Shown here in pieces: positions 1-64,000 of a stretch of 64,000 nt of DNA. Location of the stretch: positions 1-64,000 of the forward strand of contig CANQJF010000001.1 of NCBI GenBank assembly GCA_947624225.1, read 5' to 3'. The notes under the pieces are model-generated. The model ran no database searches and was not told the DNA's origin. It was given only the letters and a program-made list of their open reading frames with translations. The first letter of the stretch is position 1. The number at the start of each line of letters is the position of its first letter. Both the position numbers and the translations under genes were made by a program. Source of the stretch: an uncultured Clostridia bacterium. GTDB taxonomy: Bacteria > Bacillota > Clostridia > Christensenellales > Borkfalkiaceae.

Positions 1-47
1 CCGAACCCGTCGCCAACAGGCACTACAAGGTTCGGATTATTATCATT

Positions 48-122
48 TGGTACTCCCGACGGGAATCGAACCCATAATTAGCCCTTAGGAGGGGCTTGTT
101 ATATCCATTTAACTACGGAAGC
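48..122 (-). tRNA. tRNA-Arg (anticodon CCT), 3' CCA encoded
   Basis: Reverse complement GCTTCCGTAGTTAAATGGATATAACAAGCCCCTCCTAAGGGCTAATTATGGGTTCGATTCCCGTCGGGAGTACCA folds as a cloverleaf: 7-bp acceptor stem, anticodon stem AGCCC/GGGCT with loop CTCCTAA, GGTTCGATTCC T-loop. Confidence 0.93.
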
Positions 123-273
123 ATCGATGTTTGTGAGGCAGAAGTTTTCTGGCGCTTTTGCATAGTACCAAAAGTTTTCAAGCGCTTCTGCAAATTACAG
201 TTCCATTTTACATCATTGCGAAAGAAATAGCAAGCGTTTTTGAAATTATTTATGGGACTTTTCTCCGGTGGGC

Positions 274-323
274 GCCGAGGGAGGAACTCATAAAGCCGAG
301 GGAGGAACTCATAAAGCCGAGGG
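274..323. repeat. 21-bp tandem direct repeat (GCCGAGGGAGGAACTCATAAA x2 plus partial third unit)
   Basis: Read directly: 274-294 and 295-315 are identical, 316-323 repeats the first 8 bases. Confidence 0.85.
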
Positions 324-483
324 GGAGACTTGGAAAACGAGGATATTCTGACAACCTTTAAAAAATTTTGATGGATATCTTGACATTTTTCTCCTATTTC
401 GTGTATAATCAAATGTGTGAAATGATAAGGACGCTTGACGCATAGGATGAAGTTTTTTGCCAAATAGGATAAAGTGACTTGGC

Positions 484-516
484 TTGCAACCTTTTTTGTT
501 TTTTAAGTAGTAAAAT
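484..516 (+). promoter_or_regulatory. Putative promoter/upstream element of block A (CAACC-T6-G-T6-AAGTAGTAAAAT)
   Basis: Upstream of a gene with a clear RBS; closely matches the sequence at 5626-5657 upstream of block B. Confidence 0.45.
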
Positions 517-581
517 GCTCTTATCCGACGGGCCTTAGAAATCGCAAAACGATTTTGGGAAATAAATCAAGGAGAAAAAAT

Positions 582-1202
582 ATGAAAAAGAAGAACAACG
601 ACGCAAAGATCATTGCCGCAATGGATGCTCTCGATAAGGGGGTTCGCACCCTCGAAAAATTCGGTGCACGCTATGATGAATACATCGACAAGGCCGCCCT
701 TCAAGGGAACGACGCGCGCGCAAAACAGCTGATCCGTCAGAAGCACCGCGTGTATTCTCTTGCCGACCAGCTCAGAACGTTGAAGGGGAACATCGAGCTC
801 GGCGCGTTCAGTGCGCACGCCATTTCCCAGCTCGCAGGCCTTCCCGAGGCACTTTCGGCATGCAAGGGTCTCTTGGCCGAGAGCCCCGATTTCGGCAAGC
901 TCGAAAAGACGCTCAAATCCATCTTCACCGATATGAATAAGACCGAAGCCGAGATCGCCAAGCTCAACGAGATCCTCGAGCCCCAGCCCAGCGAGACGAT
1001 CGCAAGCCGCCTCGACGGTTCTTCCCCGTATGAGGATGAGACGAGCGATTGGTTTACCGCCGAGTACGAGGCCATGATCGAACGCCTCAAAAAGTACGGC
1101 GGCAACTCCATTCCCGCTCCCGCCGAGACTGCCCCTGTGGAGAATGCGACGGGTGAGATCGATTACATCGGGATCGTCGAAGAGGAGAAGAAAAAGAAGT
1201 AA
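582..1202 (+). CDS. Snf7/ESCRT-III-like coiled-coil protein with C-terminal short motif
   Basis: ATG at 582 has AAGGAG upstream (the ORF-track start at 555 is a TTG). Protein ...LDKGVRTLEKFGARYDEYIDKAALQGNDARAKQLIRQKHRVYSLADQLRTLKGNIELGAF...GLPEALSACKGLLAESPDFGKLEKTLKSIFTDMNKTEAEIAKLNEIL... resembles the Snf7/CHMP core layout; C-terminal tail GEIDYIGIVEEEKKKK. Immediately upstream of a Vps4-like AAA gene. Confidence 0.6.
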   Translation: MKKKNNDAKIIAAMDALDKGVRTLEKFGARYDEYIDKAALQGNDARAKQLIRQKHRVYSLADQLRTLKGNIELGAFSAHAISQLAGLPEALSACKGLLAESPDFGKLEKTLKSIFTDMNKTEAEIAKLNEILEPQPSETIASRLDGSSPYEDETSDWFTAEYEAMIERLKKYGGNSIPAPAETAPVENATGEIDYIGIVEEEKKKK

Positions 1203-1205
1203 GCC

Positions 1206-2405
1206 ATGGCAGAAGCAAATATGGTGGGAGTATTCAACTCCAAAGCAAACGCATTCAGCCAAGCGGTTGCGGCGCACGATACCGAGGCGATGTGCAGCAT
1301 CGGTCTTGAAATGCTCAGGATCGGCCTCGATGAGAGCGCAAAACCCAATGTAAGTCCCTCTTTTAAGGACATGTATCGTAAGCAATGTTTGAGCGTGGCG
1401 CAACACCTTGCCAATCTTGCGCGCACGCCTGCAACGAACTTTGCGGGCGGTCACGTCGATTCCGACGAGGTGGACGATCCATACTACAAACCCATCCAAT
1501 GGTTTTCGGATGAAGTGCCCGATCTGAATTTTTCCAACATCATCGGCGTGCAAGAGGTGAAGGATGCCTTCATGGTCGATGTCGTCGCGCCCTTGCGGTC
1601 GGAGTTCAAGGACATCTACCGGAAATTCAGAGGAGACCAGCTTGGCGCCCAACTGCTTCTTTACGGCCCTCCGGGGACGGGAAAGACGCACATCGTCAAG
1701 TGCCTCGCAGGTGCGCTCAATTGTCAAATTGCCGTCGTGCAGACGAGCGAAGTGCTTGCCAGCGTCGTCGGCGTTGCCGAGAAAAACATCCGCGATATCT
1801 TTAAGCAGGCCGCCGAGCTTGACCGTTGCATCATTTTCTTTGACGAGATCGACAGCATCTGCTCGGACCGCGATTCCGAGGACAGCCGTCACACCAAGTC
1901 CATCTTGACGACGCTCCTCACCTGCATGGACGGCTTCATGAAAACCAAGAAGGAGGGGCAGCTTAGGATCATCGTGGCGGCCACGAACCTCCCTTGGAAA
2001 TTGGATTCTGCCCTGAAACGGGGCGGAAGATTCGAGACGCAGATCTATGTCCCTCTTCCCGACGAGGCGGCGGTCGAAAAGTTTGTCTCCATGGAACTTG
2101 AAAAAGTGCCTCATGAGGACAGCGTCACGGTCAAGGGCCTCGCGGAGCGCTTGAAGGGTTATTCGGGCGCCGACATCAAGGCCGTCATGAAGCAGATCGC
2201 CAACCGCCCGCTCAAAAGGGAGGTGCTGAACATCCTTAAAACCGGCAAGCCGATGGGGGAGAAAGTGACGCTGCAAGACTGTGAAGAGGTGATCAAAAAG
2301 TACATCAACGGGGTCACCCCCGAAGTTTTGGCTTGCTTCGAGGCATATAATCGCGGCATGCCCGTAGAGGTGATCAAGAAAATGCTGAAAGGGAGCAAGG
2401 GATAA
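1206..2405 (+). CDS. Vps4-like classical AAA ATPase with N-terminal MIT-like helical domain
   Basis: Walker A GPPGTGKT, Walker B CIIFFDEIDSI, sensor region IIVAATNLPWKLDSALKRGGRFETQIYVPLPD (classical AAA family); N-terminal ~75 aa helical region before the LNFSNIIGVQEVKDAF start of the AAA domain. Confidence 0.85.
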   Translation: MAEANMVGVFNSKANAFSQAVAAHDTEAMCSIGLEMLRIGLDESAKPNVSPSFKDMYRKQCLSVAQHLANLARTPATNFAGGHVDSDEVDDPYYKPIQWFSDEVPDLNFSNIIGVQEVKDAFMVDVVAPLRSEFKDIYRKFRGDQLGAQLLLYGPPGTGKTHIVKCLAGALNCQIAVVQTSEVLASVVGVAEKNIRDIFKQAAELDRCIIFFDEIDSICSDRDSEDSRHTKSILTTLLTCMDGFMKTKKEGQLRIIVAATNLPWKLDSALKRGGRFETQIYVPLPDEAAVEKFVSMELEKVPHEDSVTVKGLAERLKGYSGADIKAVMKQIANRPLKREVLNILKTGKPMGEKVTLQDCEEVIKKYINGVTPEVLACFEAYNRGMPVEVIKKMLKGSKG

Positions 2406-2414
2406 GGAGGATCC

Positions 2415-3473
2415 ATGCCGACAAAAGATCAGATTGCGACGGTATTTTCCAACGCACGGGAGCTGGTGCGCCAGAACGAACCCAAGGCCGCGCGTGCGTA
2501 CGTGCTCATCCTTCTCGATGGCGCGCTCGAAACCTATCGCAATGCATCGACCATCCTGTTGAAAGCCAAAACGGCGGCCTTTTTGGATCAGTGGATCACA
2601 GTATCCCGCGAGCTGTATAGCCATGGGGTTACCGATTTCGTGCGAAGCTGTTTCGGGTTGCCCGTAACGAGCGCCGCTGTTCCTGCCATCCCGAAGAGGC
2701 TCCCCGCAGAAAAGCCCGCAAAGGCGCCCATGGCTCCCGCAGGCCCCGCAGGGAGCGCGCAACCCGCCCCCGGGCAGTTGCCCGCCCCGGGAACGCTTTC
2801 TCCGGGCGAGATCGACATTGCCGGCCTCATCGAAGAGAGCAAAGAGACGCAGGGTTGGTGCGCGGAGGTTTTCGAAAAGAATAAGGATGCCGTCGTCCGC
2901 ATCTCGTTCGCCGGCCGGGATATGTACGGCAGCGGCACGGGCTTCATCATTTCTCCCAACGGGTACTTGCTGACAAACGACCATGTCGTCTATAATGAGC
3001 AAGCCGAGGCATACCATCAGAGGATCACGATGAGCCGCAACGGGGAGAAGAAAAAGCACAAGCTCGAAGTCCTGTTCTCGGATCAACGGCTCGATATTGC
3101 GCTCTGCAAATTCGACCCCGAGGAATTCGGCGATGCCGTCTGTGTCAAGAGGATCGAGAACTATGCGTCCCTGAAACAGGGTGCCGACTGCCTCATCATC
3201 GGGAATGCGTTCGGGATGGGTCTCGCACCCTTCTCGGGTGTGGTCAGGTTTACGAAGGATGACGAGGGCAATTTGGTCTACACGGCGCCCTCCAACCCGG
3301 GAGATTCCGGCGGCCCCGTCTTTAACAGAAAGGGGGAGTGCATCGGGATCAACAAGTCGCGCACGGTGAGTTTTGACAGCCAGGAGGCAGAGGGTTACGC
3401 CAACGCCACGCCTATGGACAGCATCGATGCCTGTTTGGCGCGTTGGATAAAAGTAAACGATATACGGTTATAA
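2415..3473 (+). CDS. MIT-like helical N-terminus + Pro/Ala-rich linker + trypsin-like (HtrA-type, no PDZ) serine protease
   Basis: Catalytic signatures TNDHVV (His), DQRLDIALCKF (Asp), NPGDSGGPVFN (Ser); GSGTGFIISPNGYLLTNDHVV is typical of the HtrA/DegP fold. N-terminal ~80 aa are helical and end ...CFGLP; linker motif GEIDIAGLIEES. Confidence 0.8.
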   Translation: MPTKDQIATVFSNARELVRQNEPKAARAYVLILLDGALETYRNASTILLKAKTAAFLDQWITVSRELYSHGVTDFVRSCFGLPVTSAAVPAIPKRLPAEKPAKAPMAPAGPAGSAQPAPGQLPAPGTLSPGEIDIAGLIEESKETQGWCAEVFEKNKDAVVRISFAGRDMYGSGTGFIISPNGYLLTNDHVVYNEQAEAYHQRITMSRNGEKKKHKLEVLFSDQRLDIALCKFDPEEFGDAVCVKRIENYASLKQGADCLIIGNAFGMGLAPFSGVVRFTKDDEGNLVYTAPSNPGDSGGPVFNRKGECIGINKSRTVSFDSQEAEGYANATPMDSIDACLARWIKVNDIRL

Positions 3474-3483
3474 GGAGTAGAAT

Positions 3484-5028
3484 ATGCAATTCAAAGAGAT
3501 ATTCCGTGAGAAATACCGCGTCGCCTTGCTCGCGGCAAGGGCAAACGATCTCGACGGCGTGATCGCCGCGCTTCGGGAGCTCTATCGGATCTTTGCGGAG
3601 CAATACAGCAAGAAAAACGGCGACAGCATCTATGTGAAAGCGCAGCTGAGCCGCTGGAAGGATATCTCCGCAACCTATCTTCATCTTGCCGAAACGCATG
3701 GGCTGAAAGACAAGCGGCTTCGCGATTTCTTCGGACTTCCCGATGAGGAGATCGGTTACGAGGGGATCGTCGGCAACGAGGGAGGCGAGGAAAAGAAGAG
3801 AGCCTCGGGCGGCGGAATTGACATTGCCGGCATTGTTCCGGAGACGCCGACAGCGCCTTCGGAGGGGAGGATCGCAGACATGCCCCCCGCCGATGTGCCC
3901 GAAGTGCCCGTAAATCCTTCGGAGGAGATCCCGGAGGCTCCCGCAGAGCCCATCCCCGAGGAGGCGGCTCCCGCCCAAGACGGGGCGGCACAACCCGCGG
4001 AGGGAGAGGGCGGAGAGACGCTCCCCGAGACGCCCGCAGAGACAGTTGCGGACGGAGCGGGGGAACCGCAGAGCTTGGCGGAATTCGTGGGCCAGAGACA
4101 CATCGTAAAGGTGCTCATGAAGGAGATCGCCATTGCCAAGGCGGAGGGGCGGCATCATCTCGACAACATCCTGCTGCTCGGCAATCCCGGTCTCGGCAAG
4201 ACGACGCTCATGAAGCTCATTGCCAAGGAACTCGGGGTAAAGTACGTCGCCATCGACGGTACCAAGTTCCGCAACAGCCAGACTTCTGTCCAGTCCTTCC
4301 AAAACCTGTTGCAGAATGTGGCTCGCGAAAACGTACCCGTGGTGATCGCCATCGACGAGATCCACATGCTCAACGACGATTTGCAATCGGGCCTTCTCAC
4401 CCTTTTGGAGGAGAGAATTTACATCTCGCCGCCCGATAAGAACGGCGTGATCAAGCACATTCCCATCGATGAATTCACGTTTATCGGTGCGACTACGGAT
4501 GACGACAAGGTGCTCGCCACGATCAAGGACCGTTGCCTCAGGCTCAAATTCCAGCTCGTCGATTATTCCCCCGAGGAACTGAGGGAGATTTACAAGCGGA
4601 AGGTGAGCGCACGCGGGCTCACGATCACGGAAGAGGCCATCGAGACATGTATCCCGCGCAGCCGCGGCTCCCTCCGTTACGTAAATTCCTTTGTGGACGG
4701 GCTCAACCTCGAACTCTATGACGACAACGGGAAGCGCGTCTCCACGCACATTGACCTCGCCATCGCGCTCAGATTCTTCGAGGAACGGGGGATCGATCCC
4801 ATCGGTCTCAACAAAAAGGATCTCGAAATTTTGCGCGTGATCGAGGAGGACCCCTCGGGCGCCATCGGTGCGGAGACGCTCTCCGCACGCATCGGGCTCG
4901 ATGTCAAGAAATATCTCTCGGAGTGCGAGCCTTTCCTCATCAAAATAGGGTTTGTCACCGTTTCCGGGAGAGGGAGAGGCCTCACCGAAAAGGCTATCAA
5001 TTATCTGAAAGCGCATTCCGGCGATTGA
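3484..5028 (+). CDS. MIT-like helical N-terminus + RuvB-like AAA+ ATPase with C-terminal winged helix
   Basis: SLAEFVGQRHIVKVLMKEI, Walker A GNPGLGKTT, IAIDEIHML, FIGATTDDDKV, C-terminal ERGIDPIGLNKKDLEIL..GAIGAETLSARIGLDVKKYLSECEPFLIKIGFVTVSGRGRGLTEKA as in RuvB; N-terminal ~95 aa helical, ending FFGLP; linker with GGGIDIAGIVPET. Confidence 0.8.
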   Translation: MQFKEIFREKYRVALLAARANDLDGVIAALRELYRIFAEQYSKKNGDSIYVKAQLSRWKDISATYLHLAETHGLKDKRLRDFFGLPDEEIGYEGIVGNEGGEEKKRASGGGIDIAGIVPETPTAPSEGRIADMPPADVPEVPVNPSEEIPEAPAEPIPEEAAPAQDGAAQPAEGEGGETLPETPAETVADGAGEPQSLAEFVGQRHIVKVLMKEIAIAKAEGRHHLDNILLLGNPGLGKTTLMKLIAKELGVKYVAIDGTKFRNSQTSVQSFQNLLQNVARENVPVVIAIDEIHMLNDDLQSGLLTLLEERIYISPPDKNGVIKHIPIDEFTFIGATTDDDKVLATIKDRCLRLKFQLVDYSPEELREIYKRKVSARGLTITEEAIETCIPRSRGSLRYVNSFVDGLNLELYDDNGKRVSTHIDLAIALRFFEERGIDPIGLNKKDLEILRVIEEDPSGAIGAETLSARIGLDVKKYLSECEPFLIKIGFVTVSGRGRGLTEKAINYLKAHSGD

Positions 5029-5052
5029 ATGCGTGAAGCAAGGAGGGAAACA

Positions 5053-5577
5053 ATGGAAGAGAAACGTCTCACCCGCGAGCAGCAGGCGCTGTTGGACGCA
5101 TTGGATGATTATCTGCACCAGCCCGTCAAGGAGGCGGTGCACCATGTGTTCGGCGACTTCGGCGACCCGCTTACCGAAAAATTTATTGCGGAGGAGGAGA
5201 AGAACCAAGATGAACGCAACCGTTTTCGCGATTGCGTGATCAAGCTGATGGACAAAAAAGGGATCAAAAAATTCTCCGACGTCTACAAGGCGGCCTGCAT
5301 CTCCAAGTATACCTTCTCGCGCATCATGAACTATGACAAGGACCGCAAACCCGCCAAAGAGACGGTTGCGGCGCTTGCAATCGGGCTCAAATGCACCATG
5401 GATGAGGCGCAGGAGCTCTACCATGCGGCGGGATTCCACCTCGGAACGACAGATTTCCTCGACAGGGTCATCGGCTTTTTCATCCGGGAAAAGCGGTATA
5501 GCGTCAACGAGGTAAATTTCTGCTTGGATTACTTCGGCGCGTCGCTCATCGGCGAGCAGAGCAGGGATCGCGGGTAA
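5053..5577 (+). CDS. XRE-like helix-turn-helix protein
   Basis: ATG at 5053 has AGGAGGG RBS (longer ORF start 5029 less likely). FSDVYKAACISKYTFSRIMNYDKDRKPAKETVAALAIGLKCTMDEAQELYHAAGF is an XRE/Cro-type HTH pattern. Confidence 0.75.
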   Translation: MEEKRLTREQQALLDALDDYLHQPVKEAVHHVFGDFGDPLTEKFIAEEEKNQDERNRFRDCVIKLMDKKGIKKFSDVYKAACISKYTFSRIMNYDKDRKPAKETVAALAIGLKCTMDEAQELYHAAGFHLGTTDFLDRVIGFFIREKRYSVNEVNFCLDYFGASLIGEQSRDRG

Positions 5578-5596
5578 AAAATTTTTCAATTAAATT

Positions 5597-5637
5597 TGGT
5601 TGGCTCGGTTTATGTTGCACGCCGAGTCAACCTTTTT
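5597..5637 (+). terminator. Rho-independent terminator after block A (overlaps block B upstream element)
   Basis: GGTTGGCTCGG ... CCGAGTCAACC inverted repeat followed by TTTTTTATTTTTT. Confidence 0.75.
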
Positions 5638-5657
5638 TATTTTTTATATAGTATGAT
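5626..5657 (+). promoter_or_regulatory. Putative promoter/upstream element of block B (CAACC-T6-A-T6-ATATAGTATGAT)
   Basis: Matches the 484-516 element; ends with a TATGAT -10-like sequence upstream of the 5694 start codon. Confidence 0.45.
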
Positions 5658-5693
5658 ATATGGGAAATCACAGAGAAGAGAGGAGAAAAGAAC

Positions 5694-6290
5694 ATGCAAT
5701 CCAAAGAAGAATTTTCATGGGGCTATTCGCTCAACCGCAACACGATCAATATTTTCGAACCCATCACTGCCGAAACCGCAGAGAGAGTCATCAGTCAGCT
5801 GCAATACCTCGACGACAAGTTCCGCACGGAGGATATCCCGATGGAGGAACGCGTCATCACCATCCAGATCGACAGCCCCGGCGGGAGCGTCTCGGATGGG
5901 CTCGCCATTTACGACACGATGAACTACATCGAAGCAAAGATCGCAACGGTGGGGCTGGGAATGTGCGCGAGCATGGCGGCATTTTTGCTCTGTTCCGGAA
6001 CGCGCGGCCTCAGAAGCGCAACCGAGAACTGTGAGATCTTGATCCACCAGCCGCTCGGCGGGGCACAGGGGCAGGCGTCGGACATCATCATTGCCGCCAA
6101 CCACATCGAGCGCATCCGCGCGCGGCTCAACCGCATTTTGGCGGAGAACACCAATCAGCCCATCCGTAAAATCCAAAAGGACACAGACAGGGATACCATC
6201 ATGACGGCGGCCGCCGCAAAGGAGTATGGCCTCATCGACCGCGTGATCCCGAGTAAAAACAAAGCCAAGGGAGGAAATGAACATGTTTGA
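5694..6290 (+). CDS. ClpP-like (S14) serine protease
   Basis: TIQIDSPGGSVSDGLAIYDTM, GMCASMAAFLLCSGT (catalytic Ser), ENCEILIHQPLGGAQGQASDI (His), DTDRD (Asp) match the ClpP fold and active site. Confidence 0.9.
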   Translation: MQSKEEFSWGYSLNRNTINIFEPITAETAERVISQLQYLDDKFRTEDIPMEERVITIQIDSPGGSVSDGLAIYDTMNYIEAKIATVGLGMCASMAAFLLCSGTRGLRSATENCEILIHQPLGGAQGQASDIIIAANHIERIRARLNRILAENTNQPIRKIQKDTDRDTIMTAAAAKEYGLIDRVIPSKNKAKGGNEHV

Positions 6291-7899
6291 CCATCTTACC
6301 GAAATGATGCTGAGAAGCTACTTTATCGCGGAAAACACCGTCGGGCGTTTTTACGGGGATAAACAGGCGCTTTTCTCTGCGTATGCAAAAATTTTTCTTG
6401 TGCCGTCCGACGAGGCGGCGCGGCTGTTTGCCCTTGCGTCCCGGGAAGAAGTCACGGGGATCCTGAGCGAGCGCGAATATCACCAGCATCTCCGTCTCAA
6501 ACAATTTCTTGCCATGAATGCCCGCTCCCGCGTTTCCGACGCCGAGTTGGAGGACATGATCGATCTCAAAGGCACGGCCTTTACCATGGCGTTGAATTAT
6601 CAGCTCATGCAGGACGCCAAGGAAGTGAAGTCCGTCGCTTGCGAGAATTTGGCGCTTGCCGCGGAGAGCGGCATCATCGCGGCGCTCAACGTTCTCGGCA
6701 TCTTGCAGATGGAGGGGATCGTTCTCGGAAAAGACCGGGAGAACGGGCTCAGAAAGATCCAAAATGCCGCCGATTGGGACAGCGAAGAGGGGCTTCTCGC
6801 GGCCCTGTACTATGACGCCGAGGGGAGAGAAAAATATCTCGAACGGCTGCACGACTGCATGGTCCGTATCGGACATGGTATGGCTTTCGAGCGTGTCAGA
6901 GCCGTCTATGGGGATTACACGGAGGGGAAGCACGGGGAGTATAAACTACTCGAAAAGGCTTTCCGTCAGGGCCTCCTCAAACGCGAGGTCTACAACAAGC
7001 CGTATGCCCGTCTCGTGTATTCCAAGCTCTTGAACGACCGCGACAAGGAGGCCCTCGTCCTGAGCCCCAACAAGGAGCTCTTTGCGGAGGCCTGCTCGCT
7101 GCCGCTCAAACTCGGGAGCACCTCCGCGTCCTTCAACGCGGAAGCTCTCGCGGATCTCCGTCCCGACCGGGTGGAGGAGCGCACAAAGGTCATTTGCGGC
7201 CTCGGGAACACCGATCTGTGCGCCGTTCCCTCCTATCGGCCTCTCTGTTTTGTCTCCGGGAGCAAATACATGCTCAACTTTTACGAGACGCTCATTCCCC
7301 GCTGTTTCCGCGGGTGCCACACGGAGCGCATCGAGGTGAGCGACCTTGCGGAGTATGACTTCGAACCCACCAAAAACAATATCTTTGTGAGAAGTTGCGA
7401 TGAGGATGCCTTTAATCTGTATCTCTTGTCGTTCCGCGGGGAGATCTCGGACAGATACTTCGACATGGTAAAGAACTTTTTGCAGAGCGGAAAACGCGGA
7501 AAATTCCGCTTGAATCATCCGAGCGTTTCGCTCGATCTCTCGGCCGTATTGCCCGTTTGCTTTGCAGACAGCGAAAATGCCAAGAAACTCAGACCCTATT
7601 GCGACATTATCCGCATCACCGAGCTGACCGTTTCCGAGAAAGTAAACTTTTTGGAGCACATCCTCGAAGAAAAGGCGCAGACGTACGGGATCGGCAAACT
7701 CACCATTCGCGCGGAGGTCGCGGAGAAGCTCACGGAATACGGCATCGACGACATCGAACGCGTGTGCGATGCGGCCATCTGTGAACATCGCACCCATGAG
7801 CTGACGCTCACAGAGGAGATCGTGCGTCCCTATTTGAGAGGGATCGGCGCGAGAAGAACTTACGGTTTCGGAGGTAGCATTCATGACGATCACGAATGA
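6277..7899 (+). CDS. Uncharacterised protein: Sel1-like repeats and degenerate AAA+/Lon-like C-terminal region lacking Walker A
   Basis: Overlaps the clpP-like gene and the next gene. ALAAESGIIAALNVLGILQMEGIVLGKDRENGLRKIQNAA is Sel1-like; LPVCFADSENAKKLRPYCDIIRITELTVSEKVNFLEHILEEKAQTYGIGKLTIRAEVAEKLTEYGIDDIERVCDAAI resembles the sensor-1 to lid region of Lon-type AAA+ proteins; no GxxGxGK[ST] seen. Confidence 0.5.
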   Translation: MNMFDHLTEMMLRSYFIAENTVGRFYGDKQALFSAYAKIFLVPSDEAARLFALASREEVTGILSEREYHQHLRLKQFLAMNARSRVSDAELEDMIDLKGTAFTMALNYQLMQDAKEVKSVACENLALAAESGIIAALNVLGILQMEGIVLGKDRENGLRKIQNAADWDSEEGLLAALYYDAEGREKYLERLHDCMVRIGHGMAFERVRAVYGDYTEGKHGEYKLLEKAFRQGLLKREVYNKPYARLVYSKLLNDRDKEALVLSPNKELFAEACSLPLKLGSTSASFNAEALADLRPDRVEERTKVICGLGNTDLCAVPSYRPLCFVSGSKYMLNFYETLIPRCFRGCHTERIEVSDLAEYDFEPTKNNIFVRSCDEDAFNLYLLSFRGEISDRYFDMVKNFLQSGKRGKFRLNHPSVSLDLSAVLPVCFADSENAKKLRPYCDIIRITELTVSEKVNFLEHILEEKAQTYGIGKLTIRAEVAEKLTEYGIDDIERVCDAAICEHRTHELTLTEEIVRPYLRGIGARRTYGFGGSIHDDHE

Positions 7900-9586
7900 A
7901 TTGATGCAGGGGTACGAGGATACCAAGTATTACCACTATGAAAATTTGGACCCGGAATTCCCGGGAAGCGTTTGGTATGACGAATTGCCCCAAAAAGAGG
8001 TGACGGGCGTCTTAAAATCCAATCGGTATGTAGACGGCCGTCTGTTGCAGATCTATTCCGAAAAGGAAAACCATGTGGGCGTCATTGCGGCCACGCGCCT
8101 CGGCAAGACGACCTCCTATGTCATTCCCACCGTTCTTTCCTTTGCGCGGGCAAGGAACAAGCGGAGCATGATCGTCTCCGACCCCAAGGGGGAGATCTAC
8201 CGCCACACCGCTGCCACGCTCAGGGAGATGGGGTACGAAGTGCTGCTTCTCAACTTCCGTGACTATGCGCATTCCGAGTGCTGGAACCCTCTTACGCCCA
8301 TTTTCCGCAAGTATCAGGCCATCTATAAGGTCTATGATGAGGTGGAGCTGGTCGAGACGGAAAACGGGCCGCGCAACCTCTTCCGCGGAAAGATCTATGA
8401 GGACCAGACCCTGCTCGACGCCGAGATCGAGCGCTATATCAACATCATGCTTGAAGAAGTCGGCAACGATATCGACAACATTGCCATGATGATCGCGCCC
8501 ACGGTGGACTTAAAGGATCCCTATTGGGAGGACAGCGGCAGAGAACTCTTAAAGGGCTATCTTTGGGCCATGCTCGAAGATAGCCGCCTCGAATTCATCG
8601 AGGGCTCGGATCGGCCACTCATCACCGAGGAGACCTATTCCTTTGCGACCATCATCACGTTGATGTCCCTTTTGAATAAGGCAGACGGCGATTTCGACAG
8701 CGGTTACTTCTTCTCCCGCCCCAAGACTTCCCGCGCCTACCGGATCGTCAAGACGGCCATTCCCGTGCATGCCCAAACGACGCGCCAATGTATCACGAGC
8801 GTCTTTAATTCCAAGATGGCGGTTTTCAAGGAGAGCGCGATGCGGTTGGTCACGAGCTGCAACTCCTTTGATTTGGAGGAAGTCCTCACGGGCGAAAAAC
8901 CCGTTGCGCTCTTCATCGACTACCGCGACGAGCTCAAAGTGCACTTCAAGGTGATCAGCCTGTTCGTGCAGGATGCCTACCGCCTCTTGATCGAGCACGC
9001 CAACGTTCAGCCCGAGGGCAAGCGGGAGATCCCGTTCTATTTCATCCTCGACGAATTCGGCAATTTCCCCGCGATGAAAGACTTCGAGACCACCATTTCG
9101 GCGTGTGCGGGGCGCAACATCTTCTTTATTCTCATTGTGCAGTCCTATGCGCAACTCAACGGCGTCTATGGCGATGCGGTGGCGGCCATTATTCGGGACA
9201 ATCTGAATATGCACATCTTCTTCGGTTCCAACAATCCCCAAACGTTGGAGGAGTTCTCCAAGGAGTGCGGCCTGTTCACGCGCATCTCGCCCACGTCCGT
9301 TTTAAACGGAAAGGGCCCCGAGATGGATTCCTATCAGCTTGAAACCATCCCGCTCGTCCCGAGAAGCATGCTTGCGCACTTCTCGCAGGGAGAATGTATC
9401 ATTACGGAAGCCAATTGCGGCTATGTCATGTTCTCAAAGTTGGAGCGGTACTATCTCTGCAAGGAATACAGCGAATTGCCTCTTCTCGACGAAAAACAAT
9501 ACACGGGTAGAGTGGATCCTTTCCAGGCATGTTACACCTACAAATTTTCTGAGGAACAACTCAAAAAAATGCGCGACGATGACTGA
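7883..9586 (+). CDS. VirD4/TraG-like coupling-protein-type ATPase without N-terminal transmembrane segment
   Basis: VGVIAATRLGKTTSYVIPTVLSF (T4CP Walker A), IVSDPKGEIYRHTAATLREMGYEVLLLNFRD, FYFILDEFGNFP (Walker B), FFILIVQSYAQLNGVYG are TraG/VirD4 motifs. Confidence 0.88.
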   Translation: MTITNELMQGYEDTKYYHYENLDPEFPGSVWYDELPQKEVTGVLKSNRYVDGRLLQIYSEKENHVGVIAATRLGKTTSYVIPTVLSFARARNKRSMIVSDPKGEIYRHTAATLREMGYEVLLLNFRDYAHSECWNPLTPIFRKYQAIYKVYDEVELVETENGPRNLFRGKIYEDQTLLDAEIERYINIMLEEVGNDIDNIAMMIAPTVDLKDPYWEDSGRELLKGYLWAMLEDSRLEFIEGSDRPLITEETYSFATIITLMSLLNKADGDFDSGYFFSRPKTSRAYRIVKTAIPVHAQTTRQCITSVFNSKMAVFKESAMRLVTSCNSFDLEEVLTGEKPVALFIDYRDELKVHFKVISLFVQDAYRLLIEHANVQPEGKREIPFYFILDEFGNFPAMKDFETTISACAGRNIFFILIVQSYAQLNGVYGDAVAAIIRDNLNMHIFFGSNNPQTLEEFSKECGLFTRISPTSVLNGKGPEMDSYQLETIPLVPRSMLAHFSQGECIITEANCGYVMFSKLERYYLCKEYSELPLLDEKQYTGRVDPFQACYTYKFSEEQLKKMRDDD

Positions 9587-9597
9587 GGGAGGATGAA

Positions 9598-11010
9598 ATG
9601 AGCTTTTCAGATCTGTTTGACTTTTTGAAAGAGGATAAGTCGAAAAAAAGGAACGAGACCGCGCAAAAAGTCTTGGACTATGCAAAGACAGCAGGCCGTT
9701 TCACGCTTCCCGAACTCCAACAAAAACTCGGGTTGGATTATTACGGCGCCAAGAGAGCGGCGGACGAACTCATCAAGGAGGAGGCTGTCAAATTTTCGGG
9801 CGGGCTGGTCTATGAGTGCCTCGCAACCGAACAGCAGGAGCCTCCCGTGCAGGAGGAGAAATCGGAGGAGAAGCATCAGACTTTCGAGGAGTACAGGCGG
9901 GCCATGGAGGCCCGCAGAAGAGCGCTCATGCGCAGAATGCGGATGAGTTCGGACGACGATGACGACGATGAGGATGGCGATGACAACCGTGACACCGACA
10001 GCAACAGTGACAGCGACACCGACAGTGACGACGACAATGATGACAATGACGATGACGACGAAAGTTTTGATGACTTCTGTGTCGATGACTTTGATTTCGA
10101 GACGGAAGATGACTCCAAGCTCGATGAAGTGATCGGTTTTTTGCCGAAGAGCGGGGAGATCAGCGCGATCAACGGCAATCGTTATTGGAAGCAAGACGAC
10201 CTCCGATTGGAGGGCCTCGAAACAAAATTCAAACTTCTCGAAGAGGACGGCAACATCTATATTACCGATGATTCTTTGGCCATCAACGCGCTTAAATTTC
10301 GCTTGCCGCTCGAAACGGAGGGGATCGCGAAAAAGATCGATGACATCAACGCGAGGTACCATGTCCAAAGGAGGGGCGACGAATTGTGCATTTTGGTCGT
10401 CCAACCGGAGAAAGCGTCCGCCTCCCTCGTGCAGCTGTTTGCAACCATGGATCGGGTGGCTTCAATCGATCTTGACGAGCACATCGCCTTTTCGCGGGAG
10501 GAACGGCGCAAGCGGGAGGTCCGCAATCTCGCCGGGGAGCTTCTGCAAGAGAAGCCGGATGCGGGCCTTGCGGAACTCTTGGAGGAGCTGGAAAAACGAT
10601 ATCGTGCGCTGAAAAGGCAGCCCTTGGCGAAGTGCAGAGGTTCCATGTCCACGACATTGGCGGCATTGGAGACATTCCAAGCGCTTTCGATCAACGAATT
10701 TCTCGAAAACCGTGCCTATTGGTGCGGGGACGAGGATGCGCCCCCTCCGACGGAGACGTCGGAATTCGGGATGGCAGACGTCCCGGACGATCCCGCTTAC
10801 TTGCGGGCGCTTGCAATGGTAGTCAAAACGCGGGAGGTGTCCCTCTCGATCATCCAGCGCAGGTGCGGGGTGGGGTACGCGCACGCGGGGAAGATCCTCG
10901 AATGGATGGAGTTGAAAGGCTACATTACGCCCTTTGACGGGTCCTCCGGCAGCCGCGAGGTGCTCTTGACGCCTTTCCTGTACGAGAAGCTATACGGCCC
11001 GTTGGATTGA
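9598..11010 (+). CDS. Two-wHTH DNA-binding protein with Asp-rich linker and FtsK-gamma-like C-terminus
   Basis: N-terminal wHTH KVLDYAKTAGRFTLPELQQKLGLDYYGAKRAADELIKEEAV; DDDDDEDGDDNRDTDSNSDSDTDSDDDNDDNDDDDESFDDF; C-terminal ALAMVVKTREVSLSIIQRRCGVGYAHAGKILEWMELKGYITPFDGSSGSREVLL matches the FtsK gamma winged-helix pattern. Confidence 0.8.
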   Translation: MSFSDLFDFLKEDKSKKRNETAQKVLDYAKTAGRFTLPELQQKLGLDYYGAKRAADELIKEEAVKFSGGLVYECLATEQQEPPVQEEKSEEKHQTFEEYRRAMEARRRALMRRMRMSSDDDDDDEDGDDNRDTDSNSDSDTDSDDDNDDNDDDDESFDDFCVDDFDFETEDDSKLDEVIGFLPKSGEISAINGNRYWKQDDLRLEGLETKFKLLEEDGNIYITDDSLAINALKFRLPLETEGIAKKIDDINARYHVQRRGDELCILVVQPEKASASLVQLFATMDRVASIDLDEHIAFSREERRKREVRNLAGELLQEKPDAGLAELLEELEKRYRALKRQPLAKCRGSMSTTLAALETFQALSINEFLENRAYWCGDEDAPPPTETSEFGMADVPDDPAYLRALAMVVKTREVSLSIIQRRCGVGYAHAGKILEWMELKGYITPFDGSSGSREVLLTPFLYEKLYGPLD

Positions 11011-11067
11011 GGAAAAAGGCGCTTTAAAAAGGGCGCCTTAGACGGACAAGGGTATTTTTTAAGCGAG

Positions 11068-11095
11068 AAGCGGCCGCATGGGAATGCGGCCGCTT
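11068..11095. terminator. Terminator-like hairpin between convergent genes
   Basis: AAGCGGCCGCAT GGGA ATGCGGCCGCTT near-perfect inverted repeat downstream of two convergent CDS. Confidence 0.7.
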
Positions 11096-11098
11096 TGA

Positions 11099-11866
11099 TC
11101 ATTTGAGCTTTTGTCGGCGCATGAATACGCGCATGACGAGGGAGTGCGGGAGAATTTTCGTGAGTGCGTGCGTCAGCTTTGCGTATGCCCCCGGAACGAC
11201 GTAGTCGCGCCGCTTGTCCATGGCCGAAAGCGTCTTTTTGGCGATAAAGGCGGGTTCGTACATCACCTCGAAGTTGCCGATCACGCCATGCTTGTTGGAG
11301 CGGTCGATAAAGGCCGTCTTGGTCCAATAAGGGCAGACGGCGAGCACTTTGATATCCAATTGTTTCCATTCACGCGCGAGGGCACGCGAGAAAGAGAGCA
11401 CATAGGCCTTGGTCGCGGCATACACGCTGCCGTAGGGAATGGGCTCGAAGGCGGCCATGCTTGCAAGATTGACGACGCAGCTCTTTGCGTGCAGATAGGG
11501 GAAAACCATTTGCGTCATGGCGGTGAGGGCGCGGCAATTGAGGTCGACCATGCCGAGATTGTCCTCTTCGGGGATTTTATCCACCCGCTCAAAGATGCCG
11601 AATCCGCTCGCATTGACCAACACCTCCACGACGGGGCGCTCTTGTTCGAGGAGCGCACGGAGCGCGGAAAGTCCCTCCGGCGTCGTGAGATCTGCCGAGA
11701 TGGGGCGCACGGGCACGGAAAGGAACTCTTTGAGTGCTTCGAGCCTGCCGAGATCTCTTGCGACCGCCCAGATCTCCTCGGGCTTTATTTTTTTGGCGAG
11801 CCCGATGGCGAGTTCTTTCCCGATCCCGGACGAAGCGCCTGTCACGATGACGGTTCTTTTCTGCAT
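11099..11866 (-). CDS. Short-chain dehydrogenase/reductase (SDR)
   Basis: VTGASSGIGKELA nucleotide-binding motif, NASGFG, YAATKAYVLSFS catalytic YxxxK. Confidence 0.92.
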   Translation of the reverse strand: MQKRTVIVTGASSGIGKELAIGLAKKIKPEEIWAVARDLGRLEALKEFLSVPVRPISADLTTPEGLSALRALLEQERPVVEVLVNASGFGIFERVDKIPEEDNLGMVDLNCRALTAMTQMVFPYLHAKSCVVNLASMAAFEPIPYGSVYAATKAYVLSFSRALAREWKQLDIKVLAVCPYWTKTAFIDRSNKHGVIGNFEVMYEPAFIAKKTLSAMDKRRDYVVPGAYAKLTHALTKILPHSLVMRVFMRRQKLK

Positions 11867-11877
11867 ATGTTATCCCC

Positions 11878-13728
11878 CTAAATCAAAGTTTCGTATTCTT
11901 CATACAGCGCGTCCGACTCCGTGCGGAGCGCTTCAAGGCGGGCGGTGATCTCGCGCACCTTGGCATAATCGGAGGCATTTTCCGCGAGGGAGAGGTTGAG
12001 CGCTTCCTCCTCGGATTCGATTGCTTCCAGCCGCGTTTCGATCTCCTTGACGCGTGTGCGTACACGGGCCTCCCGCGCACGCTCCTCCTTGGAACGGTAC
12101 CCCTCAACAGCCTTTTTGTGAGGCTTCTCCTCGGGCATGGGTGCCGGCTTTTTGCTCGCAAGGTATTCTTCGTAACTTCCCTTGAAGAGGCTGAGACCCC
12201 CGTTTTCGATACAGCAGACGGAGGTGGCGAGGGATTGGATGAATCGCCTGTCGTGTGAGACGAAGAGCAGCGTTCCGTCAAAATTTTTGAGCGCCTCTTC
12301 GAGGGATTCGCGTGCAGGCAGATCGAGGTGGTTGGTGGGCTCGTCGAGGACGAGGAAGTTTGCCTTTTTTGCTTCGAGGATGGTGAGTGCGAGTTTTGCG
12401 CGCATCCCGCCCGACAGCTCGGAGACTTTCTTGTCGACGTCCTCCGCCGCAAGGCCCGCCTGTGCGAGCAGTTTGCGCGCTTCCGTTTGCGTGAGGAGGG
12501 GATAATTCCACCAAAGGGCATCCAGCGCGCGCAGCGCGGGATCCAAGTCGGAATTTTCCTGGTCATAGTATCCGATGCGCACGAGTTTTCCGAACGTGAC
12601 GCGCCTGTCCCCCGAGAGGAAGAATTTGAGAAGCGTGCTCTTGCCCGTCCCGTTGTCGCCGACGAGGGCGCACTTCTCCCCCCGCATGAGCGTAAAAGAG
12701 GCGTTCTTCAAGAGCATTTTATTGTCTACCGTGAGGTCGAACGCCCGCGCCTCCAACACGCGTTCATAGGGCCGTTCCTCTGTCCGGAAGAGAAAGCGCG
12801 GTGGTTGGGGAGGGGGGAGGGGCTTTTCGAGCACCCCCATGCGCTCCAATTTGTTGACCCGTGAGAGCGCGCTCTTCGCGGTGGTCGCGCGCACGAGGTT
12901 GCGGTCGACATAGTCTTTCAGCTTGGCGATCTCCTCCTGCTGTTTTTCGTAGGCGCGCATCTCCTCCTTAAACCGCTCCTCCCTCAGCACTCTGTATTTG
13001 GAGTAATTGCCCTTGAAGAGAGAGAGCCGTCCGCGTTCGAGTTCGAGCGTGCGCGTTGTAATGCGGTCGAGGAAGTAACGGTCGTGCGAGACAACGAGGA
13101 TGGCGCCCTTATAGGATGTGAGATATTCTTCCAACCAGAAGAGCGTCTTGATGTCCAGGTGATTGGTGGGCTCGTCGAGGACGAGCAGTTCCGGTTCTTC
13201 GAGCAGGAGGCGGCAAAGTTTTAATTTTGTGCGCTCTCCCCCGGACATGGTATCCACACGTTGCGTGTACATCCCCTCAAAGCCCATGCCGCCGAGCACG
13301 GTTTTGATGCGCACGTCGAAGTGGTAACTGTCCCGTGCGGCGATGCGTTTTTCAAGGCTTTCGATGCGTGCGGAAAGGATGTTCATCTCCGTAGGCGAGG
13401 CGTTTTCCATGCGGCTCTCAGTCTCTCGGAGCCGCGCGATCAGCGCTTCATCCTCTGCAAAGACTTCTTTCATTGCGCCATAGACGGTGGACCCGCTCTC
13501 AAATCCTCCCGTTTGGGGGAGGTAGCCCATGCGGATGCCGCTCTTGCGCGTGACGCTCCCGCTGTCCGGCGTAAGTTCGCCGAGGATGATCTTTAAAAGG
13601 GTGGTCTTTCCCTCGCCGTTGCCGCCGACGAAGCCGACCCGCTCGTTCTCCGTGAGCGTCGTTGAGGCGTCCGAGATCAGAGGCACGCCGTCGTATCCGA
13701 ATGTAATATGTTCGAGGCTTATCAGCAT
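11878..13728 (-). CDS. ABC-F family ATP-binding protein
   Basis: Two ABC cassettes (GGNGEGKTTLLK, LSGGMRAKLAL; GDNGTGKSTLLKF, MSGGERTKLKL) with inter-domain linker; likely start MLISLEHITFGYDG at 13728 rather than the ORF start at 13815. Confidence 0.92.
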   Translation of the reverse strand: MLISLEHITFGYDGVPLISDASTTLTENERVGFVGGNGEGKTTLLKIILGELTPDSGSVTRKSGIRMGYLPQTGGFESGSTVYGAMKEVFAEDEALIARLRETESRMENASPTEMNILSARIESLEKRIAARDSYHFDVRIKTVLGGMGFEGMYTQRVDTMSGGERTKLKLCRLLLEEPELLVLDEPTNHLDIKTLFWLEEYLTSYKGAILVVSHDRYFLDRITTRTLELERGRLSLFKGNYSKYRVLREERFKEEMRAYEKQQEEIAKLKDYVDRNLVRATTAKSALSRVNKLERMGVLEKPLPPPQPPRFLFRTEERPYERVLEARAFDLTVDNKMLLKNASFTLMRGEKCALVGDNGTGKSTLLKFFLSGDRRVTFGKLVRIGYYDQENSDLDPALRALDALWWNYPLLTQTEARKLLAQAGLAAEDVDKKVSELSGGMRAKLALTILEAKKANFLVLDEPTNHLDLPARESLEEALKNFDGTLLFVSHDRRFIQSLATSVCCIENGGLSLFKGSYEEYLASKKPAPMPEEKPHKKAVEGYRSKEERAREARVRTRVKEIETRLEAIESEEEALNLSLAENASDYAKVREITARLEALRTESDALYEEYETLI

Positions 13729-13760
13729 AGGTTTCCCCGCGCGGTTGAATAATATAGAAT

Positions 13761-13889
13761 ATGAAGGACACAAAGTTGCGCATCGTGCGCCATATGGAGG
13801 ATCGGTTAAAGGCAATGACGCCCGCCGAGGCGGGGAAACTTGCCAAGAGACTTGTCAAATTAAAGGATGCGTGGTTAAACGGTCATTGA
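13761..13889 (+). CDS. Small hypothetical protein (42 aa), divergent from the ABC-F gene
   Basis: ATG..TGA translating MKDTKLRIVRHMEDRLKAMTPAEAGKLAKRLVKLKDAWLNGH; overlaps the end of the convergent radical SAM gene by a few bases; no homology judged. Confidence 0.4.
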   Translation: MKDTKLRIVRHMEDRLKAMTPAEAGKLAKRLVKLKDAWLNGH

Positions 13890-14734
13890 TCCCATTTGGG
13901 AATAAAGGACGTATCCGCACATCCCCGCTCTTGCGTGAAGAGGTTGGTGAGCCCGAGTGTTTGGGCACAGTCCACGACGCGGCGATATTCCCGCGCCGTG
14001 ATTTTTCTGTTCAATTCGGGGAAGTTTGCAATGTCGCCCATGGGCGTATATTGCCGCATGATGGAGAGGGGGGTATCGAGGGGAACCGTCCTCGCGAGAA
14101 AGGAGAGCACTGCAAGAGAATCGTAGCTGCACGCGGGGAGCACGAGGTGCCTTATGAGCAGTCCCTTTAAAAGTTTCCCGTTCTCCCAAACGGCGGGCGT
14201 CTTTGCCATGTATGCAATTGCCCGCGCGGCATGTTCGAAGTAATCCTCTCGACCCGTGTAGCGCTTGGAGAGCATGGGGTCGCAGAATTTCAGATCGGGC
14301 ATCCATACGTCGATGTAGGGGGCGATCTCTTCGAGCGCTTCCACCTTGCAATAGCCCCCGGAGTTGTAGACGACGGGGACCTTGGGACGGTATAATTTCA
14401 GCGTTTCTGCAATCAGGTTTGAGACATGGTCCGGGGTAACGAGGTCAATGCAGTCGGCGCCCTGCTCTTCGAGGGAGCGGAAGATATCCGCAAGTTCTCG
14501 GGGCGAGACCTCTCTCCCGCGTTGGGCCCGCGAGAGCTCGTAGTTCTGGCAAAAGACGCAGCGGAGGGAGCAGCCGCCGAAGAACACCGCCCCCGCGCCG
14601 TTCGTATGGCAGATGGGGGGCTCCTCATAGGGATGCAGGTAGGCTTTCGCCACTGTGAGGCCCTTTACGCCGCAGCGGCCCGCCCGCGTTGTTCTGTCCG
14701 CCCCGCAAGCCACGGGGCACAGTGTACACTTCAT
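13883..14734 (-). CDS. Radical SAM protein, pyruvate-formate-lyase-activating-enzyme-like
   Basis: MKCTLCPVACGADRTTRAGRCGV...GCSLRCVFCQNYELS (CxxxCxxC). The remainder of the 685-aa ORF is antisense to metK and was excluded. Confidence 0.85.
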   Translation of the reverse strand: MKCTLCPVACGADRTTRAGRCGVKGLTVAKAYLHPYEEPPICHTNGAGAVFFGGCSLRCVFCQNYELSRAQRGREVSPRELADIFRSLEEQGADCIDLVTPDHVSNLIAETLKLYRPKVPVVYNSGGYCKVEALEEIAPYIDVWMPDLKFCDPMLSKRYTGREDYFEHAARAIAYMAKTPAVWENGKLLKGLLIRHLVLPACSYDSLAVLSFLARTVPLDTPLSIMRQYTPMGDIANFPELNRKITAREYRRVVDCAQTLGLTNLFTQERGCADTSFIPKWDQ

Positions 14735-14780
14735 GGGATGATTGTAGCACAAATGCGAAAGAATTGCAACACGATTTCGG

Positions 14781-14809
14781 TTGACTTTCGGAGGATGTTT
14801 CCGTATAAT
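14781..14809 (+). promoter_or_regulatory. SigA-type promoter upstream of metK
   Basis: TTGACT - 17 bp - TATAAT. Confidence 0.75.
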
Positions 14810-14845
14810 GGTTAAGGAAAGAAAAACAGCGGAGAAAATTTGCCA

Positions 14846-16006
14846 ATGAAAAGGTTTTTTACGAGCGAGAGCGTAACGGAGGGGCACCCCGACAAGGTTT
14901 GCGATAAGATTTCCGACGGCATTCTCGATGAGATCTTGCGGCAGGACAAGAACGCCCGTTCGGCGGTGGAGTGCTGTGCCGCTTACAACACGCTCTTCAT
15001 CACGGGCGAGGTGAGCGGGAATATCCATGTGGATTACGAGGCTGTGGCGCGTCGCGTCATTCAAGAGATCGGATATCACCACGGAAGTTTTGCCTATGAT
15101 GCCTGCAATGTGATCTCGCTCGTACACGGGCAGTCTGCCGACATTGCCCTCGGTGTGGACGCCTCCGTGGAGAAGAAAGCGGGGGGCGATGAACTCGATA
15201 CGCTCGGGGCGGGCGACCAGGGCATGATGTTCGGCTATGCGTGCCGCGAGACGGAGGAGCTCATGCCACTTCCCGTCATGCTCGCGCACAAACTTGCAGA
15301 GCGGCTGGCCTCTCTTCGCAAGAGCAGGGAGCTCTCCTATCTTCGCCCCGACGGCAAGACACAGGTCACCGTGGAATACGAGGGCAAGACGCCCGTGCGC
15401 GTGGATTCCATCGTCATCTCCACCCAACACAAGGAGACGGTTTCGCAGGAGCAGATCCACCGCGACGTGAAGGAGCTGGTCGTCAAAGCCGTCATCCCGG
15501 CAAGATTTTTGGATGAAAACACCAAGTATTACATCAACCCCACGGGTCGGTTCACCATAGGCGGCCCGGAGGGGGATTCCGGTCTCACAGGCAGAAAGAT
15601 CGTGGTGGATACATATGGGGGCAGGTGTGCGCACGGCGGCGGCGCCTTTTCGGGAAAGGATCCGACCAAAGTCGACAGGAGCGCGGCCTACATGGCGCGC
15701 TATGTCTGCAAGAATCTCGTTGCGGCGGGGCTTTGCGACGAGGCGGAGCTCGAAATCGCCTATGCCATCGGTGTCGCAAATCCGGTCTCCATCTTCATCG
15801 ATACTTTCGGCACGGGCAAACTTCCCGATGATCGGCTTGCCGACATCGTGGAGAAAGAGTTCGATCTTCGCCCCGCGGCCATCATCGAGACGTTGGATCT
15901 CCGTCGGCCCATCTATTCGGAGACGGCCGCATACGGCCACTTCGGGAGGGAAAATTTCCCGTGGGAGCGGTGCGACCGCATTTCCGATCTCAAAAAATAT
16001 CTCTGA
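14846..16006 (+). CDS. metK: S-adenosylmethionine synthetase
   Basis: [61 protein letters not shown] signatures. Confidence 0.97.
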
Positions 16007-16077
16007 GCTAAAACATCTCCCAAGACGTCATCGGAGCATACCATGTCCGCGAATACACCGTCAAAATACAAAAAACT

Positions 16078-16632
16078 ATGAAAACCGTCACAAGGAAAAG
16101 CATCGCGCGTGAGTGCGCGTATATTGCGCTTGCCGTTTGCCTCATCACCGTCTGCGCGTGGATCTCCTTTCCGATTGGCGCGGTGCCCGTCACGCTGCAA
16201 ACATTTGCCGTCTGTTTTACGGGGGCGCTCTTCGGCTGGAAGCGGGGGATCCCGGCGATCTTGATTTATATTTTTATGGGGCTGATCGGCATCCCCGTCT
16301 TTTCCGGGTTCAAAGCGGGGGGAGCTGCGCTCTTCGGCCCCACGGGAGGGTACATCTTCGGATTCATCTTTGCCGCTCTGATCCCCTCGCTCGCAAAGTT
16401 TATCCCGGTGAAGCGCGCCGCGGCGCGGTGCGCCGTATTCTATTCTGCAAACATTTTGGGCCTTGCCGTCTGCTATTTTTTCGGCACGGTCTGGTTTGTG
16501 CTGATGTACAAATGCACGGTGGCATACGCTTTGATGCTGTGCGTCGTGCCATTTCTCGTGCCCGATTTCATCAAGCTCTTTCTTGCCGCGGTGCTCGCCG
16601 TGCGGTTGGAGCGGTATCTTTCGCCCGTCTGA
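16078..16632 (+). CDS. bioY: Biotin transporter BioY
   Basis: ECF S-component: multi-TM, AVCLITVCAWISFPIGAVPVTLQTFAVCFTGALFGWKRG, FKAGGAALFGPTGGYIFGF. Confidence 0.9.
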   Translation: MKTVTRKSIARECAYIALAVCLITVCAWISFPIGAVPVTLQTFAVCFTGALFGWKRGIPAILIYIFMGLIGIPVFSGFKAGGAALFGPTGGYIFGFIFAALIPSLAKFIPVKRAAARCAVFYSANILGLAVCYFFGTVWFVLMYKCTVAYALMLCVVPFLVPDFIKLFLAAVLAVRLERYLSPV

Positions 16633-16664
16633 CGCCCGTCTGACATTCTTCTGACGCCCGCTCC
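16622..16664. repeat. Short imperfect tandem repeat (CGCCCGTCTGA units) across the bioY stop
   Basis: CGCCCGTCTGA CGCCCGTCTGA CATTCTTCTGA CGCCCGCTCCT read directly. Confidence 0.7.
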
Positions 16665-16865
16665 TCCCCATGCAGGCTCAATTTAAGCAAGGAGGATAAG
16701 GCGTGTTGCTTTATTTATCGCGTTACTTTATTTTAAAGAAAAGGAGACGGATCGTCATGCGAAAGTCGTCGTCGCGGTGTTTTTGAATAAGAGCATAACA
16801 TATTCACTCCTTTATTTTCTCAATGCTTTATTTATCCGGAAGTCCTTTGAAATAGGTACAAAAAA

Positions 16866-16883
16866 CCCTTGCCTTGGCAAGGG
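16866..16883. terminator. Terminator-like hairpin downstream of XRE regulator
   Basis: CCCTTGCC TT GGCAAGGG flanked by A-tract (T-tract on - strand). Confidence 0.7.
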
Positions 16884-17093
16884 TCATATTTTTTCATCGA
16901 GCAAATAATCGGTAGAAACTTCGAAAAATTTTGCAATCTTCAAAAGATCGTCTAGGTTAGGTTCACGGCTTCCGCACTCCCAAAAACTTATTGTTTGATT
17001 ACACACACCAAACACCTCCCCCAACGCACGTTGCGAAAGTCCTCGTTCGAGTCGCAATTCTCGTAATCGTTTTCCGAAAGTGTTTCCTACCAT
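16884..17093 (-). CDS. XRE-family HTH transcriptional regulator
   Basis: GKRLRELRLERGLSQRALGEVFGVCNQTISFWECGSREPNLDDLLKIAKFFEVSTDYLL. Confidence 0.9.
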   Translation of the reverse strand: MVGNTFGKRLRELRLERGLSQRALGEVFGVCNQTISFWECGSREPNLDDLLKIAKFFEVSTDYLLDEKI

Positions 17094-17114
17094 AAAAATA
17101 TTTTACAACGATTT

Positions 17115-17155
17115 GTAGGAAAATACTTGACTTCCTACTTTTTGTAGGATATAAT
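17115..17155 (+). promoter_or_regulatory. SigA-type promoter overlapped by inverted repeat operator candidate
   Basis: TTGACT(17127)-17 bp-TATAAT(17150); inverted repeat GTAGGAA...TTCCTAC overlaps the -35, plus an extra GTAGGA half site before the -10. Confidence 0.6.
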
Positions 17156-17189
17156 ACATTTATCAAACTTACACAAGGAGAAGTATATT

Positions 17190-17747
17190 ATGGAACGTTC
17201 AAGAATGAGGCTTTTGACTTGCTTACTCTTGGCATTTGCTCTGTGTTTGCCGATTTTTTTCGCAGTCGGTTGCAGCACGGGCGAGACGAATGATACGGAA
17301 GGCGGCAATACGACCGAACAAACGGATGGCGGTAATACAACCAAACCGACAGATGATACTGTTTCGATTGGCAAATTTTACGATGCGGTCGTGGAATCAC
17401 AGACCCGTTTAAACAATGTAGCCGACACGATCTATAATTATTGGTATGATGCAATTTACGAGGATGAATATAGCGGAAGTATAGATCTTGCAATCGCATT
17501 TGCGATGTCTGATTGTAAGGAAGATATCAATTTTATTAAAACAAACGAAACAAGTATTCAATCGCTTTATAAGATCGTGCGTGATTCCGAATTAAAGAGT
17601 GAGGTAAAAGAGGTCATGACCGCATATAGCGATTATTATGAATTTGTTATAAATGTCAGTGGATCTTTCAAAACTTATTCGGAAAACAAAGAAACATATA
17701 AAAAAGCGCTTGCAACAGCTTTGAAACATCTTTTTATGGAGCTGTAA
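17190..17747 (+). CDS. Predicted lipoprotein, uncharacterised
   Basis: N-terminal signal RLLTCLLLAFALCLPIFFAVGC (lipobox), low-complexity Thr/Gly/Asp linker, helical C-terminus. Confidence 0.65.
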   Translation: MERSRMRLLTCLLLAFALCLPIFFAVGCSTGETNDTEGGNTTEQTDGGNTTKPTDDTVSIGKFYDAVVESQTRLNNVADTIYNYWYDAIYEDEYSGSIDLAIAFAMSDCKEDINFIKTNETSIQSLYKIVRDSELKSEVKEVMTAYSDYYEFVINVSGSFKTYSENKETYKKALATALKHLFMEL

Positions 17748-17881
17748 GTGAATTTTTCACACTCTTTGACGGGCAGTCGAAACGGCTGTCCGTTTTTTCA
17801 TGCGTATTGAGCTGATAAGTACAATTCGCAAGCTGTATGGGGAGGTATTTTGATAAAACATATTTTTTCTATAAAAAAATC

Positions 17882-17910
17882 TTGATTCTCGGGGAAAAAT
17901 GTGCTATAAT
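17882..17910 (+). promoter_or_regulatory. SigA-type promoter upstream of GH51 lipoprotein
   Basis: TTGATT - 17 bp - TATAAT. Confidence 0.65.
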
Positions 17911-17940
17911 TTTTACAATCATTCCTAAGGGGGGACAAAC

Positions 17941-20262
17941 ATGAAAAAACTACTCACCGCATGCCTTGCGGGCGCCGTGGCTTGCACGATCGCTTTCGGG
18001 GCAGCTGCCTGTGGACCGCAGGCCGATCTCGACGGCAAAACTTTCGGCGACGCCGTGCTTACCGTCAAGGCAAGTCCGGTCAGCGAAGCTGTCGACATCT
18101 CCGATCTCCTGTTCGGGCTCTTTCTCGAGGACATCAACTTTGCCTCTTACGGCCTCGACGACAACATGGTTGCCAACGGCAATTTCGAGGCGCTTACCGA
18201 TGGCTCCGTGCCCGCTTTCGGCAATTCTTGGTCGTCCGTCTCGGGTGCAACGTTCACCGTCGGCGAGACAGACGGCATATTTGCCAACCATGCCGACTAT
18301 CACAATACGGCCAACAAGACCAACGTCAATCCGCACTATGCCCAGGTCGTTGTGACGGCGGCAGGCGGCGGCATCTCCAATGCGGGTTACAGACAGGTGC
18401 CCATGGCTTTCAGCCGCGGCGAAAAATACAAGTTCTCCGCATTTGTTAAGGCTGAAAAGGCGGCCAAAATGACGGTCAAGGCGACAAACGGGACCATGAC
18501 TTTCATCGATGAAGAGATCTCCGTGCCGCAGGGCACCGAGTGGATCAAATATGAGAGAACTGTCTCGGCCAGCAACACGGGTGCCGAGAACACCAAGCTC
18601 GAAATCACTTTCGATACGGCCGGCACGTACTATGTGGACGCCGTCCAGCTCGAAACGATGGATTCCACGCTTGGCTTCAAGAATTATATCTACAACGCCA
18701 TCAAGGATCTTTCGCCCAAGTTCATGCGCTTCCCGGGCGGCTGCATCATCGAGGGCGACAACTCCAATAAGGACGAGAACGGCGAGTGTGTCGAAGTCTA
18801 TGATTGGAAGAACTCCATCGGCGCCGTGCAGAACGGGCCCAATGCGGGCGACGACACCGTGCCTGCTTTCACCTACAAGCTGGATACCGACGGCACCGCC
18901 CGGGAGACCACGACATACGGCGAGTGGGTGACCCGCACCAACAACTATGACCTCTGGGGCTACAACATGGATTACGGCCTCGGCTTCTATGAATACTTCC
19001 TGCTCTGTGAGAGCATCGGCGCCAGCCCTGTGCCCATTGTCAATTGCGGCCTCTCCGACCAAGGCGGTGCGGCAGCGGCCAGCCACCGCGGAACGGACAT
19101 GTACGGCCGTCACGGGAAGAAAGTGCCCGATTACATTCAGGATGCCCTCAACCTCATCGAGTTCGCCAACGGCGACACGACGACCAAGTGGGGGAAGATC
19201 CGCTCCGATCTCGGCCATCCCGAGCCTTTCAACTTGAAATATATCGGCATCGGCAACGAGCAGTTCGGGTCCACCTATTTCAGCTACTATCAGCAGTTCC
19301 TCGAAGCCTTCCGTCCGCTTCAAATCTCCAATGCCGCGGTCTATGGCGGCGTCGAGCCCATCGTCGGAAACGGCATGGTGTTCTCCGATTGCGAATACGG
19401 TCCTTCTCCCGCCAACAACGTCGCCAACACCGCCGCACAGGCCTACAAGAGCACCGGCAAGATCTCCAAGATCTCAGAATACGGCGTCGTCGACCATCAC
19501 TACTACATGGGATATCTCGATTTCTTCCACTTCGCGACTGATCTCAACTGCATCTACGACAAATATTCCCGCGAAAGAGAGACGGGCTACAAAGTGTTCG
19601 TAGGCGAGTATTCCGCAAACTGTGCAACGGCTTATTACGGCACTTCCAGCGCTTCCAAGACCAATACATGGGTCTCCGCGCTCTCCGAGGCGGCCTACAT
19701 GACGGCGCTCGAACGCAACGGCGACGTCATCGATCTCGCGGCCTATGCGCCCATGTTCGGTGTCTCCAACGGCAAGATGCGCGACGATACCGTCAACCAG
19801 TGGGCTGTGGATATGATGTATTTCACCAATACGGACATCCTGCTCTCGCCCAACTATTATGTTCAGCAGCTCTTCATGAAGAACTCCGGGACGAGATACT
19901 TGAAGTCGCAAATGACGGATATCGCGGACGACTATGCCTATGACATGCCCTTGGATGGCGTGCGGGTAGATCTTCTCTACCAAGCTGTCACCTATGACGA
20001 AGCGACGGGCGACATCATTGTGAAGATCGTCAACGCGGGCGAGGATCCCTTAAAGGTCAACTTCGATCTCTCGGGCGCATCCGTCAAGTCTGTCGCGGAC
20101 GCCACCATCTTGGAGGGCGCTTACGGATTGGAGAGCATCAACCAATTCGGCGAGGACGGGTATGAAGTGCTGCCCCGCTCTTTCACCATCGGCGTCTCCT
20201 CGACGTTCGGATACGAAGTGCCTGCAACGAGCGTAACGGCCATTCGCATCCACACGAAATAA
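17941..20262 (+). CDS. Lipoprotein alpha-L-arabinofuranosidase (GH51-type)
   Basis: Signal peptide with lipobox (FGAAACG), DLLFGLFLEDINFASYGLDDNMVANGNFE, FMRFPGGCIIEG, YIGIGNEQFG, catalytic VGEYSAN region. Confidence 0.85.
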   Translation: MKKLLTACLAGAVACTIAFGAAACGPQADLDGKTFGDAVLTVKASPVSEAVDISDLLFGLFLEDINFASYGLDDNMVANGNFEALTDGSVPAFGNSWSSVSGATFTVGETDGIFANHADYHNTANKTNVNPHYAQVVVTAAGGGISNAGYRQVPMAFSRGEKYKFSAFVKAEKAAKMTVKATNGTMTFIDEEISVPQGTEWIKYERTVSASNTGAENTKLEITFDTAGTYYVDAVQLETMDSTLGFKNYIYNAIKDLSPKFMRFPGGCIIEGDNSNKDENGECVEVYDWKNSIGAVQNGPNAGDDTVPAFTYKLDTDGTARETTTYGEWVTRTNNYDLWGYNMDYGLGFYEYFLLCESIGASPVPIVNCGLSDQGGAAAASHRGTDMYGRHGKKVPDYIQDALNLIEFANGDTTTKWGKIRSDLGHPEPFNLKYIGIGNEQFGSTYFSYYQQFLEAFRPLQISNAAVYGGVEPIVGNGMVFSDCEYGPSPANNVANTAAQAYKSTGKISKISEYGVVDHHYYMGYLDFFHFATDLNCIYDKYSRERETGYKVFVGEYSANCATAYYGTSSASKTNTWVSALSEAAYMTALERNGDVIDLAAYAPMFGVSNGKMRDDTVNQWAVDMMYFTNTDILLSPNYYVQQLFMKNSGTRYLKSQMTDIADDYAYDMPLDGVRVDLLYQAVTYDEATGDIIVKIVNAGEDPLKVNFDLSGASVKSVADATILEGAYGLESINQFGEDGYEVLPRSFTIGVSSTFGYEVPATSVTAIRIHTK

Positions 20263-20349
20263 TCTTTCGCAAACGAATGGGGCGTGGGCGAATGCGGCGT
20301 GTATAAAACCTCCGGGTCGGCACATACTGCACACATCGGAGGTGAACGC

Positions 20350-20502
20350 ATGAGATTGAACTGTGGTGATGTCTGTCCCAAGACAGGCGCTTACAAGGTC
20401 ATCGATAAGAACGGCAGAGTCGTCAACACGATTTACGTCGGCGAAGGCGAGACGATGCCGCCCACGCAGTATTCTGATTGCCATTACGAATCGGAGTCCT
20501 AA
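20350..20502 (+). CDS. YjzC-like small protein
   Basis: MRLNCGDVCPKTGAYKVIDKNGRVVNTIYVGEGETMPPTQYSDCHYESES with RBS GGAGG; resembles the YjzC family pattern (G-x-x-CPKTGxY). Confidence 0.55.
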   Translation: MRLNCGDVCPKTGAYKVIDKNGRVVNTIYVGEGETMPPTQYSDCHYESES

Positions 20503-20607
20503 GAGAAACAGGGTTTTTCTTAAAATTTCGCGTATGGCGGAATACAAAACCGAAGATGAACAGAACGCCGCGGCAATGTTGCCACGGCGTTCTCTTGTGC
20601 GTTTTCG

Positions 20608-21672
20608 TTATGCCTTGCAGATCGTTTCGATCTTTGCGAGCTCTTCCTCGGTAAAAGAGGGGTTGATCTTGATGTTGTCGAGGATCTGTGCGGAGGAGGA
20701 TGCCCCGACGATGACGGAGGAGACGGCCTTGTCTTTCAGCACCCACGAGAGGGCCATCTCCGCGAGCGTTTGGCCGCGCAGTTCGGCGACGTCGCGCAAA
20801 CTTTGCAACTTTTCGAGCAAGGCGGGCGTGAGGCGCTCTTCTTTGAGCGTGAAACTTTTCCGCATACGGCTGTCATCCGGGATGCCATAGCGATATTTAT
20901 CCGTCAAGAGCCCCTGTGCGAGGGGAGAATAGGCGATGATGCCGAATCCCTGCTGTGCGGCAAAGGCTTTGAGCCCGTTTTCCTCGATGGTGCGGTCGAG
21001 GAGATTGTAGCAGACCTGATGCAGGATGAAAGGGGTTTTCAGCTCGCGAAAGACGGCAACGGCCGCCTTTGTCTGCTCCAAATTATAGTTGGAGATGCCG
21101 ATGTAGAGCGCCTTTCCCTGCTCCACCAGACGGTGCAGGGCATAGCATGTCTCTTCGATGGGGGTGTTGGGGTCGGGCCGATGATGATAGAAGATGTCCA
21201 CATATTCCAGCCCGAGGCGTTTGAGGCTTTGGTCGAGGGAGGCCGTGAGATATTTTTTGCTCCCGCCGTCTCCGTAGGGGCCCTTCCACATGCCGAATCC
21301 CGCCTTGGTGGAGATGCACATCTCGTCGCGGTAGGAGGCAAAATTTTCATGAAGAATGCGCCCGAAATTTTCCTCCGCAGAGCCGCCGCGCGGCCCGTAA
21401 TTGTTGGCGAGGTCGAAGTGGCAAATGCCGTTGTCGAAAGCGGTGAAGATCATGTCCCGCATGAATTCGAAATTGTCCATGCTCCCGAAGTTGTGCCAAA
21501 GCCCGAGGGAGACCTCCGGCAGTTTGAGCCCGCTCGCACCAGCGCGGCGATAGTGCATGGCCTCTTTCTTGTAGCGCATCGGGTCAGGGATGCGTTCCTT
21601 GTTTTGCATGATGCGCTTAAAAGTGCTTTCGTCTATCTGCCTGCCGCCGATAAAAAGTTTCTTTTCATCCAT
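20608..21672 (-). CDS. Aldo/keto reductase (YghZ/GAP-reductase-like)
   Basis: MHYRRAGASGLKLPEVSLGLWHNFG, FDLANNYGPRGGSAEENFG, DIFYHHRPDPNTPIEETCYAL. Confidence 0.93.
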   Translation of the reverse strand: MDEKKLFIGGRQIDESTFKRIMQNKERIPDPMRYKKEAMHYRRAGASGLKLPEVSLGLWHNFGSMDNFEFMRDMIFTAFDNGICHFDLANNYGPRGGSAEENFGRILHENFASYRDEMCISTKAGFGMWKGPYGDGGSKKYLTASLDQSLKRLGLEYVDIFYHHRPDPNTPIEETCYALHRLVEQGKALYIGISNYNLEQTKAAVAVFRELKTPFILHQVCYNLLDRTIEENGLKAFAAQQGFGIIAYSPLAQGLLTDKYRYGIPDDSRMRKSFTLKEERLTPALLEKLQSLRDVAELRGQTLAEMALSWVLKDKAVSSVIVGASSSAQILDNIKINPSFTEEELAKIETICKA

Positions 21673-21822
21673 AATTTTGCCTCACGAGCAAGAATTTTCT
21701 ACTATGGTAGCACACGCGCGCGCGAAAGGCAAGCGCGGAAAGGACGTTTTATGCAATTTATTTTTGGTTGAACCAAACCCCGGCTCTTCGCATAGGATGA
21801 TAAAAAACGCGGGAGGTATCGG

Positions 21823-22284
21823 ATGCGGGAAATGTATCCGGAGACGATAGGGGAGGACAGCGCGGCGCTCAAACGCATCTCGCCGCTCTATGCCGGGCGG
21901 GGCAGTTTGCTCACCGCCGTCTTGCAATATGTCTACCAGACAGTGCGGGGAGAGGAGAAGTTGTTCGAGGTGCTCGCCGGTGAGGCGCTCTATGATTTTG
22001 AACTCTTGGGTTCGCTGATCCAAAAGTTGGGTGCGGACCCTGTTTTCACGGCTTGCCCGCCCTATCCGGTGTCCTATCACTCCGCGGCGGGCGTGGACTA
22101 TGCAAAGTCGGCGCATGCCATGCTTGCGGCGGATATTCGCATGGAGGAACGCCTCCTCGCGGGGTTTGAAAGTGCGCTGAGGACGCTCGAAAACCCCGGC
22201 GCGGCGGAGGTCATCGGTCGGCTCCGCGAAAATTGCATCTCCCGTCTCGGTCGGCTGAAACCGGCATGGGAGGCACAGCCCTAA
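21823..22284 (+). CDS. Ferritin-like domain protein, hypothetical
   Basis: Helical protein with E/H spacing typical of ferritin-like bundles (YQTVRGEEKLFEVLAGEALYDFELLGSLIQKLG...). Confidence 0.5.
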   Translation: MREMYPETIGEDSAALKRISPLYAGRGSLLTAVLQYVYQTVRGEEKLFEVLAGEALYDFELLGSLIQKLGADPVFTACPPYPVSYHSAAGVDYAKSAHAMLAADIRMEERLLAGFESALRTLENPGAAEVIGRLRENCISRLGRLKPAWEAQP

Positions 22285-23000
22285 TTCCTCTCCGGCAAGA
22301 ATTTCCAGTAGCGCACGGGCATGTACCCGCGCAACTGTTTTAAGCGTTCGCGCGAGGGGATATTGACGCTCTCATAGTAGCTTTTCCACAGCGATTGCCA
22401 CGCCATCTCGTCCGCAGAGAGCACCACTTCCGCCCTGTCGAGCGGCGCGAGAAAGGTGTGCTCTCCGTCGTAGATGGCCGCCTTGCCGCGCTTCACGTCG
22501 TGGATGACAAAGGGATAGCTGCTCAGCCTTGCGCGAAAGTGGGGGACCAGCGCATCCGCGATATCGTGATCGGGGGAAATGGGGGCGTAGAGCGCCCCGC
22601 TCGCACACTCCATAAAGCGCACAAATCCGTGCATGCGGTGGATCTCCAATCCCACGCGGCGGATGCACGCGTCGGCCGCGGCAACGGCATCCTCGGCGAG
22701 CATCGCTTTGATGGGCTCCCCCCGTGAAGCAAGCAGACGGAAGTAATCAAAGGCCACCATGTCTCGATCTTCGTCTCCGCTTCTCAATAAAGTACATAAG
22801 TCGACCATACTGTTCGGGTCGATTTCCAAAAGCCGTTTTTCTGTCCTTGCCGCGCGCTCGGGATCCGTCTGCACAAAGCGTGCCTCCTGCCCGATGGTGA
22901 GCTGTTTGCTGCCGCAAGTGAGGACGGCGTTTTCATCGTGATAGGCGAGCAGAAAGGCAGTCAAAAAGGCATTTTTGCTGCCGTCATAGAAGTAGATCAC
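22281..23000 (-). CDS. DNA metabolism protein (partner of the adjacent radical SAM protein)
   Basis: MIYFYDGSKNAFLTAFLLAY; C-terminal DEMAWQSLWKSYYESVNIPSRERLKQLRGYMPVRYWKFLPE; overlaps the radical SAM gene. Confidence 0.8.
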   Translation of the reverse strand: MIYFYDGSKNAFLTAFLLAYHDENAVLTCGSKQLTIGQEARFVQTDPERAARTEKRLLEIDPNSMVDLCTLLRSGDEDRDMVAFDYFRLLASRGEPIKAMLAEDAVAAADACIRRVGLEIHRMHGFVRFMECASGALYAPISPDHDIADALVPHFRARLSSYPFVIHDVKRGKAAIYDGEHTFLAPLDRAEVVLSADEMAWQSLWKSYYESVNIPSRERLKQLRGYMPVRYWKFLPERN

Positions 23001-24247
23001 AGTTCCCCCGTGAGCGCCGAGCGCGCCGTCTCCAAGTCGGAGAAAAGGCTGAGCTGGACGGCGTTTTCATGCGTCTCCCCGCTCGTGAGCAGACCGCGGA
23101 CGGCGGATTGTTGCCGCTCGCCGTAAAATTTCCCGTCTGTCGTGATAAAGTGCCGCGCCCGTTTCAGAACGACGCGCATTTTTTTGAGATCCTCAAAGGT
23201 GAGTTTGGTGTATTTTCGCGCTTCGGTGATCTTGTATGCGCTCCTTGCTCCGATGCCGGGCACGCGCAGGAGCATTTCGAGGGGCGCGCGGTTGACCTCC
23301 ACGGGAAAGTATTGGAAATTTCTGAGGGCCCAGCTGCACTTTGGATCGAGTTCGAGGGAGAGGTTGCCGTCGTCCTCCACGATCTCCTCGGCCGTGAAAC
23401 CGTAAAATCTCAGCAGCCAATCTGCCTGATACAGGCGGTGCTCCCGCCGTTCGCCGGCCGGGATGTCGGGCAGCAGAGAATCGTGCACGAGGGGCACATA
23501 GGAGGAGTAGTACACGCGCTTCAACCCCGCTTTTTGATACAGACTTTGCGTGAGGCGCAGGATGAGCCCGTCGGGTTCGGGGCTTGCGCCTACGATGAGT
23601 TGCGTCGTCTGTCCCGCGGGGAGGAAGTGCCCCTTGCGTTTTTCTTCCTTAAAAATGCTTTTTTCGCGCTGCAAACGCTGCATGGGGACGAGCAAACTCT
23701 CCTTGCTCTTTTGCGGTGCAAGAAGTTTGAGACTCCTTTCCGTCGGCAGTTCGAGATTGAAACTCATGCGGTCGGCATACAGCGCGGTCTCCCGGACAAG
23801 CCCCTCGTCGGCGCGGGGGATCCCTTTCACATGGATATATCCGAAGAAGTGATATTCCGTCCGCAGTTTTTTTACGGTGAGGAGTAGCTGTTCCATGGCA
23901 AAATTGGGCGATTTTACCACGGCGGAGGAGAGGAACAGCCCCTCGATGTAGTTTCGCTTATAAAAATCCATCACGAGCTCGCAGATCTCATCGGGTGTGG
24001 CCGTCATGCGGGGGACGTCGGCCTCCGAGCGGGACATGCAGTATTTGCAGTTGAAAATGCAGTCGTTGGAGAGAAGAATTTTGAGCAGCGAGATGCAGCG
24101 CCCGTCGGGCGTAAAGGAGTGGCAGCAGCCCGCCGCATAGCCGTTTCCCATGCCGCCGTTGTTTTTCCGCGCACTTCCGGAGGAAGAGCAGGAGACGTCG
24201 TATTTCGCGCTCTCCGTGAGGATGCGCAGCTTTTCTTCGGATATCAT
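22997..24247 (-). CDS. Putative DNA modification/repair radical SAM protein
   Basis: SLLKILLSNDCIFNCKYCMSRSEADVPR (CxxxCxxC), C-terminal helix-hairpin-helix MLLRVPGIGARSAYKI; characteristic two-gene pair. Confidence 0.88.
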   Translation of the reverse strand: MISEEKLRILTESAKYDVSCSSSGSARKNNGGMGNGYAAGCCHSFTPDGRCISLLKILLSNDCIFNCKYCMSRSEADVPRMTATPDEICELVMDFYKRNYIEGLFLSSAVVKSPNFAMEQLLLTVKKLRTEYHFFGYIHVKGIPRADEGLVRETALYADRMSFNLELPTERSLKLLAPQKSKESLLVPMQRLQREKSIFKEEKRKGHFLPAGQTTQLIVGASPEPDGLILRLTQSLYQKAGLKRVYYSSYVPLVHDSLLPDIPAGERREHRLYQADWLLRFYGFTAEEIVEDDGNLSLELDPKCSWALRNFQYFPVEVNRAPLEMLLRVPGIGARSAYKITEARKYTKLTFEDLKKMRVVLKRARHFITTDGKFYGERQQSAVRGLLTSGETHENAVQLSLFSDLETARSALTGEL

Positions 24248-24337
24248 TTTGTTACCTCGTCTCTATTATAGCGCGCGGGAGCGAGGAAGTCAAACGTTTG
24301 TTTTTATTATTTTAAACTTTTGTTTGGTAAATTTTGG

Positions 24338-24366
24338 TTGCACGTGCCCGGTGAGTGTGGTATAAT
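24338..24366 (+). promoter_or_regulatory. SigA-type promoter upstream of two-component system
   Basis: TTGCAC - 17 bp - TATAAT. Confidence 0.6.
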
Positions 24367-24458
24367 AATGAAAAGCAATTTTCACGCACTTTTCACGGTT
24401 CTTTTAGAAGTATATAAAGAAGACCATATAAAATAGATAAAACAGAGAAGGGGATGCC

Positions 24459-25127
24459 ATGAAAGTTTTGATCGTTGACGATGAAGAGATGATCCGCGCG
24501 GTGCTTCGCGAATACGTGGAGTTCGAGGGAGGCGAGGCGGATGAAGCGCAGGACGGGATGGAGGCCGTCAAGAAGTGCCGTGAGGGGGAGTATGATGTCA
24601 TCCTCATGGACATCATGATGCCCAAACTCGACGGCTATTCTGCCGTGAAGGAGATTCGCAAGTTCTCCTCCACGCCCATCATCATGCTCTCGGCGCGCAC
24701 GGAGGAATACGACAAGCTGTTCGGGTTTGAGATCGGCACGGACGATTATGTCACCAAGCCTTTTTCTCCCAAGGAGGTCATGGCGCGGATCCATGCCGTG
24801 ATGCGGCGGGGCAAGCCCTCGGGGACGGCCAACGGAGAGATATACGAATTCGAGGGCCTGAAAATCGACGTGACTGGCAGAAATGTGTATGTGGACGGCA
24901 AAAAGGCCGAGCTCACGCCCAAGGAGTATGAACTTCTGTTTTACTTTGTGCAAAACGCGGGCGTGGCGCTCACGCGGGAACGTCTGCTCAACAAGGTCTG
25001 GGGTTATGATTTCTATGGGGACGACCGAACCGTGGACACGCACGTGAAGATGTTGCGCGGGAATTTAAAAGATTACCGCAAGTTCATTGTGACGCTGAGG
25101 GGACTCGGCTACAAGTTCGAGGTATAG
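24459..25127 (+). CDS. OmpR-family response regulator
   Basis: KVLIVDDEEMIRAVL, DVILMDIMMPKLDG, SFSPKEV; C-terminal wHTH TPKEYELLFYFVQNAGVALTRERLLNKVWGYDFYGDDRTVDTHVKMLR. Confidence 0.95.
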   Translation: MKVLIVDDEEMIRAVLREYVEFEGGEADEAQDGMEAVKKCREGEYDVILMDIMMPKLDGYSAVKEIRKFSSTPIIMLSARTEEYDKLFGFEIGTDDYVTKPFSPKEVMARIHAVMRRGKPSGTANGEIYEFEGLKIDVTGRNVYVDGKKAELTPKEYELLFYFVQNAGVALTRERLLNKVWGYDFYGDDRTVDTHVKMLRGNLKDYRKFIVTLRGLGYKFEV

Positions 25128-25145
25128 CGGCGTTTTTCTCATACC

Positions 25146-26609
25146 GTGACAAGAATTATGGCGGATACAAAAAAAAGCAAACATGCGCGTGCCTCCGGCA
25201 GCCTGAACCTCATCCTATGGTTCTCTTTCACCGTCTTTGCTCTGATTTTGCTTGTGCTCTTTCTCGCGGTGCAGAGCCTGCTGTTGGGCAGCCGATATCG
25301 CGGAGAGGTCATCACGCAAATGCAGCAGGCGAGCCGTGAGATGACGGAAGTGCTGTCCGGGTCGGAAGAGGGCTTTTCGCTCGCGGTCTGGCGCCGCGTC
25401 AGGGAACTTGAAGATGACTATGACGTGCACTTCCTCCTCTTGTACACGGATGGGCGCAACGTGTTCTCCGACGGTGCGGAGGATGACAGCTACCCGGAAA
25501 TTGCCGAGTCGCTCAAAGAGCGCATCTATGCCGGCGGCAGCGACGTTGTCTTTGTCGAGGGGGATGTCGTCGCCTATGCCTCCGTTGTCACCATCGGCGG
25601 GCAAAATTACTTTCTGTATGTCTCCAACTCCATTGCGCAGGTCAATTCGTTGGAGGAAAGTCTGAGGTGGCTGTCGCTCGGCACCGGGCTATTCTCCGTC
25701 GTGCTCGCCTTTGTGGCGAGCGGATTTGTGGCAATGCTCATCACCAAGCCCGTGACCGAGGTCACGGAGCAGGCCAAGGAGCTTGCGCGGGGGAATTACG
25801 CCCTCGATTTCAAGCGCGATTATTTTTGTCTCGAAATGTCCGAGCTCTCGGATGCGCTCGATTATGCCCGCCGCGAGATCTCCCGCACGGATACCATGCA
25901 GAAAGAGCTCATTGCGAATGTCTCGCACGACTTTAAAACCCCGTTGACCATGATCAAGGCCTATGCCTCCATGATCCGCGAGATCTCGGGGGAGGATAAG
26001 GCAAAGCGCGAGGCGCATGCCGACGTCATCATCGAGGAGGCCGACCGCTTGACGGCGCTGGTCAACGACGTCTTGGACCTCGGCAAATTGCGGGCAGGCG
26101 GGAGCACGGCGCCCGTCGTGTTCAACCTCTCCGAAACGGTGTATAAGATTGTCGCCCGCTTTGATTACCTCTGTGAGACGCAGGGCTTTGTCTTTGAAAC
26201 GGACATCGCCGAGGATCGGTATGTGCTGGCCGACCGCAACCGTACCGAGCAGGTCATCTATAACCTCATCGGCAATGCCGTCAACTATACGGGAGAGGAC
26301 AAGCATGTCCGCATTCGCCTCATGGCGGCGGCAGACCGAACGCGTTTGGAGGTCGAGGATACGGGCAAGGGCATCCCCGCGGAGGAGCAGGCCACCATTT
26401 GGGACAGATACTATCGCAGCAGCGAGGCGCATCGGCGGCCCGTACAGGGCACCGGGCTGGGGCTGTCCATCGTAAAGGAGATTTTATTGCAGCAAAACTG
26501 CCCCTTCGGCGTGCAGTCGGAAGAGGGCAAGGGGAGCATTTTTTGGGTGGAATTTTCTCTTCCGCCCGAGGACGGCGAGGAGCTGCTTGGCGTCGAGGGC
26601 GCAAAATAG
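25146..26609 (+). CDS. Sensor histidine kinase (HAMP + HisKA + HATPase)
   Basis: LIANVSHDFKTPLTMIKAYASMI, NLIGNAVNYTGE, VEDTGKGIPAEE, GTGLGLSIVKEIL. Confidence 0.95.
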   Translation: MTRIMADTKKSKHARASGSLNLILWFSFTVFALILLVLFLAVQSLLLGSRYRGEVITQMQQASREMTEVLSGSEEGFSLAVWRRVRELEDDYDVHFLLLYTDGRNVFSDGAEDDSYPEIAESLKERIYAGGSDVVFVEGDVVAYASVVTIGGQNYFLYVSNSIAQVNSLEESLRWLSLGTGLFSVVLAFVASGFVAMLITKPVTEVTEQAKELARGNYALDFKRDYFCLEMSELSDALDYARREISRTDTMQKELIANVSHDFKTPLTMIKAYASMIREISGEDKAKREAHADVIIEEADRLTALVNDVLDLGKLRAGGSTAPVVFNLSETVYKIVARFDYLCETQGFVFETDIAEDRYVLADRNRTEQVIYNLIGNAVNYTGEDKHVRIRLMAAADRTRLEVEDTGKGIPAEEQATIWDRYYRSSEAHRRPVQGTGLGLSIVKEILLQQNCPFGVQSEEGKGSIFWVEFSLPPEDGEELLGVEGAK

Positions 26610-26623
26610 GAGGAAGAAAGTCT

Positions 26624-28012
26624 ATGGGGAAGCGACTGGGCGCGATACTTCTCGCGATTCCACTCTCTTGTGCGGGTATGTTTTGTATCCCGCGCACCCA
26701 AGAGGTTTTTGCAGGGACCAAATATCCGGAACGGGCCACGCTCTCGGGGCCCATGTTCTTGCGCGGGGACAGCGTCTCGCTCGAAAGTGAGCGCATCTCC
26801 CTTCGGGTCGACGAGCTCCCCGCCCAAGAGGATGCTCCGATTGCGGGCTCCATGGCGAGCGAGTTTGTGTTCTACAACCCCTCAAAAGAGGATGCCGCGC
26901 TGTGGCTCGCTTATCCCTGCCGGCAGGATACGGGCATGCCGCGCTTCGAGCTGGGCGGCGAGGAGATCTCGTCCGTCATCTCCATGCAAAATTATATCGG
27001 ATACTACAATCAGACGTACGATCTCACAAACGGTGTCAAGCAGATCTTGCGCAAACTCGGCGAGCGGGCGGGGGAGACCTCCGAAGAGGATCCCGTGCGG
27101 TTCTATTGCGACGATCTCAGCGTCAAGGATTATAAATTCTCCATCCAACTCTCGGAGGAGGCGCTGAGCGGGGTGGAGAAAAAACGCCCGCTGCTCGTCG
27201 CCACCTTTGATTGCGACCCCGTAAACACGCGCGTTTTCTCCTGCAACACGATGAGCTATGCGGTCGTCAACGGCCGCCTCGAACTCTCTTTCGAGTTGCA
27301 GCAGGGGGAGAATCAAGTCGGATTCTCCGTTGCGGGGGCGGATATCGAGCACCTCGGTTACACCGTCTATGCAGACCTTGCGCACAGCAAAGCCCTGCCT
27401 GTGCGTGTGTTTTGCGCGACCTATCCCACGACGTTCGGTCAATATGCGCGCTCCTTTCTGCCCGAGAACAATTTCTCCGTGAGCGAGAAAGATTGGGCAA
27501 CGGGCCTCGCCGAGATGCTGGCTGGCAGCACGGTGGGGTGCGTGGCATACGGAAAGCCGTGCAATTTGCGCGCGGAGGCCTTTATGGAGTGGGGGATCTA
27601 TTCCATCACCGTACCCGCGGGCGGCCGTGCCGTCAACACGGTGACGGTGCCCCTGTGCCCCGTCGCGGGGGAAAAGCGCTGGCAATACGATATCCTGCTC
27701 TCCCCGCTCTCGGATTGGGGACCATCCTCTTTCGACATCTCTCTCGCGACGCCCTATCATCTTGCTTACAGCAACCTGCTCTTTGAGCAAGACGGGCAGA
27801 ATTACTCTTTCTCGCGCGACCGCCTGCCCCTCGGCGAACTCACTTTCTCTCTCAGCGAAACAGAGGATAGGGGAGCGGAGACGCCCGATTACAGTCCCAT
27901 CTCGCCCAGCATGAGGCTTGCCTTTATTCTGCTCGGTGTCCTCGGTGGGCTGGCGGTGCTCGGCGGCACCGTCGCGGCAATCGTCGTGTGGAAGAAGAAG
28001 CGCCGCAAATAG
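26624..28012 (+). CDS. Secreted/membrane-anchored protein, uncharacterised
   Basis: Start ATG 26624 with AGGAGG upstream; N-terminal signal peptide MGKRLGAILLAIPLSCAGMF, C-terminal TM LAFILLGVLGGLAVLGGTVAAIVVWKKKRRK. Confidence 0.7.
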   Translation: MGKRLGAILLAIPLSCAGMFCIPRTQEVFAGTKYPERATLSGPMFLRGDSVSLESERISLRVDELPAQEDAPIAGSMASEFVFYNPSKEDAALWLAYPCRQDTGMPRFELGGEEISSVISMQNYIGYYNQTYDLTNGVKQILRKLGERAGETSEEDPVRFYCDDLSVKDYKFSIQLSEEALSGVEKKRPLLVATFDCDPVNTRVFSCNTMSYAVVNGRLELSFELQQGENQVGFSVAGADIEHLGYTVYADLAHSKALPVRVFCATYPTTFGQYARSFLPENNFSVSEKDWATGLAEMLAGSTVGCVAYGKPCNLRAEAFMEWGIYSITVPAGGRAVNTVTVPLCPVAGEKRWQYDILLSPLSDWGPSSFDISLATPYHLAYSNLLFEQDGQNYSFSRDRLPLGELTFSLSETEDRGAETPDYSPISPSMRLAFILLGVLGGLAVLGGTVAAIVVWKKKRRK

Positions 28013-28029
28013 AAAATTCATCGAAAAAC

Positions 28030-28066
28030 AACATCGGCGCTCCGCGCAAAGCGGAACGCCGATGTT
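28030..28066. terminator. Strong intrinsic terminator
   Basis: AACATCGGCG CT CCGC GCAAA GCGG AA CGCCGATGTT followed by TTAACTTTT. Confidence 0.8.
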
Positions 28067-28237
28067 TTAACTTTTGCGGCAAGCCCACTCCCCAATGTGA
28101 GCGCACCGATTTTTCCATGAAAGCGTTCTTATTATAGCTCATTCCCGCGAGTTTGTCAACACTTCGTCCAAAAATATCTCCTAAAAAATTCCCGCGTTTT
28201 GGCAAAAAAATTATTTCCCGAAAATGGGGCGGAATGC

Positions 28238-28266
28238 TTGCCAAAGTGTACGACTTATGCTATAAT
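28238..28266 (+). promoter_or_regulatory. SigA-type promoter
   Basis: TTGCCA - 17 bp - TATAAT. Confidence 0.65.
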
Positions 28267-28270
28267 ACAC

Positions 28271-28372
28271 TCACCTAAACGGGAAGAGCGATCTGACCGC
28301 AAAGGGCACAAACGAAGATCTTTCGCGGCACCGCGGCCGCACTGTCTCCTTTTGCCCTTTGGGTGAAAGGAG
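28271..28372 (+). promoter_or_regulatory. Structured 5' UTR candidate upstream of TM1266-like gene
   Basis: 9-bp stem CAAAGGGCA (28300-28308)/TGCCCTTTG (28353-28361) enclosing CGAA-GATC-TTTCG and GCGG/CCGC hairpins, between promoter and RBS; outer TCACC/GGGTGA pairing possible. Confidence 0.4.
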
Positions 28373-28378
28373 TTTTTT

Positions 28379-28627
28379 ATGGAAGAAAAGCGCATCTGTG
28401 TCCTGTCCGTCATCATAGAAGATCGCAACATTGCGCCTCGCGTCAATGGCTATCTCTCGGAATACGGAGAATACATTGTGGGGAGAATGGGCATCCCATA
28501 TCATGAGAAGCATGTCTCGGTGCTCGCCGTTGTCTTGGATGCGCCGCCCTCCGTCGTCAATGCTCTAACGGGCAAACTCGGAAATCTCGATGGCGTCTCC
28601 GCCCGGTCGCTCTTCGGCAAAGTTTAA
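28379..28627 (+). CDS. TM1266-family iron-only hydrogenase system regulator-like protein
   Basis: RICVLSVIIEDRNIAPRVNGYLSEYGEYIVGRMGIPYHEKHVSVLAVVLDAPPSVVNALTGKLGNLDGVSARSLF. Confidence 0.8.
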   Translation: MEEKRICVLSVIIEDRNIAPRVNGYLSEYGEYIVGRMGIPYHEKHVSVLAVVLDAPPSVVNALTGKLGNLDGVSARSLFGKV

Positions 28628-28701
28628 GGCCTATGAGCGAAAACGGGCATACCATGTCCGCAAATGCACGTTATAAAACTTTTTTTCAAAGGAGTAAATA
28701 T

Positions 28702-29778
28702 ATGAAAAGATCGTTTGCTGTTTTCACGGCCGCGCTTCTCGCCGCGGCAACGCTGTCGCTCGGGGCATGCGAGCTCACGCTCCCCGATGCGCCCACCTCC
28801 GACGGTCCCGCGCCCGAGGCCGTCACCCTGAGCGTTTATGCGCCCGACGGTGCTCCCGCGCTCGCCCTTGCGAACTTCATTGAGGACAAGGGGGCTGCCG
28901 CACGTTCCGCCGACCCTCAGCCCACGCACACTTTCACCTATGATATTCACGTCGTTGACGCGAATCAGATCGTGAGCTTTGTGACGGGGGAGGCTCCCAA
29001 GGCCGACTTCTGCATCCTGCCCCTCAACGCGGCCTCCCTCCAACTCGGCACGGGCGAGGCCTACAAGATGGCGGGAACGGTCACCAACGGCAATCTGTAT
29101 TTTATCACGACGGGCGAAAACCCCGCGCTCACCGAGGAAAATCTTGATACCCTCGTCGGCAAAAAACTCGGCGTCGTCCAACTTCCCAATGTGCCCGGGC
29201 TCACCCTCCGCGCAACGCTCAAAGACCATGATATTCCCTTTCAAGTGATCGAGAGCGCGCAGGCACAAGCCGATGCAGCCAAGGTCAATCTCGTGCCCTT
29301 TGCCCCCGATAATGTGACGCCGACGGGCGGATGCGACTACTATCTCGTTCCCGAGCCCGCGGCAAGCGCCAAGATAAAGGGGACGGCCTCCACGGCCAAG
29401 CCTTTCAAGGCGGCGGGGGATTTGCAGGCCATCTATGGCGAGGGGGGCTATCCGCAGGCCGTGCTCGTCGTCAAAAACAGCGTCGTCGAACAGTACGCGG
29501 ATGCGGTGGACGAAGTCGGGATCGCGCTTTCCCGCAGTGAAGATTACCTCAAAAATGCCGAGCCCGCCAAGCTCATCGACCTGCTCGCATCCAAGCGCAC
29601 CGAGGGGCTCACGCCCTCCTTTAACGCCAACAATCTCACCAAGGAAGTCGTGGCGCATTGCTCCGTCCGCTATACGCCCGCAAAGGACTGCAAGGCGGCC
29701 GTGCTCGCTTTCCTGCAAAAACTCATGGAAGTCGACGCGACATCTGCCAAGGTACCCGCAGATAAATTCTTTCTTTGA
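28702..29778 (+). CDS. ABC transporter substrate-binding lipoprotein (NMT1/THI5-like)
   Basis: MKRSFAVFTAALLAAATLSLGAC lipobox; followed by permease and ATPase genes. RBS AAAGGAG. Confidence 0.8.
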   Translation: MKRSFAVFTAALLAAATLSLGACELTLPDAPTSDGPAPEAVTLSVYAPDGAPALALANFIEDKGAAARSADPQPTHTFTYDIHVVDANQIVSFVTGEAPKADFCILPLNAASLQLGTGEAYKMAGTVTNGNLYFITTGENPALTEENLDTLVGKKLGVVQLPNVPGLTLRATLKDHDIPFQVIESAQAQADAAKVNLVPFAPDNVTPTGGCDYYLVPEPAASAKIKGTASTAKPFKAAGDLQAIYGEGGYPQAVLVVKNSVVEQYADAVDEVGIALSRSEDYLKNAEPAKLIDLLASKRTEGLTPSFNANNLTKEVVAHCSVRYTPAKDCKAAVLAFLQKLMEVDATSAKVPADKFFL

Positions 29779-30542
29779 GGGATGATTTGAAGCGCGCATT
29801 GTTGAAAAATTTCGCACTTTCCGTGGCGGCGGTCCTCACCATGCTCTTGGTGTGGGTCGTCGCCTACTTTGTCGTGCGCAACGACTATGTGTTGCCCTCG
29901 CTTTCGGAGACATGCCGCGAAGTGGGCAGACTATTTTCCGAGGCCGACTTTTGGATGGCATTTTCGAACACGCTCCTCCGCACGGCCGTGGCCTTTTTGG
30001 TTGCGCTCGTCTTGGGGATCGTACTCGCTCTGATCGCCAACCTTTGGACATGGGTACGGGCTTTTCTGTCTCCCATCGTCTCTGTGCTCCGCACCGTCCC
30101 CACGATGGCGGTCATTCTGATGCTGCTTCTGTGGACAACGCCGCGCGTCGCACCCGTCATCGTCTCTCTGTTGGTGCTCATGCCGGCCGTCTATGCTACA
30201 ACGCTTTCGAGCCTCAACGAGGTCACGGCGGAATACGGCGTTCTCGCGCAGACCTTTCGCATCCCGGCATGGAAACGCGCATGGAAGATGTATCTTCCCC
30301 TCGTTGCGCCCCCCGTTTTCGGACAGGCCGGTTCCATTTTCTCAATGGGGCTCAAAATCACCGTATCGGGAGAAGTGCTTTCCAACACATTCCAAAGTCT
30401 CGGCGGCATGATGCAGGAGGCCAAGATGTTTGTGATGATGCCCCGTTTGATGGCGCTCACGCTCAGCACGGTCGTGGTCGGCTTTTTGCTTGAAGCCGTT
30501 TGCCTGCTTATCTATAAGCTCATCGTGAGGTGGAGAGGATGA
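29775..30542 (+). CDS. ABC transporter permease (SsuC/TauC-type)
   Basis: Multi-TM, LPSLSETCREVGRLF, inner-membrane coupling motif EYGVLAQTFRIPAWKRAWKMYLPLVAPPVF. Confidence 0.9.
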   Translation: MRDDLKRALLKNFALSVAAVLTMLLVWVVAYFVVRNDYVLPSLSETCREVGRLFSEADFWMAFSNTLLRTAVAFLVALVLGIVLALIANLWTWVRAFLSPIVSVLRTVPTMAVILMLLLWTTPRVAPVIVSLLVLMPAVYATTLSSLNEVTAEYGVLAQTFRIPAWKRAWKMYLPLVAPPVFGQAGSIFSMGLKITVSGEVLSNTFQSLGGMMQEAKMFVMMPRLMALTLSTVVVGFLLEAVCLLIYKLIVRWRG

Positions 30543-31207
30543 AACTCGAAAATGTTTGCAAGCGTTACGGCGAAAAACTTGCCCTCGATGGGATCACCTT
30601 GGAGATCGAAAGGGGAAGAATTACCGCCGTCCTCGGGGAAAGCGGAGCGGGAAAGACCACGCTTCTCAACGTGCTCGCCGATTTGGTGCCTTTCGACGGC
30701 AGTAAGAAAGATTTTCCCGCCGTTTCCTATCTCTTTCAGGACGACAAACTTTTGCCCAATCTTACGGTGGAAAAGAACTTGCGCCTTGTTTTGGACAAAA
30801 GCCGGTGGGGGGAGATTGGCCCCATGCTCGGGAAAGTGGGGCTTGCGGGCAAAGAAAAACGCTACCCCAATTCTCTATCGGGCGGCGAGCGGCGGCGCGT
30901 GGCCATTGCCCGTGCCTTTCTCTATCCGCACGGACTTCTTTTGATGGACGAACCATTCTCTTCCCTCGACCTCTCCCTCAAAAAGACGCTCATCGAGCTC
31001 GTCGCCTCCCTCTGGCGGGAGCGTGGGGATACCGTCGTATTCGTGACCCACGATGTCCGCGAAGCCACGCTTCTCTCGCATCGCGCGGTTGTTCTCAAAG
31101 GGGGGCGGATCGTTGCAGACCACAGGATCTCGGGAGAACCCCCGCGGGATTTCTATGCCGAATGCCCGGAAACCCAATGGCTGATCCGCTCTCTGATGAA
31201 TTCCTGA
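30530..31207 (+). CDS. ABC transporter ATP-binding protein
   Basis: GESGAGKTTLLNVLA, LSGGERRRVAIARAFLYPHGLLLMDEPFSSLD. Confidence 0.95.
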   Translation: MERMKLENVCKRYGEKLALDGITLEIERGRITAVLGESGAGKTTLLNVLADLVPFDGSKKDFPAVSYLFQDDKLLPNLTVEKNLRLVLDKSRWGEIGPMLGKVGLAGKEKRYPNSLSGGERRRVAIARAFLYPHGLLLMDEPFSSLDLSLKKTLIELVASLWRERGDTVVFVTHDVREATLLSHRAVVLKGGRIVADHRISGEPPRDFYAECPETQWLIRSLMNS

Positions 31208-31240
31208 AATACCCCCGATCTGTTTTTTGGGTCCTCATTT

Positions 31241-31510
31241 TTGTCCGGGAAAGCGTATCGCCCCAACATCGTCGCAAAGCCCCCGCAGAGGGGTAGTTTG
31301 GATATTTTTGAGCAACGGAAAATCTGTTGCTCTTTCTCTGAGGAAATCGAGAAAGCGAAGAACACACACGCAAGGGCAGCCGCAGAACACGAGAGACCGC
31401 AAGTTGACGTGGCGGAAAGTTTGAAAAAATTTGCCGAGTTGCGCGATTCCGGCATCATCACCGAGGAAGAGTTTCAGCAGAAAAAGAACGAGCTTTTGGG
31501 AAAAATATAG
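31241..31510 (+). CDS. SHOCT-domain small protein (start uncertain, possible gene remnant)
   Basis: C-terminus ESLKKFAELRDSGIITEEEFQQKKNELLGKI is a canonical SHOCT motif; TTG start and no clear RBS. Confidence 0.5.
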   Translation: MSGKAYRPNIVAKPPQRGSLDIFEQRKICCSFSEEIEKAKNTHARAAAEHERPQVDVAESLKKFAELRDSGIITEEEFQQKKNELLGKI

Positions 31511-31629
31511 CAAAAAAACTTTGGCGTACAGCACGCTTTATTAGGAATGCGAATTTAAGGGAGACAGGTGTCTCCCTTGTTTTTCTCTATGATACACCGA
31601 GGGTTCTTTCTGTTTTTTGGAACGAATGT

Positions 31630-31658
31630 TTGACAAACAGTTGGGCATGTTGTATAAT
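31630..31658 (+). promoter_or_regulatory. SigA-type promoter upstream of Y-family polymerase
   Basis: TTGACA - 17 bp - TATAAT. Confidence 0.75.
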
Positions 31659-31675
31659 AGATGAGGGAGGACCGC

Positions 31676-33178
31676 ATGGAAAACAGGACTTATATTGCCA
31701 TTGATTTAAAGTCTTTTTACGCTTCCGTCGAGTGTGTGGCACGCCATCTCGATCCTCTCACGACGCACCTCGTCGTCGCCGATGAAAGCAGAACGGACAA
31801 GACGATCTGTCTCGCCGTTTCCCCCGCGTTGAAAGAGTATGGCATCCCCGGCCGCCCCCGCCTCTTCGAAGTCGTCCAAAGGGTGCAGAAGATCAATCAA
31901 GAGCGGAGGCAGCGCGCACCGGGGCATAGGCTCGCAGGCAGCTCCTTTCGGAAAGCGGAATTACAGAACGATCCCGCGCTGGCGCTCGATTATATCGTTG
32001 CCAAGCCTCAGATGGGCGTCTATGAGAAGATCAGTGCGCACGTCTTTGATATTTACCAACAGTATATCGCGCCCGAGGACATCCATGTCTATTCGATAGA
32101 CGAGGTATTCATAGACGTCACGGGATATCTCAAAACGTATGGCATGACCGCGCATGAGCTGGGCATGAAGATGATCCGAGAAGTGCTCTCTCAGACGGGC
32201 ATCACCGCAACGGCCGGGATCGGCACCAATCTATACCTCTGCAAGGTGGCAATGGATATTGTCGCTAAGCACATTCCGCCCGACAAGGATGGTGTACGAA
32301 TTGCCGAATTGGACGAGATGAGCTACCGCAAACTGCTCTGGTCGCACCTTCCTCTCACGGATTTTTGGCGCGTCGGCCATGGCTATGCGAGGAAGTTGGA
32401 GGAACACGGATTGTATACGATGGGGGACGTTGCCCGCTGTTCGCTCACAAACGAGAAGCTGCTCTACAAGCTCTTCGGGGTCAATGCGGAATTGCTCATC
32501 GATCATGCCTGGGGCTGGGAGCCCTGTACCATGTCCGCGATCAAGGCTTACAGAGCGAGTTCAAACAGCCTCGGCTCGGGGCAGGTGTTGCAGTGCCCGT
32601 ATCCCTTTGAAAAGGGAAAACTCGTGGTGCGCGAAATGACGGATCTGCTCGTTCTCGAAATGGCCGAGAAGCGCCTTGTGACCAATCAAATGACCTTGGG
32701 GATCTACTATGACGTCGAAAGCCTTCGGGATTCCGCGATCCGAAAAAACTACCGCGGCGAGGTCGTCACGGATGGCTATGGGCGCCAAGTGCCGAAGCCC
32801 GTCCGCGGCTCTGTCCACTTAAAGAGCTACACCTGTTCCGCGCGCATTATCATGGACGAGATGTCAAATCTATATGATCGGATCGTCAACAGAGATCTTC
32901 TCATCAGAAAAATTTATGTGACGGCGGCCCGCGTGATCGACCGCGACGAGATCCCCATGGAGAAGCCGCAGCAGATGGACCTCTTCACCGATTATGCGGC
33001 GGAGGCGGAGCAGGCCAAGCAAGAGGAGGAGGCCATCGAACGGGAGAAGCGGGTGCAGGAGGCTGTCTTGTCGGTGCATAAGAAATTCGGAAAGAACGCA
33101 CTCATCCGCGGCATGGACCTTGAAGAGGGGGCCACCACCTTGGAGCGGAACAACCAGATAGGAGGGCATAAGAAATGA
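31676..33178 (+). CDS. Y-family DNA polymerase (UmuC/DinB-like)
   Basis: YIAIDLKSFYASVECVARHLDPLTTHLVVAD, DIHVYSIDEVFIDVTGYL. Confidence 0.92.
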   Translation: MENRTYIAIDLKSFYASVECVARHLDPLTTHLVVADESRTDKTICLAVSPALKEYGIPGRPRLFEVVQRVQKINQERRQRAPGHRLAGSSFRKAELQNDPALALDYIVAKPQMGVYEKISAHVFDIYQQYIAPEDIHVYSIDEVFIDVTGYLKTYGMTAHELGMKMIREVLSQTGITATAGIGTNLYLCKVAMDIVAKHIPPDKDGVRIAELDEMSYRKLLWSHLPLTDFWRVGHGYARKLEEHGLYTMGDVARCSLTNEKLLYKLFGVNAELLIDHAWGWEPCTMSAIKAYRASSNSLGSGQVLQCPYPFEKGKLVVREMTDLLVLEMAEKRLVTNQMTLGIYYDVESLRDSAIRKNYRGEVVTDGYGRQVPKPVRGSVHLKSYTCSARIIMDEMSNLYDRIVNRDLLIRKIYVTAARVIDRDEIPMEKPQQMDLFTDYAAEAEQAKQEEEAIEREKRVQEAVLSVHKKFGKNALIRGMDLEEGATTLERNNQIGGHKK

Positions 33179-33585
33179 GCGATACCGACCGCTACCGTGA
33201 TATCATCGGCTTGCCTCACCACCGGTCCGATCAATTCCCGCACATGCCCCTTGCGCAGCGCGCGGCGCAGTTTTCTCCCTTTGCCGCATTGAGGGGGTAT
33301 GAAGATGAGATCGAGGAGACGAAGCGGTCCACGGAGGCAAGGCGAGATCCCGATGAAACAGACGCGGAAGAGCTCAACGGGAAGTTGCTTTCCCTAAAAG
33401 CGCGGCTTAACGAACGTCCGCGCATCAAAGTTGTTTATTTTCAAGCGGACGAACGCAAGGAGGGGGGCGCCTACATCACATTCGAGGGTGACCTGAAAAA
33501 AATCGATGAATACGCCGAGCGGCTGATCATGTCGGACGGCATCACGATATCGTTCGGAGATATTGTCAAAATAGAGGATATTTGA
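33175..33585 (+). CDS. YolD-like protein
   Basis: DIIGLPHHRSDQFPHMPLAQRAAQFSPFAALRGYEDEI, overlapping the polymerase gene by 4 bp, a common pairing. Confidence 0.8.
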   Translation: MSDTDRYRDIIGLPHHRSDQFPHMPLAQRAAQFSPFAALRGYEDEIEETKRSTEARRDPDETDAEELNGKLLSLKARLNERPRIKVVYFQADERKEGGAYITFEGDLKKIDEYAERLIMSDGITISFGDIVKIEDI

Positions 33586-33656
33586 ATCGACCGTGGGCGC
33601 GCGGGGATGGGGCAGAGCGCACGGCCGTTTGAAATGCAGCGTGTAAAATGTAAAAT

Positions 33657-33684
33657 AAGGGACAGCTTCAAAAGCTGTCCCTTT
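33657..33684. terminator. Intrinsic terminator
   Basis: AAGGGACAGCTT ... AAGCTGTCCCTT inverted repeat. Confidence 0.7.
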
Positions 33685-33707
33685 GCAATGTCGCTATCTT
33701 GCGACGA

Positions 33708-33783
<76 letters not shown>

Positions 33784-33875
33784 AACTCATGTTACCTATA
33801 TAGTATAGTAAAATCCGCGCGCTCCGTCAAGCGATAATGCACGGTTTTTTGCAAATTTCGATGAACTTTTTTGCT

Positions 33876-34622
33876 CTATCCGAGAATACTGCCGAGCATA
33901 TCCTGCATTCCGTATAGTCCTGCCGGCATGGTCAAAAGCCAACGCGCCGCTCTCAGCGCGCCCACGGCAAACACTTTCCTCGACCGCGCGGAGTGGCTCA
34001 CCGTTAAGATCTCGTCCTCGCCCGCAAACATCACTTCATGCTCGCCGACGATGTTCCCGCCTCTCACGGCGTGGATGCCGATCTCCGATCTCTTTCTTGC
34101 GCCCACCATGCCGTGGCGCCCATAGACGAGTTTCGCATCGCGCACTTCTTTCACGCTCTCCGCAAGCATGAGCGCCGTTCCGGAGGGGGCGTCTTTTTTC
34201 TGATTGTGGTGACGTTCGACGATCTCCACATCGAACTCTTCAAGCACCGCCGCTGCCTCCTTGATGAGTTTTTGCAGCAGATTGACGCCCACGGACATGT
34301 TTCCCGATTGAAAGACGGGTAGAACCTCCGCATAGCGTTTGATCGTCTCCTTGTCCGCCTCCGTATACCCGGTCGCGCCGAGTACGATGGGGGTGTTGTG
34401 CGCTTGGGCAAAGCGGAGGCGCTCTTCGAGCCCGCGATTAGAGGAAAAATCAATGATGACGTCGAAGGTCTCTTTCACCTCGTCAAAACGCGAATAGATG
34501 GGGTAGCTTGCGGACATGGGTGCCACATCGACGCCGCATGCGACGATCTCTCCCGCCTCGGCGGCGCATTCCGCGATCATCTTTCCCATTCGGCCCGCTG
34601 CCCCGCAAATCAATATTTTCAT
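33876..34622 (-). CDS. dapB: 4-hydroxy-tetrahydrodipicolinate reductase
   Basis: MKILICGAAGRMGKMIAECA, SGNMSVGVNLL, VERHHNQKKDAPSGTALML; the 347-aa ORF extension overlaps dapA and was trimmed. Confidence 0.95.
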   Translation of the reverse strand: MKILICGAAGRMGKMIAECAAEAGEIVACGVDVAPMSASYPIYSRFDEVKETFDVIIDFSSNRGLEERLRFAQAHNTPIVLGATGYTEADKETIKRYAEVLPVFQSGNMSVGVNLLQKLIKEAAAVLEEFDVEIVERHHNQKKDAPSGTALMLAESVKEVRDAKLVYGRHGMVGARKRSEIGIHAVRGGNIVGEHEVMFAGEDEILTVSHSARSRKVFAVGALRAARWLLTMPAGLYGMQDMLGSILG

Positions 34623-35509
34623 GCCTTGACCTCCAACCCGAACTTCTTCATTTCCCCGAGGAGCAGGGCGCGGTGCCCTTCTTCGAGCGGTGTGAGCGGG
34701 GCGCGCGGCGTCCCTGCCCGAAATCCGAGGAGATTCATGCCCTCCTTGACGGGGATGGGATTGACTTCCGAAAAACAGGCCTGTGCAAGCGGGAAAAGCG
34801 CGTCGGCGAGCTTGTTTGCCGCACACAGATCCCCTGCAAAGACGGCCTCCGTGAGCGTCTTTACGGCCCGCGGCGCGAGGTTGGAGACCACGGAGATGAC
34901 GGCAGAGCCGCCCGCGCACAGGATGGGGAGGTTGAGCGCATCCTCGCCGGAGTAGATGTCGATCTTCCCGCGCGTGCGCCGCATGATATCCAAGACTTGC
35001 GCCATATTCCCGCTCGCCTCTTTGATCCCCGCGAGGTTGTCAATGGCGGCAAGTTTTTCTGCCGTCTCGGGGGTGAGATTCACGCCCGTGCGCGAGGGAA
35101 CGTTGTAGGCAATGACGGGGATGCCGACCGCTCCGCAAATTTGTCTGTAATACTCCGCGAGCCCCGCTTGCGTGCATTTATTGTAGTAGGGCGTCACGGC
35201 AAGCACGCCGTCGGCGCCGAGCGCCTCGGCTCTTTTTGCTGCCTCTACGGCATGCGCGGTGCAATTGCTCCCCGCTCCGACGATGATCTTTGTGCGCCCT
35301 TTTGCTTTCTCTATGGCATATTTTATGGTTTCCGAGCGCTCTGTCTCGGACATGGTGGCAGGCTCTCCCGTCGTGCCGAGCACAACGAGCGCATCCGTTC
35401 CGCCCGCGATCTGGAATTCGATCATTTCGCCGAAGCTCTCGAAATCGACGCCGTCTCCCGTAAACGGAGTGATCATCGCCGTGGCGCTTCCCCTCAAAAA
35501 TCCTGTCAT
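34619..35509 (-). CDS. dapA: 4-hydroxy-tetrahydrodipicolinate synthase
   Basis: RGSATAMITPFTGDGVDF, LGTTGEPATMS, YNVPSRTGVNL. Confidence 0.96.
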   Translation of the reverse strand: MTGFLRGSATAMITPFTGDGVDFESFGEMIEFQIAGGTDALVVLGTTGEPATMSETERSETIKYAIEKAKGRTKIIVGAGSNCTAHAVEAAKRAEALGADGVLAVTPYYNKCTQAGLAEYYRQICGAVGIPVIAYNVPSRTGVNLTPETAEKLAAIDNLAGIKEASGNMAQVLDIMRRTRGKIDIYSGEDALNLPILCAGGSAVISVVSNLAPRAVKTLTEAVFAGDLCAANKLADALFPLAQACFSEVNPIPVKEGMNLLGFRAGTPRAPLTPLEEGHRALLLGEMKKFGLEVKA

Positions 35510-35542
35510 TTTTTACCTCATTGAACGATATGGTTTCAATTT

Positions 35543-36628
35543 TTATGCTCTCCGATCAAAGTATCCCTTGACCGCGAGGAGTTCGGCGAGGAGCACCGCC
35601 CCGCCCGCCGCGCCGCGCAAGGTGTTGTGGGAGCAGCCGATGAACTTCCAATCAAAGACGCTGTCCTCCCGCAGTCTGCCGGCGGTCACGGCCATGCCGT
35701 TTTCGCACATTCTGTCGAGACGGGGTTGCGGACGGTCGTTTTCATCGAGATAGTGGATGAATTTTTTGGGGGCGGAGGGGAGTCCCAGCCGCTGGGGTTC
35801 CCCCGCGTAATGCTCCCAAGCTGTGAGGATCTGCTCGCGGGAGGGGACCCTGTCAAAGGAGGCGAACACGGCCGCGGTGTGGCCGTCGCTGACGGGCACG
35901 CGCACGCATTGCGCCGTGATGCGAGGGGATGTCGCGGGGTGGATGGTTTCGCCGTCGAATGTCCCCCAAAGTTTGAGGGGCTCCTGCTCGCTCTTCTCCT
36001 CTTCGCCGCCGATATAGGGGATCACGTTGTCCTCGATTTCCGGCATGGATGACAAAGTTTTCCCCGCCCCGGAGACGGCTTGGTAGGTGCAGACGACGAT
36101 ATCTTTCAGGCCAAATTCCCGCATCGGGTGCAGGAGGGGGACATAGGATTGCAGCGAACAGTTACTCTTGACGGCGATGAAGCCGTATTGGGTCCCGAGC
36201 CGCTTTTTTTGTGCTTGGATGGCGGCGAGATGTTCGTGGTTGATCTCGGGGATCACCATGGGCACGTCGGGCGTGAAGCGGTGGGCGGAATTGTTGGATA
36301 CGACGGGGATCTCCGCTCTTGCATAGCGCTCTTCGAGTGCGGCGATCTCGGCCTTGGGCATGTTGACCGCGCAAAAGACAAAGTCCACCTTGCCCTTTAA
36401 CGCCTCGGGACGGGAGGCGTCGAGCACGGTCATCTCCCTTGCATAGGCGGGGATGGCGTCGGCATGTTCGCGCCCCCCGAGCGCTTCAAGATATGATTTT
36501 CCCGCACTTTTGGGACTTGCGAGAAGAGCGGTGGGGACGAACCATGGGTGGTTTTCGAGCAGTGAGACAAATCTTCTGCCGACCATACCCGTCGCGCCGA
36601 CAATGCCGACCCTGTATTTTTCTTGCAT
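35543..36628 (-). CDS. asd: Aspartate-semialdehyde dehydrogenase
   Basis: YRVGIVGATGMVGRRFVSLLENHPWF, VKSNCSLQSYV, VCTYQAVSGAGK. Confidence 0.95.
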   Translation of the reverse strand: MQEKYRVGIVGATGMVGRRFVSLLENHPWFVPTALLASPKSAGKSYLEALGGREHADAIPAYAREMTVLDASRPEALKGKVDFVFCAVNMPKAEIAALEERYARAEIPVVSNNSAHRFTPDVPMVIPEINHEHLAAIQAQKKRLGTQYGFIAVKSNCSLQSYVPLLHPMREFGLKDIVVCTYQAVSGAGKTLSSMPEIEDNVIPYIGGEEEKSEQEPLKLWGTFDGETIHPATSPRITAQCVRVPVSDGHTAAVFASFDRVPSREQILTAWEHYAGEPQRLGLPSAPKKFIHYLDENDRPQPRLDRMCENGMAVTAGRLREDSVFDWKFIGCSHNTLRGAAGGAVLLAELLAVKGYFDRRA

Positions 36629-36650
36629 GATGACCTCCGGATAATAAGGA

Positions 36651-36674
36651 AACGGACGGCATGCGCCGTCCGTT
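36651..36674 (-). terminator. Expression-platform hairpin of the lysine riboswitch
   Basis: AACGGACGGC-ATGC-GCCGTCCGTT perfect inverted repeat between aptamer and asd. Confidence 0.6.
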
Positions 36675-36688
36675 CAAGCATCGAGCTT

Positions 36689-36856
36689 GTCGAAAGCGCT
36701 CCACCGAAAGGTGACAGGGATACGGATCTTCTCGCATACCCCCAACGCGCCCGTGGGGAGGGGCACATTTCGGCGGCCGGGCCCTTTTCTCATGCGTTCT
36801 TCGGAATTCCCCGTTCCTCGCGCAGAGTACTCATGCAGGGCCGCTCCTCTTTTGAC
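36689..36856 (-). promoter_or_regulatory. Lysine riboswitch (L-box) upstream of asd
   Basis: Minus strand shows GAGGAGCGGCCC..ATGAGTACTC..GGGCCCGGCCGCCGAAATGTG..GTTGGGGGTATGCGAGAAGATCCGTATCCCTGTCACCTTTCGGTGGAGCGCTTTC; conserved GCCGAAA, TTGGGGG...CTGTC...GGAG core and P1 GTCaAAAG/CTTTcGAC. Confidence 0.85.
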
Positions 36857-36982
36857 GCAAATATTTTATCACAGCGCACCCGAAAAGTAAAGAAAAATCG
36901 TAATTTTTCATTGAAATATTTTTGCGTTTGTGTTACAATAGGATAAGGTGGAATTTCCACCTCGGAATTTATACGCATCGGA

Positions 36983-38308
36983 GTGAAAATTATGGCGGAT
37001 AGAGAACATAAGGGGCTGGTGGCTCGTTGGTTGGAGGGAAAGGAGCGCGATGAGGAATACGCGCGCAGTACGCTTCCCACCAATCGCTGGTCTCTGTTTT
37101 GGGATATTTTGAAAGGGAGATTCGGGCGCCTCATGCTCGTAAATCTTCTGATGCTTCTCACGTTTCTCCCGGCAATTGCCGTGATCGTGTGGCGGTATCT
37201 GTGGCTTTGGTCGGAGGGGATCATGGGTCCTTTTGCGGGCGGCCTCGGCGTGGGCGCCTCCGCAGTTCCCCCCGATCAACTCATCGGCGTGGCCGAACTC
37301 ATGGTCTTTCAGGCCGACCTCATGTTCTTCGGCCTGCTCATCCCCTGTCTCGCAATTGCCGCCATCGGCATTTCGGGCGGTGCCTACATCATCCGGAATT
37401 TGATCTGGACGGAGGGGATCTTCGTCGCCAATGACTTTGTGCGCGGGATCAAGCGCAACTATTGGAATGTGTTGGAGGCCGTTCTGATCTTCGGTGTGGC
37501 GCTCTTCATGGTGCGCACCATGGCAAACCTTGCCGAGCTGTTCATTGCCCAAAACCTCGCATCCCGCGGCTGGATGATCGCCTCGGAGACGGTCGGATAC
37601 GTCCTCATCGTGTTCCTGCTGTTGGTGTGCATGTGGATGATCTCCCTCGGGATCAACTATAAGCAGGGCCCGTGGACGCTCTTCCGCAACGCGATTGTCA
37701 TGACCGTGGGGACCATTCTCCAAACTGTTTTCTTTGCGGCACTCGCGAGCATTCCCTTTGTCCTTTCGCTCTTCGGCGGCACTTTCTTTGCCGTGATCGG
37801 GGTCGTCATCCTCGCATTGTTCGGCATCTCCTATGCTTTCCTCGTCTGGATGGATTTCAGCCAGTGGGCATTCGATAAATTTGTCAATCCCAACTTCGGC
37901 ATTGCAACCGGCCGCGGGCTCTATAATAAGGAGAGCGGAAAGATGGGCGGCAAGGAAAAGGAGGACGAGCCGCAGGAAGAGAGCGAGGCGATGCGGGAAT
38001 ACCGCCGCATGATCGTGGCGCAAGGCAAGTCCATGCTCGTCTCCCGTCCCATCAAGCCCATCGATGACGACATCGAGATCTATCAACTTCCGGAGTCCTT
38101 TTCGCGTGAGGACCTCCAAAAACTTCGCGAGAGCAAGGAGTTTATGGAAGAGGACGTCAAGGCCTATGAAGAGGCGCACAAGAACGATGCCCAATACGTC
38201 GAATACAACAAGGAATTCGAGGAGCGGGAGCGCGCCATTCAGGAGGACGACGGAAAGGGCAAGAAGAAGCCCGTCAAAAAACCCAAGATGTTGAATAAGC
38301 GCAAATAG
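36983..38308 (+). CDS. YesL/DUF624-like membrane protein with long charged C-terminal tail
   Basis: Multi-TM with NRWSLFWDILKGRFGRLMLVNLLMLLTFLPAI and GISGGAYIIRNLIWTEGIFVANDFVRGIKRNYW. Confidence 0.65.
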   Translation: MKIMADREHKGLVARWLEGKERDEEYARSTLPTNRWSLFWDILKGRFGRLMLVNLLMLLTFLPAIAVIVWRYLWLWSEGIMGPFAGGLGVGASAVPPDQLIGVAELMVFQADLMFFGLLIPCLAIAAIGISGGAYIIRNLIWTEGIFVANDFVRGIKRNYWNVLEAVLIFGVALFMVRTMANLAELFIAQNLASRGWMIASETVGYVLIVFLLLVCMWMISLGINYKQGPWTLFRNAIVMTVGTILQTVFFAALASIPFVLSLFGGTFFAVIGVVILALFGISYAFLVWMDFSQWAFDKFVNPNFGIATGRGLYNKESGKMGGKEKEDEPQEESEAMREYRRMIVAQGKSMLVSRPIKPIDDDIEIYQLPESFSREDLQKLRESKEFMEEDVKAYEEAHKNDAQYVEYNKEFEERERAIQEDDGKGKKKPVKKPKMLNKRK

Positions 38309-38311
38309 AGT

Positions 38312-39046
38312 ATGGGATCGCTGGCTTACGATTTTCTCGCCGAATGGTTTGAATACTTGAATGACGACTGCGGCTATCCCCAATGGTCGCAGTATTTTAT
38401 TGATGGGCTTGCCGCGCTCGGAGCGGGAAAAAACGGGCTCGAACTCGGTTGCGGGAGCGGCGCCTTTTCTCGCGCTTTGACAAAAGCAGGGTATACCATG
38501 TCCGCGATGGACTGTTCCGCACCCATGCTCTCCAAGGCGGCGCGCCTTGCGCGGGAGGAGGGCGTCTCCATCAATTTCCTGCAAGGCGATGCGCGCACGT
38601 TTGCCCTCCCGCAACGGGTGGATTTTATTGTTTCTCCCAACGATTGCTTCAACTATATCGGCCAAAGGCAATTAAAGGGAGCCTTTCAACATGCCCGTAA
38701 GGCGCTCGTGAAAGGCGGCTGTTTTTGGTTTGATATCAGTTCTCCCTGCAAGCTTCGCACCAAGTTTGCAAATACTGTGTTTGCGGATGACCGCGACGAC
38801 ATCACCTATCTCTCTTTCAACCGGCTGTATGAGGACCGCGTCGAGATGAACGTGACGCTCTTTGTCAAGGAGCGCGACGGCCGTTTTTCCCGTTACGACG
38901 AACTTCATACCCAGTATATTCACGAAGAAGAGGCGGTTGTTCGGGCGTTGGAGGAGTCCGGGTTTCAAGTGTTGAAAGTGGAGGGGCATCTGGGGGAGCC
39001 CAAAGAGAGGAGCGACAGGCTGAATTTTCTATGCAAAAGAGTATAA
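38312..39046 (+). CDS. SAM-dependent class I methyltransferase
   Basis: GLELGCGSGAFSRALTKAGYTMSAMDCSAPMLSKA. Confidence 0.92.
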   Translation: MGSLAYDFLAEWFEYLNDDCGYPQWSQYFIDGLAALGAGKNGLELGCGSGAFSRALTKAGYTMSAMDCSAPMLSKAARLAREEGVSINFLQGDARTFALPQRVDFIVSPNDCFNYIGQRQLKGAFQHARKALVKGGCFWFDISSPCKLRTKFANTVFADDRDDITYLSFNRLYEDRVEMNVTLFVKERDGRFSRYDELHTQYIHEEEAVVRALEESGFQVLKVEGHLGEPKERSDRLNFLCKRV

Positions 39047-39906
39047 TTTATAAGGCATTGATTTGGAACGGAACGGTCTCGATGGCCGTCCTCGACACGA
39101 CGGCGCTTGTCAATGAGGCCATCCGTCACCATGCGCTCACGCCCGTTGCGGCGGCCGCATTGGGCCGTACCATGACCGCGACGGCCTACCTATGCAGCTG
39201 GCTCAAAGAGGAGGAAAGTTCTCTCTCCGTCACCATTGCAGGCAACGGCCCGGGGGGCAAGATCTGTGTCGCGGGGGACGGCCGTCTCTTCATGCGCGGA
39301 TTCGTGGAACATCCCGAGCTCGATCTGCCTCCCCGCAGCGACGGGAAGCTCGACGTGGGAGGATTTACGGGATCGGAGGGCACGCTCACGGTGATCCGGG
39401 ACGACGGTGAGGGCATCCCCTTTGTGGGGACGAGCGCGCTTGTATCCGGGGAGATCGCGGAGGATTTCTCTGCTTACTTTTTGTCCAGCGAGCAGAGGCC
39501 CACGGGCATTGCGCTCGGCGTGCGCATCGATACGGATTGTAGCTGCATGGCCGCAGGCGGGCTGTTCTTGCAGCCACTCCCCGGGGCTGGAGAGGAAGTT
39601 TTGGATCGGATCGAAGAGGCCATGCGCGGCTATGGCAGCATCTCCTCCCTGCTCGCAACGGAGGGGGCCAACGGCATCTTTGCGCGCTTCGGGTTGCCCG
39701 TTCCCCAAGGGAGGGAGATCTTCTTCCGCTGCCATTGTTCGCGGGAGCGCGTCGAGAACTTGATCCTTTCCCTCGGCAAAGAAGAGGCGGAGGCAATTTT
39801 GAGAGACGAGGGAGAGGTCTCCGTCTACTGTCATTACTGCAATACGACATACCGATTCGGGCAAGAAGAGATACAGGCCCTTTTCAAAGGGGAGAATGAG
39901 GCATGA
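39031..39906 (+). CDS. hslO: Redox-regulated chaperone Hsp33
   Basis: ALGRTMTATAYLCSWLK, FRCHCSRERVENLILSLGKEEAEAIL, VYCHYCNTTYRF (CxC...CxxC zinc motif). Confidence 0.95.
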   Translation: MQKSIIYKALIWNGTVSMAVLDTTALVNEAIRHHALTPVAAAALGRTMTATAYLCSWLKEEESSLSVTIAGNGPGGKICVAGDGRLFMRGFVEHPELDLPPRSDGKLDVGGFTGSEGTLTVIRDDGEGIPFVGTSALVSGEIAEDFSAYFLSSEQRPTGIALGVRIDTDCSCMAAGGLFLQPLPGAGEEVLDRIEEAMRGYGSISSLLATEGANGIFARFGLPVPQGREIFFRCHCSRERVENLILSLGKEEAEAILRDEGEVSVYCHYCNTTYRFGQEEIQALFKGENEA

Positions 39907-41552
39907 GAGGCGAGATAAAACTTGAATTCAACGATGAGTTCTTGCTCGACAGCGCACAAAAGCGCCTTGAAAACGGCGATTATTTGGGTGCGCTTAAAAT
40001 ATTGAATAAGCGTGAGTTCATGAACGAGCCCATTGCCGACGCATACGAGCTCTATGCGGATATCTATGAAGCGCTCGAACTGTGGCCTCTTTCTGCCGAC
40101 GCCTGGTTTCGCTTTTTGGATACTTGCGCGCGCGAAGAATTCCCCGACGGATTCGAGGGGCTTGCGATTGCCTTTATGAACATGGGCAACGATTTGCAGT
40201 CGGCCTACTACTATCACCGCGCGATTTTCGGCGATGAAGAGGAGGGGGGACAGGCATTTGACGGCCCTCCGGAGCCGCACACTCCCGAGCTTCGGCTCGT
40301 GCACGATGCGGACGAGGGGCTCAGAAGTCCCGAGTTGATCGCCGAGGGGCTAAGTCTTTTGAAAGCCGGCGATCTCGAAGCGGCGCGGGCGGTGTTTGCG
40401 GATATCCCGGAAACGAGCATGGACTATGCGTCGGGTGCGGGGCTTTCCGCGATGTGCACCCTCATGATGGGCGACGATGCGGGAGCTGAGGAAGAATGCA
40501 AGCAGCTCATGGAGCGCTTCCCCGAGAACGTGCAGGTGCTCACCACATACTGTGCGGTGCTTGGAACGTTGGAGAAGAAAGAGGAGGCAAAGGACGTTGC
40601 GCGCCGTCTCGCCTCGCTGGAAACCGAGGGGACGGAGGACCTTTACCGCGTCGCCACGGCCCTGTGCGAAACGGAGCTTCACGCCGAGGCCTATGAAAAA
40701 TTGGGGCAGCTTCGGGACAGATTGCCCAATGATGACAACGTGCTCTGGTTTTATTCCGTGGCGGCCTACAAAACGGGCCATATCGACAATGCCGTCGAGG
40801 CGCTCGAACTGTTGACGCTCCTCTATCCGCGCAAGTTTGTGGCGGCTTGGTATCTCTCCCGCCTGCGGCTGTTAAAAGAGGGCGGCGATTCGGTCCCGAT
40901 GACCTATTACTATCGCATTCCGGAGGCGGAATACCGGCGGATAGCCACCTATTTTTTGGAGATCAGCAGTTGCGATGAGGCCGAGCGCGAAATCGAGATC
41001 ACGACGGACCGCTTCCGCGAGAGCTTTCGGCTCGCCTTTGACGAGATGGAGGGGCGGGACGAGAAGTTGCAGCTCCTCGCCTCGAAAGTCGCCGTGCGTT
41101 GCCGTGCGGACAATCTTTTGCGCGCCGTGTTGCTTGACCGCGAGGGGGACGACATCGTCAAACTTTCCATTCTGCACGATCTCGTATGCAGGAACGAGGA
41201 GAACTCTTTCGGGACGGTCATATGCGACCTCTACCGCGAGCTCTTCATGCACAAGATCGATGTGGGGAAACGGAACGGCGGGGCATTCATGCTTGCCTTT
41301 GCCGATGTCTATGCCAAGTATGCGCTCATTGGCGAGACGTGCGAATCCAAGATCTGCAATGCGGGAGAAGATGTCTATTCCTCTCTCGCGATGGTGGGCG
41401 CATGGGAACTCATGATGGACCGCGCTGCCCTTGCCGCCGCGATCTATCGGGAATCACGCCTCCCGGGCGGTGAGCGCTCCATCGGGGAGATCTGCAAAAT
41501 GTTCGATGCGGATGAAAAGATCACAAAGAGAATTCTTGATTTGATGATGTGA
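39903..41552 (+). CDS. TPR-like repeat protein, uncharacterised
   Basis: Helical repeats such as AQKRLENGDYLGALKILNKREFMNEPIADAYELYADIYEALELWPLSADAWFRFLD. Confidence 0.7.
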   Translation: MRGEIKLEFNDEFLLDSAQKRLENGDYLGALKILNKREFMNEPIADAYELYADIYEALELWPLSADAWFRFLDTCAREEFPDGFEGLAIAFMNMGNDLQSAYYYHRAIFGDEEEGGQAFDGPPEPHTPELRLVHDADEGLRSPELIAEGLSLLKAGDLEAARAVFADIPETSMDYASGAGLSAMCTLMMGDDAGAEEECKQLMERFPENVQVLTTYCAVLGTLEKKEEAKDVARRLASLETEGTEDLYRVATALCETELHAEAYEKLGQLRDRLPNDDNVLWFYSVAAYKTGHIDNAVEALELLTLLYPRKFVAAWYLSRLRLLKEGGDSVPMTYYYRIPEAEYRRIATYFLEISSCDEAEREIEITTDRFRESFRLAFDEMEGRDEKLQLLASKVAVRCRADNLLRAVLLDREGDDIVKLSILHDLVCRNEENSFGTVICDLYRELFMHKIDVGKRNGGAFMLAFADVYAKYALIGETCESKICNAGEDVYSSLAMVGAWELMMDRAALAAAIYRESRLPGGERSIGEICKMFDADEKITKRILDLMM

Positions 41553-41562
41553 GGAGAATGCC

Positions 41563-42408
41563 ATGGAATTGATTGATTTCGACGGTTTGTTCGATGAAAA
41601 ACTTGCGGAGTACATGCAGCAAAACAGAGGGAAGTATACGGAAAAGCAATGGGAGGCGCTCATCCCCAAACTCTACAAACAATTCGGCGACACTTTCATC
41701 CCCAAAGCGGGCGCAACGCCCAAGGGGTATTATGCCGCGATGACGGATGAGGCGTTGGTCGAGGCACTTGTCCGCCACATCGAGGAGGGGGTTCCCGTCT
41801 CCGATTTTCTGTGCCGCGAACTCGAAGGGCGAGATTGCCCCGATGCGCTCTTGACTCTTCTTCAAGAGACGGACTCCGAGCTCATCACGTTGGCGGTCAA
41901 CCTCATCGGCTCGCATCCCAAGGCTTTCGGACCCTATTTCCGATTGCTTGCGCTGCCGGATTGCGACGAGGATGTGGCGGAGACGATCTGTGAACAGCTC
42001 AAAATGAGCGCGGACCGCGTCAAAGCGCTTGCCCTCGAAGATTATAAAAAGGACATCCGTTCGGAGATGATGCTGGAAATTTTATCCCGTTGCAAGGAGC
42101 GCGACGATGCCGTCTTTGAGGTCCTGCTCAACGCTTTCAGAACGAGCGGGGAGGAGTTGCCCATGCGCGCAAGCTATCTCGCGGCATACGGAGATGTCCG
42201 CGCGCTTCCCACGCTTCTCGAAGCCATCGACCGCGACGACATCAATTTTCTCGAATATCAGGAGCTGAAATACGCCATCGAGGCGCTCGGCGGGGAATAC
42301 ACGCGTCCGCGTGATTTTACAAACGATGCCTATTTTCAGGAGATCGCTTCGCAGCAGGCGGGCGCTTTGGATATTCTCGCATCCAACAATAAAAAATCGG
42401 ACGCTTGA
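41563..42408 (+). CDS. Hypothetical protein
   Basis: Translationally linked to the TPR-like gene; good RBS; HEAT-like helical pattern only weakly visible. Confidence 0.6.
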   Translation: MELIDFDGLFDEKLAEYMQQNRGKYTEKQWEALIPKLYKQFGDTFIPKAGATPKGYYAAMTDEALVEALVRHIEEGVPVSDFLCRELEGRDCPDALLTLLQETDSELITLAVNLIGSHPKAFGPYFRLLALPDCDEDVAETICEQLKMSADRVKALALEDYKKDIRSEMMLEILSRCKERDDAVFEVLLNAFRTSGEELPMRASYLAAYGDVRALPTLLEAIDRDDINFLEYQELKYAIEALGGEYTRPRDFTNDAYFQEIASQQAGALDILASNNKKSDA

Positions 42409-42423
42409 CGGGGAGGAGGAACC

Positions 42424-43047
42424 ATGAAAGTATTATTGTTTAACGGAAGCCCGCGGCCGAACGGCTGTACATACACCGCTTTGTCGGAGATCGCAGAGGT
42501 TCTTCGGGCAGAGGGGATCCAAGCGGAGATCTTGCAGATCGGCAACAAGCCCGTGCAAGATTGCATCGGTTGCGGCGGCTGTGCCGAGACTTCGAGGTGC
42601 GTGTTCAAATCCGATTGCGTCAATGCGTGGTTGGATCTCGCGGAGACCGCCGATGGCTTTGTCTTTGGCACGCCCGTCTATTATTCTCACCCCTCGGGCC
42701 GCATCTTGTCTGCCATGGATAGGCTGTTCTATGCGGACAGCAAAGTGTTTGCGCACAAGCCTGCCGCGGTCGTCGTCTCTGCAAGGCGGGCGGGAACCAC
42801 CTCCTCCATCGATGTGCTCGGCAAACATCTCGGGATCTCCGAAATGCCCGTCGTTTCCTCCACCTATTGGAATATGGTGCACGGGAACTCTCCCGAGGAA
42901 ACCAAGCAAGACCTTGAAGGCATGCAGACGATGAGAAACATCGGCAAAAATATGGCATGGCTGTTGAAGTGCATCGATGCGGGAAAAAAGGCCGGCATCG
43001 AGGTCCCGAAGTCCGAACACGGTGTTTGGACAAACTTCATCCGATAA
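42424..43047 (+). CDS. Flavodoxin-like NADPH-dependent FMN reductase
   Basis: KVLLFNGSPRPNGCTYTALSEI, DCIGCGGCAETSRCVFKSD, FGTPVYYSHPSGRILSAMDRLFY. Confidence 0.92.
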   Translation: MKVLLFNGSPRPNGCTYTALSEIAEVLRAEGIQAEILQIGNKPVQDCIGCGGCAETSRCVFKSDCVNAWLDLAETADGFVFGTPVYYSHPSGRILSAMDRLFYADSKVFAHKPAAVVVSARRAGTTSSIDVLGKHLGISEMPVVSSTYWNMVHGNSPEETKQDLEGMQTMRNIGKNMAWLLKCIDAGKKAGIEVPKSEHGVWTNFIR

Positions 43048-43179
43048 TTCATCCGATAAATTGTTTTTATCCCCATCCAAACCCTATTCACGGATCCCCG
43101 AGACGAAAGCCCAAGATCCGTGAATATCTTTTTGTCCTCCGTCATATTGTAATTTAGCAAGAAATTCGCGGAGGCAATC

Positions 43180-44646
43180 ATGAACACATTCGGAGTTTAC
43201 GAGGACGTGGCCACCCGCACCGGCGGCGATATCTTTATCGGCGTGGTAGGGCCTGTCAGAACGGGGAAGTCCACGTTTATCAAGAGATTTTTGGAAGAGC
43301 TGGTGATCCCGTCTGTGACGGGGGCAAAGAAACAGCGCTACACGGATGAACTTCCCCAATCCGCAGCGGGAAAAACGGTGATGACGACGGAACCGAAGTT
43401 CATTCCCGAGGAGGCGGCCGAGATCAAAGTGAAAGACGCCGTTGCCCGCGTCAGGCTCATCGATTGCGTCGGCTTCCCCGTCGAGGGAGCGGCGGGCTTC
43501 GAGGAGGACGGGGCTCCGCGATATGTCAAGACGCCTTGGAACGAGAGCGCCGTGCCTTTCGATCAGGCGGCGGAAGAGGGGACGCGCCGCGTCGTGCGCG
43601 ACCATGCGACGATTGCCGTTCTCGTGACGACGGACGGGTCGATTGCCGACCTGCCCCGCGCGGCATACGAGAAAGCGGAGGAGACGGCCGTAAAGGAACT
43701 GAAAGACATCGGGAAGCCCTTTGCGATCTTCTTAAATTGCGTGGAGCCCGACCGCTCTCGGGAGCTTGCCGCCTCGCTCGGCGAGAAATACGGTGTTCCG
43801 GTGCTCGCGGGAAGTTGCGAACGGCTGGATGCCGAGGGTATCTCGGATATTCTCGAACGCATTCTCTATGAATTCCCCGTGGCATCCATCGATTTCAACA
43901 TCCCGGAATGGATGCGCATCCTCGACGCGGATACACCCATCATCTCGGAGTTGCTCCAAGGGATCCGCGAACTCGCGCCCAAGCTCACCAAGCTCTCCGA
44001 TTGCGCCCTGCTCGACACGCTTTTTTCAGACAGCGCGCGGTTGAAGCCGCCCGTTTCCATGCAGCTGGATGCGGCCACGGGCACGGCGGTCTGCAACATC
44101 GAACCGCAGGCGGGGGCTTTCTATGAAGTACTCGGGCAGCAGTGCGGGGAAGAGATCGGCGATGAATACGCGCTCATGCGGTATGTCGTCGAGCTGAAAG
44201 AGGCCAAGAAGGTCTATGAACGCATCGGGCAGGCCTTTTCCGACGCGCAAGAATTCGGATACGGGATCGTTCCGCCCGACGAAGAGGAGATGAGCCTTTC
44301 CGAGCCCAAACTTGTCAAAAAGAGCGGGCGGGTTGACGTCAATCTTCATGCCGATGCGCCCAGCTATCACATCATCCGTGTAGACGTGAGTGGGGAAGTG
44401 CATCCCGCACTCGGCACGATGGAGCAGAGCGAGGCGTTCGTCAAATCGTTGGCGGAGAGCATGGCGACCGCTCCCGAGCGGGCGTGGAACACGAGCATGT
44501 TCGGCCGCACCCTCAAAGATATGCTCGGCGAAGAGCTCACCGTCAAGAACCGCGCCATGCGCGACAATGTGCGCAGCAAGATGCGCCGGACGGTCACGCG
44601 CATCGTCAATGAGGGCAAGGGCGGCGTCATCTGCATCCTCTTGTAA
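43180..44646 (+). CDS. spoIVA: Stage IV sporulation protein A
   Basis: VYEDVATRTGGDIFIGVVGPVRTGKSTFIKRFLE, MMTTEPKFIPEEA; C-terminal GKGGVICILL. Confidence 0.96.
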   Translation: MNTFGVYEDVATRTGGDIFIGVVGPVRTGKSTFIKRFLEELVIPSVTGAKKQRYTDELPQSAAGKTVMTTEPKFIPEEAAEIKVKDAVARVRLIDCVGFPVEGAAGFEEDGAPRYVKTPWNESAVPFDQAAEEGTRRVVRDHATIAVLVTTDGSIADLPRAAYEKAEETAVKELKDIGKPFAIFLNCVEPDRSRELAASLGEKYGVPVLAGSCERLDAEGISDILERILYEFPVASIDFNIPEWMRILDADTPIISELLQGIRELAPKLTKLSDCALLDTLFSDSARLKPPVSMQLDAATGTAVCNIEPQAGAFYEVLGQQCGEEIGDEYALMRYVVELKEAKKVYERIGQAFSDAQEFGYGIVPPDEEEMSLSEPKLVKKSGRVDVNLHADAPSYHIIRVDVSGEVHPALGTMEQSEAFVKSLAESMATAPERAWNTSMFGRTLKDMLGEELTVKNRAMRDNVRSKMRRTVTRIVNEGKGGVICILL

Positions 44647-44669
44647 TCAAAACCAACCAAAAAATCCAC

Positions 44670-44697
44670 GGGCTTCCCTGTTGCGGGGAAGCCCTTT
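44670..44697 (+). terminator. Intrinsic terminator after spoIVA
   Basis: GGGCTTCCC TGTTGC GGGGAAGCCC followed by TTTTGC..TTTTTTT. Confidence 0.8.
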
Positions 44698-44720
44698 TGC
44701 ATGTTTTTTTCCAAAATGCG

Positions 44721-44749
44721 TTGACATTTCCAAACGATTTGCTTATAAT
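44721..44749 (+). promoter_or_regulatory. SigA-type promoter upstream of mscS
   Basis: TTGACA - 17 bp - TATAAT. Confidence 0.8.
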
Positions 44750-44776
44750 CTGTTTAGAAAACAAAGGAGTTGCGTT

Positions 44777-45721
44777 ATGGCCAAAGCAGAGTTACAAAAA
44801 ACCAACAAGCGTGTCGTGGTCGGGATCGTGATCTTGTCTCTGATGGCGGTCCTCACCGTCCTCAGTTTCGTATTTTACGACGAAATTTACACCGTCGGAG
44901 GGTGGTTTCATTCCAGCCCCACAGGCGTGGCATTTATCGATGCGATCCTCGGTTGTGCCCCCAGCCTTTTCGGCAGTTTTCAAACGCTCTTCATCACGCT
45001 GCTCGTCCTCTACCTTTTGAAATTGATTTTGAAGAAGATTTTCAAGGGAACACCGCGCAGGCTCACGATAGGGGCGCTTGCGCTGAGCATTTCCCGCGTC
45101 GTTGTTTGGGTGGTTTGCGTGATCGCGATCCTCGCCATTTGGGGCGTGGATGTGGCGGCCCTCATCGCGGGCGCAGGCGTGCTGACCCTCGTCATAGGCC
45201 TCGGCATGCAGAGCCTCATTGCCGATGTCGTTGCGGGCGTCTTTCTCGTGTGCGACGGCACGTTGCAGGTGGGGGACATCGTCACCATCGACGGCTGGCG
45301 CGGCACCGTGCAGGAGATCGGCATCCGCAACACCAAGCTCATCAATTACAGCGGCGACATCCGCGTCGCCAACAATTCGACCATCAAGATCTTTGTCAAC
45401 CAGAGCCGTGAAAATTCCTATCCCACGGTGATCGTCGGCGTTCCCTATGAAGAGAATCTCCAACACGTCAAGGAAGTCTTTGAAGCCAACAAGCAGAGGA
45501 TCAAGGAGATGTGCCCCGCGGTCGTCAGCGATATTGATTTCAACGGTGTGGATTCCCTGTCCTCGTCGAGCGTCGATCTGCATTTCGGAGCGACCTGTAA
45601 AGAGAGTGATTTCTTTGCCGCCCAGCGCCAAATGCGGGGCGCCATCAAGACGGTATTTGAGGAAAACGGGATCTTCGTTCCGTTTCCGCAGGTGGATGTG
45701 CACATGCCCGATCAAAAATAA
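44777..45721 (+). CDS. MscS-family mechanosensitive channel
   Basis: WGVDVAALIAGAGVLTLVIGLGMQSLIADVVAGVFLVCDGTLQVGDIVTIDGWRGTVQEIGIRNTKL. Start ATG 44777 with AAAGGAG. Confidence 0.93.
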   Translation: MAKAELQKTNKRVVVGIVILSLMAVLTVLSFVFYDEIYTVGGWFHSSPTGVAFIDAILGCAPSLFGSFQTLFITLLVLYLLKLILKKIFKGTPRRLTIGALALSISRVVVWVVCVIAILAIWGVDVAALIAGAGVLTLVIGLGMQSLIADVVAGVFLVCDGTLQVGDIVTIDGWRGTVQEIGIRNTKLINYSGDIRVANNSTIKIFVNQSRENSYPTVIVGVPYEENLQHVKEVFEANKQRIKEMCPAVVSDIDFNGVDSLSSSSVDLHFGATCKESDFFAAQRQMRGAIKTVFEENGIFVPFPQVDVHMPDQK

Positions 45722-45944
45722 CTCCCATCAAAAATCATTTCAAGAGCCGCTCGTATCCCCGAAAAGATGCGGGCGGCTGTTTTGATGCAAAGGGGCGGCG
45801 GCTCTCCCGGCGGCTCTCTTGGTAGCTCTCTTTGGGCTGTAAAATTATTGGAAAAAATTTGCTTTTCCCTATTGAATTTTTCCGAAAGATATTTTATAAT
45901 ATATCTGTGCAATTATGTGTACGATTCATCAGGGGGGAGATACT

Positions 45945-47534
45945 ATGGAAGTAAGCAAACAAATCGAACTCGGGAAAACCGCGCTCGGCATCGAGTTCGG
46001 TTCCACGCGCATCAAGGCCATTCTTGTGGACGCCGACAATACACCGATTGCGTCGGGAAGCCATGATTGGGAAAACCGTCATATCGGCAACATATGGTCT
46101 TATTCCATCGAGGATATCCAAACGGGGCTGCAAAGTGCCTATGCAAGCCTTGTCAAGGATGTCAAAGAAAAATATGGCGTCACATTGACCACGCTCGGTG
46201 CCATTGGCATTTCGGCCATGATGCACGGCTATATGGTCTTTGACAAGGAGGACCGCATTCTCGTTCCTTTCCGCACGTGGCGCAACAACACGGCGGCATA
46301 TGCGGGAGAAAAATTGACCGAGCTGTTCGGGTATCACATCCCCGCGCGCTGGTCCATTGCGCACCTCTACCAGGCGATCTTGGATCAAGAGCCTCACGTA
46401 AAGGATATCGTATTCCAGACGACGCTCGAAGGCTATGTCCACTGGAAACTCACGGGGCAAAAGGTCGTGGGGATCGGGGAAGCCTCCGGGATGTTCCCGG
46501 TCGACCCGGTCACCAAACAATATCATCCTCACATGTTGCAGCAATTCAACGAGCTCGTCAAGGGGAAAGTTCCTTTCAAGGTGGAGGACATTCTGCCCGG
46601 GATCCTTCTCGCGGGGCAAGATGCAGGCCGTCTCACCGAGGAGGGCGCGAAGTTCCTCGATCCCACGGGAAATCTCAAACCGGGGATCCCGCTCTGCCCG
46701 CCGGAGGGCGATGCGGGCACGGGGATGGTGGCCACCAACGCCATCAAGAAGCGGACGGGCAATGTCTCGGCCGGCACCTCTGTCTTTGCGATGATCGTAC
46801 TCGAAAAGGAGCTTTCCAAGCCCTATCCCGAGATCGATCTCGTGACGACGCCCGTGGGGGATCTCGTCGGCATGGTCCACTGCAATAATTGCACCTCCGA
46901 TCTCAACGGTTGGGTGAATATCTTCGGCGAATTCGCCAAGCTCATCGGCGTGGATATCCCCAAGTGGAAACTCTATGACATGCTGTACTTCGCATCCGAG
47001 GAGGGCGATAGCGATTGCGGCGGTCTGCTCTCCTATAACTATATCTCCAACGAGCACGTCACCAATGTCGAGCATGGCCGTCCGCTCTTTGTGAGAAAGG
47101 CAGACAGCAATTTCAATCTTGCCAATCTGATGCGCTGCCACCTCTATTCGGCATTCGGCGCGTTAAAGGTGGGGTGCGACATCATGCTCAAAGAGGAGGG
47201 CGTGAAGCTGGACCGCATCACCGGCCACGGCGGCCTCTTCAAGACCGAGCGCGTCGGGCAGAGATATCTTGCCGCGGCGATCAATGCGCCCGTCACCGTC
47301 ATGAAAACGGCGGGCGAGGGCGGCGCGTGGGGCATGGCGATCCTCGCCAATTACATGATCGACAAAAAAGAGGGCGAGACGCTCGAAGAATATCTCGAAG
47401 AGCGCGTCTTTAAGGGGCAGGAGGGCGTCACGCTCGCTCCCGACCCGGAGGACGTTGCCGGGTTCGAAGCGTTCATTGCCCGCTATGTCGATGGGCTTCC
47501 CATTGTGAGAGAGGCCGTCAATTCGATGAAGTAA
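45945..47534 (+). CDS. FGGY-family carbohydrate kinase (arabinose locus, ribulokinase-like role)
   Basis: [83 protein letters not shown]; followed by araD and araA. Confidence 0.85.
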
Positions 47535-47606
47535 GCAAAGCCGCCGAAGCCTTGACGGGCGGCGGAACAAAATAAAAATTTTTTTGGGAGTTCAAGGGGG
47601 AGAATT

Positions 47607-48305
47607 ATGTTAGAAGCATTAAAGGAAAAAGTCTTGAAAGCCAACCTCGATCTCGTCAAACATCATTTGGTGCTGTTTACATGGGGCAATGTCTCCGAGA
47701 TCGATCGGGAAACGCAGCTTGTCGTCATCAAGCCCTCGGGTGTCAGCTATGATGAGATGAAAGCGAGCGACATGGTCGTTGTGGATCTGAACGGGAACGT
47801 GGTGGAGGGTGATTTGCGTCCCTCTTCGGATACGCCCACCCACATTGAGTTTTACAAGGCGTTTCCCGGCATCGGCGGTGTGACCCACACACATTCCACC
47901 TTTGCCACGGCATGGGCGCAAGCGGGGCGCGATATTCCTTTCTATGGAACCACGCACGCCGATTATTTCTATGGCGACATTCCCTGTGCGCGTTCTCTGA
48001 CGCAAGCTGAGATCGAGGGCGAGTATGAGAAGAACACGGGCCTTGTGATCATCGAGCGCTTCCGCAAGGATAACATCGATCCGCTCGCGGTCCCCGGTGT
48101 GCTCATCAAGAGCCATGGCGTGTTTGCTTTCGGCAAGGACGGCGACGGGTCTGTCTACAATGCGACCGTCATCGAGGAGGTCGCCAAGATGGCCTACCTC
48201 ACCGAGGGGATCAATCCCGATGTGCAGCGTGCAGACATGTTCATGATGGAGAAGCACTACATGCGCAAACACGGCAAAAATGCCTATTACGGGCAGAAAA
48301 AATAA
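47607..48305 (+). CDS. araD: L-ribulose-5-phosphate 4-epimerase
   Basis: [58 protein letters not shown]. Confidence 0.95.
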
Positions 48306-48324
48306 AAAACAAGGAGACGATGGA

Positions 48325-48669
48325 ATGGGGGCAGACAAAAAAGATGACGACATTCTGAAAGATGACGCCTCGGTCGACGATGACGATGATATCATTACGC
48401 TTGTGACGGCAAATGGCGAGCAGATCGATTTTTGCGAGATCGCGGGAATTGCGCATAAGGGTCACTTCTATGCCATTCTCCAACCGGTAGAGTTGCTTGA
48501 TGGGATGGATGACGACGAGGCCTTGGTATTCAAAGTCACACGCGGCGAGGACGGGCAGGACAAATTCGAAATCGAACTCGACGACGAGATCATTGATGCC
48601 GTGTTTGCGGAGTATAACCGCTTGCTCGACAATGCAATGAAAAATTCCGCCGATGCGGATGAATCATGA
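48325..48669 (+). CDS. DUF1292-like protein
   Basis: DIITLVTANGEQIDFCEIAGIAHKGHFYAILQPVELLDGMDDDEALVFKV. Start ATG 48325 after AAGGAG. Confidence 0.75.
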   Translation: MGADKKDDDILKDDASVDDDDDIITLVTANGEQIDFCEIAGIAHKGHFYAILQPVELLDGMDDDEALVFKVTRGEDGQDKFEIELDDEIIDAVFAEYNRLLDNAMKNSADADES

Positions 48670-48692
48670 GAAAATTTTTAAGGAGAAATATT

Positions 48693-50153
48693 ATGAAAGA
48701 AAAGGTAGTTTACTGGCTGACCGGTTCCCAGACGCTGTATGGCGAGGATGTCCTCGAACATGTGGCACAGCACTCCAAGGAGATGGCGATCTATGTCAAC
48801 CGCTTTGTCCCTGTCACGGTGCGTTACCTCACCACCTGCAAGAGCTCGGAAGAAGTCGTTGCGGCCATCAAGCGCGTCAATGCGGATGAGAACTGCATCG
48901 GTATCATCACGTGGTGCCACACTTTCTCGCCTGCCAAGATGTGGATCAAGGGGCTCTCCATGCTTCAAAAGCCCATGTGCCACTTCGCAACGCAGTATAA
49001 CGAAAAGCTCCCTTACGACACCATCGACATGGATTTCATGAACGAAAACCAGGCCGCACACGGAGACAGAGAGTTCGGTTACATTGTTTCTCGGCTTCGC
49101 ATGGACAACAAGGTCATCGTCGGCTATTACAAGGATCCCGAGGCGCTCAAAGAGCTCGCTTCGTGGTGCCGTGTCGCCGCCGGCTATGCTTTCTCGAAGC
49201 AGGTCAAAGTCGCGCGCTTCTCGGACAACATGCGCGATGTCGCCGTCACAGAGGGCGATAAGATCGATGCGCACATCAATCTCGGTTGGCAGGTCGACTA
49301 CTATCCCATCGGAGACCTCGTCGAATACATCGACAAAGTGACCGAAGAGGATGTGGACAAACTCATGGCCGAATACGGCGAGAAGTACACGATGGGGACC
49401 GACCGCATCGAAGTCGTCCGCGAGCAGGCAAAGTATGAGATCGCCATGGACCGTTTCTGCCGTCAAAAGGGCGGATACATCGGCATCGTCGATCACTTCG
49501 GTTCGCTGCACGGCCTCAACCAGTTGCCCGGCCTTGCCATTCAAGATCTGCAATCCAAGGGTTACGGATTCGGCGCAGAGGGCGATTGGAAAATCGCGGC
49601 GCTTGGTGCGACCATGCAGTACATGGCCGATCAGAAAGGCACCGGTCTCATGGAGGACTACACCTATGATCTCGCCGACGGGCTCTGCCTCGGCGCACAC
49701 ATGCTCGAAGTCAGCCCGCAGTTTGCCGCGACCAAGCCCGAGATCCAGGTCCATCCGCTTGGCATCGGCGGCAAGAGCGATCCTGCCCGTCTCGTTTTTG
49801 AGGGCATCGAGGCTCCCGAGGCAATTGCGGTCTCCATGATCGATATGGGCGACAGAATGCGCCTCATCGTGCAGAAGATCGAGCTCGTGAAGTATCCTCA
49901 TCCCATGCCCAATCTTCCCGTCGGCGGCCTGATGTGGAAATATCAGCCCAACTTCAAGGATGGCGTTGCGGCTTGGATCTATGCAGGCGGCGCACACCAC
50001 ACCGTCGTGTCCTCCGTCGTCACCGCACAGGAAATGGTCGACCTCGGCAACATGTGGGGCGTGGAAGTTGTTCTTATCGACGAGAAAACGGAGATCAACG
50101 AGTTCAAGAAGCAACTCATGTGGTCGGATGCCGTTTGGAAAACGAGAAGATAA
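48693..50153 (+). CDS. araA: L-arabinose isomerase
   Basis: VVYWLTGSQTLYGEDVLEHVAQHSKEM, IITWCHTFSPAKMWIKGL, WKIAALGATMQYMADQKGTGLMEDYTYDL. Confidence 0.97.
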   Translation: MKEKVVYWLTGSQTLYGEDVLEHVAQHSKEMAIYVNRFVPVTVRYLTTCKSSEEVVAAIKRVNADENCIGIITWCHTFSPAKMWIKGLSMLQKPMCHFATQYNEKLPYDTIDMDFMNENQAAHGDREFGYIVSRLRMDNKVIVGYYKDPEALKELASWCRVAAGYAFSKQVKVARFSDNMRDVAVTEGDKIDAHINLGWQVDYYPIGDLVEYIDKVTEEDVDKLMAEYGEKYTMGTDRIEVVREQAKYEIAMDRFCRQKGGYIGIVDHFGSLHGLNQLPGLAIQDLQSKGYGFGAEGDWKIAALGATMQYMADQKGTGLMEDYTYDLADGLCLGAHMLEVSPQFAATKPEIQVHPLGIGGKSDPARLVFEGIEAPEAIAVSMIDMGDRMRLIVQKIELVKYPHPMPNLPVGGLMWKYQPNFKDGVAAWIYAGGAHHTVVSSVVTAQEMVDLGNMWGVEVVLIDEKTEINEFKKQLMWSDAVWKTRR

Positions 50154-50171
50154 GTTTGAAAGGAGTATTCG

Positions 50172-50194
50172 GAGGCGGTACTTAGTACCGCCTC
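50172..50194 (+). terminator. Intrinsic terminator after araA
   Basis: GAGGCGGTACTTAGTACCGCCTC followed by GATTTTT. Confidence 0.8.
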
Positions 50195-50237
50195 GATTTT
50201 TAAAGCGGTGGATCACGAATGCGCCCCCGCGCTGTGT

Positions 50238-50262
50238 CCGCATGCCGAAAAGCGGCATGCGG
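50238..50262. repeat. Perfect inverted repeat (hairpin) upstream of GH36-like gene
   Basis: CCGCATGCCG AAAAG CGGCATGCGG. Confidence 0.7.
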
Positions 50263-50305
50263 GGCAAAGTTTGTCGGCGCAAGTTGAAAGCAATCGAGGT
50301 GGATC

Positions 50306-52351
50306 ATGTTTTTGAAAAAGTATACTTTTGGCGATGCGGAAGTCATCTACCGCGAGGTCCCCATCGAGGGGCACGATGGCAAAACAACGGTGGGGCTGGC
50401 TGTCTATCCGAAGTCCGCACACGCAGATTCCGACAAGTTGATGATGGACGGCCTCGTGCAGGTCGCTTTCTCGGGCGATGAGGCGCTCGTCGACTACACC
50501 GAGGGCGTCACGATGCGGGACCGTTCTTCCACAGTTTTGAAAATGGTGAGCCAATCCTCGGACATGGGTGGGGTCAACACGCTCCTCGCCGACGAAGAGG
50601 GCAATCTGTATACGCACATTCTCCGCTATGATCGGAAGAGCAAAGTCTTTGCTTCCAAGGTCATCTATGAGAATTGCACGGGAAAAATACAGACCTTGGA
50701 ACGGCTCGACAGCTTCTCCCTCTCCGGGATCGGGGATCCCCGCACGGGCAGCACCGAGCAGTTCAAATTGCATCGGATGACGAGCGCTTGGTCGCGGGAA
50801 TGCCGCGTCAAGACAGAGAATTTTTCCGATCTCGGGCTCGACATGAGCTGGGCGCGTTATGGCGTCAAAGTGGAGGCGTGGGGCCAAAACGGGAGCATGC
50901 CCAACCGCGGCTATTTCCCTTTCGGCGCCGTGGAGGGCGCGGGATACTGCCTCGCCGTCATGATCGAGGCGCCCTATTCGTGGCAAATGGAGGTCTACAA
51001 GGAGAAAGAGAGCTGTGCGCTCTCGGGCGGACGGGCAGATCATATCCGCGGCCATTGGCGCAAGGAGATCCTCCCGGGCGAGCGCTTCGAAACGGACATG
51101 GCATTCTTCACGGTGGCGGCCGACCTTACGGCGGCCTGCAATGCGCTCGTGCATTTTCAGGATGCCCGCCTCGCTGTCCCCGCCTCCGAGGAGAGCATGC
51201 CCGTTCTCTTCAACGAGTATTGCACGACGTGGGGGTGTCCCTCCGAGGAGAATATCACAAAGATCCTTGCGGCCATTGAGGGCATGCCCATCGACTATTT
51301 TGTGATCGATTGCGGCTGGTATAAGCCGGATGATAAGGGATGGTGCAATGCTATCGGCGATTGGGAAGAGAGCCGGCAGCTCTTCCCCGCGGGGATCAAG
51401 CGTGTCGCAAAGAAAATCAGAGAGGCCGGGAAGATCCCCGGAGTTTGGTTTGAATTTGAGAACGTGGGGCGGGACAGCAAGGCCTTCTCCCGCGAGGAGC
51501 TGTTGCTTCACCGCGACGGCCGCGTCATCACGAGCAAAAACCGCCGTTTTTTGAATCTGCGCCTGCCCGAGGTGGAGAACTATCTCACCGTGCGCATGCT
51601 CAAATTTCTTCGGGAGAACGGATTCGGCTACATCAAGATCGATTACAACGATACCTATGGCATCGGTTGCGACAGTGAGGACGGAGCGGCATTGGGCGAG
51701 GGGGGAGCCGAGGTCGCGGAGCAAAGTCTCGCGTGGCTCGAAAAACTGAAAGCGGCCGTCCCCGGTCTCGTCATCGAAAATTGCTCCTCGGGGGGCAGCC
51801 GCATCGAACCCAAGCGGATGGGCATGGCCTCCATGTGCTCTTTCTCGGATGCGCACGAGTGCAATGAGATCCCGCTGGTCGCGGCCAATGTCTCCCGCGT
51901 GATCCCGGCGAGACAGTCGCAAATTTGGGCGGTCTTACGGGACGGCGAACCGGACAGCCGCACGATCTATTCGCTGACGGCGGCGATGATCGGCCGCATT
52001 TGCCTTTCGGGGGACGTGTTGCACCTCACGGAGGCCAAGCGCGCGCTCATCCTCGACGGCCTTGCCTTTTATAACAAGGTCAAGGATATTGTGCGCTATG
52101 GCAACATCCTCAAGATCGATAATACCGTTGAATATTACCGTGCGCCCAAGGGAAGGCAGCTCTATGTGAAATCTTACGGCCAAAGACTTCTGGTCCTCGT
52201 GCATTTTTTGGACTGCGAAGAGGATATCGTCTGCGCAAAGGGATACCGCCTTGCGGCGGCATTTACAGATCTGGATCATTCCGAATGCCAAGACGGGCTT
52301 CACATATCGGGCAGACGTTTTCACGGAGGGGCATTTTTGTTGGAGAAGTGA
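50306..52351 (+). CDS. GH36-like glycoside hydrolase (alpha-galactosidase family; possibly arabinose-releasing)
   Basis: YFVIDCGWYKPDDKGWCNAIGDWEESRQLFPAGIKRVAKKIREAGKIPGVWFEFE, GYIKIDYNDTYGIGCD (nucleophile), ENCSSGGSRIEPKRMGM. Confidence 0.85.
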   Translation: MFLKKYTFGDAEVIYREVPIEGHDGKTTVGLAVYPKSAHADSDKLMMDGLVQVAFSGDEALVDYTEGVTMRDRSSTVLKMVSQSSDMGGVNTLLADEEGNLYTHILRYDRKSKVFASKVIYENCTGKIQTLERLDSFSLSGIGDPRTGSTEQFKLHRMTSAWSRECRVKTENFSDLGLDMSWARYGVKVEAWGQNGSMPNRGYFPFGAVEGAGYCLAVMIEAPYSWQMEVYKEKESCALSGGRADHIRGHWRKEILPGERFETDMAFFTVAADLTAACNALVHFQDARLAVPASEESMPVLFNEYCTTWGCPSEENITKILAAIEGMPIDYFVIDCGWYKPDDKGWCNAIGDWEESRQLFPAGIKRVAKKIREAGKIPGVWFEFENVGRDSKAFSREELLLHRDGRVITSKNRRFLNLRLPEVENYLTVRMLKFLRENGFGYIKIDYNDTYGIGCDSEDGAALGEGGAEVAEQSLAWLEKLKAAVPGLVIENCSSGGSRIEPKRMGMASMCSFSDAHECNEIPLVAANVSRVIPARQSQIWAVLRDGEPDSRTIYSLTAAMIGRICLSGDVLHLTEAKRALILDGLAFYNKVKDIVRYGNILKIDNTVEYYRAPKGRQLYVKSYGQRLLVLVHFLDCEEDIVCAKGYRLAAAFTDLDHSECQDGLHISGRRFHGGAFLLEK

Positions 52352-52396
52352 GAAATGTTTTCGGAGCGACCGCACTCTGAAAATTGCGGAGGAATC

Positions 52397-52425
52397 TTGA
52401 CATTTTCGTCGGTTCCTCTTATAAT
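52397..52425 (+). promoter_or_regulatory. SigA-type promoter
   Basis: TTGACA - 17 bp - TATAAT. Confidence 0.75.
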
Positions 52426-52467
52426 AGAGAAAATGCGCGCCGGCGGGCCCGTCGGCGAGGGGGGATC

Positions 52468-53667
52468 ATGGATTTCAAGGAAGTTCTCGAAGTACACGGA
52501 CAGACGCAACTTCTTGCGTTGTGCAAAACAGATGCGGAAAGGGAGATGCTCGCAAGGCAATTGCAGACGGTCGATTGGAGCACCCTTGCCTTTCGCCCCA
52601 ATGAGGATCCCGCGAAAGGGCATATCGCGCCGATCACGGGCTTGCGCCTGCATGAGATCGAGGAAAATAAGAGCAGATACCGTCAAATCGGGATAAAAGC
52701 AGTCAAGGAGGGCAAAGTCGCCGCCGTTCTGCTTGCGGGCGGGCAGGGGACCCGCCTTGGCATGGATGCTCCCAAGGGGACTTACGACATCGGCATCACG
52801 CGCCCCGTCTACATCTTTGAGCAGCTCATGGATCACCTCAAAGAGACGGTGGCATGTTGCGGCGGCTATGTTCCCTTATTCATCATGACGAGTGAAAAGA
52901 ACGACGCGCAAACGCGGGCTTTCTTTGCCGAGCATGACTATTTCGGATATCCGGAGCAATTCGTGCGCTTCTTTGTGCAAGAGATGGCACCCTGCGTGGA
53001 TTTTGAGGGGCGGCTTCTTTTAGAGGCGCCGGGGCGGCTTGCCCTTTCTCCCAACGGCAACGGCGGATGGTATGCCTCCCTCAAACGGGCTGGCGCCGAT
53101 GCGGATTTTCCAGATGTGGAGTGGTATAACGTCTTTGGCGTGGACAATGTTCTTCAACGCATTGCCGATCCTGTCTTTGTGGGGGCAACCATTGCAAGCG
53201 GGTGCATGAGCGGCGCCAAGGTGGTGTGCAAATCGCGCCCGGAGGAGAAAGTGGGTGTGCTGTGTTTGGAGGACGGAAAGCCCTCGGTCATCGAGTATTA
53301 CGAGCTCACCGAGGAGATGGCAAATTTGCGCGACGAAAAGGGGGACCTTTGCTATCTCTACGGCGTGATCCTCAATTATCTCTTCAATGCACAGATGCTT
53401 CGCGAGATCGCCTCGACGCGCATCCCCGTGCATGTCGTAAAGAAGAAAATTCCCTACCTCGGGGCAGACGGAACGCTCATCAAGCCCGAAAAGGAAAACG
53501 GCTATAAATTCGAGAGTCTCATTCTCGACATGGTGAAACTTGCAGGGAGCTGTCTCCCTTTCGAAGTCGTGCGGGAAAAGGAATTTGCGCCCATCAAGAA
53601 TTTAACGGGAGTGGACAGCGTGGAGAGCGCCCGTCTGCTTTTGAAATCCAACGGTGTACAACTTTAA
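52468..53667 (+). CDS. UDPGP-family nucleotidyltransferase (UDP-sugar/UDP-GlcNAc pyrophosphorylase-like)
   Basis: VAAVLLAGGQGTRLGMDAPKGTYDIGI, PLFIMTSEKNDAQTRAFF, GNGGWYASL. Confidence 0.9.
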   Translation: MDFKEVLEVHGQTQLLALCKTDAEREMLARQLQTVDWSTLAFRPNEDPAKGHIAPITGLRLHEIEENKSRYRQIGIKAVKEGKVAAVLLAGGQGTRLGMDAPKGTYDIGITRPVYIFEQLMDHLKETVACCGGYVPLFIMTSEKNDAQTRAFFAEHDYFGYPEQFVRFFVQEMAPCVDFEGRLLLEAPGRLALSPNGNGGWYASLKRAGADADFPDVEWYNVFGVDNVLQRIADPVFVGATIASGCMSGAKVVCKSRPEEKVGVLCLEDGKPSVIEYYELTEEMANLRDEKGDLCYLYGVILNYLFNAQMLREIASTRIPVHVVKKKIPYLGADGTLIKPEKENGYKFESLILDMVKLAGSCLPFEVVREKEFAPIKNLTGVDSVESARLLLKSNGVQL

Positions 53668-53683
53668 GGAGCAAGGAGGAAGT

Positions 53684-54031
53684 ATGCAACAGGAAGCCAA
53701 CGAACATCATCTTGCCTTTATCGAACAGCTTGTGCGGCTCAACGGTACGATGGCGGAGCTCTTCAAGAATGCAAATTTGGAGCTGTTCGGGGAGATGAAC
53801 AAGGCCATCAAGGAAATGTATCGGGAGCAACATGGATCCGACGACGAGGTGTTCAAAGCAATCGATCCGGACTGTGAGATCATCTATGAAAATTTCGATA
53901 TGATCATTGCCGTCCTCCGCACGACGGAAAACGGCGTGATCGACGAGGGCGCCCGCAAAGCTCTCAACAAATTTTTGCACAACATCGACGAGGCGGTCAT
54001 CAACATTGCCGCCATGCTCGGCGTGATATAG
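53684..54031 (+). CDS. Hypothetical protein
   Basis: ATG 53684 with AAGGAGGA RBS; 115-aa acidic helical protein MQQEANEHHLAFIEQLVRLNG... Confidence 0.6.
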   Translation: MQQEANEHHLAFIEQLVRLNGTMAELFKNANLELFGEMNKAIKEMYREQHGSDDEVFKAIDPDCEIIYENFDMIIAVLRTTENGVIDEGARKALNKFLHNIDEAVINIAAMLGVI

Positions 54032-54040
54032 GAGGAAACC

Positions 54041-55579
54041 ATGAAGAAAACAAAGATTTTTGCCGACGCCAACCTCGCAATCGGAGAAATCGACCCCAAT
54101 TTATACGGCTCGTTTATCGAACACATCGGGCGTGCCGTCTATGAGGGAATCTATGAACCGGGCCATCCCGCGGCAGACAAAGAGGGCTTCCGCGGCGATG
54201 TGATTGAGCTGATCCGAGAGCTCGGTGTTCCCATTGTGCGCTACCCGGGCGGCAATTTTCTCTCGGGCTATGACTGGATGGACGGGATCGGCCCCAAGGA
54301 AAAGCGCCCCACGCGGTTGGATCTTGCATGGTTTTCGACGGAGACGAATGAATTCGGCACGGATGAATTCATGAAATGGTGTAAAAAGGCGGAGGTCACG
54401 CCCATGATGGCCGTCAATATGGGCACGGGGACCATCCGCGACGCCGCGCGTCTCGTGGAGTATTGCAACCATGAAGGCGGGACCGATCTCTCTGAAATGC
54501 GGAAAGCCAATGGCGCAAAAGAGCCATACCATGTCCGCTATTGGTGCATCGGAAACGAGATGGACGGCCCGTGGCAGATAGGGCACCTCACGGCGGACGA
54601 GTACGGAAAGAAAGCGCTCGAAGCCGCGAAAGTGATGCGCTGGGCCAACGGAGAATTCAAGGGCGACGATGGGTCCGATTGGGCAACGGATCCCTTAAAA
54701 CTCATCGTCTCGGGCTCTTCGAACCATGAAATGAAAACATTCCCCGAGTGGGACCGCGTCGTGTTGGAGCATACATACCGCCATGTCGATTATCTCTCCA
54801 TGCACCGCTATTACATGTATGATGCGGGCCGCGAGCGCCCCTTGGAGGATTTCCTCGGCAGTGCCGACGATATGAACGAATACATCGGGACATTAAAGGC
54901 GACCATCGAATATGTCCGCGCCAAGGTGCGTTCCAAAAAGCGGTTGCATATTTCATTCGACGAGTGGAACATTTGGTCCGTCACGGCGCCCCGCACCGAG
55001 CCGCTTTGGAAGAAGGCGCCGCATCTCTTGGAGGATGTTTACACCTTCCAGGATGCGCTTGTCTTTGCCGGCTTGATGAATACGCTCCTCAACAACTGTG
55101 ACGTCGTCAAACTTGCCTGCCTTGCGCAGCTTGTCAACGTCATTGCACCCATTATGACGAAGAAGCAGGGCGGCGTATTCAAGCAGACCACTTTCTATCC
55201 TTTCCGGTACATCTCGCATGCGGCACGCGGTGAGACGCTCCGCACTTTCTCCGATTCGGACGTCTTTGAGAACATGTACGGCACGGCGCGCTATATCAAT
55301 GAGGCGGTAAGCCATGATAAAAACACGCGTTCGGTGAGCGTATCCCTGTGCAATTATGCGCAAGAGGCGCGCGAGGTGGAGCTGGAACTTCGCTCTTTCG
55401 GCGATCTCCATGCGGCTCAGTATCTGGAAATGACAAACAGCGATCTCCTTGCGACCAACGGCTTCGACCATCCCGACGAAGTCAAGCCGCATGAAAACGA
55501 GCTACCGTGCGTGAAAGACGGTAAGGTGACCCTGAAACTTCCCGCCATGAGTTGGAGTTTGGTCACTTTCAAGTACTAA
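54041..55579 (+). CDS. Intracellular alpha-L-arabinofuranosidase (GH51)
   Basis: NLYGSFIEHIGRAVYEGIYEPGHP, RYPGGNFLSGYDWMDGIGP, YWCIGNEMDGPWQ, ISFDEWNIW. Confidence 0.95.
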   Translation: MKKTKIFADANLAIGEIDPNLYGSFIEHIGRAVYEGIYEPGHPAADKEGFRGDVIELIRELGVPIVRYPGGNFLSGYDWMDGIGPKEKRPTRLDLAWFSTETNEFGTDEFMKWCKKAEVTPMMAVNMGTGTIRDAARLVEYCNHEGGTDLSEMRKANGAKEPYHVRYWCIGNEMDGPWQIGHLTADEYGKKALEAAKVMRWANGEFKGDDGSDWATDPLKLIVSGSSNHEMKTFPEWDRVVLEHTYRHVDYLSMHRYYMYDAGRERPLEDFLGSADDMNEYIGTLKATIEYVRAKVRSKKRLHISFDEWNIWSVTAPRTEPLWKKAPHLLEDVYTFQDALVFAGLMNTLLNNCDVVKLACLAQLVNVIAPIMTKKQGGVFKQTTFYPFRYISHAARGETLRTFSDSDVFENMYGTARYINEAVSHDKNTRSVSVSLCNYAQEAREVELELRSFGDLHAAQYLEMTNSDLLATNGFDHPDEVKPHENELPCVKDGKVTLKLPAMSWSLVTFKY

Positions 55580-55582
55580 GCT

Positions 55583-56719
55583 ATGGCAAAAAAACGTAAA
55601 AAACCTTTTCGGCGGTTCCTGTTCACGGTCGCCGTTGTCCTCATTGTGATCATTGTCGCAGTTGCCGTCTGGTATTTCTATTTGCGCGACGGAGCGCCAC
55701 TCAAAGAACCGGAGACCTCAACGCCTCCGCCCGCCGAGCTCCAATCGGGTGAGCTGTCCATTCATTTTTTGGAACTCGGGAACAAGTATGCAGGGGATTC
55801 CACGCTCGTCAAGTGCGGCGACACGGAACTTCTCATCGATGCGGGGTCTCGGTCGGGCTCGGCTCAAACCATCGGCGACTATATCGACGATTACTGCACG
55901 GACGGCGTATTGGAGTATGTCATTGCGACCCATGCGCATCAGGATCACATTGCCGCTTTCGTGGGGACGAAGTCCGCTCCCGGAATTTTTGAGCGCTTCG
56001 AATGCAAGACGATCATAGATTTTTCCCGCACGAATGCGACCTCCAATATCTACAACGACTATGTCGCCGAGCGGGAGAAAGAGGTGGCGGAGGGCGCAAA
56101 GCACTACACGGCGCTCGAATGCTGGAAAGAAGAGAACGGGGCGGCCCGCACCTACACGCTGGGGGAGAACGTTCAGTTCCAAATTCTCTACCAATGCTAT
56201 TATGAGGAGAGATCCTCCGACGAGAACAACTATTCCGTCTGCATTCTCCTGACGCAGGGCAACTATCACTATCTTTTCACGGGCGACCTTGAAAAGGAGG
56301 GAGAGGAGAGCCTTGTCAACTCGAACGACCTCCCCGTATGCAAAGTGTTTAAGGGCGGGCATCACGGCAGTCCGACTTCCACGAACGATATCTTGCTGAA
56401 AGAAATTCAGCCGGAGTATGTCTGCATCTGCTGTTGTGCGGGTTCGCCCGAATATACAGAGATCAACGACAACACATTCCCCTCACAGGCGATGATCGAC
56501 CGCGTGGCGCGGTACACAAAAAACATTTTTGTAACGACATTGGCAACGGAGATCGATCTGAAAGACCAAAAATGGGGATATACCTCGATGAACGGCAACA
56601 TCGTTGTGCATTCCGACGGGCAGGCGTTTACCGTTGAGGGGAGCAACAATTCCACGATCCTAAAAGACACGGAATGGTTTCGGGAGAACAGAACCTGGCC
56701 GTCCTATGGCGTGCAATAG
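55583..56719 (+). CDS. Membrane-anchored MBL-fold hydrolase (ComEC C-terminal-like)
   Basis: N-terminal TM, ELLIDAGSRSGSAQTIGDYI, VIATHAHQDHIAAF, FKGGHHGSPTSTNDILL. Confidence 0.9.
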   Translation: MAKKRKKPFRRFLFTVAVVLIVIIVAVAVWYFYLRDGAPLKEPETSTPPPAELQSGELSIHFLELGNKYAGDSTLVKCGDTELLIDAGSRSGSAQTIGDYIDDYCTDGVLEYVIATHAHQDHIAAFVGTKSAPGIFERFECKTIIDFSRTNATSNIYNDYVAEREKEVAEGAKHYTALECWKEENGAARTYTLGENVQFQILYQCYYEERSSDENNYSVCILLTQGNYHYLFTGDLEKEGEESLVNSNDLPVCKVFKGGHHGSPTSTNDILLKEIQPEYVCICCCAGSPEYTEINDNTFPSQAMIDRVARYTKNIFVTTLATEIDLKDQKWGYTSMNGNIVVHSDGQAFTVEGSNNSTILKDTEWFRENRTWPSYGVQ

Positions 56720-56741
56720 GAGAGCGTAAACGAGGGAGCCT

Positions 56742-57371
56742 ATGTCTGAAATCACTGCAATCGAACCGCAAAAACACGACAAAGCCCGCTGCAATATCTT
56801 TGTGGACGGGCGGTTTTGTTGCGGGATGGGGTTGGAGACAGTCATCAAAAACAGGCTGAAAACGGGGAGCGTCGTCACCACCGAGGAACTTGCGCGCTTG
56901 CAACTCGATAGTGAAAAGCAGACGGCTTTCGATAAAGCGCTCACCCACATCTCGGCTTCCATGAAGACGGAGCGGGAAGTGCGGGAGTTTCTCGAAAAGA
57001 AGGGATATCTTCGGGACGTAAGCGATTACGTGATCGAAAAGATGAAAGGATACGGCTTTTTGGACGATGCGGCCTATGCGCATGGATACACCGAGCAGAT
57101 GAGCGCGCGCAAGGGCGGGCGGCTCATTGCGGCAGAGCTCAAACGGAAAGGCGTCTCCGAGCAAGCCATTGAGTCGGCGCTCGACGCCATGCAGGGAGAG
57201 ACGGAGGCGGCAACGCGCATCCTCGAAAAATATTTGAGGGGCAAGGATATTACGGACAAAAAGGTGATCCAAAGGGCGTATGCCCACCTCATCTCCAAGG
57301 GCTTTGATTATGACACCGCCCGCGATGCACTGAAAGCCTATGCGGATGCGGGAGATGCGGGGGAGTCATAG
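56742..57371 (+). CDS. recX: Regulatory protein RecX
   Basis: ALTHISASMKTEREVREFLEKKGYLRDVSDYVIEKMKGYGFLDDAAYAHGYTEQMSARKGGRLIAAELKRKGV. Confidence 0.88.
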   Translation: MSEITAIEPQKHDKARCNIFVDGRFCCGMGLETVIKNRLKTGSVVTTEELARLQLDSEKQTAFDKALTHISASMKTEREVREFLEKKGYLRDVSDYVIEKMKGYGFLDDAAYAHGYTEQMSARKGGRLIAAELKRKGVSEQAIESALDAMQGETEAATRILEKYLRGKDITDKKVIQRAYAHLISKGFDYDTARDALKAYADAGDAGES

Positions 57372-57377
57372 TTTTTT

Positions 57378-58055
57378 ATGCGGAAAGTATTTCTCGAAGA
57401 GACGGAGTCCACCAACCTCCGGATCAGACAGTTCATGGACGGCGGCGAGGATATTGCCGTCGTTGCGCGTCGCCAGACGGGCGGTCGCGGGACAAAGGGA
57501 CGCTCCTTTCTATCCAAAGAAGGCGGCGTCTATTGTTCTTTTCTCAGGTTTTATCATGATCTTCCCGCCTCGGAGGCATTTCGCATCATGACGCATGCCG
57601 CGGTATCCGTTTGCCGCACCGCGGAGGAATTTGGCATTTCCCCCAAAATCAAATGGCCGAACGACATCTTTGTCGGGACAAGAAAGCTGAGCGGGATTCT
57701 CATCGAGAATGTGTTTGCGGGCAGCAGCGTGCGCGCAAGCATTGTCGGGATCGGCATCAATGTGACCAACGATATCTCCTCCCTCGGGGACATCGCGGTC
57801 TCCATGCAGGAGCTCCTCGCCGCTCCTCCGTCGGTCGAATGTGTTGCCGATGCGCTCATCCGCCACTATGAGGAGGAGAGCAGTTTCGATGATTACCTGT
57901 CGCGCCTCGGATTCATGGGGGAAGTGACCGTCGCAGAGGGAGACAGCGTTTATCCCGCCGTCGCGAGGCGTGTTCTTCCCAATGGCAGTTTGGAGGTTGA
58001 AACGGCACAGGGAATACGCTCTCTCGACGCGGCCGAGATCACCATACGGTTTTAA
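57378..58055 (+). CDS. birA: Biotin--[acetyl-CoA-carboxylase] ligase
   Basis: ETESTNLRIRQF, VVARRQTGGRGTKGRSFLSKEGGVYCSFL, IKWPNDIFVGTRKLSGILIE; no N-terminal HTH domain. Confidence 0.92.
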   Translation: MRKVFLEETESTNLRIRQFMDGGEDIAVVARRQTGGRGTKGRSFLSKEGGVYCSFLRFYHDLPASEAFRIMTHAAVSVCRTAEEFGISPKIKWPNDIFVGTRKLSGILIENVFAGSSVRASIVGIGINVTNDISSLGDIAVSMQELLAAPPSVECVADALIRHYEEESSFDDYLSRLGFMGEVTVAEGDSVYPAVARRVLPNGSLEVETAQGIRSLDAAEITIRF

Positions 58056-58131
58056 AAGAATTGCTTTTTCGACCGCGGCCGCGGGCAATCGGACGCGGGA
58101 TGAAGCGGGCGGGAGAAGTTTGGGAGGAAAC

Positions 58132-59601
58132 ATGAAGAGAGCATATACATTTCAAGAGATCCGAGAAGCGGAAGCGCGCGCGATTGCACAGGGCACAACC
58201 GCTTCCGCCCTCATGGAACGCGCGGGGGCAGCTCTCGCGCGCGAGGTTGAGCAGGAAATGCGGGGAGATTGCATCTTCGTTTGCGGAGGGGGCAACAACG
58301 GCGGAGACGGATTTGTTGCGGCACGGCTGTTGGCGGAAAAGCATCTCGACGTTGCCGTGCTGTGCCTTGCAGAGCACTTCACGCAAGCATGCGAGGCCGC
58401 GAAAGGTGCATATTATGGCGAACTGTTCAACCGGATCCCGAGAAGAAGATATTCTCTTGTCGTCGATTGCCTGTTCGGCATCGGCCTCAACCGTCCCATC
58501 GAGGGGGAGAATTTGGACCTCGTCACTTTTATTGAGAGTGCCGACCGCGTCATCGCCTGTGATATTCCGAGCGGACTATCTGAGGGCGGGGTCGCCTTGG
58601 GATGCGCTGTACGCGCGGACGTAACGGTCACGATGGGCGCCATGAAGCAAGCTCTCCTGCTCGCCGACGGCGCCGATCTCTGTGGAAAAATTTGCGTTGC
58701 GGATATCGGACTTCCCCTCGCGGGCGGGGCGGAAGTTTGGGAGGATGCCGACGTCAGAGCAAGATTCCCGCGGCGCAAGTCGCATTCCAACAAGGGGGAC
58801 TATGGAAGCGTGTCGATCCTTGCGGGGCACGGCATGCTTGGCGCGCCACTTCTCTCCGTGGGTGCCGCGTTGAAATCCGGCGCGGGCTACACCGAGCTGT
58901 GGCTACCCTCCTCCGCCGACGCGGGAATGGATGCGGCACAGAGCGCCGCCGCAAGAGCGGCCGACCAAGCAATTTGCGCCACGGTCACGGCGAAATATCC
59001 TGCGTGCATCGTCAACCTTTACGACGGCGAGCCGTTCTTCTGCAAGGCGCTCGCATACGGCATGGGGGCAGGCACGGGGCCGCTTTGCAAAAACACCTTG
59101 GAAGAAATTTTTTCGACTTACACTTGCGGAACGCTCGTGCTCGATGCAGACGCCCTGAACACGCTCGCGGCGTGCGGTGTGGACATGCTGAGAAAAAAGC
59201 AGTGCTCCGTCATCGTCACGCCGCATCCCAAGGAGATGTCCCGTCTCACAGATCGCCCGGTGGGGGAAGTGCTGTCCGATCCCGTGGGCGTCGCACGGGC
59301 TTTCTCCAAGCAGTACGGCGTGGTCGTCGTCTTGAAGAATAACCGCACCGTCATTGCGGAGGGGGACCGTATCGCCATCAACCCGACCGGCTCTCCCGCC
59401 CTCGCAAAGGCGGGCAGCGGGGATGCGCTCGCCGGTTTCATCACCGGGCTTGCGGCGCGCCTCTCTCCCTTTGAGGCTGCCGTTGTGGGATGTTTCATTC
59501 ACGGAAGAGCGGGAGAGATCGCCGCGGAGGAGATGGGGGAATATGCTCCCGATGCAACGGACATCATCGCCCGCCTCTCCTCGGCAATGCTGTCCGTTTG
59601 A
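58132..59601 (+). CDS. nnr: Bifunctional NAD(P)H-hydrate epimerase/dehydratase
   Basis: YjeF_N: VCGGGNNGGDGFVAARLL; carbohydrate-kinase-like C-terminus: HPKEMSRLT, NPTGSPALAKAGSGDALAGFITGL. Start ATG 58132 with GGAGGAAA. Confidence 0.93.
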   Translation: MKRAYTFQEIREAEARAIAQGTTASALMERAGAALAREVEQEMRGDCIFVCGGGNNGGDGFVAARLLAEKHLDVAVLCLAEHFTQACEAAKGAYYGELFNRIPRRRYSLVVDCLFGIGLNRPIEGENLDLVTFIESADRVIACDIPSGLSEGGVALGCAVRADVTVTMGAMKQALLLADGADLCGKICVADIGLPLAGGAEVWEDADVRARFPRRKSHSNKGDYGSVSILAGHGMLGAPLLSVGAALKSGAGYTELWLPSSADAGMDAAQSAAARAADQAICATVTAKYPACIVNLYDGEPFFCKALAYGMGAGTGPLCKNTLEEIFSTYTCGTLVLDADALNTLAACGVDMLRKKQCSVIVTPHPKEMSRLTDRPVGEVLSDPVGVARAFSKQYGVVVVLKNNRTVIAEGDRIAINPTGSPALAKAGSGDALAGFITGLAARLSPFEAAVVGCFIHGRAGEIAAEEMGEYAPDATDIIARLSSAMLSV

Positions 59602-59648
59602 TAGACGGCAGGGAGGTTCTTGAAAACACCGCACAAAAAAAGAAGAAA

Positions 59649-59673
59649 CGGCTTGATGTGCATCGTCAAGCCG
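59649..59673 (+). terminator. Intrinsic terminator after nnr
   Basis: CGGCTTGA TGTGCATCG TCAAGCCG followed by CTTTTTT. Confidence 0.8.
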
Positions 59674-59775
59674 CTTTTTTCATAAATTTCCGCTGAAATT
59701 TGGCCGATATTTCGCATTTTGCGATGTATTATGTCTGACGTAAATAGAATAGTATGTCACAAATAGTATTTCATT

Positions 59776-60531
59776 TCAGGCATATCCGAGCGCGCGAACG
59801 CAAACAGAAGTGATGAGTAGGAGCGCTCCCGTAAGGAGATAGTAGAGGGGAAAGAATGTAAAGAGACTCATCAGGACGAGAACGCTGCCGCTCACAAAGA
59901 AAGGCCGTGCGTTCTTTTTGGAGAAAGTGCGGCGGAGCTTATGTTTCAACGGATGGCGAGGGATCTCTCCGCAAATGAGCGGGGAGGGCGTTGTCCCTGT
60001 CCGTTCGAGGAGCGTGTAGATCTCTTCGCTTTCGGCGCTTGCGCGCCCGAAAGAGGAGAGGAGGGAGCGGGCCTGCGGGGTCAAGTCATTGCAGGCGAGG
60101 ACAAAGTTCTCCTTTCCGTATTTTTTTAACAGCACGGCGACGGCATCGGCGGAAACAGGCTGCATGGTAAAGAGCGGGATGGTTGCGATCCCGTCCACGC
60201 TGAGCGTCTCCTCGCCCGTTTCCACCTCTTTCCCCTCTGCGCGGTAGGCCGCGGCAAGTGTCGCAACCGTATCCCCCGTGGGGGCAAGCGTGAGGTGGAG
60301 CATGACCGCCTCGCGCTGTTTTTGCGCCTGCTTCGTGCAATGTTTTTTGCGGTGGTCGTGAGCGATGAGAAGCGAGCAGCCTGTCCCGATTGCAAGCGCA
60401 ATGAGGACCGAAACCGTAAAGACGGCCCATGTCGCGACGCGGAAATACCGCAAGATCCCCACGGAGAGCAAAAAGGAGCAGGCGGTGTAAAAGATGACAT
60501 CGAGGATGAGGGGGAGGTCGATTTTTTTCAT
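59776..60531 (-). CDS. Membrane protein with two N-terminal and C-terminal TM regions, uncharacterised
   Basis: MKKIDLPLILDVIFYTACSFLLSVGILRYF...; extension upstream in the ORF track overlaps nadD and was trimmed. Confidence 0.7.
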   Translation of the reverse strand: MKKIDLPLILDVIFYTACSFLLSVGILRYFRVATWAVFTVSVLIALAIGTGCSLLIAHDHRKKHCTKQAQKQREAVMLHLTLAPTGDTVATLAAAYRAEGKEVETGEETLSVDGIATIPLFTMQPVSADAVAVLLKKYGKENFVLACNDLTPQARSLLSSFGRASAESEEIYTLLERTGTTPSPLICGEIPRHPLKHKLRRTFSKKNARPFFVSGSVLVLMSLFTFFPLYYLLTGALLLITSVCVRALGYA

Positions 60532-60601
60532 GAAGGTATTTTTGACGGTTTTTTTTAAATTTAATCTTGCAAAGCGGAAGAAAGTATGGTAGAATAAAGG
60601 C

Positions 60602-61744
60602 ATGAAGGTGGCCATTTTCGGCGGGTCGTTCGATCCCATCCATTCCCAGCATGTTGCCCTCATCCGCGCCGCAAAGACGGCGCTCGGGCTTGACCGCGTG
60701 ATCGTCATGCCATCCTTTGTTGCACCGCACAAGCGGAGCGGACCGTCTGCCGACGGACAAAGCCGCCTCGAAATGTGCAAAATTGCCCTCGGCGGATGTG
60801 ATTTTGCCGAGGTTTCCGACTATGAGATCGGCTCCGGAGGCACGAGTTATACCTATTTGACCTGCCGCGCCTTTGCACAAAAATACCCGGATGCCGCGCG
60901 TTTTTTCCTCGTGGGTGCAGACATGCTCTCCGATTTCTTTGCGTGGAGGGAGCCCGAGGACATCCTTGCCAATGTCACGCTCGCCGCATGCGGCAGGGGA
61001 ACGGAGCTGGACGCGGGCATCCATGAGGAATTCAGGAATAGATTCGGAAAGGACTTTGCGGAGATCCCGTTCACGGGGGAGGCCGTTTCGTCCACGGATA
61101 TTCGGGTCATGCTCGCTTTCGGGAAGAAGCCCGAGGCGCTCGACGACGGTGTATACAGTTACATTCGCGCGCACGGCCTGTATGCGCATGCCGCCATCGC
61201 CCCTGCGCTTTCGTTCGAGAAAGAGGGGAGAAGAGAGCATAGTTTTCGCGTGGCGAAACTTGCCTGTCGGCGGGCGCGCTCGCTCAGGATCGACGAGGGA
61301 AAGGCTCTTCTCGCCGCGGCACTCCATGACTGTGCCAAATCCATCCCGGCAGACGATCCCCTCCTTGCGGGATGTGAACTCCCCGCGGATGTCCCCGAGC
61401 CCGTGGTGCATCAATATACGGGGGCTTACCTTGCGGAACATCTCTTTGGCATCAACGATGAAGAGATCCTGGATGCGATCCGCTATCACGCAAGCGGTAG
61501 GGAGGACATGACGCCGCTCGGGAAACTCATCTATCTCGCCGATCTGCTTGAAGACGGCAGGGATTTTCCGGGTGTGGAGTTTTTGCGCGAGCTCTTTTGG
61601 CAGGACTTAGACCGCTGCCTCGTGGAATCTTTGCGGCGTCAGCTTGCCTATCTGGGTGAGAAAGGGGCGCCGATCTATCCGCTCACGAGGAGCGCTTACG
61701 AGTGGCTTGAAGCCGAATTAAACAGGAAAAATCGCCTCATGTGA
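60602..61744 (+). CDS. nadD: Fusion: nicotinate-nucleotide adenylyltransferase (NadD) + YqeK-type HD hydrolase
   Basis: VAIFGGSFDPIHSQHVALIRAA, ISSTDIR-like VSSTDIRVMLAFG (NadD); then HSFRVAKLACRRARSLRIDEGKALLAAALHDCAKSI...IRYHASGREDMTPLGKLIYLADLLEDGRDFPGVEFLR (YqeK HD). Confidence 0.93.
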   Translation: MKVAIFGGSFDPIHSQHVALIRAAKTALGLDRVIVMPSFVAPHKRSGPSADGQSRLEMCKIALGGCDFAEVSDYEIGSGGTSYTYLTCRAFAQKYPDAARFFLVGADMLSDFFAWREPEDILANVTLAACGRGTELDAGIHEEFRNRFGKDFAEIPFTGEAVSSTDIRVMLAFGKKPEALDDGVYSYIRAHGLYAHAAIAPALSFEKEGRREHSFRVAKLACRRARSLRIDEGKALLAAALHDCAKSIPADDPLLAGCELPADVPEPVVHQYTGAYLAEHLFGINDEEILDAIRYHASGREDMTPLGKLIYLADLLEDGRDFPGVEFLRELFWQDLDRCLVESLRRQLAYLGEKGAPIYPLTRSAYEWLEAELNRKNRLM

Positions 61745-61808
61745 AGTATTATGTGACGCATAATACAAGACAAACGGCGAAAAAAATGATAAAACAGGGG
61801 GTAAACAA

Positions 61809-62168
61809 ATGGAAGGATACGATCTCGCGATGGCATGCGCGAAAGCGCTTTCCGAAAAGAAAGCAGAGGACATCGTACTCATCAATGTCTCCGAACAGAC
61901 GGTCGTGTGCAGCTATTTCGTCATTGCCAGCGGCAAATCGACGACACAGGTGAGGGCGCTCGGGGACAACGTTGAGGAGCAGCTCAAAAAGAAATACGAT
62001 ATTGCGCCCGTGCGCTCGGAGGGGATGCGCGAGGGACGTTGGGGCGTGCTCGATTACGGTGACGTGGTCGTGCAGATCTTCAACGAAGAATCCCGCAAGT
62101 TCTATTATCTTGAACGCCTTTGGGATTCGGGCGGCAACATTCAACACTATGAGAATGATGACAAATGA
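61809..62168 (+). CDS. rsfS: Ribosome silencing factor
   Basis: KAEDIVLINVSEQTVVCSYFVIASGKSTTQVRALGDNVEEQLKKKYDIAPVRSEGMREGRWGVLDYGDVVVQIFNEESRKFYYLERLW. Confidence 0.95.
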   Translation: MEGYDLAMACAKALSEKKAEDIVLINVSEQTVVCSYFVIASGKSTTQVRALGDNVEEQLKKKYDIAPVRSEGMREGRWGVLDYGDVVVQIFNEESRKFYYLERLWDSGGNIQHYENDDK

Positions 62169-62171
62169 AAT

Positions 62172-62203
62172 TTGCCGCCGCGCAGCATGCTGTGCGGCGG
62201 CAA
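62172..62203. terminator. Hairpin terminator between convergent genes
   Basis: TTGCCGCCGCGCAGCA TGCTGTGCGGCGGCAA. Confidence 0.7.
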
Positions 62204-62243
62204 ACGTTTCATGAAATGGGCTCGTCCTCGGGGGAGGAGTTTG

Positions 62244-62501
62244 TCATTTTCCGTCATCTTTAAAGGAGATCCGTCTGGGCTCCGAATAGGTGTTGCGGGT
62301 GCGCTTCTTCTTTTTCTCGACGATATAATACACCGGCTCGGGCTCTTTGGGCGCGGGCTTTTCGGGCTTGTCTTTGGGGAGATTTTTTTTGGCTCGGTAA
62401 CCGTAGCGGGCCAATAAGAAAACATGCACCGCAAAGAAGCAGGCGATCAGGAGGAGAAGAGAATACAGGCCGCCGAGCCATTGGTTTGCAAGAAGATCCA
62501 T
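62244..62501 (-). CDS. Small single-TM membrane protein
   Basis: MDLLANQWLGGLYSLLLLIACFFAVHVFLLARYGYRAKKNLPKDKPEKPAPKEPEPVYYIVEKKKKRTRN... Confidence 0.6.
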   Translation of the reverse strand: MDLLANQWLGGLYSLLLLIACFFAVHVFLLARYGYRAKKNLPKDKPEKPAPKEPEPVYYIVEKKKKRTRNTYSEPRRISFKDDGK

Positions 62502-62574
62502 GGCTCCATTGTAGCACGTGCGTTTTGTCATAAATTGGCAAAAAAGGGAATAATTTCCGCGACTTTCGGGAAAG

Positions 62575-63366
62575 ATGTTTCGTATGGAAGGTACGTATCT
62601 TTCCGCGGCGGAGGCCGTGGAGTATGGAGAATTCAAGAGGACGCGCAGGGAAGCGGAGATCTCCGTGACCCTGCACAAGCTGACGGTGGATGCCTCCCGC
62701 AGGGAGACCGACCGTTTTGCGCTCAAAACGGCATGCGAGAGCGCGAGAAAGTTTTTTGCTTACGGCGTGCTTGTTTCGCCCATCAACGTTGCGGCGGCCA
62801 AAAAGCATCTTGCGGGAAGTGAAACTTACGTCATCTGTCTCGTCGGCGGCACGGGGGAGAGCATCTTGCCCGTCAAACGCTTGGAGGCAAAAAAGGCCCT
62901 TTCCCAGGGAGCAAAGGAGATTCGGCTTGTCCTCTGCTATTCTGCTTTGCGGGCGGCCAATGCTTCCTACCTCAGGCGGGAGATCAAAAAAATAAAGCGT
63001 GCCGTGCGCAAATTGCCTCTCGTGGTGTCTCTCGAAGATCATTCGCTCGGCGAGGAAGAGGTCGCGTTGGGGGCAAAACTTGCGGCAGAGGCCGGTGCGG
63101 ACGCGGTGTGCGTGCGCGGGGAGACGCAATTTGTCTTGCGCGCCTTGCGGGCAAGCGGCGGGAAAATTCGCGTGGACGCCTCCGAAGTGGAGAATGCGGA
63201 ACAGCTCCGTGCGCTCATCAAGGCGGGGAGCTCTCTGTTTGGCACTTCCGACCCCGAGCGCATCGCAAAGGAACTCTATGACAGGGCCCGCGAGGAATCC
63301 GAGCAGGTTGCGACAGTCCCGATCGGAAAACCCGTTCCCGAGATGCCTCTCGGCGAAAACGAATAA
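62575..63366 (+). CDS. DeoC-like deoxyribose-phosphate aldolase family protein
   Basis: ARKFFAYGVLVSPINVAAAKKHLAG, AKKALSQGAKEIRLVL, EEVALGAKLAAEAGADAVCVR, GGKIRVDASEVENAEQLRALIKAGSSLFGTS. Confidence 0.75.
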   Translation: MFRMEGTYLSAAEAVEYGEFKRTRREAEISVTLHKLTVDASRRETDRFALKTACESARKFFAYGVLVSPINVAAAKKHLAGSETYVICLVGGTGESILPVKRLEAKKALSQGAKEIRLVLCYSALRAANASYLRREIKKIKRAVRKLPLVVSLEDHSLGEEEVALGAKLAAEAGADAVCVRGETQFVLRALRASGGKIRVDASEVENAEQLRALIKAGSSLFGTSDPERIAKELYDRAREESEQVATVPIGKPVPEMPLGENE

Positions 63367-63380
63367 CGGCTTCGGCCGTT
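63365..63380 (+). terminator. Intrinsic terminator
   Basis: AACGGC TTCG GCCGTT TTTTGTTT. Confidence 0.75.
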
Positions 63381-63553
63381 TTTTGTTTGCGAAAAAGGGC
63401 GATCATTCCGATGTGGGCGCATATTTTTTTGTGCGGTCGATGAAAAAATGAGAAAAGGGCCGAAAAACGCTTTGAAATTTCCGTAATTTATAGTAAAATA
63501 TACAGGTAATATTCTGCACGCATTCCGCGTGCCTTTTTTCGGAGCATATCAGC

Positions 63554-64000
63554 ATGGGATTGATTTCTTTTATCAAGAACAGCGACGGCCGCAAGAGCCT
63601 CAAAAAGCTCGATAAGATGGCCTGCATGGTCGAAGCGCTCGAACCGAAATATCAGGCGATGAGCGACGACGAACTCAGAAACCAGACAAATGTCTTGAAA
63701 GACCGTCTCGCCAAGGGCGAAACGCTGGACGACATTCTCTTCGATGCGTTTGCGGCATTGCGCGAAGCGAGCTGGCGCGTCCTCGGCATGAAGCACTTCC
63801 ACGTTCAGATCGTGGGCGGCATCTGCCTCTTCCAGGGCCGTATCGCCGAGATGAAGACGGGTGAGGGCAAAACCCTCGTCGCAACGCTTCCCTCCTACCT
63901 CGAAGCATTGAGCGGTAGGGGCGTGCACATCGTCACTGTCAACGACTACCTCGCCCGCCGCGACGCGGAATGGATGGGGAAGGTCCATCGCTTCATGGGG
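63554..64000 (+). CDS. secA: Preprotein translocase subunit SecA (5' part, truncated by window end)
   Basis: [45 protein letters not shown]...[64 protein letters not shown]; no in-frame stop before the window end, hence absent from the ORF track. Confidence 0.96.

Follow-up and report, generated by a model that had tools for sequence, protein, structure and literature searches.

We describe a bacterial operon that is best explained as a variant of the ESCRT-III/Vps4 system, in which similar N-terminal modules would bring an unfoldase, a protease and a motor together on one scaffold; we put the probability of this reading at about 0.58. The operon lies in a stretch of 64,000 nucleotides (the window) from an uncultured gut Clostridia bacterium (contig CANQJF010000001.1), where three consecutive genes, encoding a Vps4-like AAA ATPase (p2), an HtrA-like protease (p3) and a RuvB-like AAA protein (p4), are preceded by the gene of a Snf7-like protein (p1). 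Recent surveys reported that bacterial ESCRT components beyond PspA/Vipp1 are not identifiable, or that there is no clear bacterial homologue of Vps4 (PMC10936438, PMC7615534), whereas these Clostridia carry Snf7-like and Vps4-like genes side by side, with the candidate docking module also present on two further catalytic proteins, the protease and the RuvB-like motor. If our reading is correct, the operon would offer a small genetic system in which to study the recruitment of unfoldases and proteases by ESCRT-III scaffolds and the function of such scaffolds in bacteria, together with an independent data point on the origin of the MIT–ESCRT-III recruitment logic.

Organization and conservation of the operon

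The features of the operon, all on the + strand, are as follows.

380..409, +, sigma-70-like promoter TTGACA-18-TATAAT (12/12 consensus), upstream of the operon
582..1202, +, p1, Snf7/ESCRT-III-like helical protein of 206 aa, candidate scaffold (Pfam Snf7, PF03357)
1158..1184, +, p1 tail motif IDYIGIVEE, candidate docking peptide (conserved in p1 tails)
1206..2405, +, p2, Vps4-like AAA ATPase of 399 aa (Pfam AAA, 2.3e-36)
1206..1433, +, p2 N-terminal MIT-like three-helix module, residues 1-76 (helices; HHalign to BAC3)
2415..3473, +, p3, HtrA/trypsin-like serine protease of 352 aa without PDZ domain or signal peptide (Pfam Trypsin_2, 2.1e-21)
2415..2663, +, p3 N-terminal helical module ending in FGLP, residues 1-83 (HHalign to the p4 module and to bacterial Vps4 N-termini)
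2811..2837, +, p3 linker motif IDIAGLIEE (same motif as in the p1 tail)
3484..5028, +, p4, RuvB-like AAA protein with winged helix, 514 aa (Pfam RuvB_N 8.9e-21, RuvB_C 3.5e-14)
3484..3747, +, p4 N-terminal helical module ending in FGLP, residues 1-88 (AF2 helices; HHalign to the p3 module)
3751..3774, +, IGYEGIVG, a weaker copy of the motif directly 3' of the p4 module (sequence, window copy only)
3817..3843, +, p4 linker motif IDIAGIVPE (regex match)
5029..5577, +, p5, HTH_26-like protein directly 3' of p4 (Pfam)

The promoter is the sole sigma-70-like site on the + strand within positions 100-7900, and no terminator-like site was found on that strand through position 7900. Across the 19 loci with p1, the window included, p2 and p3 are each present at 18, and one locus (L012) retains p1, p3 and p4 without p2, so p2 is not required in cis in every case. 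Contamination is unlikely, because homologous operons recur across numerous independent genomes of this order. The operons of relatives combine a constant core with inserted variable genes for TIR, two-TM and LRR proteins; p1 had no match in plasmid and phage records.

The catalytic proteins

Judged from its AAA domain, p2 groups with Vps4 rather than with Cdc48 or FtsH. In a tree rooted on FtsH, whose references did not include katanin, spastin or archaeal Vps4, p2 grouped with eukaryotic Vps4 (UFBoot 95), apart from Cdc48, AFG2 and FtsH, and was sister to other bacterial MIT-like AAAs with a support of 100. The katanin/Vps4-like signature ATNxPWxLD...IYVPLP is conserved in p2, and a Foldseek search with the whole protein matched katanin and the Vps4 of Metallosphaera. 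Vps4_C (PF09336) is absent from the 25 Pfam families listed, out of 30 with E<=0.1.

The catalytic triad of p3 (H190, D227 and S298) is invariant, and the top Foldseek matches of the whole protein are HtrA structures (HtrA1/DegS). Pfam found no PDZ domain in p3, and an export signal is absent, the protein beginning instead with the helical module. The whole of p4 matched RuvB by Foldseek; it contains the RuvB_N and RuvB_C domains and scores 165.8 bits, under the RuvB equivalog cut-off of 282.

The N-terminal modules

The original prediction held that the AAA, the protease and the RuvB-like protein each start with a three-helix-like module, and the N-terminal sequences that it quoted were found where it had placed them. 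AF2 gives three helices in each module of about 75-88 aa (in p2, one up to residue 22, then 26-44 and 51-73; in p3, 4-19, 23-43 and 47-69; in p4, 3-19, 23-42 and 49-75), and their order and lengths match across the three proteins, a common three-helix topology at the level of the helix pattern. These models were built from alignments only 3-4 sequences deep for each protein, with a pLDDT of mostly 60-85 in the module stretches and low mean confidences of 52 and 67, and the Foldseek searches, being run on whole proteins, did not isolate the modules. The modules of p3 and p4 have in common a fourth short helix (74-79 and 77-83, respectively) and the FGLP that had been noticed in two of the three (residues 80-83 of the protease and 83-86 of the RuvB-like protein); FGL is conserved across both families, and the p2 module has neither feature.

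The claim that one module has been reused divides into two parts. The modules of p3 and p4 are clearly homologous by profile comparison (HHalign 98.3-98.4%, E about 1e-14 over 84 columns, with reversed-sequence decoys at 1.5% or less), whereas the p2 module reaches only about 11% against either of them directly and is at best a remote relative. Only the N-termini of other bacterial Vps4-like AAAs connect all three (84-88%): the p2 module matches one such set (BAC3) at 84%, the p3 module matches the N-termini of canonical bacterial Vps4 proteins (BACmim) at 88%, with reversed decoys below 2% in both cases, and the p4 module joins them via the p3 module (98%). The AAAs that provide these links are themselves bacterial Vps4-like proteins encoded beside Snf7 proteins.

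As to the proposed kinship with MIT domains, the three-helix layout and the profile links to Vps4-like N-termini support the label “MIT-like”, but formal MIT membership falls short of demonstration because the direct similarity to eukaryotic MIT is not significant. Pfam MIT (PF04212) is absent from the 25 of 32 families listed for 43 sequences drawn from the three module families; a eukaryotic MIT profile of three sequences did not score above reversed decoys in HHalign, and pairwise BLAST and Smith–Waterman comparisons with the MIT domains of human and yeast Vps4 gave noise. The bridging sequences match MIT weakly (2/33 sequences of the set A7, best 1.3e-6; locus L087, 0.0021). Designed helical repeats dominate the PDB profile searches with the modules, and the archaeal Vps4 MIT structures 2v6y (0.07) and 2w2u (0.12) were matched weakly, by the canonical set only. 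A Pfam MIT scan of 392 genomes of the class was not used; most of its matches were short and partial and lay in long open frames, and many are probably TPR-like.

The Snf7-like protein and its tail motif

By sequence, p1 appears to be a divergent Snf7-like protein. It matches Pfam Snf7 with E=1.1e-5 and 25.6 bits, just under the curated cut-off of 27.3, and Snf7 is matched by 13/18 of its orthologs, every other family by two or fewer. A low-confidence AF2 model, in which the alpha1-alpha2 hairpin of ESCRT-III was looked for, has helices at residues 2-40 and 44-72. In HHalign comparisons with canonical bacterial Snf7, the p1 family as a whole stays at decoy level (0.3%), while a divergent subset reaches 7.6%, higher than its own decoys.

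The tail of p1 carries the motif ID[YI]xG[IL][VI]EE, which is present in 18/19 p1 tails versus 2% of shuffled tails and recurs in the linkers of p3 (13/18 orthologs versus 1.2% of shuffled linkers) and p4 (by regex, 8/15 orthologs versus 4.8%). None of 5000 shuffles reached the score of the p1 tail against the p3 linker. The weaker copy IGYEGIVG is not conserved among the aligned relatives. The motif resembles the “DIxGLxEAK” at the N-terminal start of AAA cores, and a reading as such a start was rejected because in p1 and p3 its surroundings are tails or Pro-rich linkers, and no AAA domain follows it.

Canonical relatives and a proposed mechanism

Judged by their sequences, related genomes of the same order have more canonical versions of the system, with Snf7 above the cut-off, MIM1-like tails and a Vps4 with Vps4_C alongside. 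At locus L094, a Snf7 protein scoring 34.0 bits (cut-off 27.3) adjoins a Vps4-like AAA; at L087, Vps4_C was found at 32.2 bits (cut-off 21.3; 1.1e-7); and the Snf7 tails of these relatives are MIM1-like, for example DIDKEIEKLRKKI.

We picture p1 as a polymer or scaffold, p2 as a Vps4-like hexameric unfoldase, p3 as a cytosolic HtrA-type protease and p4 as a RuvB-derived AAA motor. The MIT-like modules would dock these catalytic proteins to short acidic-hydrophobic peptides, namely ID[YI]xG[IL][VI]EE in the tail of p1 or in the linkers of p3 and p4, so that the assembled p1 scaffold would collect the unfoldase, the protease and the second motor; p2 would then pull out p1 or proteins bound up with it, and p3 could cleave whatever is released. 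The gene content, the fold-level similarity of the modules, the homology of those of p3 and p4, the sequence kinship of p2 with Vps4 and of p1 with Snf7, and the conservation of motif and operon are observed here, whereas we infer all of the binding events, the formation of the scaffold, its location at a membrane and the order of action. A role in stress or against invaders is our guess from the variable TIR, two-TM and LRR genes of the relatives. A wider reading, which we hold only tentatively and consider somewhat doubtful, is that one order of gut Clostridia runs a full ESCRT-III/Vps4 system with an MIT–MIM code, that in the window this code also covers a protease and a RuvB-derived motor, and that the relatives with TIR, two-TM or LRR genes make it an ESCRT-based stress or anti-invader machine.

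Alternative explanations

The modules of p3 and p4 might instead be a lineage-specific helical adaptor, comparable to the effector-associated domains (EADs) of NTP-dependent conflict systems, whose partner is either another copy of itself or the ID..G[IL][VI] motif, the N-terminal domain of the AAA being unrelated; recruitment would then be shared, but not of the MIT–ESCRT type. The far better match of these two modules to each other than to the p2 module or any MIT, and their common FGL and fourth helix, would fit such an adaptor, as would the resemblance of the constant core and variable genes to the conflict systems described by Kaur et al. 2020, which combine trypsin-like proteases with shared helical adaptors (PMC7159879). 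We nevertheless consider this unlikely, given the 88% match of the p3 module to bacterial Vps4 N-termini beside Snf7 genes and the presence in the operon of a Vps4-like AAA together with a Snf7-like gene; moreover, no EAD-named family is among the 25 of 32 Pfam families listed for the 43 module sequences, and Kaur et al. mention neither ESCRT, Vps4, Snf7 nor MIT domains (PMC7159879). It is less probable again that each of the three N-termini is an ordinary short bundle of helices, either a TPR-like hairpin or an oligomerisation domain, and that their resemblance is convergent, with common ancestry for p3 and p4 only and no common scaffold. In favour of this, the best Pfam and PDB matches of the module profiles include TPR and designed helical repeat proteins, and the p2 module scores weakly when compared directly with that of p3 or p4; against it stand the matching helix lengths and order of all three modules, the far lower scores of same-composition reversed decoys in the bridging comparisons, and the adjacency of genes that are conserved as a set.

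A further alternative makes p1 and the upstream relatives a proteolysis adaptor that presents substrates, rather than a membrane polymer, to an AAA–serine protease pair (p2 and p3) like that of the anti-phage system IetAS. The AAA gene does adjoin a serine protease gene, the AAA domain of p2 matches IetA in PADLOC at 1e-37, and the HHalign similarity of p1 to canonical Snf7 is weak. On the other hand, the IetA match is confined to the AAA core, Snf7 is the sole recurring family for p1, and p3 is of the HtrA type whereas IetS is a subtilisin-type protease. IetAS differs from the window in the fold of its protease, in the N-terminal modules and in the scaffold gene, and we regard this explanation as improbable.

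Relation to known systems

The preferred reading, an ESCRT-III/Vps4 variant, has its closest parallel in the eukaryotic and archaeal ESCRT-III systems with Vps4/CdvC (MIT-AAA-Vps4_C), which it resembles in the adjacency of a Snf7-like gene and one for a Vps4-like AAA that starts with a helical module, in the acidic-hydrophobic C-terminal peptide of p1, and in the related bacterial loci, where Snf7 and Vps4_C exceed their Pfam cut-offs and the tails are MIM1-like. In contrast to those systems, the operon is bacterial, modules of this class are also carried by p3 (an HtrA-type protease) and p4 (a RuvB-like AAA), p2 has no detectable Vps4_C, and p1 is very divergent. In the eukaryotic proteases calpain-7, AMSH and USP8, an MIT module brings the protease to ESCRT-III tails (PMC10586806, PMC9477494); the idea of module-borne recruitment is the same, but p3 is an HtrA-type serine protease encoded in the same operon as the candidate scaffold, and its module is not demonstrably MIT.

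PspA/Vipp1 likewise place the ESCRT-III superfamily in bacteria. However, PspA systems were reported without a Vps4-like AAA (PMC7615534), whereas p1 matches Snf7 and the operon carries such an AAA; PspA_IM30 had no match at all in this genome. A Vps4-like AAA in bacteria was also described by Ravi et al. 2024, who reported its transfer from archaea and the displacement of snf7 by a TPR/6TM gene (PMC11237479); the window differs in having a Snf7-like gene together with protease and RuvB-like partners. Directly downstream of these partners, p5 is a recurrent neighbour, with homologs at L012, L013, L019, L068 and L069, and is possibly a regulator.

The operon and its transcription

The four genes under study lie in the same orientation behind a promoter-like site in the window:

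380-409, perfect sigma-70-like promoter, upstream of p1
582-1202, + strand, p1, helical candidate scaffold protein (Pfam Snf7, E=1.1e-5)
1206-2405, + strand, p2, Vps4-like AAA ATPase, 399 aa
2415-3473, + strand, p3, trypsin/HtrA-like protease, 352 aa
3484-5028, + strand, p4, RuvB-like AAA with RuvB_N and RuvB_C, 514 aa

Because this promoter is followed by no terminator-like site on the + strand within 100-7900, p1 to p4, and probably the HTH_26-like p5 onward, would be read as one transcript. Immediately upstream of the operon is a tRNA-Arg (CCT) gene (48-122, minus strand), a possible integration site. Downstream, at 5694-9586, are genes for a ClpP-like protease, a 540 aa protein, and a VirD4-like ATPase of the CD1115 family; neither a relaxase nor VirB4 was found among the scanned window ORFs. 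Subsets of p5 to p8 recur close to the core genes at three loci in relatives (L012, L013, and L069).

MIT-like N-terminal modules in p2, p3, and p4

The original prediction held that three different catalytic proteins begin with one MIT-like helical module. The N-terminal stretches in question are present in p2, p3, and p4, and three helices of closely similar lengths are predicted in each (p2N, p3N, and p4N). The model for p2 and p3 was made from the single-frame stretch 582-3470, with TAA read as Gln and p1, p2, and p3 folded as one chain; its inter-protein contacts are no evidence. Confidence in this model is low, at a mean pLDDT of 52 (about 52-81 in the modules).

In HHalign profile comparisons, whose probabilities are uncalibrated for single pairs and are read here with reversed-sequence decoys as a guide, p3N and p4N matched at 98.4% over 84 columns, whereas p2N matched p3N and p4N at only 11%. 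The N-termini of other Vps4-like AAAs from the same order, in two sets named BACmim (n=20) and BAC3 (n=5), served as bridges: BACmim matched p3N at 88%, BAC3 matched p2N at 84%, and the two sets matched each other at 93%, against at most 2% for the reversed profiles of these pairs. An ESCRT-III-like gene lies directly upstream of many of the BACmim AAAs. Pairwise comparison of the modules with human and yeast Vps4 MIT stayed at noise level, and Pfam MIT was not among the families listed (25 of 32) for 43 module sequences. The label “MIT-like” is therefore supported for all three modules by topology and by indirect homology through the N-termini of bacterial Vps4-like AAAs, but not by direct membership.

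A motif shared by tails and linkers

Either the motif ID[YI]xG[IL][VI][DE]E or a sequence close to it occurs in 18 of 19 p1 tails (2% in shuffles). The Pro-rich linkers of p3 hold the same motif in 13/18 cases (1.2%), with near variants at L069 and L070, and those of p4 in 8/15 (4.8%). In the window, the 12-mers GEIDYIGIVEEE (p1 tail) and GEIDIAGLIEES (p3 linker) gave a pair score above all 5000 shuffles. The window p4 motif was not significant against the p1 tail in single-sequence comparison, and the case for it comes from conservation among relatives. Since canonical bacterial ESCRT-III proteins carry a comparable stretch (SDDEINALIDEE and the like) upstream of their MIM1-like end, the motif may be a retained ESCRT-III tail element that p3 and p4 have copied. 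It is a candidate docking peptide, which may bind either the modules or the p1 core.

Affinities with ESCRT-III and Vps4

The canonical operons of the order join one or more ESCRT-III-like genes with MIM1-like tails to a Vps4-like AAA:

L087, 6894-10805, and L088-L117, canonical bacterial operons

The MIM1 consensus is (D/E)xxLxxRLxxLR, which the terminal helices of the upstream Snf7-type proteins, such as SEDIDKEIEKLRKKI, resemble. In some of these operons Snf7 and Vps4_C exceed the Pfam cut-offs. A search of 347 genomes of the order with the L087 Vps4 gave matches in 47 at E<=1e-45. At L083 (2341-4230), three TerD-like genes, judged by eye, stand upstream of an ESCRT-III/Vps4-like operon.

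The Snf7 score of p1 (25.6 bits) is slightly below the curated cut-off of 27.3, and 13 of 18 p1 orthologs match Snf7, any other family being matched by at most two. HHalign speaks against the assignment, in that p1 is at decoy level against the canonical bacterial Snf7 set; for the divergent subset the probability is only 7.6%, but 126 columns aligned with a score of 25.6 (decoys 11.6-12.0). The Snf7 assignment is firmer in relatives of canonical layout, the upstream protein of L094 reaching 34.0 bits, above the cut-off.

To place p2, 55 AAA domains were compared in a maximum-likelihood tree that had the FtsH of the window's own genome as its root and did not include archaeal CdvC, katanin, or spastin. 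Eukaryotic Vps4 and all of the bacterial Vps4-like AAAs described here fell into one clade with UFBoot 95, separate from Cdc48, from AFG2, and from the VCP domains of archaea. Within it, the p2 family is sister to BAC3 (support 100). The conserved ATNxPWxLD and IYVPLP of this family are consistent with the placement. Vps4_C was not detected in p2 among the Pfam matches listed (25 of 30, E<=0.1); it scores 32.2 bits in L087 (cut-off 21.3) and slightly below the cut-off in L083.

ESCRT homologs have been stated not to be identifiable in bacteria, or a clear Vps4 to be lacking there (PMC10936438, PMC7615534). A third paper (PMC11237479) describes Vps4-like AAAs in bacteria where snf7 is displaced, as well as bacterial members of Snf7 encoded close to AAA genes. 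No description of the p1-p4 operon was found in the literature covered, outside which lie preprints and most subscription papers.

A proposed mechanism

From these parts we infer how p1-p4 might bind and act. Most likely, p1 would assemble into a scaffold; p2 would dock through its own module and thread p1 or a bound client, as Vps4 does; and p3 and p4 would dock through theirs. The linker motifs of p3 and p4 could receive other modules, giving a network. The His-Asp-Ser triad of p3 is intact; since it has no PDZ domain by Pfam and no evident export signal, its module would replace PDZ targeting. Although not RuvB by score, p4 keeps the Walker motifs and the winged helix.

Distribution and related loci

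Homologs of p1 were found in 7/201 genomes of the same family and 13/396 of the same order, and in a 200-genome sample of the phylum only in the window's own genome. The window and its relatives give 19 p1 loci, of which 18 have p2 (lacking at L012) and 18 have p3 (lacking at L072); p4 was found in 15, the remaining retrieved stretches ending before p4 or being without it. Many loci have one or two extra helical genes (~205-230 aa) upstream of p1. Such a gene is absent at the window locus; the same genome has a copy on another contig, and on a third contig a divergent second ESCRT-like locus:

L119 (contig C9), 2876-5198, separate from the window operon, with further helical genes and a homolog of the gene preceding p1 in relatives
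L021 (contig C22), 1845-11663, second ESCRT-like locus

L021 encodes a Snf7-like protein of 185 aa, a fusion of an ESCRT-III-like domain to RuvB, an AAA whose N-terminus is MIT-like, a Sel1-HtrA protease, a coiled-coil protein, and, at a greater distance, a CbbX-like AAA whose N-terminus is MIT/TPR-like. That AAA, HtrA, and RuvB occur together again here, arranged differently, supports the view that they are a functional set. PspA_IM30 had no match in this genome (assembly 98% complete), against nine of 14 control genomes positive; its known ESCRT-III-like proteins all come from the loci described here.

The genes that come after p3 or p4 vary in several relatives. They encode small two-TM proteins, LRR_5 proteins, of which some have TIR-like domains, and, in one instance, a DO-GTPase2-like protein:

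L013 10809-14187; L064 5827-9754; L066 3812-7113; L014 10886-16397; L016 2790-6187, two-TM and BspA-type LRR_5 genes after p3, some encoding TIR-like domains
L071 12974-15556; L069 16768-18001; L072 1005-2528, DO-GTPase2-like and Hsp70-like genes (Hsp70 by eye) downstream of the core
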